From: Pseudopyrenochaeta lycopersici | Taxonomy: Eukaryota; Ascomycota; Dothideomycetes; Pleosporales; Pseudopyrenochaetaceae | DNA: 64,000 nucleotides | Direction: 5' to 3' | Assembly (NCBI GenBank): GCA_003313425.1 | Contig: NHZP01000008.1 | Coordinates: forward strand, 1,364,001 to 1,428,000 | Shown here: in pieces, positions 1-64,000 of the stretch | Layout: each line of letters begins with the position of its first letter | How positions within the stretch are numbered: the first letter of the stretch is position 1 | The notes under the pieces: generated by a model | What the model was told of the DNA's origin: nothing | Seen by the model: only the letters and a program-made list of their open reading frames with translations | The model's database searches: none | Translations under genes and position numbers: made by a program

Positions 1-509
1 GCAGAGTCCTTGCGGGCGTCTGCGCTGGCCTGCTCGCTGGCGGGCGAGTCGACGAGGCCGGACAGGGTGGGGGTGAGGATGTCCTGGTGGGCGTGTGCTG
101 CTTGGGCGCGTTGCTCGTGCAGCGAGCGGGCAAAGGCATGCGGGTCAGAGACAGCGGCGGCCTTGAGCTGCTCCAGGGCCTTGAGGTCGCGCTTGCTTTT
201 TTCGCGCTGCAGCTGCAGCAGCGATATGGCAGAGCGCAGGGCTATGGCATCTGGGTTCTCGGACTCGGATATGGCGACCGAGGGCGGCTGCGGCCTGAAG
301 GTGGCCGTGGGCGGAGGGGCAGGGCGGGGTCGAGGTTCGGCGCGCTCAACAGGTGCTAGCTGGGCAACAGAGGCCGTGGGCGTGATGGGTGACACGGGCG
401 GGCGGTCGGGCGAGGCCGACTCGGAGTGCTTTGCTGAGCGCGCAGAAGCCGTCGAGGCATCGCTGGACGAGGCCGGGCGGGCATTTGTGTCGACCAGGAG
501 CGCTGGCAT
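1..509 (-). CDS. 5' part of an unrecognised gene, cut by the window edge
   Basis: On the minus strand one frame is open from the window edge up to an ATG at 507-509, the only ATG in that frame before a stop near 875. It gives about 169 N-terminal residues. The first ~80 are Ser/Pro/Ala-rich and look disordered. A helical stretch follows (motif LRSAISLLQLQREKSKRDL, then LKALEQLKAAA), with regular Leu/Gln/Lys spacing that suggests a coiled coil. I do not recognise the family. A 335-codon plus-strand frame covers the same bases, but its protein is Arg/Ala/Ser/Gly-rich with no domain logic, while the minus frame has a sensible heptad pattern. Start choice is uncertain because a 5' intron cannot be excluded. 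Confidence 0.55.
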   Translation of the reverse strand, partial: MPALLVDTNARPASSSDASTASARSAKHSESASPDRPPVSPITPTASVAQLAPVERAEPRPRPAPPPTATFRPQPPSVAISESENPDAIALRSAISLLQLQREKSKRDLKALEQLKAAAVSDPHAFARSLHEQRAQAAHAHQDILTPTLSGLVDSPASEQASADARKDS

Positions 510-1735
510 GGCGGCGTGGTGCGAGGTCGTCTCCAGGCGCGGCGCCGGAGAGGCCTGGCGGATGGCAATCGGCAGCGGCGACGATTGTGGAGGGCGGGAC
601 AGGTCGCGCAGAGGCCTGAGAGCTGTACTGGCAGGTCCCCGGCGATGGGGTCGCCGGGTGGTGGCGGCGATTAGGCGCTTGCTGGAGCTCCGCGTCGCTC
701 GTCCATGCCAGATGCAAGATGCACTGCGTGTGCTGAGGTTGTACAAGAGAGCAGCGCAGGCAGCCCACGCGATGTTTGCGCCCTTGGGAACGGCGTTGGC
801 GGCTGGTGAAAGAATTTGTGTGGCTTGCGTCGGGACTTGCGGAAGAATGTGCCTTATCGGCCACCACAGGAGCCTTTACCAGAAGCCTCCCACCACCCAG
901 AAGCCTCCCATCGCTAGTGCTGGCCAAGGAGACCGTTGCACAACCCGCCAGCGTCCAGATGCTGTCAACCTGATCCCCTCGCTAAACCCTCCTCGCTGGC
1001 TTCCGAACCCGCCGTGAGCCCTGGCCAGAGATGGACTTGCATCTCAGACGCTGGTCTGACCGAGCGGCACCGCTCTCTACCAAGGTAGCCCATCTTGCCT
1101 GCTGGCTTGCCGACCTTGCTGCTGCGGGAGACGACAGGCTAAAATACGCATGTGGAAACTAAATACGATGAGGCAGTTCGTCTGGATCCCGCTAGCAAGC
1201 CGACCCAACCCAATCTCTCTCTCTCGTCACCGCACGGAAACCTGTGTGGCCCAATGTAGCTGTCATGTTCAGCAGAAGCTTCGCTCAACATGGGTTCGCC
1301 GCGGCATGAAAGCCACTGAACAAATTCATCAAAAACGCCAGCGTCACGCCGCCAATGACGGCCGTAGAAGACCATGGCTTGATTTCCACACAGCCGTCTA
1401 TTTCCTGTAGCGCACTTTGCAAAGGTACCAATATGTCGAGTGCCTCCGTAATTGCTGTCCAGGCGACCGCCTGCCAGCCCGTTACGCCTTCCCAGTGCAG
1501 CAGACCCATAATTCAACACGGCTGACTATATCACCACCACGCGTCGCCCTCCCTCACCTTCTCCACGCCGTCAAGAGTCGACTCGCTCAGCTTACCACAA
1601 TACTCGACTTGCACCTATCGCGCGGAACCCCGGCCGGCGCCCGCCAATCATACGCCAAACTGTCCAGGACCGCTTGCCCCTGCTAAACCACAACCGTACA
1701 CCCGACCGAGATCGTCGCCGTTGCTCTCTTTGGTA
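510..1735. other. Intergenic region between divergent genes
   Basis: This is probably the 5' leaders and promoters of the minus-strand gene at 509 and the plus-strand gene at 1736. It holds one 74-codon minus-strand ORF (1285-1509) with a hydrophobic C-terminal part (AVIGGVTLAFLMNLF), which could be a small membrane peptide but has no other support. A tRNA-like stretch around 1040-1080 does not fold into a cloverleaf. Confidence 0.5.
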
Positions 1736-3296
1736 ATGGCGCCCAGCGCAGACCTAACAGCGCATCCCCCGCCTGCACGAATACCGAAGCTCAAGTACAG
1801 AAATCCGCTACCTCCCGATCAAACCTCGCTATCATCTCAACTCTCCCACGACCCTGGAACTGGTCGTTTGCACTCCCAAGACCGCCCCACCACTCCGGAC
1901 TCCAGGGCCACTTCGACCTCTTCTCGACCATCTTTCGACAACGCCAGCCTGACGTCACCCAGCCTGGCTTCCACGGCCTCGAGCGCGACATCCTCCAATG
2001 ACTCCAAGTCATCGAAAAAGAAGAAGAAGAAGAAGACGGGCTCCATGCTCGGCTTTCTCTCTCTGAAAGAACCGTCACAGGTTGCCTTGGACCAATTTGC
2101 CGAGCATCAACGCAAGCAGGCTGCCAGCAAGGGCACCTCATCGCCATCCTCAAAACACAGCGGCAACTTTGCTGGCAAACCGCTCCCTTCAAGTGTGCCA
2201 AAAGTCAATTCAAAATGGGACGGCATTCCAGATGTAGTCAAAAATCGTCACTCCGCGTCAAGTACAACGAGCAAGGACAGAAGTAGCTTGTCATCCGCGG
2301 GATCACTGCGCACCCAACTCAAGGCTAGCCCTTGGAATGATTCCAACTTATCCGTATTGACCGACGGCTCACGCAATCCTCCAAATTCCATCGCATCAGC
2401 CGCAAGTTCGGTGTCAGATGTCACCATAGACGACCCCGTCAAAGATCCACAGTCTATCAATACGCTACCCGAGATGTCCTACTACTTCCCAGACTCCTCT
2501 GCTATGTCTGGTGCATTACCAACAAGCCCGCTGGAAGTGGACACTTTCCACGACTCTATCGCTGGTCCACCACCTAGGGTGCCAGACTCAGCACACGACG
2601 AAGTCGGGAGCCTGAGAGCAGACTCTCCAGCTTCATCAACAGATTCTGTAGACACAATTGTCAGAGACACTGCCGAGGCCATTTTCAAGAAGCTGAATGA
2701 CCAACCCCACCAGAGTCTTTGGGGTGGAGATTCACTCGCAGTCCAATCAATAGACGAGAGCAAGTTGGAAGACGTTCCAGATTCACACGACTTCTTGTTT
2801 GGACCTCCATCCACTGGTGAGACACCAATGAACAGCCCGCCCGTGGCTATACCAACCGTTCCACACTATGTGCCTACACGGCCAGTCCAAAACTTCAGTC
2901 GACCCATTGCGCACAACAACTTTGCGCCAACAGCCCATCGGCCCTCAACATATCGGTCAACACCGTCGAGTTCAGCGCTCCCCACCTTATATGAAGCCTC
3001 AATGGCCAGTACAGAATCCCTCGATACAGTGCAAAATGACAGTGATACACACTCCATCGCACCGTCATCTATTGCTCCGTCTGAGTTGTCTGGGCATTGG
3101 TACGAATCTCCTCGCGAACGGTAAGCGTCCAAGTACGAACTGCTTGTGAGACATGTACTAATTCGGCATCAGACTTGGTCTAGGTGGACGTCTTCGCATG
3201 AACGACGTTCTGCCATGGGACAATCAAGGAAATTCGCTAGGTAAGCCCAAGAAAAACCGTTTATCGATGTTTGGGCGAGGCGTGGCGAGAACGTGA
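1736..3296 (+). CDS. Ser-rich protein with a poly-lysine tract, function unknown
   Basis: Two exons, 1736-3120 and 3173-3296. The 52-bp intron has a GTAAGC donor, a perfect TACTAAT branch site and a CAG acceptor. Ignoring the intron, the frame ends right at the splice site. The spliced protein is about 502 aa, dominated by Ser/Pro/Thr and probably disordered. A run of Lys from AAG/AAA codons lies near residues 94-100, followed by a hydrophobic GSMLGFLSLKEPS segment. The second exon adds a conserved-looking basic tail (ESPRERLGLGGRLRMND ... MFGRGVART). The poly-Lys run could be a nuclear localisation signal. An upstream in-frame TTG exists at 1721, but ATG 1736 is the natural start. I do not recognise the family. 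Confidence 0.75.
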
Positions 3297-5867
3297 CCTA
3301 TGTGGGAAGGTTGACCGCCAAACTAACTTTCACCGCGTAGCGTCTCATGATCGCCAAAGTTGATCGTCACTTTCTTGTACATTAATGTGCGTTCTTACGC
3401 CATTTAGCGCGCCCCAGCATTTGTTTTGCTCTTAGAAGTCATCCTTTCCGGCAAAACGCCGGAGGCCTGCTCTTTACTTGTAGATACCCCTGTTTACCAC
3501 CGCGGAGTCTTTCGCTACGCATCTCATTTGTATTATGGATCACCACGAATTTCTTTGCATTGGCATGCTCTTTGCTGTCAATAAAATATCTGCATATGTA
3601 ATTTGGAAGCAGTTATGCCCACGTCAGCTGCGGAAATTGGTCCGACTCTGGGCTGAGAGCCTCATATTCGGTCTGTCAGTGCATGCACAGTTACAATCAC
3701 AAATATCAGTGCGGTACGAATCAAGCGATCGTGCGCAATATGTTCTCATTGAATCTGCGCGCTCTTTGCATGTTTGTGAGTTCCAACATGCAAAATTTCG
3801 GAACTTTTTCTCAGACCCATGTCTGATCCTTTGATCGATCGTCCTTACCCCACATGTACGCATCCATGGATGCGTAGGCCGTCGCCCTAACTTGCAGGAT
3901 CGCACCTCGAAAAGGAATCATCCCGAATCGGTCGAAACCTTAATCACTCGGTCCTCGGTTAGTGCACCATTATACTACTTGGCCTAGCAGCGTTTTGCAA
4001 CCTATCATTCTCGACCAAAGGGAGAAAAAAAAATCCCTTCTGCAGATCATCTATTAGTCCAGCCCAGCCCAATTACCGCGCTGCTATGCATGTTGACCGA
4101 CGGACAGGAGAAATTAGGCCCGAACGCATTTAGTTCAGCTACGAGTCCACGTGTTGCCCATTCTCGGGGTCGAGGACGTGGCGAGCGTGCTTTGGTGTTC
4201 GCCAGCTCCATTCGGGGTTTAGCCGGATCGACAGAGCTATTGCGAGTCTAGTAGTACTTACCGACATACGCGAAGCCCTAAACTGCAGACTAGATCAATG
4301 AAACACGAGGAGCCACGCGACGTGATGGAAGATCGACAAAGGCCAAAGGCGAGTGCCGCGACCCTGCAGCAGTGCGTTTGACAGATGGTCAGATGGAAGG
4401 TCTTTCGAAGAATGTATGACTCGTAGTCTGCATGTTCTGGCGATGGTCGTCTACAGATTTCTCGTACGCTTGCAAAGTATGTTCTGGGCCAGTCGGGAGT
4501 GGTGTCGCCAGAGTCGGCACTCTGCATTAAACGGCGTTTACAATGGCGCACATCGAGTAGGCCTAGCATGAGGAGAGGAAAGAAGGCATGGGCATTGTCA
4601 CATGTTTCTACAACTCAGTCCATGCTCAGCCCTCGTGGCCTCCTAGACATGACGGTTTGCAAAGCGTTTAACGCCCCAAGAATATGTAAGCGTCATCAAG
4701 TCTCGTGACTTGAGGTATCAACGTGCACTAGCTTTGAAGGTCAAGGAGTTGGAGAGGTTAGATTGAGATGGGGACAGATAAATCCAGTCTGACAAAGATC
4801 AGAGTAATGAGCGTTCAAAGAACGCTAGCTATGAGCAATTACTTGATCGCACCAGCAACGCGCATGATCTGATGACTCTTGCCTTTTCCCTTTCCTCGGT
4901 GCCCGTTGATGAGCCATTGTCCACAAGGAAAGAGTCCAGTGGGGATAAGTAATGGTAAAGCGTTTAGCGCAAAGAGATGAGATGGGTTCATTGGTACATG
5001 GATAATAACGCTACTTCTGGCAATGAATATTTCCCTCCTGTCACCTCAGCAACAGCGCGGGTGTCTCACAATCGTGTTTCAAGTGACATATGGATGGATG
5101 GGTGGCGTTGACGCTGATTCAATGTTTCCAAAACTGCTAATGAGAAGATAGACCGGTGTACGCTTATCGAAGACATGATTCCCATGGCAGTGAGCATGTT
5201 TTGGCCTTGAAGCTTAAGAATAGTGATTCATGTACTTTCAGAAAATTGATGACGATACATTGATGATGGGAAAGAGATCTATGGTAGAGGAAACAAGATC
5301 AGTGAGAGTGCCATTGTAGGTTTGTTTGTATGGAACGCACTAGCACGCTATTTCAATAGTAAGACTCTATTCTCGTTCTTTTAATCTAGGGAAGAGAAAA
5401 ATTGGGGTGAGAAACAGGATAGCTAAAATGAGAGGCGAGACATGTAAACACCTTACATGTTAAAAGGATTTAGCGAGTCGAAGGACCAATTGACCAGTTA
5501 AATTGGATTCTCTCGAACTTAACTTTTCGTAATTGACTTTGACTCTTCCTAATCTTTTCCCCTGTCGTCAAAAGCGAAGTTTACGTAGCGACTGGCAATC
5601 TGGCGATGGTATTGACTTATGCGCAAGGTAGGATCTTGAGCCACAAGGACAGGATGGTTCTTAGATGGGGCTATATATGCCCAAAATGTGGGGCGAAGTG
5701 TGTTTTAAGAGAGCAACAATACTAATTGTAACGACAACATGGTCAAAAGGCCAGAGGCACATGAAAGGAAAAGTGATTCATTTCAAAACTCCAAAATCCA
5801 TTGACCAGTACAAACATTTTCGCCATTAAGTTCCACTATATAGCTGCCTTGTTCATTCTCAACACAT
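3297..5867. other. Gene-poor intergenic region, 2.6 kb
   Basis: No ORF above about 100 codons has protein-like composition, and no spliced model was apparent. The two convergent flanking genes would place their 3' UTRs here. No repeat, transposon end or tRNA was recognised. Confidence 0.5.
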
Positions 5868-6698
5868 TCACTGCTTTTTATTCTTCGAATAGATGAAATT
5901 CGCCGCAACAGGCACCAACCCATTTTCCCGCGCCCAATCCCTCACACCACCCCTCACCTTCCCCGTCCCCCAATGCTGCCTGTCTTTTGGCTTGCTCAAA
6001 TGCAACGGCTCCGTCGTCCCGTTCTTCGGCGCAAACACCAGGAATACATAGCGGTGCTTGCCAGTCTTCTTTGGCGGGCCAGGGGGCTTGTACTCGACTA
6101 CATCATCTGGGCCTGTATTTGTCGAGATGTCCTGCTCGGTAAGGCCGAATTTGGGGAGCGGTAGAATGGAAAAGGTTTGCTTGGATAGGGTGACGTTGGC
6201 GGCGATCCAGTGGCACATTTCGCTCCATTCGGGGTTGTCGCGGGACGGGGCGTCCGGGTCGGTGAGTGTGACTACGTAGGTCAAGCTGGATTTTGAAGCC
6301 AGGCTATCGGATGCTGTTATATCATGCAGTGCGATTGTAGGTTCTTTTTTGAGGCGCTTGGGTTTGATTGTGTTGCCTAATTTGGCGTGTGCTTTTGGCC
6401 AGGTTACAGAGAGTGTCAGGCTGGGGAGGAAGTCATCCACCACTGGATAACGCGTCAGAAATAGATCACGTTTTGGGTATAAGGTATCCTGTACCTGTGG
6501 GAATGATCTCTGCTTTTCGGAGCCTACTCTATTAGTGGATGGGGATAGGACGTTGGATGTTGAAACTGACTCTGCCCGAACAGTCTGAACACTTTCCGAG
6601 CCATGAAGATTTAGAACTTGTTGCTCAGTTGGTAAAGCAAATGTTGTGCTACATAATTGCAGCAGGCACGCGAGTCTTGTTGAAGCTCGAACGAGCAT
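5868..6698 (-). CDS. Secreted phosphatidylethanolamine-binding protein (PEBP) family member
   Basis: Single exon, 276 aa. Residues 1-22 form a plausible signal peptide (LACLLQLCSTTFA, cleavage near ALP). A ~55-residue Ser/Thr/Val-rich linker follows, then the PEBP fold. Family motifs are present: DPDAPSR at about 147-153 followed by a CHW motif (the anion-binding ligand loop), and GKHRYVFLVF near residue 213, matching the GxHRYVF signature. The C-terminal helix region (GGVRDWARENGLVPVAANFIY) is also typical. Known relatives bind lipid head groups or inhibit carboxypeptidase Y (yeast Tfs1) or kinases. The signal peptide suggests export or vacuolar targeting; the ligand cannot be inferred. Confidence 0.9.
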   Translation of the reverse strand: MLVRASTRLACLLQLCSTTFALPTEQQVLNLHGSESVQTVRAESVSTSNVLSPSTNRVGSEKQRSFPQVQDTLYPKRDLFLTRYPVVDDFLPSLTLSVTWPKAHAKLGNTIKPKRLKKEPTIALHDITASDSLASKSSLTYVVTLTDPDAPSRDNPEWSEMCHWIAANVTLSKQTFSILPLPKFGLTEQDISTNTGPDDVVEYKPPGPPKKTGKHRYVFLVFAPKNGTTEPLHLSKPKDRQHWGTGKVRGGVRDWARENGLVPVAANFIYSKNKKQ

Positions 6699-7050
6699 TT
6701 TGTCTTTTACGTTTTAAGTATTTAATACGAACACCAGCACCAGCGACAAGATCATAGATAGAATTCAGCTTCAATTGAGGTCTGTCAGAGGAAAACACGG
6801 AGAATTGCGTCGTTGCGCAAGTTCCAGACTTGAGGTTCTCCTCACTGTCGTCATCTGTGCCTCACCTTGCAGATCCATGTCCGTTTGCGCAACCACACCC
6901 CAATTGGGCAATGGCAACATCGAAAGAACGTGACACCTCCATCAATTCCTGAAAACAATAATAGATAAATGTTACAGAAAGGGTATTTAACAGGATATGT
7001 TCAAAAGACCACCAAAACATGGTAGTTCTACCAACAAGACATTTGGAATG
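6699..7050. other. Intergenic: PEBP promoter and hydrolase 3' region
   Basis: These 352 bases separate the start of the PEBP gene from the stop of the next minus-strand gene. No coding signal was seen. Confidence 0.5.
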
Positions 7051-8062
7051 CTACACTATTTGCGCCTCGCACAATGCACTGCTACTGGTCACAAATCCCA
7101 CGTTGGTGGAAACTTGATATTCGGTCAGCTCTTGCGCCCCTCGCCCAGTCATAGTTCCTGTGCAGTCGTCCAAAAGAATACAGTCCCATCCATAGGAGTA
7201 GGCATCGGAGACTGTCCCAAAAACGCACTGGTCGGTGTTAACTCCCGCAAAGAGTAGGGTCTGCTTGCCAGACGCTCTGAGGTATTTGTGCAGAGGCTCT
7301 TCGATGGACCACAGCCCACTCATGCGTGACTTGTCGAAGAAAAGATCGCCTGGCTGAGTAGCTTGCTTGAATGGCTCATAAAGCTCAGCGTTCCAGGTTC
7401 GCTTGAAGAGACACCTTCCTTGATCGTCTGGAAGTTGGGCGCCAAGACCAACGTGCCAACCTAAGCTCTTGCTGAAGCCCCGTTGAATTGCTGGTGCCAT
7501 TGTCTTTAGGTCCTGCTCCGTGATGCCCCAGTTGAGCCAGGCTATTTGAATGCGCTCTCTTCGACACCGTTCAATTACTTTCAAGGTTGGTCTGATAGCG
7601 GCGATGCCAGCCGCATGGTCTCGATACGTCGGATGAATAAAGTAGTTTTGCATGTCGATAATAATCAGGACTGAAGTGCCAGGGTCAATCATGAAGCCGG
7701 TGTGGTTTCGCGCTTCTTCGTCACACTCGAACACCATCTTGTGCTCTGATCCTCGGGACAGATCAAATTTCTTCGTGGCCGGTAGATAGAGCCATTCTTC
7801 CTGACCTCCAAAGAGAATCGGCGCTGTACACTTGATAGTGCCAACTGTGGTGTCGTTCTCGTCATCATCAGAAGACGTGATTCTGAGGCCATGAGACCGT
7901 GGAATGGTGAAGGCGCTGGAGCTGGGAGTTAGAAGTGTGTTTGCAGTACTACACAGTCGACAGCGCTATTTGGGAAGGTGTACTGGATGTAGCAAGGACT
8001 GCGCCTTACTTTTGTACCCCTCTGCCTCGATGCGCTTGCTGCCTTTACTCGGCGGTCAACAT
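7051..8062 (-). CDS. Isochorismatase-like cysteine hydrolase
   Basis: The main exon (7051-7921) carries the isochorismatase-like hydrolase fold. The catalytic triad is visible in order: Asp in IIIDMQNYF, Lys in FFDKSRMSGL, and Cys in FAGVNTDQCV (about D94, K202, C237 in the model below). The N-terminal extension EEWLYLPATKKFDL resembles that of fungal stand-alone members. The coding frame runs upstream of the first in-frame ATG (7737), so a 5' exon is likely. A phase-consistent choice is ATG 8062-8060 with exon 8049-8062, a GTAAAG donor, and an acceptor after CTAACTCCCAG at 7922, giving 294 aa. Substrate is unknown; relatives hydrolyse isochorismate, nicotinamide or other amides. The fold is well supported, the exact start is not. 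Confidence 0.8.
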
Positions 8063-9140
8063 GATAACAGCCCTTGTTGTACTGATAGGCTTCCATCGGG
8101 AGGAAGGTCTTGGTCATGGGACACGCATTTGGTAATAGCACGTTTGACTACACAACGGCAGGTTTGGGCGGATGAATATCCAATTGTTACTTGAACAGTT
8201 CCGGATGCGTTTGACTACGACCAGAATACTGTTGGAGTCTGGGGATTGTCATGTGGTCCCGATGTCGCAGATACGATCAGGAGAATTACTTAAGAGCTTG
8301 GTGCTGTCGCATTTGTTCGCGTGTTACAAAGAGATAAGCCCGTAGACTTTTGGTAGATAATTAGCCGTCGCCCTCCGCAAGGGAACCCCGACACTACCCG
8401 ACGAGGACCAGACCACGCCAAAGCTCCCATGGCCGTCAATAGCTGCTTGGTAGAGTGACGTCTTGTCATAGGCAGTTATGACGCAGTGTTTGTTTGGTTT
8501 CCGGTACTAGGATCGCAACCTTTTGTGGAGGCACTCGCGATACCACATAGCCCAGGAACTGCATAGGTGTCCAAATATATCTGGACTTGAATCACGACTA
8601 CTGTAATGGACTTGGCATTAGACTTGACTCCGGAAATTACAGCACGTAGCGGAGAGCCTCCTTCATGGTGGCCAACGGTAACAAGCCGATATGCTCTCGT
8701 GCAGACAGAGGACAGACCGTGCGATGCTTACATGTTGAGGTCGGCGACACAGGGTGTGCTTGCCCGAGGCGTAGACTGTTCGCTCCCCCTTTATGCGGCA
8801 AGCATGATGTCGAGATTGAGATTAAGGAGACATGCGAATGTTCGATGTGGGGTCGGGGGCAGCGCCATCACGTGCAATTTGCCGCAAGCGCGCAAACCTT
8901 CCAAGGAATGTTCGCCCATGACGACGGAGCTGCAGGAAAGGTAAACCCATCACGAGCGTCTTGTCTCAACGAAGCCGGCATCAGTCACGAGTTCCTTGTC
9001 CATTCGCCACCGGACCTCCGCAACACCTCTCTCTATTTTCGATTAGAGTGCATCTATCAAGAAATCCCAAAGTTGCGGTCTGTTTTTGAGCACTAGCCAA
9101 ACCCGTCAGGAGCCCGGTATCATATACAATCACCAGCGCG
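8063..9140. other. Intergenic region upstream of DNM1
   Basis: Shared upstream region of the divergent hydrolase and DNM1. Two overlapping plus-strand ORFs (8606-8944 and 8665-9096) occupy it in different frames. Neither shows a domain or balanced composition, so I read them as chance ORFs over promoter and 5' UTR. Confidence 0.45.
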
Positions 9141-11774
9141 ATGGCGTCGCTGGGCGAGGAGCTGCTCAACATCGTCAATAGGCTGCAGGACCTCGTCTTC
9201 AACACTATTGGAAATGATTCCCTGGATTTGCCTCAGATTGTACGTATGGCTCTGCTCGGCGAGGCAAGGAGACGATGCTGGACAAAATTCGAGAAGCTCC
9301 ACTTTGACCAACCATGGCTCTTACTGACCTTCCCAGGTTGTCGTAGGATCACAATCATCCGGAAAGTCGTCTGTTCTCGAGAACATCGTCGGCAGAGACT
9401 TCCTGCCCCGAGGCAGCGGCATCGTCACTCGGCGGCCACTTATCCTCCAACTCATCAACCTCCCGAGCGAGCGCGAAGATGCCGACGACGACGACGAAGT
9501 CCATGTCCCCCACACTCCCGCCAGTGTAGCCGGCCAGGCAGAATGGGGAGAATTCCTGCACATTCCTGGCCGGAGGTTCTACGACTTCGCCGAGGTAAAG
9601 CGCGAGATCGAGAACGAAACCTCAAGGATAGCAGGAAACAACAAGGGGATCAACAGACAGCCGATCCAGCTTAAGATCTACTCTCCGCACGTGCTCAGCT
9701 TGACCCTGGTTGATTTACCTGGTTTGACCAAGGTTGGTGTTCCAGCTTTTTTTTTGTCAAAGAATAGAGCTAACAGCTGCAGGTCCCCATCGGCGACCAA
9801 CCTACCGATATCGAGAAGCAGACGCGCAACCTCATTACCGAATACATCGCGAAGCCGAACAGTGTTATCCTCGCCGTCTCTCCCGCGAACGTTGACCTTG
9901 TCAACTCGGAAGCCTTGAAATTGGCTCGCCATGTCGACCCTATGGGCAAGAGGACGATTGGCGTGCTCACAAAGTTGGACCTCATGGATCATGGCACAAA
10001 TGCCATGGATATCCTTTCCGGGCGCGTGTATCCCCTCAAGCTTGGTTTTATCGGTATTGTCAACCGTTCGCAACAAGACATTCAGGGCAACAAGTCGCTA
10101 TCCGATGCTCTACAAGCTGAGCGCGACTTTTTCAAGCACCACCCAGCATACCGGAACATGGCGAACCGATGTGGCACCCAGTTCCTCGCGAAGAGTCTCA
10201 ACCAGACACTGATGGCACACATTCGGGACCGACTACCGGACATCAAGGCGAGGTTGAATACACTGATGGGACAGACGCAACAAGAGCTGGCAAGCTACGG
10301 GGACGTCGCATTCACTGGAAAGGAACATCGCGGCTCCTTGATACTGCAACTCATGACACGTTTCGCTTCGTCCTTCATCGCATCCATCGACGGAACGTCT
10401 ACGGAGATCTCGACCAAGGAACTGTGCGGTGGCGCTAGGATATACTACATCTTCAACTCCGTCTTTGGCAACTCCTTGGAGCAAGTCGACCCGACAGTGA
10501 ATCTGTCCGTACTGGACATTCGCACTGCCATCAGAAACTCGACTGGTCCCCGACCTAGCCTGTTTGTACCAGAGCTAGCCTTTGATCTCCTCGTGAAGCC
10601 CCAGATCAAGCTCCTGGAGATTCCCAGCCAGCGTTGTGTGGAACTTGTATACGAAGAACTCATCAAAATCTGCCATACCTGTGGATCGACTGAGCTTACC
10701 AGATATCCTAGACTACAAGGCAAGCTTATCGAAGTAGTTTCCGACCTTCTGCGAGAACAGCTCGGACCGTGCTCGACTTACGTCGCTTCGCTCATTGACA
10801 TCCAAAGAGCTTATATCAACACCAACCACCCCAACTTCCTTGGAGCAGCTGCAGCCATGTCCTCCGTAATCAACGACAAGGAGCAGAGGGAGAAGAAGAT
10901 TGCCATGGAGGCTGAAAGGAAGAAGAGAGAAAAGAGGAGGATGAAAGAACTAAATGGGGTCAATGGCGCGGAAACTCCAGAAGATGGCGAAGAAGGCGAT
11001 CACTTGGCCAACAAGGCCCTGCCTCTCAGGAAACACCAAGCACAAAGTAGTCGCAGTATGTCACCTGCAGTTGGCCGGCTGATGAACGGCTCTCACAGCA
11101 CACTAGGCGCTCTCAACAATCGCAACCGGTCACCTCCACCCGTCGGCGGAACCGGCACAGCGCGTGATAGCTTTTTGAACTACTTTTTCGGCAAGGATGG
11201 CCAGGCTCCGTATAGTCCTACACAGCCAAACCTGGACAACCGACCTGGTAGCCGACACGTCAGCCAGAATGCCGAGCCAAGCTTTGCTCAGAGTATCCGA
11301 AGGGGTGATACCAAGCCACAGCCTGCTCATGTACTAGCCATGCTTCCAGATGACGATGACGATTCGCCACTGAGCCCTCTTCGGGATACGTATGAGGGTG
11401 GTTTCGTAAGTTGTCTACCTCTCTACCTTGTTCGAAAGCAAGCTAACGTTGCGCAGCCTTCAGACCCTGAGTCAGCACCGGCACTCACCGAAAGGGAAGC
11501 ACTCGAAACCGAACTTATTCGCCGTCTCATTTCCTCATACTTCAACATCGTTCGGGAAACTACTGCTGACCAGGTCCCCAAAGCCATCATGCATCTGTTG
11601 GTGAACCATTCAAAGGATGTTGTGCAGAACAGACTCGTTGCGAAGCTCTACAAGGAGGACCTATTCCAGGAACTTCTCTACGAGGACGATACGATCAAAG
11701 CCGAGCGCGAGAAGTGCGAGAAGCTGCTCAAGACGTACAAGGAGGCAGCGAAGATTGTGGGCGAGGTTTTGTAA
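9141..11774 (+). CDS. DNM1: Dynamin-related GTPase Dnm1 (mitochondrial/peroxisomal fission)
   Basis: Four exons: 9141-9239, 9337-9732, 9783-11405 and 11457-11774, giving 811 aa. The second intron has an unusual GTTGGT donor. The protein opens with the Dnm1-type N-terminus ([13 protein letters not shown] ... [10 protein letters not shown]) rather than the Vps1 form. P-loop GSQSSGKS is at residues 37-44, followed by DLPG and TKLD GTPase motifs. The middle domain and stalk include [16 protein letters not shown] long charged and disordered insert B (about 590-700) carries FLNYFFGKD and an Asp-rich run. The GED (last ~105 aa) is in exon four. Dnm1 assembles into rings on mitochondria and peroxisomes to cut them. 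Length matches Dnm1 (about 750-810 aa), not Vps1 (about 700 aa). Confidence 0.95.
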
Positions 11775-12487
11775 GACTTGTGTAAGGTTATGGAAGCATT
11801 TGGATCACTGTAGGTTTACAAAATGTGCGAGTAGTAGGCTCACTGCAGCCCACCTTTTTGGGGTGGTGCGGCGTTGGGAGGCCACCCTTGTTGATATTGT
11901 CTTGGCCTCTTTTCACGCATATTTCTACTCTTCTGCTGCCCTGCTTCAGGGGCGGCAGGGCGTTTTGGAGCCTCCGCTTTTTGCATCGCGTGTAGCATAT
12001 CGTCCTATATGAAGGGGACTATAGTGAATAGATGGGGCTTTTGTGTAGAATATATCGCTCTAAATTAATAAAAACTGTCCGCTTTCACATGTTGATTTGC
12101 GCACGTGGGGTAACAAGTTTGGTATGTTTTTGAAGGATTCTGGGGTAATAGTCCGCTGTTGTTGCGAGAGATTGGTCCATCTCACAAAATACTTCCCAAG
12201 CCACCAACAGAGCAATGAACGGCTGTCATGGACATGCCAGAAACAAGGACAAGGCACGAATTGATCAAGTTCTGGTTCAGAAAGTGGGTGAAAAGTACGC
12301 GTGTATGTTTGGAAAACGTGACCAACCAGTGTTTATACTGTACAAATGGTACAAAATACAAGAGGCTGATATGTGGTGCCACTTTTGACTGCTTTTCTGC
12401 CGTCCGCCTCTTGGCTCGCTTGAAGTGGTTGTATTATGTCCATGCCATCTCCATGCCAACAAAAGAAACTCCGTCTATGTTCTGCGT
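11775..12487. other. 3' intergenic region between convergent genes
   Basis: DNM1 and the ATP synthase subunit e gene converge here, so both 3' UTRs should lie in these 713 bases. The ORF 12228-12680 runs antisense through subunit e exons and introns and is not credible. Confidence 0.5.
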
Positions 12488-12961
12488 TCATTTGCTGTCC
12501 GTGATGCCGAGAAGTGTGTTCAAGTCGGCGTTGGGGTCTTTCGGGTCTGCCTTGGCTGTGACTGGTGTTAGCTTTCCCAAATTGATTGAATTACTGGTGT
12601 TGCACTGTCTCAACGCTCATTGTAGGGAGCGGGAGAGGCTTGACGTACCACCTGATGCTTTTGGTTGTTCTGAGGGGTGATCCCTTGCCCACTGCTGCTT
12701 GGCTTGTCTGATCAACGACTCCTTATGATCCCACTCTTTCTGTGCCGCCTTCGCCTTATCGGCTGCTGATAACGACAGTTGATGGTAGGCGCCGTAGAAG
12801 ATACCAAATCCGAGGGCGGACCATCGGAGGACCTATAGCCATCCAATTAGCATCCATTTTGTATTTCTGAAGCTTTAGGAAGCAGCTCATAGACGTCTGC
12901 AAAGCGTCTAGAAGCTCCTGCGAGGGTGCAAGCGTACATTAACCCCGACAGAAGTAGACAT
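12488..12961 (-). CDS. TIM11: ATP synthase subunit e, mitochondrial (Tim11/Atp21 type)
   Basis: Three tiny exons on the minus strand: 12938-12961, 12649-12832 and 12488-12555. Their phases join to a 91-aa protein. It begins MSTSVGVNVLRWSALGFGIFYG, the hydrophobic N-terminal helix of subunit e, with the dimerisation GxxxG motif at about G18-G22. A charged coiled-coil tail follows (SLSAADKAKAAQKEWDHK ... KQQWARDHP), then a short end DLNTLLGITDSK. Subunit e sits in the inner membrane and dimerises F1Fo complexes, shaping cristae. Introns are 105 and 93 bp with GTACGC and GTACGT donors. It faces the dynein intermediate chain gene head to head. Confidence 0.88.
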
Positions 12962-13403
12962 GGTGAGCTGTCGTGCGAGGGCTTGCGATAGCAGCTATAG
13001 GGCTCGTGCGAATTCAATGGCACGTATTCCGGGTGTGCGACAATTATGCACCGATTTTCAGGGGCCGGCAAGTCGTGACAGCGGCGTCGGGTGGGGTGAT
13101 GGGTGGTTGGGCGGAGGTGCTGTGAAAGTCGAGGTTGGACCTCGCGCAAGATTTCGGTCGGGATGAATCGCATGCAAGAGAAGCGCTAGTGCCTCCCGTC
13201 CCTGGCTGGCAGCTTGGCGCGATTTTGGGGAGTTCGACATCAGACGCGCCCGACGTTACGACGCTCCTACTGCTGTTTAAAGAAATCTGGGAAGGAACAA
13301 GAGGTGTGGAGCTTCTATTGCACTCAAGACCTGCCAAAGTGCTTCGAACCACCGGCCGTGACACGCAACATACCGAACCTCCCGATACCCTACGGCTCCC
13401 ACC
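12962..13403. promoter_or_regulatory. Bidirectional intergenic region, ATP synthase subunit e / dynein intermediate chain
   Basis: Only 442 bp separate the two divergent start codons, so the promoters must share this stretch. No specific element was identified. Confidence 0.5.
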
Positions 13404-15645
13404 ATGGAGTCCACAATGCAGCAACGGCGCGAAGAGATCCTCGCAAAGAAGGCCAAGCTCGCCGAGCTGAAGCGCCAGCGCGAACTGAGGAAACAAGAAA
13501 CCGCAAGCAGACAGTCGCTGAGTGGCAGTCCGTTAGGAGAAGTACAGCACCATGTTCAACACTTCCAAACACATTCTCACACATCGCACAGGTACTCTCG
13601 CCAACACCCAGAAGGAGCGAAGACCTCGACCGGAGAACCGACGTCACCAACCTCATCAACAGCATCCTGGGAGAAAGCCGGCCGGGCTCGACACAACCAG
13701 GCTCGCCAGCCGGCCCAGGACGAGCAACACGGCCGACATCTGTGGTCAGTGCAGGTCAGCTTAGCAGTGACAATGAGGGGCCGTCAGGCTATATGGCGTC
13801 TCCAGGGATGGTGGACCGAGAGATGCAGACTCTGTCGATAGGACCGCTAGCTACTGTCTATGAGTTCGATGGCCAGGTCACAAACGAGGTCAAGAGGGAC
13901 AAAGAGGTCATCACATACAGCAAGGGCGTACAAGCGAGCATAGATTGGAGTCCGCCAAAGTCGAGAGCAGTTGGAGGAAGCGACACAGAGCGCGATGAGA
14001 GTCCGACACGGTCGCCCAAGAGCAAGAGACTTAGTCGGCGACAGAAAGAGAAGGATGAGGAGATTCGCGCACAACTGCGAAAGGAGATCGAGGAAGAAAT
14101 CAAGGCTATTCAGCAAGCGCCTCAGGATGGCGCAGCGCAAAGCGGTTCAGATGAGAACTTCCCTTTCAAGACGCTCACCAACGAGGAACTTGCCGCCGTG
14201 GAGAACTCAGACGAGTTCATTGGCTTTGTGGAGAGGAGTACAAAGGTCTTGGAGAGGGCACTTGATCAACAATTGGGCTACGACATCCTCGCTGACTATG
14301 CGCTCGGCGGCGTCGACGTGGACGACGAGGACGAGGGCTACGGTTCAAGTGGAGGCAAGAAGGGTCGGCGGATAAAGGAGATCGCGCAGTTCTGGGACGA
14401 GAGGTGGAGTAAGAAGAGAATGATCTCAGATTTGGGCTTCTCGACCAAGGTATTGATTCTGATGTGTTTCGCAAGTCTTCTGCTGATCATCCACAGTTCC
14501 CAGAGCTCGTCCTTGCCTCCTACACTAAAAATCCATCAGCTCCACACGACCCAGATGGCCTTATCCAAGTCTGGAACTTGCACATGCACGACCGGCCTGA
14601 GTATATTTTCCACGCTCAATCCGATATTCTCACCGCCAAATTCTCACCCTTCCACCCCAATCTTATTATTGGTGGCGCATATTCTGGACAAGTGCTACTA
14701 TGGGACACTCGTGCAAAGTCTGCCCCTGTCCAGAAGACACCACTCACTGGATCTGGTCACACCCACCCAGTCTATTCAGTAGATATCGTTGGGACACAGA
14801 ACGCAAACAATATCATCTCGTGTTCAACAGATGGTGTCGTCTGCGGTTGGACAGTCGACATGCTCTCACAACCACAAGAATTCCTGGAACTGACATCCCC
14901 TCCACCTGCAAAGACCGACGATATGGCCGTGACATGCATCTCCTTCCCTCAATCTGACCCAACGTACTTCCTCGCTGGCACTGAAGAAGGGTCTATCTAT
15001 CCTTGTCACCGATACGACCGCGCAGGCGCCAAAGCCGGAGTCGACGGCCGCGTAAAATACGCTGGTCACGCCGCACCCGTCATGAGCCTCGACTTCCACC
15101 CGGCAAAAGGTCAGATTGACCTCGGCGACCTTGTCCTGTCTTCAAGCGTCGACTGGAGCGTCAAGCTTTGGAAGGTGCGTCCCCCTGCTGCAACAGGTGC
15201 AACCAATACCACCGTTCCTGGTGGAGCCACCCAACAAGTCCAACCCGTTCTCGACATTGCGCGGGAAGATCTCGTCTACGATGTCCGCTGGTCTCCCGTC
15301 AAGCCATCTGTCTTCGCTCTCGTCGACGGCGCTGGCAGCCTTGAAGTTTGGGATATCAACGTCGATGTCGAAGTTCCAGTGCAGTCTATCAAGCCCTCTG
15401 ATAATAAGAGGGGTGCGTTTGCTGGGTTGCCGACAGGTTTGGGGTATATGAACAGGAGTCTGAACAAGTTAGCCTGGGAGAAGAATGAAGGCAGACGAGT
15501 TGCTGTTGGCGGAATGGACGGCGTGGTGACCGTATTTGAGGTCGGGAGTGAATTGGGTGGGGTGGAGACAAGAGGGGAAGAGTGGAGTGGTGTCAAGAGG
15601 TTGGTGAATCGGCTTGAGGGGTTGGGAGAGGTCAACGGGAAGTGA
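13404..15645 (+). CDS. Cytoplasmic dynein intermediate chain
   Basis: Three exons, 13404-13541, 13592-14449 and 14497-15645, give 714 aa. The N-terminus is the charged single helix that binds dynactin p150 (MESTMQQRREEILAKKAKL ... RELRKQE). A disordered Ser/Pro stretch with light-chain binding potential follows, then a second charged coiled coil (about 190-215). The C-terminal half is a WD40 beta-propeller: family hallmark SYTKNPSAPHDPDGLIQVWNL at its start, later SCSTDGVVCGW, SSSVDWSVKLWK and GSLEVWDIN blades. The protein bridges heavy chains, light chains and dynactin for minus-end transport and nuclear migration. Start at ATG 13404 is supported by the conserved MESTMQQRR opening. Confidence 0.93.
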
Positions 15646-16438
15646 GGTCGAAGAAAGAGGTAGTCTGAAGAGGTGCCTGAAGTGGAGGAGAGAAGAGGTG
15701 ATCCGAATGACTCTGATTCTAGCGCTTTGAGTACGTGCAGCGGAGCATCTCCTGGAGTTCTGTTTCTCAGTCGCTATACCCCTACCCCAGCGAATGCATT
15801 CCCATTTTCCAGACAGCGCCTTCAATTCTGAAATTTCTCCATGAGAATTCCTTTTATCATAACGCACAGTTATCCCCATTCCGGTAAGGGCCTTGAAAAG
15901 TGAGGCCTGGTTTACTGTTCATTATCGTAGAGCTTTCCCTGGTCGAATTCCGAAATACGAGTGTTCTCACGAGGCTTCCATCGTCAACCATCGTCACCAT
16001 TCCTTCAAGGACTTTAAAACATCATCGCTCACACATCCTTGGACAGACTTCTCAAATCATCGTCTTTGTTGTTGCATACGAACTGGTGGTTCGGTCTAAT
16101 ACTAACTTGTCCTCGGCTTGTGCGGCTGAAGCCCAGAGCTGGATTTCGCCTCCAATGGGCACTCGTCGCCTTTTAGCATTGGCACTTGACGAGTCGATCA
16201 GAACGCCTTCTATGCAGCTTCGCTACGCATCACTGTCCTGAGTATGGAGAAGCCACGACCCCGCAGGGACTAGCAAATGATAAGCATCTGACTATCTACG
16301 ACTAACTTAGTGCGACGGTAAAGACTATCGTGCTTTCACCTAGCAGGCTTGCCGAAATGTAAAATGCATGAGCTGTGCCCATTTCTCCGCCTCGGATTCT
16401 GCTTCGACTGCTAATTCGACTTCTCAAAAGCCCATGAG
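15646..16438. other. Intergenic region
   Basis: 3' UTR of the dynein gene and upstream region of the first Cys-scaffold membrane gene. Several short ORFs on both strands overlap each other, with no domain signal. Confidence 0.45.
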
Positions 16439-17616
16439 ATGTTGTCTGAAATTCTCCATTTCCTGGCCAGTTGGCGGTGGGATGGCTACCAGACACCAGT
16501 GTACGCGAAGCGCTCCTTATCTTCACTACCCCATCTCCATAAAAGCAGAAGCTAATCTCTAGCTGTGCAGAAAGGCAATCGATGCCTGCATCTCCTCCGT
16601 CGAGATCTATTTCCCATGCGACAAGAACACCACAACTCCAGATGCACAGTGCTTCTGCGAACAATACATATGGCGGGCATCGTATGTCTCACTTTCTCTT
16701 GATACTACCCAACTTATAGGAGCTGACACTTCACGTCACGGAAAGATGTTTCTCCAACCACGGTGTCGAAACAAGTGATTTTTTTGGCCCTCGCAACGTC
16801 ACTGAAGAGGATATGAACAAGTACTGCCTGGCAGCAGGTAGCCTTTACGCCGAATCCGCCCATCAACAATTCCGACGCGAGCGCAGGCAGGTTGACAGCA
16901 TTTTATCCAGCATCGCCGGTAATGTAACCATCACATCGTCAAGTTTGGCTTTTCTTCCTGGGTTATCCTCTATTGCTAGTCTCACATCTGCTGCGGCATC
17001 CGCTCCAGCTGGCCAAGCGAGTCAGATGTCCAGTATACTAGGGGATGTAACGAGTGTATTGGGCCTGGCGTCGCTAGCATCTGAACCTGCGAGTTCGATC
17101 GCAAGGAGTGTAGGGTCGCCGCCCACGAGGGCTTTATCGTCGGCCGGCTCGCAGATCGTTTCTCGAGCAACCGGATCATCATTGTTCAGGTCGCAGAGCA
17201 CTTCGCAAGCAACAGAAACATCCACGTCTGAAGCTGCTGCCTCTAGCTCGTCCGGGCCCTCTGCAGGCCTTATAGCTGGCGCGGTCATAGGCAGTGTAGC
17301 TGTTCTTGTTCTGGCTGGAATTCTGATTATGCTCATTCTCCGACATAAGAAGCGCAAAGCTACCGTGGCTCCGGGTTTGGAAAACAGTGGGGGAGATGAG
17401 AAAGCAGCACATAATGGGCAGTCCGAACCGTACCCGCCAGGCCATGAAGTAGCCACAAATGCGAATGTATGGGAGTTGGAAGGCCATGCCATGCCAACAG
17501 CGTGGGAGCTGGAGGCTGCCAATGCCTACGGCGATCAAAACCCGAGACCTCCGTACACACCTGCAGGAAGTGCAGTTCAAAATCCGAAACCTCCCTATTT
17601 TCCCAGTGGGAAGTAA
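16439..17616 (+). CDS. Cys-scaffold single-pass membrane protein, paralogue 1
   Basis: Modelled exons 16439-16498, 16563-16681 and 16746-17616, 349 aa. Exons two and three are phase-consistent; the first exon and start (MLSEILHFLASW) are inferred by alignment with the neighbouring paralogue. The extracellular part has seven Cys (about 22, 29, 39, 50, 52, 61, 87) in the pattern C-x6-C-x9-C-x10-C-x-C-x8-C-x25-C. A Ser/Ala-rich stalk follows, then one transmembrane helix (GLIAGAVIGSVAVLVLAGILI), a basic stop-transfer RHKKRK, and a Pro-rich cytoplasmic tail with ATNANVWELEG. It resembles fungal wall-stress sensors in layout (Cys head, Ser/Thr stalk, one helix) but I do not assign it to WSC or Mid2. 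The last intron ends at AAG. Confidence 0.72.
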
Positions 17617-18344
17617 CTTAGACTGGATGAGGAAGGAGTCGAATAGTACGATCAGCGTTGTAGACTTTGTCACATGTAGGTTCAACGTGAGCATTGTAAT
17701 GACTTGAATTTCTTACGCAACCAGTCAGCTCCATCATGTGCGCGCATAACGATCATTGCAGAATACGGGCTGCTACGTGCAGTGAAATTGCAAATCATGT
17801 GCTGGCCTCGGCTCTCTTGCCCGTGATTACATAGTTGATACTTCACGAAACGTTACTGTGGTACGGACACAGACCGTAGGATTCTGAGTTCTTCAGCCAT
17901 TGCAGTTAAGCGGAAGCAAGTTGAAGGGATTCGCAAGTAATGGAATTGCACGCAAAGACTATTGGTAATGAGTTTGATTGCGAGCCAGCGAGACTTCGTT
18001 GCGTCGAAGTACCCCTTGTTCCTGACGTGGCTTCGTGTGGCTGAAACGCCGATCGGGGAACGGCCCAGGCGCCCTCCAATCTCAAGGTTCCTCCACTTAG
18101 ACTTCATCGCGACATCATCGACTAATAGCAGGTTTCCTCCCGCATGGACTCCTCGGGGCGTCAATGGTTCGTATATGGCGGCCGCGCCAGTGAAATGCAG
18201 CGAATGGAAGCATGCTACAGGTGCCGTCTCAACCTGATAGACGCCGCCATGCTAGCATGCCGATTGTTAAAGGTCTGAAGGTTCCCAACTAGCTAGGTCT
18301 GTTTGGCCTTCGTCTTGGTTCTTCATATTCATCAATGAAACAAT
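17617..18344. other. Intergenic region between tandem paralogues
   Basis: Spacer of 728 bp between the two Cys-scaffold genes. No coding signal was found. The 103-codon minus-strand ORF 17853-18164 has no recognisable feature. Confidence 0.45.
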
Positions 18345-19583
18345 ATGTTGGGTGCTCTCCTGAAGCTTATACCGACGCTGCGATGGCATCCTTTTCTTGC
18401 ACAGGATGTCAATAATGAACTAGTGTAATTAGCCATTCTTCTCTTGTTACAGCACAGAAAGCTGACAGCCGTCATACTGTAGCGCAATAGATACATGCAT
18501 CTCTGCTGTTCAAATATACTTTCCCTGCGATTCGACTAATTCGACAAACTCAACCTGCTTATGCGAACAGTACTTATGGCATGTCGCGTACGTACCTCTT
18601 ACCAAATCACGTTTGCATTCATGGCACACTTCACCCTTACCGCTCTCAATGCTCTAGCTCACACCTTCACGAATAGATGTTACGAAAATCACGCCTCCAA
18701 CCCATCTTCACACCCCAGCCATGCCATCGCAGAAACAGATATGAACGAGCACTGCCGCGCAGCAGGTAGCGTTGGCGCTGCAATGGTCCAACGTCAATAC
18801 CGCTTGCAGCGCAGGCAGATTGGTAGCATCCTATCAAGCATTGGAGGCGAGATATCTTCGTTTCTGTCAGGCCCTAGCGAAGGTGTTCCCTCGCCTTCGG
18901 TCATCGTATCGAACACGCCTGTTGCGAGTGCCACACAGCCTGTTTCTACAACTCCCCGACCAAGTGCTGTGCAATCAATCAGAAGCGCATCCCCTACACC
19001 AGTTGCATCTGTGTCGAGCCCGAGGAGCAGCGATGCGCCAACTCCATCATCCCGTTCTCCAGGTTCTACACTCGCCACCGTGACTTCGAAATCAGTGGTC
19101 TCGCGTTCACCTGCACAATCGACTGCCGCCTCCTCCTCATCAGCCGCTGCCGCGTCTTCCTCCTCTGGGCCATCTACTGGCCTCATAGTCGGCGCAGTAA
19201 TTGGCGGTGTCGCAGTCCTTGCTTTGATCGGAATCTTCATAATGTTAATTCTGCGACACAAAAGGAAGAAGTCGGCCGCGAAAACATCTCCCGCAGAGAG
19301 CGTAGAGCACAACCCAGCCGTCTATCATGGGGAACCGTCCATTTCAACAATTGCGGCAAGCAGTGCAGCAGAAGATGAGAAACATATGTACCATCATGCG
19401 CGCGAACCTCAGGCGTACCAACCAGGCAGGGGCAATGAAATGGCCACGAATGCGAATGTGTGGGAGCTCGATGGGCGCGAATGTCCAGCACCGGCGCCGT
19501 CTGAGCTGGCAGTGCCATATACGCATCGAAATAACAATAATGATACGATCCCTGAGTGTCTGCGTGCGGGGTATAAGCCGTGA
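18345..19583 (+). CDS. Cys-scaffold single-pass membrane protein, paralogue 2
   Basis: Modelled exons 18345-18422, 18469-18587 and 18677-19583, 367 aa. Exon two is exactly as long (119 bp) and in the same phase as in the upstream paralogue. Seven Cys are conserved (about 30, 36, 46, 56, 58, 67, 92) around the shared motif AIDxCIS-V-IYFPC. The first exon (MLGALLKLIPTLRW) looks like a weak signal peptide and is inferred. The stalk is Ser/Pro/Thr-rich and likely O-glycosylated, the helix is GLIVGAVIGGVAVLALIGIFI, followed by RHKRKK and a tail with ATNANVWELDG. The shared juxtamembrane sequence and WEL[ED]G motif show the pair arose by tandem duplication. Probable surface sensor or adhesin; ligand unknown. 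Confidence 0.72.
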
Positions 19584-19792
19584 ATTGGAGATGGAAGACA
19601 TGATGAGACCACGACATAATGACATAACGACTGTAATCTACTTGACGGATTTGTAAAAAGGCGTGCTCGAGTCTGGATTAATTTAGTAATATGGAAATCG
19701 CACAGTTTTTGCCAAATCTTCTTCAATCTCTGTACGTTCTCTATAGTGGTTTGAGGGTTGGTCGGCTCGTACTCCAATTCTGATCAGCTCTT

Positions 19793-20188
19793 TTAAACTA
19801 ACATTACTCCAGCTGCTCCTGCCAGAACACCAGCCACGCCCATCTTTTTGTATGATGCTGCCGCTGCCCCGGTGCTCTGTGGGCTTGCTCCCGTTGAGCT
19901 ACCCCCACCCCTGCTACTAATTGGCGTGGATACGGTTCTTCCACTCTGCGTAGTACTTGCGAGGCTAACACTAAACGTCGAATCCCTGCTCACAACACTC
20001 TGCGTTCCCGATACCGGGGAAGCATCCGAAACTGGCCGTTGTGAGGATACTGGCAGCAGGGCTTCTGTCGATGCTGCGGCTGTGGCGCTGTTGTCGACAG
20101 TGAAGGGTTCACCCCAGGTTACGGATTGTGAGGATGTGAGACCTAACAGGGAAAGAAGAGTTGTTTTCCGAAGGGTTGATGGCTTCAT
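19793..20188 (-). CDS. Small secreted Ser/Thr-rich protein with GPI-type ends
   Basis: Single exon of 131 aa. An N-terminal signal peptide (TLLSLLGLTSSQS) is followed by about 80 residues rich in Ser, Thr, Val and Pro, with no Cys. The C-terminus is a short hydrophobic stretch (GVAGVLAGAAGVMLV) after a small-residue region (STGAAAAS), as expected for a GPI attachment signal. It is probably a wall-anchored mannoprotein. It lies 209 bp beyond the second Cys-scaffold gene and is convergent with it. Confidence 0.7.
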   Translation of the reverse strand: MKPSTLRKTTLLSLLGLTSSQSVTWGEPFTVDNSATAAASTEALLPVSSQRPVSDASPVSGTQSVVSRDSTFSVSLASTTQSGRTVSTPISSRGGGSSTGASPQSTGAAAASYKKMGVAGVLAGAAGVMLV

Positions 20189-20923
20189 CCTGATTGATCG
20201 ATCGATTTGGCTGTAGGTGAGATTGATGTCTATGATGGTTGACTCCGAAAACCAGGGGCGATAGGGTCCTCGTAATCGTTGTTGCTTGAATCAATCAATA
20301 GTGGACTTCTGAATCTTGGGAGATGCGAGAGGGAATATTCGTGGACGAATTTGGGATTTCCGGCAACCGTTTGTCAATGAAGAGATAGTGTCCGCATATA
20401 GAGAGCAAGCTCCGGAAAGAACATCTTGCGCTTCTACTAGCGCTCACACATCTGCGTACGTCACTCCGGACTAAGCTTTTGAGATGGCGATCTTATCGCG
20501 TTGGCGTGGTGAAACATTCTCACTTAAAAGGTATGGTTGGTAGTCGGTAGTTTGTTGGTGAGGTTCGGGTCTCCGCATCAATGTACCGCTCCGAGACCCG
20601 AGTGTGGAGCCGCGAAAACACCCGGAAAACAACCCTATAGAAGACGCAACAAGCATTCATCGCATGAAAAACGGATGAAGACTATCTTCTTGAGTAGATA
20701 AATAGCAGTAGTGGTTCGAAGACGAAAATGAAATTCTACAACGCAATATTTAAATAAAGGACAATTTCTCAATGCCAAAGGGTATTCAACTAAGAAATTC
20801 AACGCAAATCAGATGCGTTCAAACATGGGCAGGAATTGCTATATGAATATGCAATGTAGCGGAATTTAACAAGTGGTTTAATATCCCTATGACTTTAAGA
20901 AGTTTGTTCATCACGTCTTCACA
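20189..20923. other. Intergenic region
   Basis: 735 bp between two minus-strand genes. No ORF above 61 codons and nothing recognisable. Confidence 0.5.
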
Positions 20924-22125
20924 TCAATAATAGAGAAAGACCCGTGTCTCTATGCTCTCTCTCGGTCTTTCGCCAGCCAAAGTTTTCGGGTTCCGAAACC
21001 CAGCATGCGGAACACCTTTGTTGTCATATTAGCTATTTTACCCTCCGAACTCGACTCAATTGGATTCACATTCCGAGCATCAAATTATAAAAACTCAACG
21101 TACCTGTCCCACATCCGTCTTCAGTATCTGTCTGCCGGAACAAAATTACCTCGCTCGCCAACTGCTCGCTCAGGTAGCAAAACTGCATACCTTCATGGAA
21201 GTACACTTGGTAATTCTCGGTAAATCCATCTCGCTCGACAACGTCTGTAGCTATGCAGTCGCGGGCTACGGAGATGGAGCGGGAGTCGCAAATGGAGAGT
21301 GGCCAGTCGGTGAGTGGGCCATAGAGTGGTTTCCATATGCTATTGATTGGTGAAGAAAATTAGTCGATGTGCTTGGGGGCAGAGACCAAGGGGTGATTGG
21401 TGGCTGGAGTGGTCTCTAGATCAGATTCGACGTACTTGAGAGTCTGCATTCTTTTGTAGGATGATGGGTCGACTTTTAAAATCTGGGAACTCGTAGCGCG
21501 AGCAGCAACAGGTGTGAAATCTGAGACGTAATTAGCAACTATCAGCATGATCCAAGCCTTACAGGAACGTGTTTCTCATCATGAATACTGGCAGATGGAC
21601 CTACCGATATGAATGATAGATGTGGGCTGCAGATACTCATAATCTTCTCCAGTTGAGATTGGGAAATCTTCATGGCGCTTCCGAATCTGAACAAATGCAC
21701 ACCGTGGTTAGCGTATTAAATTACTGAACCTTATATCTCGTTCCTATGCGCTATTAGGGTTTAAAGGAAGAACAACCCACGCCATGTTCCAACACTTCGA
21801 CTCTACTCGCCCCAAGCGATCGTTTAAGCAATTCTTTTAACTCGTCATAGTATACGCTCTTTACCCTCTCTCGGTCGTGAAATTCTTCCGGTGTCAGTCG
21901 GGATTCCAATTTGAGGACTTGGAATCCATTTTTGTCGAGCGTGTACTCGGACTCAGTCCCGCGAATATCATGAATCAGGACATCATTCTGAGTCTGAGTC
22001 TTGCAGTTTGTTCTTGGGATCGCGTCCCCGGGATTATAACGCAACCGATATGGTTTCTCGTGAAGATATTTTTCATCGGGTTCCAGGAATATGAGCTCTG
22101 TTAGAACGTCGCCTGCTGCTGGCAT
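20924..22125 (-). CDS. AsaB/CmcJ-like hydroxylase or methyltransferase family protein
   Basis: Five exons on the minus strand: 21781-22125, 21605-21686, 21436-21520, 21104-21339 and 20924-21015, giving 279 aa from MPAAGDVLTELIF. Family landmarks appear in order across the exons: EKPYRL, NDVLIHDIRGTESEYTLDK, FQVLKLESR, EDFPISTGEDYEYLQPTS, NIWKPLYGPLTDWPLSICD, ILFRQTD, GVPHAGF and the ending RPRESIETRVFLYY. This matches the family that includes Aspergillus AsaB and the cephamycin CmcJ protein; many members sit in secondary-metabolite clusters, but the exact reaction is usually undefined. An in-frame ATG/alternative start at 22233 would add 36 residues. No other biosynthetic gene is in the window. 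One donor is GTGGGT. Confidence 0.85.
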
Positions 22126-22831
22126 GTTCGATGCTGCTGAGTCGAAAGCTTGGCCTTTGGAGGACTGGTATGAGGAGTGTTTTGTACGAAATAAAATCGC
22201 TCTTTGCTTGCCTACACCACAAACAAAGGACACCCGTCTTTTGATTGTGTATTTTGTTGCGCGGACAAAGCTCGTCCAAGTGGTCAGACGCGAAAGCTTT
22301 TGATACTGGAGTCAACCTTGGGGAAGCGACACTGGTAGAGGCTAAAATTAGGCTCTGGACCGGTGAAGAACCTTCCGATTATGATAGGGCGAGGCATGGA
22401 ATAGCGGGGTCGAATGAAGGTACATCGGATTATCGAGCACGCCAGTGCAGACGGGGTGGTACTGCGGTGGCATGACAACTAGCCTTGCTCTTGTGCAGCG
22501 CGATTTTCTAGTTCCGAGGTTAATCAAGTAATCAAATCATGTTCGCGGATTGCATGAACACAAGGGTTGTTGGTAAGATGCAATTATACATTAAACGAGA
22601 GCTTTAAGGACTGTGATTTATGTGGCACGAACATAAAGTATCAACGTTCATGGGTACCATCAGTCCTGCTCTAAGATATCTAAATTTTGGTTTACGCCAA
22701 AAACACCACGAATAAAAGGGGTCAAAATTCGATAACGTGCCGGTCTCATCAGACTTGCCATGCCAACTCCTTACTATCAAGCGCATTAAAGTTGGAAATG
22801 TCCGGACATAATAATGCGCATCTATTCCCTT
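22126..22831. other. Intergenic region
   Basis: 706 bp upstream of the AsaB-like gene. No coding signal was seen beyond the alternative 5' extension of that gene. Confidence 0.45.
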
Positions 22832-23038
22832 TTACTTGTCCTCCTTCTCCAGAGATATCAAACGCGCTCCAGAGGCGGTACCCTCCAACTGAATTGTTTC
22901 GCCCTTCTGGAAGCCGTGTTTTTCGCCAATTGCGACAGGTGTTTGAGGCGGCCAATGTGCCTTCCAGGGCTGGATTTTAGGCTCAGTGGGAGGGACAGAT
23001 TGATTGCGGTTTTCGCTTTGGTCTTGTTCGGAAGGCAT
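22832..23038 (-). CDS. Small hydrophilic protein, 68 aa, unrecognised
   Basis: Single minus-strand frame from ATG 23038 to TAA 22832. The product starts MPSEQDQSENRNQSVPP, has an unusual Trp/Pro stretch (IQPWKAHWPPQTPVAIGEKHGF) and ends RLISLEKEDK. The Trp-rich middle and balanced composition look more like real protein than the opposite-strand ORFs. A 5' exon could be present upstream. I do not recognise the family. Confidence 0.45.
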   Translation of the reverse strand: MPSEQDQSENRNQSVPPTEPKIQPWKAHWPPQTPVAIGEKHGFQKGETIQLEGTASGARLISLEKEDK

Positions 23039-23475
23039 CGGGAGGCTGTGCTCCACAAGAAGCGTCGCTGGACGATGAAGGTGGAATTGACAGATGCGGG
23101 GGCGTGGAGAGCCAATTGATGAAAGCTAAAGAAGAGGCTTCGTCCAACAGGAGATCTGCTATCAAAGATGAGGTATCACTGTCGACGTGATTGCGCCCTG
23201 GTTGTGAGAGCGATAGAGAGCGGTGAGAAAAGTCCGGGGGTGGCGAAGCATGTTTGCCTGAGGTTTAGCCGCGTTGGCGGATGCTTGGCGCTCGATCACG
23301 ATACCTTCGTTGCGGTGTACGACATCTTGACTCCGCTAGTGGCGAGTAACCATGTACCTGTGAAAGTTACAATGTGTTGTGATTATCTACGGGGATTTTC
23401 GAGGAAGGAGAAGCAAATATGATTTCTGTTTTGACGCTAGAATAAGGCGCTGCATGCAGGCTGTTCGTTGCCCAA
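23039..23475. other. Intergenic region
   Basis: 437 bp between the NLR stop codon and the small gene. Only short ORFs without features. Confidence 0.45.
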
Positions 23476-26400
23476 TCATCTCGACCAAAACACGATCAAT
23501 CGATCAAAATCTACTTCCCGGACCTCTTCGCATCCAATCACTTCCTGCCCCCGAAGCTCGTGATACCATTTGACACTTTCAGCCAACTCTCTATCTGCAT
23601 CAGCAAACCGCCCTGCTTGCCGTAGTACCTTGCTTTTGCAAAACTTCGCGCGAGCAGTCTCAGCCTCGAAAGCGCCGTCAAAATTGTGGTAGATGTGAAT
23701 AGCCTTGTCGACAAGATCTCTGCGAAATTGTTAGCCTTGCTCATTTTTCAAGAGATGATCGAAACCCTTACAATGCTTCTACCAATTGGCCAAGTCTCAT
23801 GAAATGTCTCGTGATTCGAATAAATGCATCTGCTGTTCGATGATGTGCACTTCCAAGTGTATTTCGGTAATGATTCAAAGAGCGTTGATGGTATTCTAGA
23901 CTGAGGTCGTAGTTTTCGATTGATTCATATACATTGCCGAGAGTGTAGAGGAAACGACCAGTGCTAGGCAAGGTCAGTAAGGATTGTCCGAGCGCGAATA
24001 GAAACTCACATAAAAGACTCTTGATCATTGTATCCGAACTTCCTTTCTCGGTCGCAAAGCCCCTGAGAGAGGATGTCGAGCGCTTCGGTGTATCGCTCTG
24101 TGAGCCAATAAACCACTCCAAGGTTTACACCGGGTAGTGAAATCTGCCAGTTTTCATAGTTGTCTAACTTCTCCATGCTGGTGATAGACTTCTCAAAGCA
24201 CTCTTCTGCATTTGCATAATCGTCGCGAAGCATGTAGGCACATCCAAGCTCATTGAATGATAGAGCGAGACGCATATCGATTCCAGGTCGTTTGCCACCC
24301 AGCTCTTTCATCATCATTGCATTGAAAGTCAAAAGGTAGTCGAGAGACTGGTCGGGTCGGTTGATTTCATTTGCCATAACGCCACGATTGTGGTGAATTT
24401 CAGCAAGGATGTTGTCGATGTCTCGCTCTTTTGGAATGTGGGGCTGCTCATCGTCTAGAGGCAGAGGATAGAACTTCTTGAGTTCGTCGCAGAGTCTTTG
24501 AGCTATACTACTAAACACATCTGACTCCACCTCTCTTCCACGTTCGTGGCAGTACCTATCCTGTTAGAGATTTGGAAAAAAGTACACGAGCTATGAGAAC
24601 CTACCATCCGCAGTCACACCATAAGCGGGCATACAAAAATGCACCGTACAAATGATACTCGGTAGTCTGTATATTCGAGGAGAGGCGGCGCAAGCGGATG
24701 ATGTGCGGAAACAACTTCAACCTGTTAGTTCCATACTAAAGATAAAACTGCAATGGCGCAGGCTGTTACCTCTTCACATTGCGGCCATCTTGAAATACCA
24801 TGTCTCCACGTAAATACGTGAAACGGCCTGTTTTTCTTGTAAGTATCTTATTTATCAAGAATTTTCTGGGAGTGCACACACCACTGAGCAGAAAGGAGAA
24901 GGACACAAGTATTGAATACGTCCCTCGAGTATATCGGGCTCATTTGTTTCCTCACTGCATCTTGCACAATTCTGTGGATGAAGATAGTTGGTGATGTAGG
25001 GCTCCACGTAATTATGCTGTATTTGAGCAGCTCCTGTAGGGCATCGTGTAGACCTGATTGGGTCGTCGGATACCCTTGTATGAACACGTGTGGGGAGTCG
25101 CATAGTAGGATTCGTTCAGGGATGTTGTCCGGATCAAGCATGGAGAGGACATCAAGCAATGGCCGTGAATACTTTAGGCTCTCGAAAGCGGCTTCGAGGA
25201 AGGAGTGCTCTTCGGCGACCACGAACCTAGCCAACTCTCCTCTCATTCGCGTTTGTAGTTTCTTGTTCTCACGAGTATGGTTTTGCGCAAGAAATTCACT
25301 GAAACTCAGGCCTTCTCCTAGGATCCACTTTGTCAAGTGTTGCAATGCGTATGGCACGCCCTTGACCTTCGCGCTTATAAGACTTGCGCATTGTTTTTCT
25401 TCTGATGAAACGCCATTTTCAAGATGACTACACATAAATTCGGCCCCTTCCTGGGGGTCGAAGCGGTCAAGAGTCTTGGACGGATATCTCTCAGGAGGCC
25501 AAGGCATCGATCGCCGGCTTGTTATTAGAATCGCACCACATTCCCTTTCAGTGGGCCAAAATTGGTCGAGCACAGCGGACTCAATGACGTGATCGAGAAC
25601 GAGAAGCCAATTTGCTCTCTGAGAGCTAAGTCCGGGTTTGAAAGATTTTGCAGGGTTTCCAAGCCAACGCTTGAAGAGTTCTCTGGTCAAAGCTTGATCT
25701 CCTGAATCGGCAGATGAATTATCTACCAGGCCTAGCCGAAGAGTGATTCGGTTTACGTCTTCAATCATTTTCGAGGCTTCGTCAGCGTGGACCCAGAAGA
25801 CCGCGTCGAATTCTTGCATATGTCGATACACAAATTCAACTGCTACTTGAGTTTTGCCGATCCCTGCTGGCCCATAGAGACTACATGTCTTGAGAGTACT
25901 TGCTAGTTGGCTTGTTCCTTCGGTATCGGCGTTTCCAGAGCAGAGCTGGCTTTCAAGAAATTTAAGAGCATCCTCCCGGCCGAAGAAATCTTTGTTTCGT
26001 TCCAACGGCATGTAAGTGCAAGGAAGAGACGGTTCTTTATTGGTACTCCCAGCAAAAGCCATCTCAACATGGTATTTCCGTACAAATGAGGACAGAACCC
26101 CATCAAATTCTTGACCTTTATAAGGATCACGAACATGCTCAACGAAGTTCCATTCATCGTCATCATACTCTTCTGGTTCAGTATCATAGTCGTTGAAAGT
26201 GAGTTCCCCTACCTCTTCTGCGAGGTTTCTGTGACTATTGATACGTGGTGTATTATGCCTCTCCAATGCTTCACTGCTGGTGGTTTCGGTTGCTAGAGAA
26301 ACAGGCCTATCACTTGCAACGTCGCCATCAGTATCATCCAGCCAAGGTAATGAATAAGAGGCAATCAATAGGAGATGTGATGCGATGTGTTTCTGCATTT

Positions 26401-28056
26401 TCAATGCAAGAATTGATGAAGAAGGTACTTCGCCCAGGCCGCGGCTGGAATGCTGGGTACCCTCGTTGGGGCTTTGACCAAGAGATTCTATGGAAACATC
26501 GCACAGTGGACATACTTTGATGGGAATTGGATCCGGGAGTCCACGTTGCCGTTTCAGTAATTGTATTTGAGTGTCATTGAACTGTTTGCCCTGGGATTTA
26601 TGTTCTCTCAGGTGCGCCGCATACTCATCTCCACAGGTAAAGATCATCGTATTGTGACCCCTTGGATGACCGGGGAGACGACAAGACCATCTCATCGCAT
26701 GAGACCTTAAGTGAGTCATCCATGCGCTCTGGTCCCGAAATCTGGTATCTGGTTGGGAGCACTTTTCGAACACACATATGTATGGTTCGAGGTCTTTGAT
26801 CAGGTGTTGCCTTAAACACAATCAGCCTCTGAAAAAAGAGAATATGATAGATTAGGATAGCCTGGAAATAGCTACGCATGCTTCTTTCTGTATATCAGGG
26901 GTCGCGAGTTCGATTTGACAACTTTACATACCTCCACATTGTTTTACTCAAGACGCTTGTCGGGACCAGTTGGCAGCAGTAAGGACATTCGAATTGGGCT
27001 CTTGTGATGGGAATCTTTGGCGGAGGGGGAAACCGGGAATGGTCGAGAATGCTTCCAACTGATGTCCCGCCGACAGAACTAGCCGCTTTAGAAGAATTAT
27101 TTGGCTTGAATTGAGACTCTATGAATGTTGTAGCCTTCGCATTTGATTTTTGAGCCTGGGAATCGTGGTTGGTTCCATGGATGGAGGGCTCTGATACAAA
27201 CGGCACCGCTTTGGGTTCGGCATCAGGCACTATCGAGAAAGTCTGTTGCGTTTCCTGGTGAGATAATGATGGTCGTCGTTTTGGGGAACTGTATTCTCTA
27301 CCATGTAAAATATCCTGGTGCTTTCTCCGGAAAAGAAACAGCCTCCTTCGGGAAGCATTCGCCTTACTCAAACGGAGATGCAAATAACTGGCCGCACCAC
27401 GATAGCATTGTTGGACAATATCGAGGCTGAATTTCTCGAACTTCTCAATTACATCATGGCCAAATTCATCTCTAGGTTTGAAGTGATTCGCTTTGGAGGT
27501 CTGAGAAGCAATCCCTGGATGCCTGATGGCCTTGGCAAGGCGATGTAACCGATCAATGGCATCTCGCATGCGAATAAGGCATTCGTCTGCAGTCGGGGCA
27601 TCTGAATCGTCCGAGGAACCTGATTCTGATCCAAAGGTTTCCGATAAGTCATGGGATGTAGAAGATACGTGTGTTTTGTCATCTTCCTCCAATAGACGAG
27701 CGTCTTGTGCATCTTGTCTTGATTAAACCCAGTCAAACTATTTGAGAGGAACTGGGGGCCTTACTGTCTTGGATGAGTTCTGAAAGTTGCGAAATAGCTG
27801 TTCGAAGAATCTCAAGCTGAGAAATTACAAGCGATCGCACCTTCTCGCTCTCTCTCAACCGAAAGTCCAAAGAATAGTGATGTTTTGCAAACGTTCCGAT
27901 GTGCGCCGCCCATATTCTGAAGCGCGCGCGTTCTTCTTCTACTGCTTCCGCCAACTCTGCCCGGGCATTTTGCTGCCGCAATGCATCCAAAATTAACAAG
28001 GCTGTAAATTCATTATTACATGATTCCGCAACACTAGCGATCGTATCACGATCCAT
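23476..28056 (-). CDS. NLR-type STAND ATPase: N-terminal helical and C2H2-rich region, NB-ARC, TPR
   Basis: Eight exons on the minus strand: 27765-28056, 26932-27712, 24882-26810, 24770-24827, 24605-24714, 24010-24555, 23772-23963 and 23476-23719; all phases agree, giving 1383 aa. Residues 1-100 are helical (RFRIWAAHIGTF, LDFRLRESEKV); a linker and second helical segment (to ~250) follow. About 345-510 is a fungal C2H2-like cluster (CPYC...WRQHLIKDLEPYICVFEKC, HLRSH, CPLC...HIASH). The nucleotide-binding domain has P-loop GPAGIGKT near 671-678, FDAVFWVHADE, Walker B WLLVLDHV near 759-766, and GAILITSRR. The C-terminal ~300 residues are TPR-like helices (NRGVMANEINRPDQSLDYL, LGNVYESIENYDLSLEYH). 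Such proteins oligomerise on ligand sensing and drive heterokaryon incompatibility or other non-self responses. Three introns end in AAG. Confidence 0.9.
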
Positions 28057-28401
28057 TATTATGCTATGAAACGAATGTAGTTTGAAGCGCTGAAGAGCTG
28101 TGAAGGAAGAGATTGAAAGCAGGCAGATGCGAGTGGGGAATGGGTATATCACGAGTAAGGCTGAGCCGTGGAGTTGAAATCTCACGGGTATTGAAATGAG
28201 GGGTTAATTGACGAGTGAAGCAACGAATAAACGGCAGGGTTGTTCGTAAGGCAACGAGGCCGCATATGGACCGGTGAGCGCCCACTGCAAGCCTCCCTCG
28301 GGAGGTGTGCTTGATGAATAGCCTTCTTCCCCACCAAAACTCTGAAGTCAGTACCCACACTTCCCTTCCCTGTAGTTCCCAAGCCCAGTTCTATCTTAGC
28401 C
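28057..28401. promoter_or_regulatory. Bidirectional promoter region of the NLR / DUF7580 pair
   Basis: The 345 bp between the start codons of the NLR (minus) and the DUF7580/HeLo-like gene (plus) must contain both 5' UTRs and promoters. This spacing implies co-regulation. No factor-binding motif was assigned. Confidence 0.6.
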
Positions 28402-30308
28402 ATGAGTGGAGTCGAGATAGCTGGTCTAGCACTCGCTGTTCTGCCTATCCTGATCGCTGCTGCCGAGCACACAAAGTCAAGACTGGAGCCGAGACGAGCC
28501 GAGTTCATGGAGAACCTGGCCTTCGAGGTCACGATTCTTCAAATGAGCTTGACAAAACTGGCAAAAGGCCTTTCAGAGCTCCCTAACGATTTGCGAGAAA
28601 GATTATCGTCGCCGCAAGCTACACAAGACTTAGAGGCAGGGTGGAAGTCGAGCGAGGTGGTGCATGCACTCAAGACGCGGCTGGGCGCGGCACACGAAAC
28701 ATTTATTGTTACACTGGCGGCGACATTGGACTGTCTTGAGAGATTACTGGAGAAGAAATCGCTGGATCTGTCACACAATGAAGCAGTATGTGCTCTGTAT
28801 GAGCGCTCCATGAGGGTGCTGATTACGTCATAGATATTCGCAGAACATGCCTACGCCAAGCTCTACACAATCCGCGATAGAACCGCTTCAACGCCTATCA
28901 ACGCAATGAGCCGTAGGATACGATTTGCCATTCATGAAGGGAAAAAGTATAGTCAGATCCTGAGCAAGATCAAAGCAAACAATGAAAAACTAGAGAAAAT
29001 TGTCTTCTGGTCTTCAGATTCAATGTTTGAGACACCAGACCCAACTAAGGAGAGTCGTGTCGTCGGCAGCCCTCATATCGAGCTCCGCCCTTTGATGCAC
29101 ACGCTATATGCAGCGCTTGGAGGGTTGTGGCCATGTGATTGCCATCGTGCACATGAAGCTCGCCTTTGTCTTCTTCTCCAACAACGAGATCAGCGTCGAG
29201 ACTCTATGATGGCCGACCCTGGTGAAGTCAACAATGTGTACTTCAACATGCTTATGTCACTAAGTAGTGAAGAAAATAAGCCATATTGTCGCTGGCTTGA
29301 GAGTCAGCTATGTATCGCTCTTCAACAGTACGTCGCTCACCCTAACATCTCCCTACACATGTACTGAGCCGTGCCAACAGTGACACAACACCGCCGCGAC
29401 CACGAGGAGTTCACTTTGAAATAGATACGAATAATTCTCCAAATGACTCAGAAGGTGCTGTTGAGATGATCACAATATCAACCGGACCTACGGGGCCCGT
29501 GCTTCCTGGACGACGACGAGCGTCCACAGCAACCCGAATGAAAATTGAGAAACTCTGTCGCACAATTTTACTGGCCAACCGCAGCCAATGTTCACCGCAA
29601 ATCCTATTCGATGGAGGTTGTCTGTGGCATGTGACTAGTAGACAGTCGTCGCGGAGATTATCTCAGACATTGAATGTTGATGGTAACGAAGTAGACACCT
29701 CTCTCGCATCGCTGTTACGAGGTGAACGAAAGTTCAAACGAAAGGAGAAGCGCATACTATCCGTTATACTCGCCAACTCTCTGCTCCACTTCTGCGAAAG
29801 CCCTTGGCTGAGTAGGGAATGGAGCAAGGAACACATTTCTTTTTTTTCATCAGAGAAAGGGGGTTTGGATATTCGGCGACCCTATCTGTCGACTGACTTT
29901 CAGGACATGGAGCCCGAGAACGAGGCTGACGCTCTCTATCGGATCCATCCGAATCCCAGCGTTTTAGCACTAGGAATACTTCTTCTAGAGATTGAGATGG
30001 ACCTGCCCATCGAGCATGAACAAGGAGACGAAGACCTTGATGAGGATGGAAAACCCACTGTGAACACCAACTACTTCGCGGCGCTTAGAGTATTCGAAGG
30101 CATATCCGATGACATTTATCAGAATCATCGGCAGGCAGTGGCTGCGTGCCTAAATTGCGACTTTTACGATGAGGATGCGATGGAGCCAAGTCTGGACAAT
30201 CCTGAGTTTCGACAAGCAGTTTACAACAATATCGTGAGGCCATTGGAACAGGAACTGTACAGTGCCTACAACCTCACACCAGATCAATTAGGCCTCGACC
30301 TCATCTAG
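28402..30308 (+). CDS. HeLo-like/DUF7580-type protein, divergent partner of the NLR
   Basis: Three exons, 28402-28785, 28834-29327 and 29381-30308, give 601 aa. The start MSGVEIAGLALAVLPILIAAAEH is the typical opening of fungal prion-inhibition/HeLo-like helical domains. Helical sequence continues to about residue 290. The C-terminal part has features of the DUF7580, degenerate-kinase-like region: KRILSVILANSLLHFCESPWLSREW followed by ISFF, then IHPNPSVLALGILLLEIEM. No kinase catalytic HRD or DFG motif is present. HeLo-type domains in fungi can insert into membranes and kill cells when activated; that function here is inference from family and position only. The gene is divergent from an NLR 345 bp away. 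Domain naming is from memory of consensus, not a search. Confidence 0.8.
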
Positions 30309-32466
30309 GCCAATGGTGAATTGTCAATTTTCCTTTTCCTCTTGGATATATCGCTGCGACGTCAGGCCTTGTACTTTGGAGGATACTTCCGCGCTTGTGC
30401 GATATGTCATCACTTGCATGGTCCCAATGTACTTTTAGCGGCTTGCATCACATACCCTTTCCTTAGCTCTTGGAGAAACTTGGAGTCACTCGGAGTTACA
30501 GTTTGCCATTGAAAGCATTTTGGAGGTAGTAAATCCTATTCAGTATTGCAATCAACACTCTTGGACATTGAATAAGGAGTCATACATGCCTGCCAAAGTT
30601 TTCTTCTAGCCTTTCTTTCAGTCATTGAATTTCAATCAAATCCTCTGTGAGACGGAACGTATCCACGTTGTTGTTCCCAGCTTGCGAACTAATTCTCCAT
30701 TTCCTGTTAGCCTCAGGACTTCCCTGCGTGGTCAAGCACAAGAATTTGATTGACATAGTTCGACCAGAGCGCACATTAGCTTCTGCTGTTATCGTTCCAG
30801 TCTTGTAAAGTCAATAATTAGGGGCTAGGATCTAGGGCTTCTCGGGATATACTGCCTAATGTGTTGTAAATATGCCAGATGATTAATCTTTGGAGACTCG
30901 AAATGGAACGAAGCAGGTAGGTAATGGTAGGTAAATCACCAAGCCCTGTACCGGTAAGGGATCCTCGAATACCCGAGTAATGGAACTTGCAGCCAAGTAG
31001 ATATCGGCAGTATCTCGAAGCAAAAAATGGTCATCGACAACAATGACCTTGGCCGAGTGAGACAGTGGTCGTGTTGAAATCTTTTCCATCAGACCCGCTG
31101 GGAATAGATCGCATTACCCAAGCTTTGGCCTAAGCCAACTTGCAGCCCCAAGCGCCACCCAGGCGCCAGATCTTGGACTTTTACCTTTGCATGAAACTGC
31201 ACAGCCTTTGGTAGCGCATCAACAAAAAAAAAATACTCAGCCTCTTCCTTGTCTCACTGCAGCCATGTTTTCGTACGCAATCGTGATTGTTGAGCTCCGC
31301 AAAGCGTCCAGATTCGTTCGGATCTCACCGCGCTGACACACCAAATCCAGCCTCGTTGTTAGATTCCCCCTCGAACCAGTGGAACCTCACATCTTGCCAC
31401 CTCCTTGCTCTAGCGCCATGCAGACTTCAACGCAGGGCCAGTGTTGCCCGCGTGATTAGGAAGTATTGACGCGTAAACACGGCTGCACGTTTGTGGGACA
31501 TGGCTATCTGCTTCTGGACAATTGCGCAATAGCTTTGAGATGTGTCAGAGTCCGGTTATTGCTGTAGGGATGAAGGGTGGCAACTGTTGCTACTGCCTGG
31601 ATAGTGTGAAGTTGGGAGGTGGGGTTACAGTGTGGCGATGATGAGCGGGTGCTTGCATGTACGACGTGGAGAGAGTGGAGAAGCGGAGTGCAGCGTTCGC
31701 ACATCAAAGCATGGTTGCTCAGCGACCACAGCTGCAAACAGTGAGAACTGCGGGGTTTCTAGTTCTCAAGGGTTCCAGTTCTTCATCGATGGCTCACCAA
31801 GCTTAAAATAGTGCTGACGATCCTGAAGCAATATTTTTTATTTTTGCTTGCGCAACCTCGATGCTTTGCCGATGCATGATCGGTCAAATGCCCGTTAGGA
31901 ATACGACAGTAGTAAGCAGACCCTGCGAAGGAGCACATGCGACGACTGCTCGGGCCCAATGGCATGATGGCGGGCTTGTATCACGACATCCATCCTAAAT
32001 GCGGCGGAACCTGGCAGCCTAATGTTTGCGATTGAGTACTGCGAAGTTGTTGTGCAACGACAAGCGTTTCTTGCGGGAACGGCGGAAGGCAAAAATGGCC
32101 GAAAACATTATGATCAAGGATGGGATGTACGTAAAACCGCAAAATATATACGTCAATCCTGCAGGATTATCTGCGACACGTTATGCTCTGCAAATGGGCG
32201 GCCACGTCGCAATCAAGATGCATCACAATAATTGCACGTTCAGAGATGGATAAAAGTGTATAATTTCGTACTGTCGTTTTTCTGCTACCAACTGTACAAG
32301 GTTCATCTGCGCTAGACAAAGCAGTGCACAACGTTCCAAACCATCTCCAAGCCACCAGTCACAGACTGCGCGTGACGTATTAACTACAGGCTGTAAACGA
32401 ATCCTCCCCCTAATCCAATGCTAGATGTATTGTAGATAGACAGACATGGGTTTCACAACCAATAGC
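30309..32466. other. Intergenic region, 2.2 kb
   Basis: No convincing gene. A pyrimidine-rich leader and ATG at about 31264, followed by a possible GTACGC donor, could start a small spliced gene, but no coherent downstream exon was found. ORFs 30883-31089 (minus) and 32026-32253 (plus) lack domain signals. Confidence 0.4.
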
Positions 32467-33159
32467 TTATGCGAGATAAGCAAAGGCAGCGAAAGCACCG
32501 AAGATGGCACCGAGAGGGCTGGAGAGAGAGGAAGCAGCGCCGGTGCTCTGGGGTGGGCCGCTGCTGCCGCCGGTGCTGGTGCCAGTGGGCCTGGAGGTGC
32601 CAGAAGCAGTGCTGCGAGAAAGAGTAGCGGAGGAGACGGTGGAGTTGGTGCCAGCGGATGGGACAATGGAAGCAGAGGCGTGGGAGCTGGTGTGTGCGCT
32701 GGAGACGGCGGCAGATGCGGATGAGGCGGCAGACGCAGAAGCAGAGGCGCGGGAAGAAGCAGCAGACGAGACAGAGCCGGATCCACCAGTGAGAGGGAAC
32801 TGGCCAGAGTAGTTGATCACATCTCCCTGCTGGATCTGGAGAGCATAGTTGGACTGGTCGGCGTAGGTGCTCTTGACGGTCCAGCTGAAAGAACCACCAG
32901 TGGCAGTGGCTAGGATTCAGTTAGCTCGGTGTACATTGCCTTTGCTGTTGAGGAACATACTGGTAAGAGTCTCAACGGTGTTCAAGTTGCCGGAAGGTCC
33001 CTGACGGAGAATGAAGGTGGTCGGGGTGTTGTCCTTGGGGGAGTAGGTGATGGTGTAGGTCTGACCGGCGACAACGCTGGACGGGAAAGTATCGATGGTC
33101 AAAGCAGCAGCCGCGGCGATGAGGGCGGCGCCAGAGAGGATAGTCTGGAAGAAACGCAT
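32467..33159 (-). CDS. Kre9/KNH-type GPI-anchored surface protein
   Basis: Two exons, 32961-33159 and 32467-32909, joined across a 51-bp intron (GTATGT donor, GCTAAC branch, TAG acceptor), 213 aa. Signal peptide MRFFQTILSGAALIAAAAA is followed by a beta-rich domain opening LTIDTFPSSVVAGQTYTITYSP and ending FSWTVKSTYADQSNYALQIQ, the pattern of the fungal Kre9/KNH (Ser-Thr-rich GPI membrane) family. A Ser/Ala/Thr stalk comes next, then a C-terminal hydrophobic tail (LGAIFGAFAAFAYLA) for GPI addition. Family members are cell-surface proteins; some relatives act in beta-1,6-glucan assembly. Confidence 0.88.
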
Positions 33160-34847
33160 GTTGACGGTGATGTCGAGGCGAATTGATTAGAAGTGTATTA
33201 AAAGGTGTATGTATGTAGTCGAAGTCTGGACTGGAACGAGTGACGGCTTTGTACAACAGCGAGAGGCGACGTGAGGTGGAGAAGAAAAAGATGGTGGGAG
33301 CAGTCCGAGTATAATAAGAAAAGGCTGTGAAGGCTGGGCAGAGCTGACAATAGCAAAAGCTAGCAACCGGCTGAAGAACGCCAAAGCAACGGCAAAGAAT
33401 GCAAAATTGACTGCCCAAAGCGGCATGGTTGCAGGCCGGGGTGCTGATCAAAGTCAACCCCATGCGCCCAATAGGCCCTTCGCCCCAGGCTCGTTCGACC
33501 AGGAGCCCCCTTTTCTCACCATAATCGACGCGTCTCGCCTAGAAAAGCGTGCTCTAGCTCAGAACTATTCGCTAGCATCCTGGTCTTGGCGCCGTCTTGC
33601 ATCCCGGCGCATCAACAGTACGCCAACGGCCGCCGTGTCTCATCTGCTAACCCGATACGGCAGTAGTAGATAGCCACCCAATAACCCGGGGAAATTCAGG
33701 GGCTGAGCCTCGCATTTGCGCTCCCGCGGCGCCGTGAGCGCATACGAGACGGCGTTCGCAAGGGATTTTTGGAGCCAGAGTACAAAGGAAACGCATGTGG
33801 GCTTGGGCTGATCACATTTTCAAATGACGAAACGTCTTCTTGTTGTGGTGCACATACTGTACCTCCATTTGCCGAACCATCTTTGCCCCGTGGAGTTCAC
33901 GAGCGACATTCCCTGCCGCCCTGGCTCATAACAAATCCCAACGCATCCCTTCCGAAAACGGGCTGCTTAAAATCACGCCAAACACTGGCCAGAATGCGCG
34001 CGCTGCTTTCATTTCATAACCGCCCCTCGACGTCATTATCGACAAGCGCAACGCCAATTGCACACCCTGCTCGCTCTGGACGGCCCCTTGATTGTCTTCA
34101 TCGCAATGCCGATCAGCGACGGGAAAACTTAGATTCACGGTGCAAACGGTGCGTGGTCGGGGTAATACCGGTGATGACTTGCTGTTCTCAGTCAAAGTGA
34201 CTGGCCCAGGGACTGGGATCCACAAAAAGGAGATTTGATTCTCGAATCTGCGAGGAACGAATTGCGATACTGGAAGAGCCGCGTCACTCTCTGAACCTGG
34301 AGAGGTGCGCCATGTCCGTGAGCGAGTCGAGTCGCGCCCCGTCCGTGTCCGGTGGGAAATTACGGCCCGAGTGCCTTCATAAGATCACAAAGCTTATGTT
34401 CCTGCCGAAAGGATGGCTGCTCAATAACACAAGGGCCGGCATGGCGACAACATCGTCAACAGTGGCCGGCCTATGTGCATACATAAGTACAAAGGATTGT
34501 CCAAGCGAGACTTTGGACTCGCGTCCACGATGGCACCGGCGAGCAAGCACATGCGATACAAGGTTTTCACACGGTAGGTATGGGTCTCTTCCTCACTATC
34601 ACGAGCCAATAATTGTGTTATTGCTCAATTTTCTCTACTCTGTACGGCGCCAGGACTCGAGAGGCCATACTCCGCAGGCGCCAAATGTAAAACAACGCCA
34701 GAATTACCCCAGATGACATGATTCTCGTCAAATCTCCATCAACCCCACGGAATAGTGGCACCCTGCTATGATCTTCAATCCTCGTCCGTTGCCCCATTCT
34801 AGATGCCCTCGCAGCCTGGTGATCCGTCCACCTCCTCGGACAGACAC
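33160..34847. other. Intergenic region, 1.7 kb
   Basis: Upstream region of the GPI protein and 3' flank of the next minus gene. ORFs on both strands (e.g. 33769-34200 plus, 33926-34225 minus) overlap and show no domain or signal peptide. Confidence 0.45.
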
Positions 34848-35370
34848 TCACAAGAACCCGATCTCCCAATCCTGCTCCTCCTTGATGAAGTCGTCGGCAT
34901 CCTTGGGGAAGTCTTCGCCGAGATCATTTCTAGGACCTTCCTCATGTGCTTGAGCCTGTTCGCTACCAACCCTGGATGTCGTCTTCTTGCTGTATGTCTC
35001 GTATTCTTCGCTGACCGCAGCAATCTTGCGCTTTTTGGAAGCAACTGGAGAGGCCGTATCATCTACCGCGTATCGTCAGTACCGGAGAGGCTTTCATGCA
35101 ACGGAACCAAATACTGCGTTTCTTAGCTGTGGCAACAGGCTTAAATTCCTCCCCACCTTCGACTCGGCGCTTGAGCTCCTTGGCCTTCGCAACAACGGAC
35201 CGAAAATCGTGCTGGAAAGCGACGGCAGTTTTCGTGCCATTGAGGGAACTCATGCACTCGTAGTGTCCCATGGAGAGCGAGGTGGTGCCAGTGCTTACGA
35301 GCAGTGCGGCAACGATGTCGGCAGAAAACATTTTGTCCCCTTTGGTGGGATCCACAGTAGCTCTAACCAT
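34848..35370 (-). CDS. Small, probably nuclear protein of unknown function
   Basis: Two exons, 35115-35370 and 34848-35062, 156 aa, joined over a 52-bp intron. The N-terminal part (DKMFSADIVAALLVSTG ... FRSVVAKAKELKRRVEGG) is short, helical and basic at its end, reminiscent of small DNA-binding-like repeats often predicted in ascomycetes, but no family is assigned. A KKRK cluster after the splice site may be a nuclear signal. The C-terminus is acidic (EDFPKDADDFIKEEQDWEIGFL). The ATG at 35370 (MVRATVD) was chosen; an internal ATG at 35331 is possible. Confidence 0.65.
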
Positions 35371-35980
35371 GTTGTAGATATTTCTGGATTTATTCGTTAT
35401 CACGAGGCCTGGGTTATCCTCCGGATCTCACTGTAAATGCTTATCAAGAGTGTGTTTAGTCGATGGAGGATGGAGTATGGTGCATGAAGCAGACGTGCAT
35501 ATATGACTAGTTCGCTATTGTGGTGACCTAGTGAGTGAAGCTGCTGTTAGAGCCAGGCGGCGGTAAAGATGGGATTTTGTATGGCGTGGGTGGGCTTCAC
35601 CTTCACCAGATCGAGAGAATACGTTGAACCATACCTTCCCAGTGAGCGCGGGCGCCTTCTTTGAAATAATCCCGGATCGCTTCCGCGTTCTGAATGCCTC
35701 TCGTCGAGCATGACACTATGCAACCGAGGCTGCGCGAATGAAGGATATTCACCAAAAGAGTGCACTTATCCCATTGCACAGGAATAGGCATAACACTCAC
35801 TTCTTTTTCTATTCGAATATTAATGAGAACAGGCTTCATTTTTTAGCATGGGCTTGGTAGATACATTTTATTCGTCACGTCTGCGGCATGCTCTGAACAG
35901 CATCGAAGCATAATGTGGATTCTACTCGAATATCATCAGCTAGGTAGACCTTTAGCCTTCCCCAACTAGTACCTATTTGC
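35371..35980. other. Intergenic region with one possible small ORF
   Basis: A 78-codon minus-strand ORF at 35603-35839 (MKPVLINIRIEKEVSVMPIPV ...) has balanced composition and could be spliced to a five-codon terminal exon across a CTAACAG acceptor. Evidence is too thin for a gene call. Confidence 0.35.
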
Positions 35981-37694
35981 TCAGTTCTTGATCCAGTCAC
36001 CCATCTGCATCAACATATCTCTCTGCACCTCCAATTCTCTATCCATGACCTCTTTATTCGGGTTTCCCACCATTCTCTTCAATTCTCCAATCATCTCTTC
36101 CGCTTTCGCCCTCACACTCCTCGTAAACGCACTGTTGGGTCCGTGGCTCAGGCTCGAAGCGTCCAGCACCTGCTTGACAAGCATCATAGCAATCAACCCC
36201 ATGTTGACACCTGGCGCTCCGATCCCATCTTCCGTGCTTGAGAGATACGCAGCTAGCATCGACATCTGCCAGGTCTGTACTACGCGCACGGGGTGGAAGG
36301 AGACTGGGTATAGTTTTGGGAGAATGTACCTATATCGCTTTGCGCATTGGGCCCATGCAATGGGGTAGTTTCCTATCGAAAGCAAGTTCACAATGAGGTC
36401 ATCACGTAGAGCGGCGTAGGGCTGTCGATGTATCGGCCAAAGTCCGGACTGATTGCAGAGGCGCATTGCATCTTCGATAGCTTGAACAGCTTCTCCCGGA
36501 TCGCCCATTCGTTGTTCCTCCTCGTACTCTGCGAACGCCTTCCCTTGGATGGCAGCTGCTCTCTTCTCATCTTCCGAGTCTCCTATAAAATTTGCTGGAT
36601 CCTGAGCGAAAGGCTCATGCTTGAGGATCGTATCGGCGATGTCTTTGAACTTTTTTGGCAAGTTCTTCGGTTCAATGGCCCAGGTGTCTTCGTCCAATGT
36701 TGGGCCCTTTTGGCACTTACTACACTTGCAAGTGAAAAACCAGCGTGTTTGAAGCTCACTCTGCCGCCGCCGGTACGGATTCGTCGTGTCAATATAAGAG
36801 ATGTAGATTTCGTCGTCTTTCTTGATAGGTCTTAGTGTTCGAATACTGACTTCGGGTCCGTCCATCATGATGTAGGCGTTAGGATCGCATGAGTGATTTA
36901 TGTGACCGAGGGTTGGATCTAAAATAATTCCTAATGGATCGAGAGTTGGTGTGATCAGCGTCAAGGAGTTTGTAAGCACCTTACAGGAGTTGTGAGCTAT
37001 GAAGTCCAATAAGGTATTAGCATGCTTACCCTTGCGTACATCGCTGCCACGAAGTCCTTATTGAACATGTTCTGTGTAAGTGAAAACTGGCTTGCTCCCA
37101 TAGCCATGAGCTCCATGTTGCCATAACTGCCATTTTGCTTGAAATCCTCAATATGGGGTTGCAAACGACATAACAACTCCCAGTCTTCATCAGAGATATG
37201 GCCATGTTTCCGCCTGACCAAAATATCCATACAAGCAAGTACGGCCTTTGGCATGTCTTTATTGATCATGGGCTTCAGGAGCTTGCATTCGTGCTTGTGT
37301 CCACGGTTCCAAGCGGCCTTTTGACATGCCTAGTGCTGCTCAACATGATTGCCGCACAAATGAGTTGATGATCGCCTACCTTGCTGCAATATCGGAATCT
37401 TTGACAGCCAGCACATTTCTGCACCGTCGATCCCTCTGGTACGTACAATCTTGTTCCCGTGGAAGAACCTTCGGTCCAGATGTAGCAATTTGCACAAGTA
37501 TCAATTAGGCGTTCTGTATCTAGTGAGCCAACAAGAGGACGCGCGAGAGCCACAATTTGGTCGCCAGCACCAAAATTGCGGCTGACAAAGACACCGTGTC
37601 CGATACTCTCGCCTTTACTGTTCACGCAGACGTTAGATTTCGCGATGTAGAACGGTACTTTCGAGGCGCTATTCGACGCCAGCTGTTGTGTCAT
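35981..37694 (-). CDS. SET domain protein with embedded MYND zinc finger (SMYD-like)
   Basis: Three exons, 37380-37694, 37030-37329 and 35981-36979, give 537 aa. The SET domain starts at about residue 25 (GHGVFVSRNFGAGDQIV) and is split by a MYND zinc finger at 67-120 (CANC ... CAGC ... YCSKACQ ... HKHEC). The SET core resumes with TNSLTLITPTLDPLGIILDP and the S-adenosylmethionine/substrate motif GHINHSCDPNA near residue 233, then DDEIYISY. A post-SET Cys cluster (CKCSKCQKG) follows. The C-terminal ~220 aa are helical and TPR-like. SMYD-type enzymes methylate lysines on histones or other proteins; target unknown. The second intron ends at AAG. Confidence 0.9.
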
Positions 37695-38014
37695 GCCGAG
37701 AGATTGCGAATATAATTGTAGAAAATCAAATCAATAGTCAAAACTTTAAATTCGATGCCGAGTTGTGCGACATGATAACGTCTCGGCTTCTGTCGCGTGA
37801 AAACGTGAGGTAAGGCTTGCTAGTCTACATTGGGTTAGCGCTGTATTCGCGGAGAGAAGGCAGCAGTAACTACAAGGCCAAACGAAATAATCCAATGTTA
37901 ACGAGGTATCGACATGTGAAATAACTTGGGCGGTCAATCTTGGATGAAAAGCAATACCACTAAAGAGCTCACAAACTAAGTGAGACAACTCAAGGAACTA
38001 GCCGTCGAAAATTT
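37695..38014. other. Intergenic region
   Basis: 320 bp upstream of the MYND-SET gene and downstream of the coiled-coil gene. Nothing recognised. Confidence 0.5.
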
Positions 38015-39318
38015 TCACCAGGGATGAGTACCTTCAACCTCAACGCCCTCAATGACCTCCAAATCTAGGTCAATATCCCATGAAGCTTCCGGGAAGTCAA
38101 GAGTCTCTCCATCACTCACTCCCAATTCGTCATCCACCACCGTCTTACCGTCAAGCTCAAATAGCTGGAGGCCTTCAAGCGTGCCGGCAGCCTTAAGATC
38201 TTGGGCAAGCGTCTCGTTTTCCTGCTTGAGCTTAACATTCTCAGCTTGGAGGCCAAGAAGATTGTTCTGCATATGACTATTGTTGCACGCCAACTCCGAA
38301 ATTTCGCCCTCCAGCGCGTGAATTGTACCAGCCTAGATCCAGTCAATACAATTTACCATCATTCCAAGGAAATGAGTAAGGTGGAAGGAGGGAGTCATGG
38401 CCCGGGCTCAGATGGCCCAGAAGTACTTCGTACCTCTATAAATGCTAATCCACATTTATAAAGCGCTGTGAAGTGCTCCAGGCCCTGCCCAAGGCAATTT
38501 TGCAAACACACTGATGGATAACATACCGTATTTGTCCTCCAGCTCTCAACCTCCAACACTTTGCCATCAAGCTCACTCTCACACTCTTCCAAGCGCTCCA
38601 TCTTGTCAGCAAGTTCAAACTGCAAGTTACCCACTTGCTGTTTGGTCACCTCCCATGCCAACGTCATGTCATGCAGCTCCCTCGCTTTATGCTGAATCTG
38701 CATCTGCAGATCATACCCCTCATCCTCTTTCGCAGCAACTCGGGCTTCAAGGGCAGATACCTTCGCCGTGAAAGCGACCTTGATCGCATGGTTTGCAGCC
38801 TTGAGAGCTTCGTTATTCTTCTGCATCACAGTACGCAGACGTCCCAACTCCACAACAGCTGTGCACATGTCTTTCAGATCTTTCTTCATTTCACTGCCCT
38901 TCTTAACAGCCCTTTCCTTCGACTTGACCTCCCTTTCCAAGTGTTGACTCAGTGTCAGTAGCTGCTGATTCATGGCATTCGTCGTCGCCAGCTTGTTGTT
39001 AAGTTCAAGTTCCGTGTCTTCGATGGCTTGTTGGAGGGATGCAATTGTCGCTTTGCCCTCTTCCAGGACCCGGGGATTGATGAGGACGGTTCGGATAGCA
39101 ATGTCTTCAGGGCTGCCAACGGGAAAGGAAGAGACACTCATCGAGATCCATTTGAGTTCATATAGCCAAGTCCAGCCCTTAGCTTTAGTCTCGTTATTCT
39201 TGTTTTTGTAGGTCTTCTTCTGTGCAACAACAAGGCCATCCTCTGCGTAGAGGAATATACCAAGGGAAAGCGCTATTATTAGGATAAAGAGGAAGATGAT
39301 GTCTCCGCAAGAAAACAT
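38015..39318 (-). CDS. Membrane-anchored coiled-coil protein, function unknown
   Basis: Two exons, 38527-39318 and 38015-38332, 369 aa; the 194-bp intron is long for this window. The N-terminus has one hydrophobic helix (IIFLFILIIALSLGIFLYA), likely a signal anchor. After a short linker, residues ~85-330 are a continuous coiled coil rich in Glu, Lys, Ala and Leu (ASLQQAIEDTELELNNKL, LQFELADKMERLEE, LGLQAENVKLKQENETL). The C-terminus is strongly acidic (ETLDFPEASWDIDLDLEV). It could act as a membrane tether. No family was recognised. Confidence 0.75.
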
Positions 39319-39852
39319 CTTCGCTACCGTTTCGCTGTACGTTTCGCTGCAAGAACTTGGTGGCCTAGTTTCCTATAGAGGGCGGGTATTATGTGTTATA
39401 AAAGTGTGACCGTGTAATGAGTTGAAGAATGGAATGGGCAGAAGATAGAAAACCATATATACACAATTCCCGAATATTGAACCTTGGTTGAGGGTGAGAT
39501 ACGCGAAACGGGGCATTCTACTGGGTATTCCGATTCCGTCCAAAGAATACTCGTCAGACTGGCAAGAAAAATGGGGAACCATGGGATGCACAGTATGATT
39601 ATGAGAGTGCCTTCAACAGCGCGGAACGACTGGCTAATAAGAATCCATCATACCATGGTATCAAATAGCAGGCAATATCGGACAATAAGCACGGCGGGCA
39701 ACAGGAAACGAGACCAATCGTTTACATGACCGGTTTTTTGCAACTTTTGTACCTACAGTGTCCTCAGGCTTACCACAGGTGGACAACTCACGCTACCTCT
39801 ATGCACGAAAAAAAAAAGATTCCACCCACAATCAAGACGCACTTGGAAAACC
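39319..39852. other. Intergenic region
   Basis: 534 bp between the coiled-coil gene start and the ABP1 stop; a short A-rich run near 39808. No coding signal. Confidence 0.5.
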
Positions 39853-42680
39853 TCACTCGTCCAATTGGACATAGTTGGCAGGGAACAAGCCCGACTTACC
39901 GTTGAAGCTTCCGAGCCACCAGTCCTCATCAGGAAACTCCTATCAATAAGTCAGTATGTGGTTGAGAGAGATATGCGGTGAACTTACCACTCCTATGATC
40001 GTAGCCCCTTCGGGGAAGCTCAATTCGTTATCTTCAGCAGCATCATAATCGTAAAGTGCGGTAGCTGTTGGACCGGAAGCACCAGCACGCTGCGGTGGTG
40101 CGGCAGGTAGCTCTGGTTCCTGTGCAGCAGACGGATGCGTAGGCAGTGGCGGTGCAGCACCAGCACCAGCATCGTCGTCGTCCTCAACCAGCTCGACGTA
40201 GTTCGCTGGGAAGAGACCGCGTTCGCCATCGGCGTTCGTACCCATCCACCAATCTTCATCAACCATATCAATGTCGGTTACGTATTCGCCCTCGCGAAGC
40301 TCGACTTCGTTATCCTCGGCCTTTTCATAATCATATGAGATTACCGCACGCTTGCCAGCACTACCCGCGTCATCTTGCCTAGATGCAACAGCTGTGCCAA
40401 TGGCTGCTCCAGCTACCGCAGCACCGCCGAACGTGGCCGCTGCGACGGCAGCGCCGGCACCGCGAGCAGGATCTTTGGCCTCCACTTGTGGCTCCGGAGA
40501 AATGTTGCGTGCATTCTGAGCAGCCTGGTCGAGAGAGCGAGTGGGCATAGGTGGGGCTCTCTCTTCGGCTGCCGAGAGTTGGTCAGGCTCTTTGCCGCGG
40601 GAAACGGGCACTGCGACGCGGATAGGCGATTCAGAAGGCTCAGGGGACGGGCTGCGTTGCTGTCGGGGCGGCGAAGGAAGGCGCTGGTGTTGAACTTGCG
40701 CTGCGTCGTTCTCGTCCTCTGACTCTGGTTCCTTGGGTCGACTGGGTAAGCCTGGCATAGGAACTCCTCGTACGCCCGCATTGGGTTTGCTCGAATTATC
40801 GAGCGCTGGAGGGGTTGGAACTGAGGGTTCTGGCACAGGACGCGATGCCGGTGCTCCCATCGGTGCGGCGCCAGCAAAGCGATCCTTCAGAGAACCGACC
40901 CCACCAGCGGCTGGAGAGGCAGGCTCTTCTTGCTGAAGCTCTCCACCTGTGCGTTGCTCGCTGATATTGCTAGCGGCAGATTGGCCTGTTCGAGTGGTCT
41001 GGACAGGTGCCCAGGACTTGCCGGAGTAACCGCTCTGCCAACCACCTCCTCCACTCTGCTGGTTTTGCAGAGGAGCGGCGCGACTTCCGACATCAGTCGG
41101 CGATTTGATAGTTTCGCCTCGAGCGGCCTTCTTTTCAGCCCATATTTGAGCAGGAGTCTTTCCTCCTTCATCTGCAAATGTCTTGCTTGCAGCACCGACG
41201 ATTGGAGCGGGAGCAGCGGGCTTCGCACTGAATCCTCCAGGTGCAGGCGCCTTTGTGCCAGTGAAAGAGCTCGCGCCAGCAAACTTGTTTGCAACTTTTG
41301 GCTTTGGCAGGCTCGTAAGGCGTTCCGGCTGCGAGCTGAAAGCTGCAGACCTATCTGCAAATGATCGTGGTCGCTCCTCTTCGTCATTGTTGGATGCGCC
41401 GGTCGGTGCAGAGGAAAGCCCTGACGATGAAGGCGCAGCTTGAGCTTTCGCTCGGATCGCTGCAATGTCAACCTTCCCGACGGGCTCGTAAGCACCCTTG
41501 ACTACGGTAGGCCTATCGTCTTGCTTGTCTCGCGCCTGGGCTCGAATGGCTGCAATATCCACCTTGCCGACGGGTTGGTAGGCACCTCTGACAACTTCTG
41601 GGCGGTCATTGTGCGACTGCGAAGGCTGAGAGCGGGTTGAATCGTCCTTGTTTGCGGTGAGTTCGGCTATGTTCACCTTGGTAGGCTTGTATGCCGACTC
41701 GACCTTTTCTAGCTGGGATCTCTGGATTTGCGGCGCATCAGCACCCCAACCATCTGCATCTTCATTGGGTTTTGGCGCAGGCGCTCTCGAACGACCTAGT
41801 GGGTTGAACCCAGAGCCTCCTCCTCCTGTCTGTGTGGGGGTGAAAACCGGCTTCTTCGCGGCAACAGGCGGAGGACCTCCTGCGGGAATATTTGGGCCAC
41901 CGGAGTATTTGGCGCCTGATGCATCAGAGACCTTTTGGACGATCTTTTCCGGCGATAGGTCCGCATCGGAGCGGGCAGTGACTTGGACGTGGTAGCCCTA
42001 GACAAAATTAGCCAAGTAACGTGTGAAGCCCGAGAGCGTGGTGAACTCACATGGAGAAGCTTGGAAACAACAGTAAGATGACTACCAAAATAGCCCTTTG
42101 TCCGTTCTGGCACGCCTTCGCCGCACTGCATGTGGTGTTAGTATTGGACGTCCCATGTCCAGAGGAGTGAGCGTACCCAGGCTATCAAAACATTCTTAGG
42201 CAGCGACGTGTTCGGGTCTTTGACCTTGACGAAAGCAAACTGGATGCGGCCGTCTGAGAACTCGTCTACCAGGTCCAGCAACTCTCCCTCTGCTACAAGT
42301 CAACTTTGTTCATATGTGGCATTTGCCTTCCAAATGGCTTGTCTTCATGGTGCCGTGCCGAGACCCGGGATTGGGCTGCCACGACTCTCAAGACCGAGAG
42401 GCTCCCAAGCATAGGAGAGTCCTCTTCAGCGCCGTGTTGGAGGCATTGAGTGCCTATGGGCAGATTCGGACATACCTCCAGTGCTCTGAACCTTCAGTAC
42501 GCTCTCTTTCCCTCCATCGTGCTGAAATGCGCTGACGAGCGGGGCAGCCACTGTGAAGACCGCCCATTGACCGTACGTGGGCGAGCTCGCCTGCGGGCCG
42601 GATGGCGGCGGAGAATTGACGACATTTTGGTAGCTGCGAGTGATGTTGGGGCCGTTGCTCGACGTGTTGAGCGAGGCCAT
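39853..42680 (-). CDS. ABP1: Actin-binding protein Abp1 (ADF-H, two SH3 domains)
   Basis: Five exons: 42476-42680, 42177-42292, 42051-42125, 39988-41997 and 39853-39939, 830 aa. The N-terminal ADF homology domain (1-~140) reads through four exons, with GELLDLVDEFSDGRIQFAFVKV, NVLIAWCGEGVPERTKGYF and SDADLSPEKIVQKVSDASGAKYS. Two near-identical short repeats (RPEVVRGAYQPVGKVDIAAIRA and RPTVVKGAYEPVGKVDIAAIRA) follow, then a long Pro/Ser/Ala-rich region. Two SH3 domains end the protein: AVISYDYEKAEDNEVEL ... GLFPANYVELVEDD and TALYDYDAAEDNELSF ... DWWLGSFN ... FPANYVQLDE, the second split by an intron. Abp1 couples Arp2/3-driven actin to endocytosis. Confidence 0.94.
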
Positions 42681-43265
42681 TGTGAATAGTGGGTGGGGGA
42701 GGCTCTGCGTGGTGAAGGAGCTTGGAGGGGAAGGAATAAGTGAGGAAGGGGAACTGTGCGCCCTAAATATCCTCAGAAGCGTAAAACGTCCGACAAGCAG
42801 AGAGTACGCGTATTCGTTATGTGTATGTGTATGTAGAGTCTCCAAAGACAGGACCCTAGCAAGGCACAGCCTCGCAGCACCGCATGTCCGTGAAGCAGCT
42901 ATGTCATGCTTGGCACTCGTGCGCCGGGCAGTCCCTCGCTCGCCTCATTCGCACGATTGGACAAGGCACCTCCGCCCGACCTGACCTCTCCACAAGCCAT
43001 AATCGTGCCTGCCGTCCTCCATACTCAACCTCAGCCTGGGCCTTCAGCTTCAGCGCGTCTTGCTGTCCAGGCAGCCTTTGACCTTATCACCCTCATGGTA
43101 GCTCTTGCATGAACACACCATTCAGCACATCATTGTCTCGCACGGCATTCACGAACCCCAATCCAACACGCGCCGACCCCCTACCCTCTCTATCGATGTC
43201 TCCAGCCTGTTGCGCACCGGTGATGAGGCTCTTGTAAGCTCCGCTCGCGGACAGTCGGAGCCAGT
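42681..43265. promoter_or_regulatory. Bidirectional intergenic region, ABP1 / F-box gene
   Basis: 585 bp between divergent start codons; promoters and leaders of both genes. No specific element assigned. Confidence 0.5.
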
Positions 43266-46200
43266 ATGGAGGACCGCGAGTCGAGCGTAGCCTCCTCCGC
43301 CGACTTCTACGGCACCGAGGTCAAGCCCACGACTCGCACGCACGATGCGCACAATGAGGTGCCCTTCACGAAGCGCAAGGCAGACGACTTGTCCTTGTCT
43401 TCGGCGCAACAAAAGAAGCCCAAGCTCGGCTCTCCCCTTCCCTCTACCTCCATCTCAAGCGACTTGAGACCTTGCGTTGGGCTACCACCCGCAGTGTGGC
43501 AGCATGTTTTCCTTTTCTGTTCGCTTGCAGACCTTGGTCGATTGATCCAGGTCAATCGACCGTTTCTTTCTTATCTCACGGACGTGCGCAACGTCTCTGC
43601 TTCCAAGCCAGACCCTGGTTGTCTTCGTCTTCTAAAGTCTGAATCGTTGTGGGCCTCTGCCCGCAATGCACTCGCTACCAAGCCCCCGAAGCCTCTCCCA
43701 GGCTTCACAGAGCTGCAGATGTGGCAGTTAGCGTGGTCTAAAAGATGCCAATTCTGTAGCAAACTCAGTTCTTTTACGCCAGGGGAGCGGATATGGCAAA
43801 AAGGACCTGGCGAAGCTGGAGTACGAACAATATGGCCATTCGCCGTCAGAGCATGCGGGCCGTGTTTGCTACAGCAATGCCAGACGGTGAGTTGCATTTG
43901 CTGTATATTGGATCGCGACTGACTCCTTAGGACGCGAGCCTTCTCTTCTCGGCTGCCTCTGCGCTGCGGCCTGCCCTTCCATTTGCCCTCCTCACCAATG
44001 ACTACAACTACATCACGGCCTACACTCTGCAGTCCGCCACTACGCCTGCAGACATAGAGATCGGGAAATATTACTACAAACAGCATGCAGAAGCTATCAC
44101 GCAGGATCTAAATGACGCATTGAGTCGTGGTCCTGCCGCGGCTGAGGAGTGGTCCAAAGGCCTTGCCGCGACGGGGAAGGAGCGAATGCGAGTAGCCGAG
44201 AACTGGGAACGCTGGGAGGTCAAGCATCAATGGTGGGAAGAGCACCAGCAGCCAAAGCGTGCCGTTTCTGCCACACCTTCACTTGCAGCTACTTCACATA
44301 AGGAGCCCTCCAAATCCCCTACGCGCCAAATGCCGTCCCCAGTAATCCATGCTCCAGTCCCAGCGAGTAAGTATGAACTTGTTTCCCAAACTGCTGCCAG
44401 GAATGGCAATGCTTCTTCCTGTCTCACCCACACCCCACCAATGCCCAACCTAACACCTGCAGCTCCTTCCTCCCGATATGCACAAGCACGGCCTCCAACT
44501 GTTCCACCGCAGGCTTGCACACCTCATCTTGTCTCAACTGGGAGCACTGCGCCGTCCGGAAGGAACCTCCATGATGCAATCGAGGCCAAAGCAAACCGAA
44601 AGACGGACATTGAACACCGATGCCAGCAGATGAACCCTCCCATTCCACCAAACATTTTGCGCCACATGGACTCGTTCAAAGCAGCCATTCAGATATCGCA
44701 GCCAATGAACGATTTTGCCTGGGGTGTCCTCCAGCCCCGCTTGCTTGCCCAGCTGGATGCTGCCCAACAAGCCGAAGTCGACCACGTGTCTCGCGTAGCC
44801 TCGCTTTCCTCAAAACCAGCGGACCGCCGACACCAAGATGTCAACTCCAAGGAAGCGAAGGAGGCCATGGACCGGGATTGGGAAGAGTCGCAACGACCTA
44901 TACGCGACAGGCTCAATACCATTGCTGACGATTTCATCAACCAGGACTGGGACCATGGCAACGCTGTCACTTACGAGAACAGCCCAAAGTTTGCGGCCGA
45001 TCTTCTCACATACGTTCGACGCATATTCTACGCGGACGAGGGCAAACAGAGATCAGCTCGTTTGGAACAACAAGAATCAGCTACTGACGCAGACACTAAG
45101 CCAAGACTCGTTTTGGATGATATGAAATGGGTCTACGACAACAAGCTCAAACCTAAGGTAGAACAGTTTCGCAAAGATATATTTCTCTGCCATGGTAACG
45201 ACTGCGATCGCAATACCAGATTCTACGGCTTCGAAGGCGTGATCCAGCATTTCGGAGCCAGACATACTAATGCTTTTAGCGTGGGCAATGTTGTAGTTGC
45301 CTGGAGAGAAGCCGAGTGGCCTGAAGAGGCACCATTTCATCCAGACCCAATTTCTGTAAAGCATGCTTTCCATGCATCCACGAATAGCACTGGCTACAAC
45401 AATTACTATAGTGGGTATTCTCGCGCAGGAACTTCTACGCCTCACATGCAGCCTCACCTTCCACAAGCAAGTCCAGGACCCTACCACTATGGCGGCCAGT
45501 ACAATGGACCTTTCCCTCCACCGCAGGCGTCATCAAGTGCTATGCCAGGATTCGGGTACACCCAACCATACGCTGCTCCCGTTGATAGCTACTCATACCA
45601 AGCCATGGGCGCAAATGGATATGGACCTCAGCCAGGACATAATTCTTACATGACCTCCCCAGCGATGATCAATCCTGCTGTAGCACCACCTCCGGCTATG
45701 CCGCCACCAGGCCAGTGTGCCCCTGACGTTGCCTCCAGCGGTATCAAAGACGCGGATCATAGTACCAGCTCGTTCGACAAACAAGTAAGTACTGTTATCA
45801 GAATGGCCCAGGATATCTGGAAACAGACATCAGGTATAAAGGATATGCCCAACAGTCTCCGCATATACGTTCTGTTGCACCGTATCATATCGAAGTTTCA
45901 CATCGAGTTCAACCATGAACCGAATTTGAATCATTTCCATGATGCCCTTTCTAACCACGAGATACCGAAAGCCCTAAAGAACGCCTCTGGCCTTTCTTGT
46001 AAAGCTTGTCAGGTCGAGTCTTCGCATCAGCTGATGGGAGCCTACTACTCGAAACCGGAGGAGAGAAAAACGTATACTGTGTTGAATCTATTCTCGCATT
46101 TCCGGGCCCAACATTTACCACACCCGCAACCTGGCCCAAGCCAAGGTCAACAGGCCGCTCTGCTGGACTGGAAGGAGGACATGATCGAACTACCCAGTGA

Positions 46201-47983
46201 TCGCTTCATCTCTGGCCTGATTCATGCCCCTGGAATGGATGATGAGAAGCTGCTCATGATCGCGACCATTTTCCCCAGCCTCTTCCCCATGCCGCTACCT
46301 AGGATCGGTGTGGTCGATAGTCATGGAATACCATCTCCAGCTTCTTCAGGACACAAGGACGGGAAGGAAAAGAACCACGTGGCTGAAACTCCAAGTGACG
46401 CTCTTGATGGGCCCAATCCTGCGTCTGTGGCACCCGCTCAAACAGATTTATCGGCACCCCCAAGGCTAATGGAGGATGAGTATGACCCCCTTCGACCAGC
46501 TCTGACAGCCCAAGTAAATGATTCATCGAACGCTATGAATAAGAAGCATTTGTACCGCGACAGTCCACCGACCGACCGCAGACAGCGTTACTACGCTGAA
46601 CCCCGATATTATGTAGGTAGCCTGCAGTATTCGATTGAGCACAACGTTGTAGCTAATAAGACTCTTCATCAGATGTCTAAACAGCATGTAGATGATGGAC
46701 CTTCTCGCCCTCGGGAATACGTGGAATATGCGTCCAGTCCTAGGATGGTTAACACTACCCCAGCCTATGATGAGTATTCTGGCCGACGAACAGTGTTTCG
46801 GGAACAAGAAAGCTTCTATGGTCCACCGCAGGAAGAGGTCGTCTATACGAATCCGCGTGAAGGAAGCCATGGCCGAGAGTACAGCAAATATCCTCGCCAG
46901 GTGCGTTACTACGAAGAAGATGATCAGCGGCCTGAATACCGTTACCTAAGAGAGCCCCCATCACGAGATGCCAGCCCTTCTCGAGGACAGTCTGCGGCAG
47001 ATCGGTTCTTGGATGAACTGGTACCTGGTCAGACTTCGACCAGTGAGACTAACCAGCCACCACAATCAGCGCAGTCGGAGACGAAGCCCACTGCACCAGC
47101 GCAGGAAGCTGAAGACGAATCACGATACACACCTGCCCCTCCAAGTGTTCCTACAGGAATTGAGCTAGGTAATCAACGTCGTTCGCTTGCAGCGCCACCT
47201 CCTAAGGCCCCATCCACTGTGTCCAATGGTTCCAGATATGAGGAGTATCGTCCAAATGGTCGGCACGTTCCGACACCTGATTCGGGACCTCCCTCTAGGA
47301 GACCAGGACCTCATCGCCGGAGAGACCGTCCTCATGAGCACCGGATGCCTTCCCGATTTTATCGCTACATGAGTGTTGCCCGTGACGATCCATATGGTCG
47401 TGCCGCAAGCATGAGCCGTTCGCAGAGCAGAAGATATGAGGAGCAACGTCGTCGGATTGATCAACAAGAGACGCCGCAGCCCCACACAGACCGCGATTAC
47501 GAGCCAGCGTACTCGCGAGACCCAAGTGTTGACCAACACTCTCCTGAGGATAGCTTCTATCATCATGCACGCCTTCCACCACGTGAGTATGTGTCCGTAC
47601 AGGACCGTCTCCACGCCTATTCTCCACCACGCTATCGCTACGATGAACATCGTGGGCCGCAGCCTGTCTATGTCGATGCGTATGGCCAGCAGGTACACGA
47701 GTATGAGATCATTCGTGTGCGCGGTGACCATCGGCAACAGCGTGGTCCATATCATCAGCCCCCTCGTTACGAAGCGGAGCATTATCAATATGTACCCGTA
47801 ACATACGAGCGGCCACCACCGCAGAGGTACAATAGTCGACCTGAAGAATATATGTACTATGAGGAAAGGGAGAGGCCGCTCCCTAGGCGCCCAGCTCCAG
47901 ATGCTGAGAGCGAGGTCTACGAGCCTTTGCCTCCTGAGATCAAGGTGGAAAGTGCACCTGTGCCTGTTCCGGAGGGACCTTGA
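43266..47983 (+). CDS. Large F-box protein (DUF7892-like)
   Basis: Exon one is 43266-43886, followed by a 44-bp intron (to 43930). The frame from 43931 then stays open to 47983, giving up to 1557 aa. Two further stretches look like true introns although they contain no stop and are multiples of three: 44367-44462 (GTAAGTATG donor, CTAACACCTGCAG) and 46613-46672 (GTAGGT donor, AGCTAATAAG branch, CAG). Removing them gives 1505 aa. An F-box-like motif (CVGLPPAVWQHVFLFCSLADLGRLIQ) is at about 70-100. A Cys-containing segment (CQFCSKLSSF ... CGPCLLQQC) lies near 180-206. Two zinc-finger-like repeats (LCHGNDCD...HFGARH and LSCKACQ...HFRAQH) occur mid-protein. The C-terminal ~500 aa are Tyr/Arg/Pro-rich and disordered. 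F-box proteins recruit substrates to SCF ubiquitin ligases. Confidence 0.85.
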
Positions 47984-48288
47984 TTCAATATTGAACATCA
48001 GATTTTGTGGGTGGATTTCTCAGCTCTCCGTAATGTCCTTTGCATACCCGGCGGCTGGCCTTCGTGAGCGTTTTGAATGAAAGTGTACAATACATCATGT
48101 CACGTTACGAGTGCATAGGTGGCGTTGCTCGATTAGCGGTTTCCTTGATTACTTGACGATTTACGTTTGAAGCCACTATATCTAAACGAAATATGATATC
48201 ATTCTACTGCCTTCGTAGCACTTCTACTCGACATCCCATCATATAGGCAAGCGGTCAGATGCTTAATTTGAAGAGCCTGTGATGGAAT
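47984..48288. other. Intergenic region between convergent genes
   Basis: 305 bp of 3' flanks. Nothing recognised. Confidence 0.5.
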
Positions 48289-48801
48289 TCATCTTGTCTT
48301 CACATGCAACCTCTCACTTCCCAAAAGTGTCTGCCGCTCAATCCACCACCCCACCCACAGAACCATCAACAACACTGGAAATCCATACAACTGTGGCCTT
48401 CCATTGCCAAACTGCGGATCCATCCAGCCGGCCCCCGGGTACAAAATGCCTGTTAGACTCGAAACGTACATTATAGTTTGAAGAAGCAGCACCCAGTTCA
48501 GATGCGTGATTTGCCGTTCCGCAGACGTCATAGAGGGGAGGATGAAGTAGAGGACGTAGAATGTTGTGAGGCCGGTGAAGAGACCCATTGTCATGGTCTG
48601 GCCATTGTGGTACCGTGCATGTGGGGGCCAGTTTGGATTGAAGATGTGTGTTTCGCTATGGTGGATGGCGGCGTTAGTGAGGTAGGAGAAATAGGGTTTA
48701 GGGATTGGGCGGACAGACTTCCAGTCAGCGATGTAAGGGCCAATCATTGTTATCAGATTGACGAGCGCAATGAGGGACTTGCCCAAGGTGAAGGTTGGCA
48801 T
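48289..48801 (-). CDS. Conserved-type four-helix membrane protein, unknown function
   Basis: Single exon, 170 a​a. Four hydrophobic segments are visible: SLIALVNLITMIGPYIADW, MGLFTGLTTFYVLYFILP, WVLLLQTIMYVSSLTGILY and YGFPVLLMVLWVGWWIE. Between the first two lies a striking loop, HIFNPNWPPHARYHNGQTM, with clustered Trp, Pro and His that looks like a conserved active or metal-binding site. This layout recalls an uncharacterised fungal membrane family (DUF6640-type, named from memory only). The gene is convergent with the F-box gene. Confidence 0.78.
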   Translation of the reverse strand: MPTFTLGKSLIALVNLITMIGPYIADWKSVRPIPKPYFSYLTNAAIHHSETHIFNPNWPPHARYHNGQTMTMGLFTGLTTFYVLYFILPSMTSAERQITHLNWVLLLQTIMYVSSLTGILYPGAGWMDPQFGNGRPQLYGFPVLLMVLWVGWWIERQTLLGSERLHVKTR

Positions 48802-49624
48802 GTTTGACGAATTTTGGTCTCAGTCCTGTTCGGGTTGCGGCGGAATGCCCAGAAAAATGCACGGGAGGGAAGGTGTGCAAAACTGGATGTCACAAAGTTC
48901 GTGAATTGACCATGTATTAGTGCAATATTAGAGCTGAGCAATGACGTATGACACGATAATGTGAGGGGTTGCACAACTTGTCTGCATCTGCTGTCTTCGG
49001 TGTTCTTGACCAGCAAGAGCATGCTGGAAATCTTGAAGATCAAACCAATCATTCTGCACAAAGTTCGTGCAGGAAGCGCTCGGCCCACAATTTAAGCTTT
49101 CAGAACATTCGCTTCACGAGAATGACCATGTGTTTGAAAGCATTTCCCAATGGATAAGCGTCTTCGGGTCCCTCTACAATTGACCGTAATCCTTCTCGTG
49201 CAGGTATATGAGTGTAATTGTGAGCAACAGGACGCACAACGAGAAAAGTGCTCCGCTATGACTTGGATCCGCATGATACAAGCGCAAGAAGAGCGATGAT
49301 AGTGACAAACGTTTAAAATGACGAGACCTCCTCACGTGCTTGGATTGGTAGCTTAGTTAAGTGGCTAGAGCGTGTCCAAGAGAAGTACTAAGAACATCGT
49401 ATCCCCAGGATCATGCTCTGTCGAGCCAGGAAAACAAAAATTTCGTTGATGAGGCTGCTCAGAATGCATGAGAAAAAAAAAAGTACGGCAGGTGCAAGGA
49501 AATTTTTCAATGGAACTAATATGCGACATTTTATTTTGAGAATAGACTTTTTTGGCAAGGTTGCCTTCTATAGGGTATCAAATCGAGAAAAGCGGTAAAT
49601 ATAGTAGTCGGGATGAGACATGTT
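48802..49624. other. Intergenic region
   Basis: 823 bp. A tRNA-like A-box stretch occurs near 49347-49370 (TAGCTTAGTTAAGTGGCTAGAGC) but no anticodon stem or B-box follows. No ORF is credible. Confidence 0.45.
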
Positions 49625-50750
49625 TTATGCAGTGGCCTGAATAGGGACCTCCTTCGAGGATTGCTCTTCTACGCCTTGAGCAGCGGCATCAATCTTGTTC
49701 TGCGCGAGGCGCTTCACGATTGTTAGAGAAGCTTAAAGAAGAACAAATGGTGGTTACTTACTAATAAATTTCTCAGTAGCACCGCGATTGTGACCTTGCC
49801 AATCGCCGGTACGTATATCGAAGCCTTCTCTTTGACCTCAGGCGTAAAGTTTCTTTCACTCGAGAAGTTGATGCATACAGCGCCGTCTCTCATCTTCTCT
49901 AGCGGGACTTTGTACTTGTCGCCAGGCACGCCGCTAATGACTACGTCGCTGATTGGGAGACAGTCTTCAAGGGTCCAGCCAGGCTTCTCAGCGACTTCGT
50001 GTCTCTTCTTCCTCAGGCCGACGCCTCTTGTGAACTCTTGTACATCGCTAATATCCACACTGTAGACATGGGCGCCATCATTTGCGAGTAATGCTGCCAA
50101 TGGTCTCCCAACGACCTCACTTCTGTTGATAACCGTGATTGTGCGCCCATGCAGCCTATTCCCATACGGTAGGATCGTGTTGTAAATCCTCAGATACTCG
50201 AGGATCTTGATAACAGCCAACGGGGTGCATGGCAGGATGCTCTTCTTTGTGTTCGCTGGGTCGAGGAAGCGGATGTTCTGATACATGTTGAAGATGTAGC
50301 GATGAGAGAGACCTTCTACATCTTTGTCAATCGAGACGATCTGCTGCAGGTATTGATCTTGTCGGTTGCCGAAGATGGGGTAGTAGACAATGATGCCGTC
50401 GACGGACGCATCGTTATTCGCGTCAATGAGGGCGTCTTCGAGTTGTTCACGGTCGACTTCGCGGAGGTCGAAAGCAAAACCACTGCATTTTGGTCAGCCC
50501 TCATGGCCTCGAAAAAATCCAGCACAAGTTGAGTCGGGATGGATTGAATGAACGAACATGCTCACTTTTCAACGCAAGTCTTGCCTGTCCATTCCGCATA
50601 CACCCTAGCAGCCGGGTCTGCGCTCGACAAGAAGCCAACGAGTAGTGGTTTGCGATCAATCGTCTTCAAGCCCGTGCGAATTTCTTCAAGGAGACTTTTC
50701 GCGATGTTGTTCGCCAGGATGACTTTGCAGTTGGGTTTCTCCTCGGCCAT
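49625..50750 (-). CDS. MTD1: NAD-dependent methylenetetrahydrofolate dehydrogenase (Mtd1 type)
   Basis: Three exons, 50566-50750, 49762-50482 and 49625-49711, 330 aa, close to yeast Mtd1 (320 aa). The N-terminal catalytic domain has KPLLVGFLSSADPAARVYAEWT and, after the first intron, DGIIVYYPIFGNRQDQYLQQ. The NAD-binding domain carries the family loop PCTPLAVIKILEYL and NRSEVVGRPLAALLANDGAHVYSVD. ISDVVISGVPGDKYKV precedes the C-terminal helix. The enzyme oxidises 5,10-methylene-THF in the cytosol with NAD, supplying one-carbon units for purines. The last intron has an AAG acceptor and a short terminal exon. It is divergent from MMS19, 319 bp apart. Confidence 0.93.
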
Positions 50751-51069
50751 GGCGGGGTAGTTTGGCGATTGCTTCGAGCCGGAGAAGCAATGTGAGGTGC
50801 AGGACTGGTGAAAAAGGAATAGTTAGTAACTCGAGACTCCAACTCGGTTTTTAACAAATATTGTGAGCTCGTTTTCGATTAATTGACTCTGTTTATGCTC
50901 CCGCTGCATCTGCCTTAACTTTTTTCCGCATCTGCCCCACCATCCCGACTTCGGCCAATCAGCAGCAGCGGGACTCCCTCACGTCATCGTGGGCAATCTG
51001 CAACTTTCCGCATCGCGTGCACCCAAATCTTCTACAACACATCTCTACCCTCCGGAACGCGCCGTGAGA
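50751..51069. promoter_or_regulatory. Bidirectional intergenic region, MTD1 / MMS19
   Basis: 319 bp between divergent start codons, with both promoters. Pyrimidine-rich leader near 50895-50945. No element assigned. Confidence 0.5.
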
Positions 51070-54000
51070 ATGTCAGACATCCAGCAGTATTTGTTGGACT
51101 ATGACAAGAATAAGAAGGAGGCTACGGCTACGGCTCAGCGGAGCGCGACGCGTGAGTGGGAGGCTTTGGCGGCTTGTGGTGGGGATGAGTGCTGATAGGG
51201 AACAGGGTTAAAGGATGGTGAATTGAAGCTTATTACTTTAATTACTGACCTGGGAGAGTATCTGAATAACGAAGATGGAGCCATACGGTCGAAAAGTGAG
51301 TATTGTCTCGGGATTTGAGGGATTATTGCTGACCATGGTTCCAGCCATGTCGTATCTCGCTGAGGTACTGGCATTGACCTCGCAGAAAGTGCTATCCCTC
51401 CAACAACGTACGTTGAGCCTTTTCGACATTATTTAGGCTCTTTTCGCGACCCTTCTGCCCACTATCAAGTGCAAGACTCCTAGGACAGCGCCAAATAGAA
51501 TCCAGAAGATATTATACATGTAGAGGCGCCTGCCACTGGGTTGAGCATATTACAGGCCTTGCAATATATGCTTCTATTTGAAGAAATAGAGAGCTAACTG
51601 AAGTATAGGGAATCTCCTCTGTGACTTTACCCTCTCTAGGACTGAAGATAGCGAAGGCCTAGGATCCTGCGCAAAGGCACTGCTGGCTTTGGAAGAGCTT
51701 GGAAAATGGGACGATCAGCGAGTTGTCGACATCGTAGAGGCGCTGTTGACAAATACCCATCCGCTGCGCCAGTTCAAGCAGCAGAGTGAACGATACCCGG
51801 TTCTGCAACTGATCGATAAGTTAATGGCAAAATATCGAAATGTTCTGCGAGCCCACCATGAATCGACCCACGACTTTATGGCACGCTTCATATCATACTT
51901 CGATGGCGAGAAGGATCCCCGAAACTTGATGCTTGTATTTTCAATCTTGCGAGTACCCATGACGGAATGGGAAATTGGCGCAGACGCACAGGACCTCTTC
52001 GACGCTGTCTTCAACTACTTTCCAATCACCTTTCGCCCGCCTCCTGACGACCCATATGGAATCACTGCGCAAGATTTAAAAGACCGTTTAAGAGACTGCA
52101 TATCTTCTACTGCTGACTTTGCGCCATATGCTTTTCCGGCACTCTTGGATAAGCTGGACTCGACCTCTATGAATACGAAGCGAGATGTACTTTCAACTAT
52201 TACCGCCTCAGTCACCGAATATGGGCATCGAACGGTATCGCTATACTCGATAACGCTATGGGATGCTCTAAAATTTGAGATTCTCAACGTGCAAGAAGAG
52301 GACCTTGCTCAAGAAGCGCTGGCAGGCTTAGCTGCAATCGCCAGGACGCTCTCCCAGGGCACTCCAGGGCCGCTCAACGCATACCTGAGGCCTATCATCA
52401 AAGAATGCAATGAGCATCTTGAGGATGCGCCAACGAAGCAATCGCAAGCATCAGCGAGAATATTGCACAAGATAGCGGATGTCTCGGCTGAGGTTACCAA
52501 CATCATCTTGGCTGGTGTCTTACCGAACCTCTTCTTATTGTTCCAAAGCGCAGATACCATGGCTAAGCGACGAGGTTTACTCGAGGTTCTGGTCCAGCTC
52601 CTCCGAGCTAACATTGACGTCTACGGTGATTGGCGAACGATGGGTCCTGGTGGAGAGCAAGTGGGCAAGAATGCACTAGCTCAAGTCCACAATCAAGCAC
52701 TAGAGATCATGCTAAGTGGATTGGAGACTGCTCCCAGCAAAGAAGTATCATTCCGCTTAGTATGCCTCGACGGGTTGATCCAGCTATGCAAGATACGTCA
52801 GCTACTGAGCGACGAGGATGTTGGAAGGGTCATTCAGTTATTCCACGCTGTTGTCGTTCATGAGGACTCTTATGGAAAGGACCAAGTCAAGGAAGCAGCG
52901 ATGAACGGCATTGTCGAAATCGCCCACCAGAAGCCGCAAGTTGTGGTTGAAAAGGCCTTTCCAGCGTTTCTCGCCCAGCTCCCGGACACCGATACTGAAG
53001 GATCAGCTAGTTACGCAACTGTCCTGGAAGCTTTTGCCAAGCTGGCAAGCGAAGAACAAGTCTTCGATACCGTCATACTGCGATTGAAGAACAAGTTCAG
53101 CGCAGCTGTGAAACAAGGTGCATCATCCGCGTACATTGTTGCGTTGCTCTCAGCTATATTGTACGCACTTCAGAAGGGAGAAAAGAAGCTATCGCAAAGT
53201 CAAGAAACCTCGTCGTATTATCAAGATATCGCACTACCGCTCTTGCAGCGGGCAGCCAGTTCTGATGCCTCTCACCCGACGGCTTTCAACGATGAGACCA
53301 CGCTGGATCTCGTAGGACGCATATGTAATCTGATCATTCGATCACAGCCTGCTGAGCAACAACATGCCGTGTCCACAGAACTGTACACACTCTTCCGCGG
53401 AACCCCCCAAACAGAGCTGCCACCCTTTAACATCACCGCGGCAGTGGAATCGCAAAAGACCATGATAGTTTCCACTCACCTCCTCGCCTCGTTTCGAAAA
53501 GAGACCGCTCTTCCGTGCGAGCTTCAGCTTCTCATCTCATCCCTCGCAAACTACGCCCAACAACCCTCTCTTCCCCTACCTATTCGCTCAGCCTCCCTTC
53601 GGCAGATGTCCCTTGTCATCAACAAGTACTATACGACGTCAGCACTTAAAACCTGCATGGACCCTCTCATTGCTGAGTATGATATTCTCAACCCTGAGAA
53701 ACTCGATCCACTGCGGATACGGATTATCTTCGCGTGTCTCAAAGGTATCGTACTGAGAAGCAGTCCGGTACTCAACACTCTCTATCCGACGCTGCTATCA
53801 TTACTGTCACACCCCAAGTACGGCAGCATCGTTGCACAAGGCTTCACCACGCTCCTTCAACCGGATGACCTATTAACGAAGCCAAATCATTGTCAAATCT
53901 TGGGACTGCATAAGCACAAGAGCTTTGCGCTGCTGGTCCCGAACATCACCAAGGCGTTCCGAGAGGCGAGTGCAGAGACAAAGCCAAATTACTTGATAGC

Positions 54001-54445
54001 GCTTAGTGGGGTGCTGAAATGGATGCCATTTGACATTGTTGTTGAGGAAGTGGACCAGCTCATTACTTTACTACTCCAATCCCTCGATCTGAAGGGCGCT
54101 GATATTGTCAAGGAGGCTGCTATTGGCACACTGAGTTCGACGCTACAAGAGAAGCCACAGGTCCTCGAGGAACACATTGGAGCCCTTATCTCCCGACTCC
54201 TTAAGAACGCAATGGTTAGTAAAGACAAAGACGTACTATCGCCTCCACCGGCTGTTCGCATCGCGGCGCTGAAATGCCTGCACGTCGTCGCCGGAAAATT
54301 TAAAGAGGACCAGATATTGCGCTACAGGAGGCAGGTTGTCAAGCAACTTATTGCTGCCCTGGACGATCGTAAAAGGGAAGTGCGTAGCGCAGCGGTCAAG
54401 TGCAGAGCTAAGTGGCTGGAGGCCGATGAGCCGGATGATGACTAG
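51070..54445 (+). CDS. MMS19: MMS19 (cytosolic Fe-S cluster targeting factor, HEAT-repeat protein)
   Basis: Four exons: 51070-51151, 51206-51295, 51345-51407 and 51609-54445, 1023 aa. Three short 5' exons (MSDIQQYLLDYDKNK; RLKDGELKLITLITDLGEYL; MSYLAEVLALTSQKV) lead into the big one; the third intron is 201 bp. The conserved N-terminal block reads GEKDPRNLMLVFSILR and FDAVFNYFPITFRPPPDDPYGIT, then FPALLDKLDST. HEAT-type helical pairs fill the rest, and the C-terminal part ends in typical repeats (VRIAALKCLHVVAGKF ... DRKREVRSAAVKCRAKW). MMS19 (yeast Met18) works in the CIA complex, delivering Fe-S clusters to DNA repair and replication enzymes and TFIIH. Confidence 0.94.
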
Positions 54446-54655
54446 ATGGGTTAGAATTAGATGGTTTCGAAGCCGACGTGTCTGTATATTAGCAGATACA
54501 ATCCTTCTGTGAAGACGTTCAGGCACATGTATGCAGATGGACAGCCAATGCGTGGTAGTGGGAACTTTTTGTGACGCCATTGCCTGCTATCGCAGGTGGT
54601 ATATAACCCTAACACCAAGCTCAATGCCTAAACGCCACCCATGCATATCTTCTTG

Positions 54656-54673
54656 TCTCTCTCTCTCTCTCTC
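54656..54673. repeat. (TC)n microsatellite
   Basis: Nine TC dinucleotides in a row lie in the 245-bp gap between the convergent MMS19 and RPF2 genes, just past the RPF2 stop codon in its 3' flank. Confidence 0.8.
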
Positions 54674-54690
54674 CATGATTACATACAAGA

Positions 54691-55720
54691 CTAGACCCTC
54701 AGCTTCTTGGGTGTGGTAGCTTCGTCTTCGCTCTCAGCATCCTCGACACCAACCTCCTCATCGTCACTATCGTTCCTTGAGCGCTTGAGACCCTTCATCT
54801 TCCTCGTCTGCAGGTTGCCAAAGTCTTGCTTGCCCATGTGGATCTTGCCCGTCTTGTCACCCATGATGTCGGTGTCGATATTCTTCTTCGTCCTCGGCTC
54901 GGCACCCTTTGGCTTCTTCAGTGCAGCCTTCAGCATGTCTGGATCAGGGAACTGCTCGCGACCGAGGGTCAAATCGAGACGGGGACCCATCTCTTCGACT
55001 TCAATGCGGGGCAGTTTCTGGCCTGAGCGCTTTGTGCGGAGGAGGTAGAACCTCAGCTTCACTTCTGGGTTGGGTTTGCTGTCCGTGGGCTCTTCGGCGC
55101 TGATGCTGATGAGGTACTGCAGGCCCTCGACGTCGACTTCAGTCGCATCCTGGCCTTTGAACAGGTCGATGAACAGGCTCTTGGCGAGCGTGTACTTTGT
55201 CTGATTCGGATCTTCGAAGACGGTGCCGTGGAAGGCAATCAGCGGTTTGAGGCCAATGGACGGCTTCTTGTTCTTGAATTGCTGCAGCGTGCGGAATGTC
55301 TCAGGGTTGATGTAGACTTCTAACATGTCCAGGAGCTTGTGCGAGAACATTCGCGCGAGGGTCAGGCAGTGTGGGCGCTTCTTTGAGTGCAGAGAGAGCA
55401 CGATGAGGGAGGTGTCGTTCTTGAGGGAGAAGAATTCAAGCGAGGAGGCATCATCGAAGGGGTGGATGTCGTTCTTCTTGCTGAAGCGCTCGATGAATGG
55501 CCGCTTGATTGTGCACAAGTCGGCGACGGCGAGCTTAAGGATTTGGGAAGTCTTTTGGCCAGTGACGAAGAGCGTGGTCTTTGGGTTCTCATTTTGCTGC
55601 GGCTCGCGCTTGGCCAATGCGCGCTTTGCGCGTGCATTTTTGGGTTTCCTGAGCTCCTTGTTAGTACTGAATTTCTAATTTTGCTCTCAGGCACTGCTGC
55701 GCGTACACTGTCTTCAACAT
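54691..55720 (-). CDS. RPF2: Ribosome biogenesis protein Rpf2 (Brix domain)
   Basis: Two exons: a 14-bp first exon (55707-55720, MLKTV) and 54691-55648, 323 aa. The splice makes MLKTVKPKNARAKRALAKRE, matching the basic Rpf2 N-terminus. The Brix domain (about 30-235) includes NPKTTLFVTGQKTSQILK, ADLCTIKRPFIERFSKKNDIHPF, SLIVLSLHSKKRPHCLTLARMF and PLIAFHGTVFED. The C-terminal tail is basic then acidic (KRSRNDSDDEEVGVEDAESED), as in other nucleolar factors. Rpf2 with Rrs1 recruits 5S RNP to pre-60S particles. The divergent gene starts 331 bp away. Confidence 0.95.
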
Positions 55721-56051
55721 GGCGTCGTTGGTTTGCGGTGATTTGGGGAGGTGCAACTCTTGGCGCAACTTTTTTTCGAAGCTTCGATATCGATAGCGAG
55801 CGTAGTTAGGTAAGCAGCGCCGCTGGGTGGCGCGGGGTCGATGGAAGGCTGTTGGTCCCGCGATTTCGGAGAAGCACGTCACTAATCATTTTTATGATCT
55901 GATAAATTCCGCCCCAAGAGCTTTGCTTTTGACGCCCATTCCGCTGACCTTATCGAGCTTTGCCGTCCACAACCGAGTTCGCTGGCTTGCTCTCACTGTC
56001 CAGGTCGCCAACGCTCACCAACTTCGGCTTGAAAACACAGCAAGCACCATA
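55721..56051. promoter_or_regulatory. Bidirectional intergenic region, RPF2 / glutaredoxin
   Basis: 331 bp between divergent start codons. An in-frame extension upstream of ATG 56052 exists but is not needed. Confidence 0.5.
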
Positions 56052-56960
56052 ATGGCGAGCGTACGAGAGATTCCCGATGAGTCTGCGTTCCGCTCGACCA
56101 TTGCCGCGCTCTCACCGTCGACGCTCGCCGTCATCTACTTCCACGCACCATGGGCAAAGCCTTGCGAGCAGATGTCCATCATCCTGTCCACGCTCGCTAG
56201 CACGTACCCCGCCAGCGCGCCCATCTCCTTCCTCGCCCTGAATGCCGAAGAGCTTCCCGAAGTGTCGGAACAGTACGATGTCACGGCAGTGCCTTTCATC
56301 GTTCTGCAGAAGAATGGCAGCACCCTAGAAACAGTCTCAGGCTCAGACGCGGCAAGAGTGCGGGCGGCAGTGGAGAAGTACGCAGGTGCAGGGTCTGGCG
56401 AGGCAAGAGGAAGTCTACCACCTGCCCAGACCGTCACACGGCCCCCAGTGCAGAACGGCGCATCGACAGAAGGCACCAAGAACCTCGCCGGCTACGCGCC
56501 CAGCGCACAAGACCCCAAGACCGCGCCCGAATACAGCTCAGGCGAGCACAGAGAAGGCGAGCAGCAGACAAACAAGGAAGAGCTCTTCACACGACTCGGC
56601 GAGCTGGTCAAAGCCGCGCCCGTTATGCTGTTCATGAAGGGCACTCCGAGCGCGCCACAGTGTGGGTTCAGCAGACAGACTGTCAGCGTACTGCGCGAGA
56701 AGGGCATCCGGTATGGCTTCTTCAATATCCTGGCCGACGATGAGGTCAGGCAGGGTCTCAAGGAGTATGCGGATTGGCCAACCTTCCCACAGTTGTGGGT
56801 TGATGGAGAGTTGGTTGGTGGGCTTGACATCGTAAGTACTCACCAATACCTGCCAATATTCTTCGGAACCGCTAATATCACATAGGTAAAAGAAGAGTTC
56901 GAAAACGACCCCGAGTTCCTCACGCAGTACTCCGTCAATGCCCCAAAGGTGGCAGCCTAG
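56052..56960 (+). CDS. Monothiol glutaredoxin, Grx3/Grx4 type (Trx-Grx fusion)
   Basis: Two exons, 56052-56831 and 56886-56960, 284 aa. The N-terminal thioredoxin-like domain (1-110) has the degenerate active site WAKPCEQM (single Cys, ~38). An Ala/Pro/Gly/Glu-rich linker follows. The glutaredoxin domain (~172-284) has VMLFMKGTPSAPQCGFS with monothiol CGFS at 204-207, then WPTFPQLWVDGELVGGLDI spanning to the intron. The terminal exon (VKEEFENDPEF ... APKVAA) completes the fold. This class binds [2Fe-2S] clusters with glutathione and controls iron-responsive regulators in the cytosol and nucleus. ATG 56052 gives MASVREIPDE, the expected N-terminus. Confidence 0.93.
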
Positions 56961-58189
56961 GAGGCTGACCGCTCTGCTGCGGAAGAGAGATTTGATTCTT
57001 CGCCAGAAGTTGCCGCCGTCCTAGCTGCTGCCCGTGGCACAATGCCGGGGCCTGGCTACTAGTGCGCTTGTCTGGGCATGGAGAAGGCTCGGACAGAGAT
57101 GTAGATACTTCAACGTCCAAGTATGATTATGAAGGTTTTTAGTGCATTATGTCTTTCGGAAAAAAGGGCTACACCAGGTTTACCGACTTCTTTAATACCA
57201 ATCGACAGTGGATACGTTTTACCCTCTTTTTCTTTCACTCTGCATGTGACGTACTCCTTTATCCGCTTGTATATGCCCCCCCCTGCCCTCGACATCCTCT
57301 TCATATCCTCAAACCCCACTTCGCTCTTCAAACATGTTGCCCCTGAATCATTATCATCGGATGTCGTTCTAGAAATGTATTACGCAACTATTGCGGGACT
57401 CGATGCTGTTGCGTTCCCAACATAAATGGCCGCGTCACAACGGATGTTTTATCTTGGTACCCGAGAACGGCTCAAATCCCCGCCATGGATATCCTGGACA
57501 TGTCAAATCATATTTACATCCTTACTATTCGCTTGTTTGAATCGCAATCGTTGGGCATCAGAACGGTGGTATCTTTGAGGAACGTGCTTTCCTTTCCAGT
57601 CGGAAGTTGCCTTTCTCTTTTTCTTTTTAACAGAAAGTGCAAACCACTCAACTGGGAAGTAGCGTTATGCTTATACATCTGCGTTCTTATCAACGGTGAT
57701 TACACATACCAAAACTGACGGTTTCGCCTATAATAAAGTTTTCATATACATAATCCCCTGTGTGAGCTTCTGAAACCCAATCCACGCTGAAAATTCCGAC
57801 AACCAGGCTTCCATTTTCCCAAAAGTCGCATGGATGGACAAGATTGGGTTCTCGTCTTGTTTGGAACATTGGAGGGGGGAAACTTTCTGCCCTTTTGAAG
57901 GTCATATTCCGAGAGAAGCAATTGAATCCCGAAGATAGCTGTGCTGTCCTGACATTCAGGTGATTCAGCAGCACCGGCGATTTAAATGTACTTGTGATTT
58001 CAATTGAGAGTGACTCGAGGACATCTGAAAGCCAGCGGTATCAACATCTGGCAACTGTCCTTCCGTTTGCTAAGTGCTTCAACAAGTGTTCAGCATGTCC
58101 GAGCCTGGAAGTATGAGCCTCCGAATATAGATATGCTACCTGTACACCTCCTTTTCTTCGGATCATTTGTCAGAATAAATAGCCTCACT
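56961..58189. other. Intergenic region, 1.2 kb
   Basis: 3' flank of the glutaredoxin and upstream region of a tentative membrane gene. Short ORFs only, none with a domain. Confidence 0.45.
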
Positions 58190-59216
58190 ATGGCTTTGCA
58201 TGAGACTCTGTCAGCAACATCTCTCGCATCAATATCGTCAACTCCACAGGTGCGGAGGTCTGTAACATCAACATCCGCAAGAACCAACCTGGCTGACTTC
58301 GTCGTAGGCGAGTGCAGGCACTTCAACGACGCCAATTCCATCAATCATTGCAGACTGGCACGACGTGTGTGTAACATGCTACACTGATCTACATGCTCAG
58401 TTCACTGTCCTGTTGCAATGCAGATCTCTCACCGTCCCCACTAGGGTGTTCAATTTCTACTCCTGGATTCTCACTCTCGCCATACTCTCCTGCTCCTTTC
58501 TCTCCAATGCCGATAGCTCCCGAAGCAATTGCCGCAACGCAGTGAGCCATATTCTCACTTTGACATTCTTTGGCGCCATGCTGACACTGCATATTGCCGG
58601 TGCAGTCGTATGCACGAAGCAAATTCCGGAAAGCCGCAACCGCCCAAATTGCTGGAACCGGTGCAAAAATAGATAGGTGAATGACAGAGTCATAAGCGAC
58701 GACTGTAAGGCCGCTTGGTTCGCAATCACAGCATTAATTGCGAGCGCGGACTCTCACGTCATGATCAGCTACGAACATGGGCTAAAACTCTGATATTGGT
58801 GACGTTGGCAGCGATATTTGTTCCGGCCATGTTTCACGACAGCTACGCAGACTTTTTATGTATTGACGGCAGTTTATGGCAACACATCATCACCGTATCG
58901 ATACCGATTGCACTCTTTCTTGGCGTTTTGGTGTGTCTTGCATTCGTCAAAGTGAGGAAGAACGGCAGTGAGTATATCGAGAAACGGAAATGGACCAAGA
59001 CTCGAGTATCTTGAACAATGGTTGGCTGTATTTTTGGGCTTGTATGCTTTTCCATTCCTGGGCGATTGGAATGAGCTCCATCATTCTTGGAAGGGCCATC
59101 AACGACCCATGGGGATAAGGATGGTCTGGAACAATTTTTGCCAGATCATGTTGGCACTCCGCGGGGTTTTGGTGCCGGCAGCTCTGTACAATGCTCTATT
59201 CGAAGGTGGCTCATAG
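58190..59216 (+). CDS. Tentative multi-pass membrane protein, unrecognised
   Basis: Phase-consistent model with exons 58190-58368, 58424-58541, 58606-58676, 58732-58951 and 59007-59216, about 265 aa. Internal introns have plausible signals (GTGAGC...GCTGACACTG...GCAG; GTGAAT...ACAG). The translation shows about four hydrophobic segments: FNFYSWILTLAILSCSFL, TLILVTLAAIFVPAMF, IITVSIPIALFLGVLVCLAFV and WLAVFLGLYAFPFL. The 5' exon and the last splice (acceptor CTCGAG) are weak, and an alternative frame after 59000 also reads like a membrane segment (WLYFWACMLFHSWAIGM). So it may be a real orphan gene with a mis-modelled end, or a decayed copy. It is convergent with the CFEM receptor. Confidence 0.4.
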
Positions 59217-59573
59217 CCAGTCGGTTGGATGATCGATGCAGACAGGGTTCGATCGTGGCGCATGAGTCGTTTTACTCAGGCAGCAAGTGCAAAGTATGCT
59301 TCTGCGAGATGTTTCAGAAGATCAACGTCTTCATCGACACATTCAATACTTGTGTCATCATGGTGTGTTATTCGCTGAGCTCAGCGACGCCGTGAGCTAT
59401 GTAGCCTGCGCCCACGATGCTTGAATAACAGCAGTCCAACCGGTGTCTATACAAGTTTCATCTCGATATGAAGACGCCAACCTGGCATAACTCGATTTAC
59501 AAGCATTACATGCGTTGCTGGAACGCCCATGGCCACGATTTTGAAGGTGAAGAAAAGTCTTAGTATTAAATAA
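59217..59573. other. Intergenic region between convergent genes
   Basis: 357 bp. One plus frame (CRQGSIVAHESFYSG ... MFQKINVFIDTFNTC) reads like protein and could be further exon sequence of the upstream tentative gene. Confidence 0.35.
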
Positions 59574-61043
59574 CTATAAACTCGAAATACTCGTGTTGCT
59601 GCTCTGCGGTTTTGGCTTCTTTGGCCCAAACTCTTCCATTTGCACCAGCGATGTCTCATCATTCTCTGTAGACTGTACTTCAAAGGTCTTGGTGTATGTG
59701 ATCGCATGAGGATCTCTCGCGCTCGAGTTTGTCCCTCGTCCCATACTTCCTATGGTTCCTCCTGCTCCTCCATTTTTCATGCCCTGAGTGCGGCTGCCAT
59801 AGGCGTAGTATGGCCGCTGACTGGTTCCTTTGGTTGTACCGAACACCTTGGGAGAGAGGCGCACGAGCATGACACGAAGCGCAGGCATGCAGGCGCACAT
59901 AATGCCGACGTTGATTTCAATGTTGCTCCAGTTGATGACCTCGGTTTGGTCCCAGGTGGGGTTCATTGAGGCCGCGAAGTGGACGAGAGACTGGAGGCGG
60001 AGAATCGAGACGATGGTGACGAAAGTACCAACGCAGAACATCAATGTTACGCTGATCTTCTTGCGCCACGAGAGCTGTAGGTGGAAGATTTCGTAAAGTG
60101 GAATCGCCAGCATCCAGATATCTAAGGCAATACTCATGCCGGCATTACTCCAGGCTAAAGCATTAATATTGATGCATTTGCCTTTGCCCTCCTTGTCCCA
60201 TGAAGTCCAGTAGTATGAGATTGGTTGACACTGGAAAATGGACACAATGATGAATGCAATACCCCAAACGAGGTTGAAGGCGACCGTCGCCCATAATAGT
60301 CGCCGGATACTGGGTTTCGGGAAAATTCGCAGGAAAAACAGCAGGAGTGTGAGCTTCAGTAGGGCAACCTGGAGGAAGTAGAGTATCTCAAGAGCGTACA
60401 ACCAACGGACAAAGTTTGTGATATGGTCGAAAGGGACCGTCCAGACGTCTTTCCCAAGTCCGTTGGGTACCATGGCTCTGTCTATTATGACGACGGATGG
60501 CAAACCGGCGAGCAGTAAGGCGACCAAGGAATAATCGTCCCAGCCTAGCTCACCAATAGAGAACACGCCCTTGTATAAAAGTCGGGTGACGGCAACAATG
60601 TTTGTTGTAGTGGCAAGTGCGATATTGGCAACGCGAATTGACTGGCCACTGTAACGTATTGGAGCGTGACATGCTGACGTAGTGAGGTTTTTTGTAGCTG
60701 GTGATGAAGTCATTAGCTATTGATCTAGCGTGATGGTAGTCAGGAAGTGAGCCACTCACTCAATGCCTCCCTCAGTGTACAGGTGTGCAATACGCATACT
60801 TCAACGTCGCTCTGCAATTTGACGTTGGTGCAAACGCATGTCGAGTTACTAGCCGCACAGTGAGACTGCGGGAGTGCGGTCTTGAGACAGGCTTGCTATG
60901 GAGACTATTAGCAACTGTCGGCCTCGATAGTTGAGTGGACATACCGCGCATTTAGGAAGAAGTGCAATCGACGAGCTCAACTCTTGCGCAAGGCCCCAAG
61001 ATACCCAGGCCAGGAGTGGAAGCAGTAATTGCAAGGGCCTCAT
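59574..61043 (-). CDS. CFEM-domain seven-helix receptor (PTH11-like GPCR)
   Basis: Three exons, 60945-61043, 60760-60895 and 59574-60697, 452 aa. Signal peptide MRPLQLLLPLLAWVSWGLAQ precedes a CFEM domain with all eight Cys at about 32, 36, 46, 53, 55, 67, 72 and 88; the exons are needed to see it. Seven hydrophobic segments follow, in the fungal rhodopsin-like/PTH11 pattern: IALATTTNIVAVTRLLY, DDYSLVALLLAGLPSVVII, LYALEILYFLQVALLKLTLL, LLWATVAFNLVWGIAFIIVSIFQC, SNAGMSIALDIWMLAIPLY, SVTLMFCVGTFVTIVSILR and VGIMCACMPALRVML. The cytoplasmic tail has a Gly-rich stretch (GGAGGTIGSMG). Such receptors sense surfaces or host cues upstream of cAMP signalling in plant pathogens. Confidence 0.92.
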
Positions 61044-64000
61044 CTTTCCGTGTGCTACATGCAAGGTTCCTTGAGATCTGAGGTGTACGGCAAACTGAAA
61101 GAAGAAGGTCAAGATGAACGGTTCTCTTTGAGATAAGTATGCTTGTTGGCTTCTCCTAGATGGCCGGGAATACCAACAACTGTCAAGGGAACGGGTCCCC
61201 GAAAAGGCTCAAGGGACCCTGTCTTCATATGAGACCAAAGTTGCCATACCGTACGCCAGTGGCTGCAGAGTCCTAACCATCGGGACAGTGACGGCAAGTG
61301 GAGATTTGGCATAGAAAGTGGGCAGGGAACGCTTCCGGCGTTGTTATTCGAGGGGCCATGTTGTTTCGGTACCAGATGTGAAGTGTTGCCGCAGACTTGA
61401 TCCCAGGCACATGCATTGTAAAGTTTAAACCTAGAATCATGGTCACTGGTTCGACCAATGGCTAATATGAAACATAAGCGGGAGGAGGGAAAAGCGGCTT
61501 TGCCACAGAGGGTCTGAACTCGTGAAGCTAGTCGATGGCGAACAGGCCAGATGGGACCGGTGACGGAGATCTTGCTATTCTGGATCAGCGGAATATCCCT
61601 GGCGTGAATTCACGGCACACATAGCCACTTAATGCAGGGTCCGTCTCGAGACGTGCATATCGGCATGTACACTTTCAGAAGACACCGCGGTCGACTAAAC
61701 CACTGCGCCCTCGGAGACCGTCACACGCCAGTGACTCTAGGACTGTCTTTTAGGTGATCTTGCGAACGGCAACCGTGTGTCCCGAGGGGAGCGCAAGGCT
61801 CTCGTAGATCCGGGGAGTACAGCGATCTTGGCCCACCCGTGGAGAGGGACAAACCCGCCGTATGAGGCGTGGGCACGGACCGTCCACCGGTCCAGATTTT
61901 TGCTTTCACCCTACGTGCATGACAACCCGTCAGCCAGCTCTGACCGATTTCTCGCTGACAGCTCCCACAGACTCGTCAGCCACGTGGAAAAGCGCCCCTT
62001 TTTCTCTTTGGGACGATCAGGTTCATTGCTTGCGCAGCCTGGCGTTGACATTGTCAAGTCTCTTTTCACACCACACCATGTTTATTTCACGCGAGTAGGC
62101 ATCTATCAAATGACTCGTAGGACATGGGAGAAAGGAGACTACAAAGGCTACTTCCATCTTTCCCGCGGATGCCATTCGGGAGCGCGGGACACGTCTTTGG
62201 CGGCCGACGGGTGAGGACGCGCGACCGTCAGGAGTGTCAGAGAGTCTGGAAACAGTGGGCTTCCCGCCGCTCGGAGGCCTTTTCTGCCTCACCACCTGAA
62301 GGCTTGTGAGAAACCTATACCCATCGCCCTTAGCTTGCAGGAAGTCTGTTGAGCACTGTCGACGACAGTTAGGTCGCCGCTGAGGCTTCGCTATAACGAA
62401 AACCAAGACGGGATACTTCGGGGCTTCTGGAAGTCTGCTTCGCTTACGTACTGCGCTCCGAGCGGTCGCAAGCCATCTCCGAAGCCCTCTGCCGCCTAAA
62501 TCTGTGCCTCACTGCTCTCATTTCACTGCAGACATTCCAGCAAACCTTGGCTTACGGGCGGTGGAATGCCCAGTTGTAGTCGTCCCAAGACACGGTCTGA
62601 AGCGAATCTTGGACGGCTATCGAGCTCTTCGAGGTTAATCTGATGCAGAATCGATACAGTTGTACGCGTTGTCGGCAAGCACTACTCGCGACGCCCTTCA
62701 TTCCTTTCCTCAACAGCTTACTGACAAGCCCCGGTTGAGTGGGTGGTCTCCCTTATGGAGATGCCTTCACTGGCGCTGCACTTGACTCGAAATCCACCAT
62801 GTTGAATGTCTCGCACGTTGAATCAGGGTTATCCGTGCGCAGGATTTCCAGGATCAATACACATTGTTCCTGTCCGATGCGATCGGTCCCAAAGGCACAT
62901 CTTCGGCTCGATATGGTTTTGCATCCAGGTCGGCTCCACATGGGCCCCCAGCCCAAACATCGTATCGCGGGCTAATAGCGCCGAATTCGCTGATCATGTT
63001 CGCACATCTGCATGGATTGCAGCTGACACCGAGAAGTCCAACGGTCCATGTCCAGACTGTCGGAACAGCTGCCCTCGCATACACGGGCTGATCTGCCTCT
63101 ACTTCGAACACTATACGGTATCTTCCACACGCTATGGGCAAATCACGCAACCTGATGACCAAGTTTGCGGAGTTGTTGTCTACCAAACTGTATTTCCACA
63201 CTACTGTGGCTCTGGTCCCATACCCCATGCATCACCTAATCCAGCATCCGTAGTCTAGGAAATAAACTTCATCAGTAGGCGCGACCTGCATTTCTCACAC
63301 TACAGTCAATGTTTCAAGTTTCATCGTTGAACGGTCGGCCAAACAAACATTGCGGATTAGGTACCGCTTCATCTGCGACTGCGACAGCGGCAATAGCAGT
63401 GACAACGGTCAACCTTCACCCGTCTCACATGTAGGAAAACTCAACATTGTTTTGCGAGTGATATTGATCGCCTCAATCTGAACTGTCCTTGAGACCGGCG
63501 CGCGGAAACTCTCCTCACGTTCCAAAAACACTTACCACTACCCGACATTTTTTCGTCTGGGGATTGCCGTGAACCACAAGAAGGCCGACCAATCGTCCAG
63601 CCGTCAGTGCTGATAGCGCAATTGACCCAAGATGACTGCATAGGTCATATTCGTCACAAAATACGAAGTGCACAAGCAGCTTGAAACGTTTCACGACATG
63701 TTAAGCTTCAGAAGAAATGCTGGAGCCATGTTCTTCGGCAGTTACTCCGCAGGACGCCACCCCGTTCTTCCCAAGAACATGGTGGTCCACGTTTCTTGAT
63801 GCAGCTGAATGCTGCATGCCGCAATGTGGCAAACGTCGGTACACACGAAGAGTTCAAAGACGAGGCTAATCATGCGAAACTTAACCACGCGAGCAAAGTT
63901 GTCCTTGCCAGATACTGACTGGATGATCGACAAGTCGTCCAGAAAAGCTTCGATACCCAGCAAGCGATCTTTGCGCAACTTTTGATACTAACGTCTTCTT
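61044..64000. other. Gene-poor terminal region, 3 kb
   Basis: No gene could be supported. A minus-strand ORF at 62854-63228 (125 codons) and an adjacent frame at 62753-62956 read somewhat like protein, but no family is recognised and opposite-strand ORFs cover the same bases. The ORF 63742-63978 (minus) near the edge could be the end of a gene lying outside the window. Confidence 0.4.

What the first reader, a model, noticed from the sequence alone, without database searches (positions are those of the whole stretch)
23476..30308. Divergent NLR and DUF7580/HeLo-like gene pair: candidate recognition-execution module
The sequence shows an intact 1383-aa C2H2/NB-ARC/TPR protein and an intact 601-aa protein with the HeLo-like opening and DUF7580-like C-terminus, start codons only 345 bp apart. 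Fungal NLRs and their cell-death effectors are known to occur as neighbouring genes (e.g. NWD2/HET-S), but I know of no described pairing of this NLR class with a DUF7580 protein. The NLR itself lacks an obvious executioner domain at its N-terminus, which would fit an effector supplied in trans. The partner's C-terminal half looks like a kinase fold without HRD or DFG, so it could be a pseudokinase sensor or decoy rather than a killer.
Basis: partly seen in the sequence, partly recalled or inferred. Interest (0 to 1): 0.8.

Follow-up and report, generated by a model that had tools for sequence, protein, structure and literature searches.

The report
Fungal immune-like receptor–pseudokinase gene pair
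In this fungus a gene for an immune-receptor-like protein sits head-to-head with a gene for a protein built like an animal cell-death executioner, and similar partnerships recur around the genome and in related fungi with different sensor parts attached, which suggests a reusable two-gene alarm-and-response unit.

Summary
Confirmed and widened. Both genes are intact: a 1383-aa C2H2/NB-ARC/DUF7779/TPR receptor (28056-23476, minus) and a 601-aa DUF7580 protein (28402-30308, plus), start codons 345 bp apart. The pairing recurs: of 15 DUF7580 hits in this 62.7-Mb genome, 9 stand head-to-head with a gene carrying the receptor's C2H2 module (7 of 9 also match its N-terminal module), 5 are HeLo-DUF7580 fusions, 1 is alone; of 10 genes found with the C2H2 module, 9 are so paired. 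The constant part is thus C2H2 module with DUF7580, not the NLR: C-termini are NB-ARC-TPR (2), HET-NACHT, HET, ARID, BAG and three unresolved. The two sides diverge in parallel. In 6 of 6 other species where receptor and DUF7580 were both retrieved, contig lengths are equal; in Rhinocladiella locus tags are consecutive. DUF7580 models as a kinase fold without HRD/DFG behind a hydrophobic N-terminal helix, an MLKL-like layout, but HeLo identity of this copy is under cut-off, and no shared amyloid motif was found. Best reading: a modular two-gene recognition/cell-death unit, a new variant of known fungal receptor-executioner clusters. Function is inferred, not shown.

The parts
23476..28056 (-). 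Receptor gene: 1383 aa, N-terminal helical module + C2H2 module + NB-ARC + DUF7779 + TPR. Exons 28056-27765, 27712-26932, 26810-24882, 24827-24770, 24714-24605, 24555-24010, 23963-23772, 23719-23476
   Evidence: spliced model without internal stops; Pfam; relatives at 54-75% identity in four named species, P0034 covering only 70% of the query, and 37% in Lineolata
27300..28056 (-). N-terminal helical module of the receptor (about residues 1-235; contains ARFRIWAAHIGTFAKHHYSLDFRLRE); interval includes intron 27764-27713; inner boundary approximate
   Evidence: Nterm and mid profiles; helical model of relative P0060
26474..27053 (-). C2H2 module of the receptor (about residues 318-470), split by intron 26931-26811
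   Evidence: C2H2 profile hits on both exons; invariant Cys/His columns in an alignment of 11 segments
25319..25891 (-). NB-ARC domain of the receptor
   Evidence: PF00931 E 3.3e-7; genome search hit C8:1389319-1389891
24935..25189 (-). DUF7779 region of the receptor
   Evidence: PF25000 E 1.3e-20; genome search hit C8:1388935-1389189
23476..24555 (-). TPR region of the receptor, ending FWSR
   Evidence: TPR_12 E 6.4e-17; TPR profile on three frames
28057..28401 (.). 345-bp spacer between the two start codons (presumed bidirectional promoter)
   Evidence: start-to-start gaps in the other eight pairs 294-708 bp, four of these eight with provisional start codons
28402..30308 (+). DUF7580 gene: 601 aa. 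Exons 28402-28785, 28834-29327, 29381-30308
   Evidence: spliced model; PF24476 E 3.5e-47; 88% identical to P0001 of Pyrenochaeta sp. MPI-SDFR-AT-0127
28402..29064 (+). N-terminal helical region with hydrophobic first helix (residues 1-about 205), HeLo-like by layout only; interval includes intron 28786-28833
   Evidence: mean hydropathy 2.39 over 17 residues; helices in model of orthologue P0001; HeLo E 0.0069, under cut-off
29080..30260 (+). DUF7580 kinase-like domain (residues 211-586) without HRD/DFG; interval includes intron 29328-29380
22835..23038 (-). 68-aa open frame downstream of the receptor; a similar one lies beside the C6 pair; link to the system unproven
   Evidence: 39% identity over 36 aa, tblastn E 3.6e-5
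21594..22089 (-). Part of a neighbouring gene with a paralogue beside the C6 pair; link unproven
   Evidence: 40% over 104 aa and 61% over 31 aa, tblastn E 1.4e-24; no Pfam match for the frames scanned

Best explanation
A two-gene recognition/response unit of fungal innate immunity or non-self recognition. Shown by computation: a recurring core of (a) a protein with a C2H2 module, preceded in 7 of 9 cases by a recognisable N-terminal helical module, and (b) a DUF7580 protein, in the window's branch with a hydrophobic N-terminal helix, a helical region and a kinase-like fold lacking HRD/DFG; the two are encoded head-to-head, diverge in parallel, and are linked in other species. Inferred: the exchangeable C-terminus of (a), here NB-ARC-DUF7779-TPR, senses a ligand and oligomerises; the N-terminal/C2H2 module passes this to the pseudokinase domain of (b), much as an upstream partner acts on the MLKL pseudokinase; release of the N-terminal helices of (b) then damages membranes and kills the cell or compartment. 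Confidence is about 0.9 that the pair is one functional unit, 0.6 that its business is immunity/cell death, and lower that (b) is the killer.
Against: No expression, interaction or phenotype data. HeLo similarity of this copy is under cut-off; profile comparison of paired N-termini with four HeLo-fusion N-termini gives only 21% probability over 34 columns, though with E 0.001; HeLo is seen weakly in 6 of 22 relatives, best E 0.00059. No Foldseek match is under E 0.001. ARID and BAG C-termini on two partners are not typical of cell-death receptors (recalled). The receptor N-terminus may itself be a coiled-coil/HeLo-type bundle, which could make it the killer. Ten named DUF7580 hits of the window or C6 type returned no receptor (P0001, P0004, P0008, P0012, P0013, P0019, P0020, P0023, P0025, P0031), so the partner there is missing, different or missed; in Phaeosphaeria sp. 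0046c the DUF7580 protein (P0004, contig 1568218) and the only C2H2-module protein found (P0056, macro type, contig 1238421) are on different contigs. No profile hit for the N-terminal module at C12 and C3. No shared amyloid motif.
Confidence: 0.5

Rival explanations
1. Guard/decoy pair: the receptor is the killer through its own N-terminal coiled-coil-like bundle, and the DUF7580 pseudokinase is the guarded target, decoy or inhibitor, as plant ZAR1 works with pseudokinases (ZAR1-pseudokinase comparison recalled).
Confidence: 0.25
2. Regulatory rather than lethal unit: the C2H2 protein is a transcription- or signalling-related scaffold co-regulated with a pseudokinase from a bidirectional promoter, and the C-termini give different inputs.
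For: C2H2 module; ARID (8.3e-12) and BAG (2.8e-16) C-termini; macro-domain, protein-kinase and other C-termini in relatives; short spacer.
Against: HET, NACHT and NB-ARC C-termini and subtilase frames and HeLo fusions of DUF7580 are typical of non-self recognition genes (recalled, and PMC12881547 passages).
Confidence: 0.17
3. HET-S/NWD2-type amyloid relay: the receptor templates a prion-like motif in the partner.
For: Adjacent receptor and presumed HeLo-like effector, as in het-S/nwd2 and HELLP/PNT1 (PMC12881547, passages seen).
Against: Smith-Waterman between receptor residues 1-120 and the last 120 residues of the partner is no better than shuffles in 6 of 6 pairs tested (58-120 of 200 shuffles as high).
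Confidence: 0.03
4. Neighbourhood without function: old linkage kept by chance.
For: None beyond the lack of experiments.
Against: Nine pairs on nine contigs with parallel divergence, and linkage in a second class of fungi.
Confidence: 0.03

Closest known systems
HET-S/NWD2 and HELLP/PNT1 two-gene clusters (Podospora anserina)
   Same: Receptor with nucleotide-binding domain next to a presumed membrane-acting executioner; PNT1 is also NB-ARC-TPR (PMC12881547, passages seen).
   Different: No shared amyloid motif found; the receptor has an N-terminal helical + C2H2 module; the effector has a kinase-like C-terminus instead of a prion-forming tail.
MLKL and plant MLKL-like proteins (HeLo/4HB + pseudokinase)
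   Same: Layout: N-terminal helical region followed by a kinase fold without HRD/DFG; MLKL pseudokinase among Foldseek matches. The review says that some fungal HELL domains occur with kinase/pseudokinase domains (PMC12881547, passages seen).
   Different: Sequence similarity to HeLo is weak in this copy; its gene partner is a receptor rather than a kinase; membrane activity unknown.
Fungal gasdermin/S8-protease gene clusters
   Same: Two-gene cell-death units; subtilase (S8) frames follow two DUF7580 genes of this genome; about 80% of fungal gasdermins sit beside protease genes (PMC10197012, passages seen).
   Different: No protease in the window pair; pair core is C2H2 module + DUF7580; gasdermins were not searched for here.
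Plant head-to-head NLR pairs; fungal head-to-head NLRs
   Same: Divergent gene pair with a short spacer.
   Different: Only one partner is an NLR. In Sordariales 13 of 225 two-NLR clusters were head-to-head; [quoted passage not shown] the word DUF7580 does not occur in its main text (PMC12258605, passages seen).

Membership tests
Fungal NLR (NB-ARC/TPR) | Nucleotide-binding domain with P-loop | tested here: met
   NB-ARC E 3.3e-7, over cut-off; sequence GPAGIGKT
Fungal NLR (NB-ARC/TPR) | C-terminal superstructure repeats | tested here: met
   TPR_12 E 6.4e-17 and other TPR models
Fungal NLR (NB-ARC/TPR) | N-terminal effector or signalling domain | tested here: inconclusive
   Conserved helical + C2H2 module; fold match to Rx-CC under the tool's caution level and tied with IncA
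Pfam DUF7580 (PF24476) | Domain match over curated cut-off | tested here: met
   E 3.5e-47, 162 bits against cut-off 27
HeLo domain (PF14479) | Domain match over curated cut-off | tested here: not met
   16.7 bits against 23.2 for the window protein; met in 5 other DUF7580 proteins of the genome
MLKL-like protein | C-terminal kinase fold | tested here: met
MLKL-like protein | Missing catalytic motifs (pseudokinase) | tested here: met
   DFG in 0 of 22 relatives; a text scan for H[RG]D/HRN after residue 300 matched 1 of 22, position not checked; by eye no HRD in the aligned loop
MLKL-like protein | N-terminal four-helix membrane-acting bundle | tested here: inconclusive
   Helices predicted, but residues 1-29 at pLDDT under 50; hydrophobic first helix in 21 of 22
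MLKL-like protein | Membrane permeabilisation on activation | not testable with these tools
   needs experiment
HET-S/NWD2-type amyloid pair | Shared amyloid motif between receptor N-terminus and effector C-terminus | tested here: not met
   no excess over shuffles in 6 of 6 pairs tested
HET-S/NWD2-type amyloid pair | Receptor and effector genes adjacent | tested here: met
   345 bp between start codons
Gasdermin/S8 protease cluster | Protease domain in one gene of the pair | tested here: not met
   no peptidase model listed for either window protein at E up to 1

The most novel reading that the evidence does not exclude
A so far undescribed modular two-gene immune platform of Pezizomycotina: a fixed core, an N-terminal-helical/C2H2 adaptor and an MLKL-like HeLo-type pseudokinase encoded head-to-head, onto which evolution plugs different sensors (NB-ARC-TPR, HET-NACHT, HET, ARID, BAG, perhaps macro, kinase and ankyrin-NACHT versions elsewhere) and different outputs (subtilase). 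The receptor/effector interface would be the conserved part and recognition the exchangeable part.
Probability: 0.5. Interest if true: 0.82.

Novelty: new variant of a known kind. Interest (0 to 1): 0.74.

Why it matters
Fungal NLRs are numerous but few have a known partner (recalled). A genome-wide rule (9 of the 10 DUF7580 hits that are not HeLo fusions stand opposite a C2H2-module gene) names partners for a whole class of receptors at once, predicts an amyloid-free way of linking receptor to effector, and gives a fungal counterpart to the HeLo/4HB + pseudokinase layout of MLKL in which an NLR might stand where RIPK3 stands. A review asks for wider study of fungal HeLo/4HB proteins and their link to necroptosis (PMC12881547, section 18 read). 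A search of the held library for DUF7580 gave 0 papers, and among the rows listed by seven further searches (lists capped) no title or start of abstract describes this pairing; preprints and most subscription papers are not held.

Tried and rejected
Amyloid relay between partners: no shared motif above shuffles; the same test between receptor residues 1-120 and the partner's first 210 residues gave a low shuffle count in one pair of six (Lineolata, 5 of 200), not followed up. HeLo identity by profile comparison: paired DUF7580 N-termini against four HeLo-fusion N-termini, 21% probability over 34 columns, E 0.001; C2H2-protein N-termini against the same, 3.6%, E 0.012. Sequence match of the DUF7580 family to solved structures: none for one sequence, only GldL at E 0.012 and 0.2 for the profile, taken as chance. 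Foldseek for the C2H2-protein model gave nothing better than E 1.0, zinc fingers first. HET-type reading of the window receptor: no HET match. Idea that any NLR next to DUF7580 is the signal: about 0.6 of 15 expected within 6 kb by density, counting overlapping sets, 4 seen (C8, C6, C68, C52), but the C2H2 module covers 9. C8:1324819, the tenth C2H2 gene, has no profile hit for the N-terminal modules in the stretch held and no DUF7580 within 2.6 kb upstream; it is kept in the count 9 of 10 (C12 and C3, which are paired, also lack a profile hit for the N-terminal modules). A wider check for unpaired C2H2-module genes with more distant queries could not be run (server busy), so 9 of 10 rests on two queries, both taken from paired genes. 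The match of this genome to Pyrenochaeta lycopersici was considered (heterokaryon-incompatibility expansion, 42 NB-ARC; PMC4234444, passages seen) but not tested.
Full report
What is there. The window is C8:1364001-1428000 of a 62.7-Mb fungal assembly in 188 contigs; the nearest named relative of the DUF7580 protein is in Pyrenochaeta sp. MPI-SDFR-AT-0127, 88% identical. Pfam finds NB-ARC, DUF7779 and TPR in the receptor and DUF7580 in the partner; HeLo is only hinted at in the partner.

A second copy. On C6 the genome holds another complete pair (L033): a receptor with the same order of modules, ending in the same FWSR, and a DUF7580 gene, head-to-head with 346 bp between start codons. Receptors are 26-41% identical by region and the DUF7580 proteins 27%, so the pairs are old. 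A small open frame and part of an unclassified gene also have copies beside both pairs, at 39-61% identity over short stretches, and gave no tblastn hit in the other 14 loci searched.

The rule behind it. I fetched the surroundings of all 14 other DUF7580 hits, and one further receptor locus, and searched the open frames with profiles of the receptor's parts. The C2H2 part recurs, or for C52 its first part with the N-terminal modules, opposite DUF7580 at C6, C52, C9, C18, C16, C68, C12 and C3; the N-terminal modules are found by profile at the first six of these but not at C12 and C3. The NB-ARC, DUF7779 and TPR parts stand opposite DUF7580 only at C6 and in the window. Together with the window this is 9 of 15 hits with a C2H2 partner, 7 of 9 with a recognisable N-terminal module. 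One of the nine, C3:786273, is under the DUF7580 cut-off (24.3 bits against 27). Five of the other six are fusions of DUF7580 with a HeLo domain over its cut-off: C27, C52:253467, C3:372301, C16:447136 and C2. One, at C25, shows neither. Approaching from the other side, two protein searches with C2H2 segments found 10 genes, nine of which are the partners already seen; the tenth, C8:1324819, is a long C2H2 protein with no N-terminal module and no DUF7580 in the stretches held. Start-codon gaps are 294-708 bp, C9 being 554 bp when its ATG at 3350 is used; the DUF7580 starts at C52, C3, C68 and C12 are provisional. In a tree of the DUF7580 domain the four HeLo fusions included form one clade (support 0.999) with C25 beside them (0.838), and this lies next to the paired C16/C18 branch (0.988); so the paired genes are not one clade, and pairing is either older than the fusions or arose more than once. 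Some deeper nodes are weak and some rows are rough concatenations.

Exchangeable ends. The C2H2 partners end in NB-ARC-DUF7779-TPR (C8, C6), HET and NPHP3_N/NACHT (C68), ARID (C18), BAG (C16), and HET on the next frame in the same orientation at C12. The DUF7580 genes at C12 and C3 are followed in the same orientation by subtilase (S8) frames; fusion there is presumed, but a fused DUF7580-S8 protein exists in Leptodontidium (P0026). Relatives of the C2H2 module in other fungi carry macro, kinase, ankyrin-NACHT, HET and other domains. The best DUF7779 match of the genome, at C9:948963, has a similar NB-ARC-DUF7779-TPR body with another N-terminus, no C2H2 profile hit and no DUF7580 hit nearby, which fits the idea that the C2H2 module, not the NLR body, goes with DUF7580.

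Parallel history. Distances among the nine C2H2 modules and among their nine DUF7580 partners correlate (r 0.74 by a BLOSUM-based distance, 23 of 20000 relabellings as high; r 0.81 by percent difference, 4 of 20000). With the five pairs whose models are clean, r is 0.84 and 4 of 120 relabellings reach it. Rough exon pieces in four pairs could inflate the nine-pair value, since both sides of a poorly modelled pair look distant.

How it most likely works. I infer that the C-terminal body of the C2H2 protein detects a signal and clusters, that the shared N-terminal/C2H2 module hands this to the pseudokinase, and that the partner's N-terminal helices then act on membranes. No amyloid relay was found. 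None of these steps is shown.

Novelty. Receptor-executioner gene clusters are a known fungal kind (HET-S/NWD2, HELLP/PNT1, gasdermin/protease; PMC12881547 and PMC10197012, passages and one section seen), and HELL-kinase proteins are mentioned there. The C2H2-module/DUF7580 core with exchangeable ends was not seen among the rows listed by eight literature searches. I therefore call it a new variant of a known kind.

Noticed in passing
window 22835-23038 (-) and 21594-22089 (-); L033 1674-1913 (-) and 595-1146 (+): A 68-80 aa open frame and part of an unclassified gene have copies beside both NB-ARC-type pairs (C8 and C6) but gave no hit in the other 14 loci searched; possibly a four-gene block, rearranged between the two loci.
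   Followed up: partly
G000 C5:1518010-1519747: A NACHT match on minus and a HeLo match on plus lie back-to-back within 2 kb, resembling a HET-S/NWD2 cluster.
   Followed up: no
G000 C15:246755-249038 and C96:19601-23718: HeLo matches lie next to DUF7779 receptor matches, divergently on C15; further receptor/HeLo neighbours of another type.
   Followed up: no
L044 4055-6271 (-): HeLo-DUF7580 protein that keeps a kinase-like loop HKDVNSSNIL and hits Pkinase at E 2.2e-4, pointing to a kinase origin of DUF7580.
   Followed up: partly
L038 (G000 C25:407500-417400): The only DUF7580 gene with neither HeLo nor C2H2 partner lies near frames that look by eye like a HET gene and a Tc1-type transposase.
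   Followed up: no
L047 1837-4440 (+): Receptor of similar NB-ARC-DUF7779-TPR body with a different N-terminus that looks lipase-like by eye (no Pfam match) and no DUF7580 neighbour.
   Followed up: partly
G000, whole genome: Large receptor repertoire: 44 NB-ARC, 86 NACHT and 152 NPHP3_N matches, overlapping sets and lower bounds.
   Followed up: no
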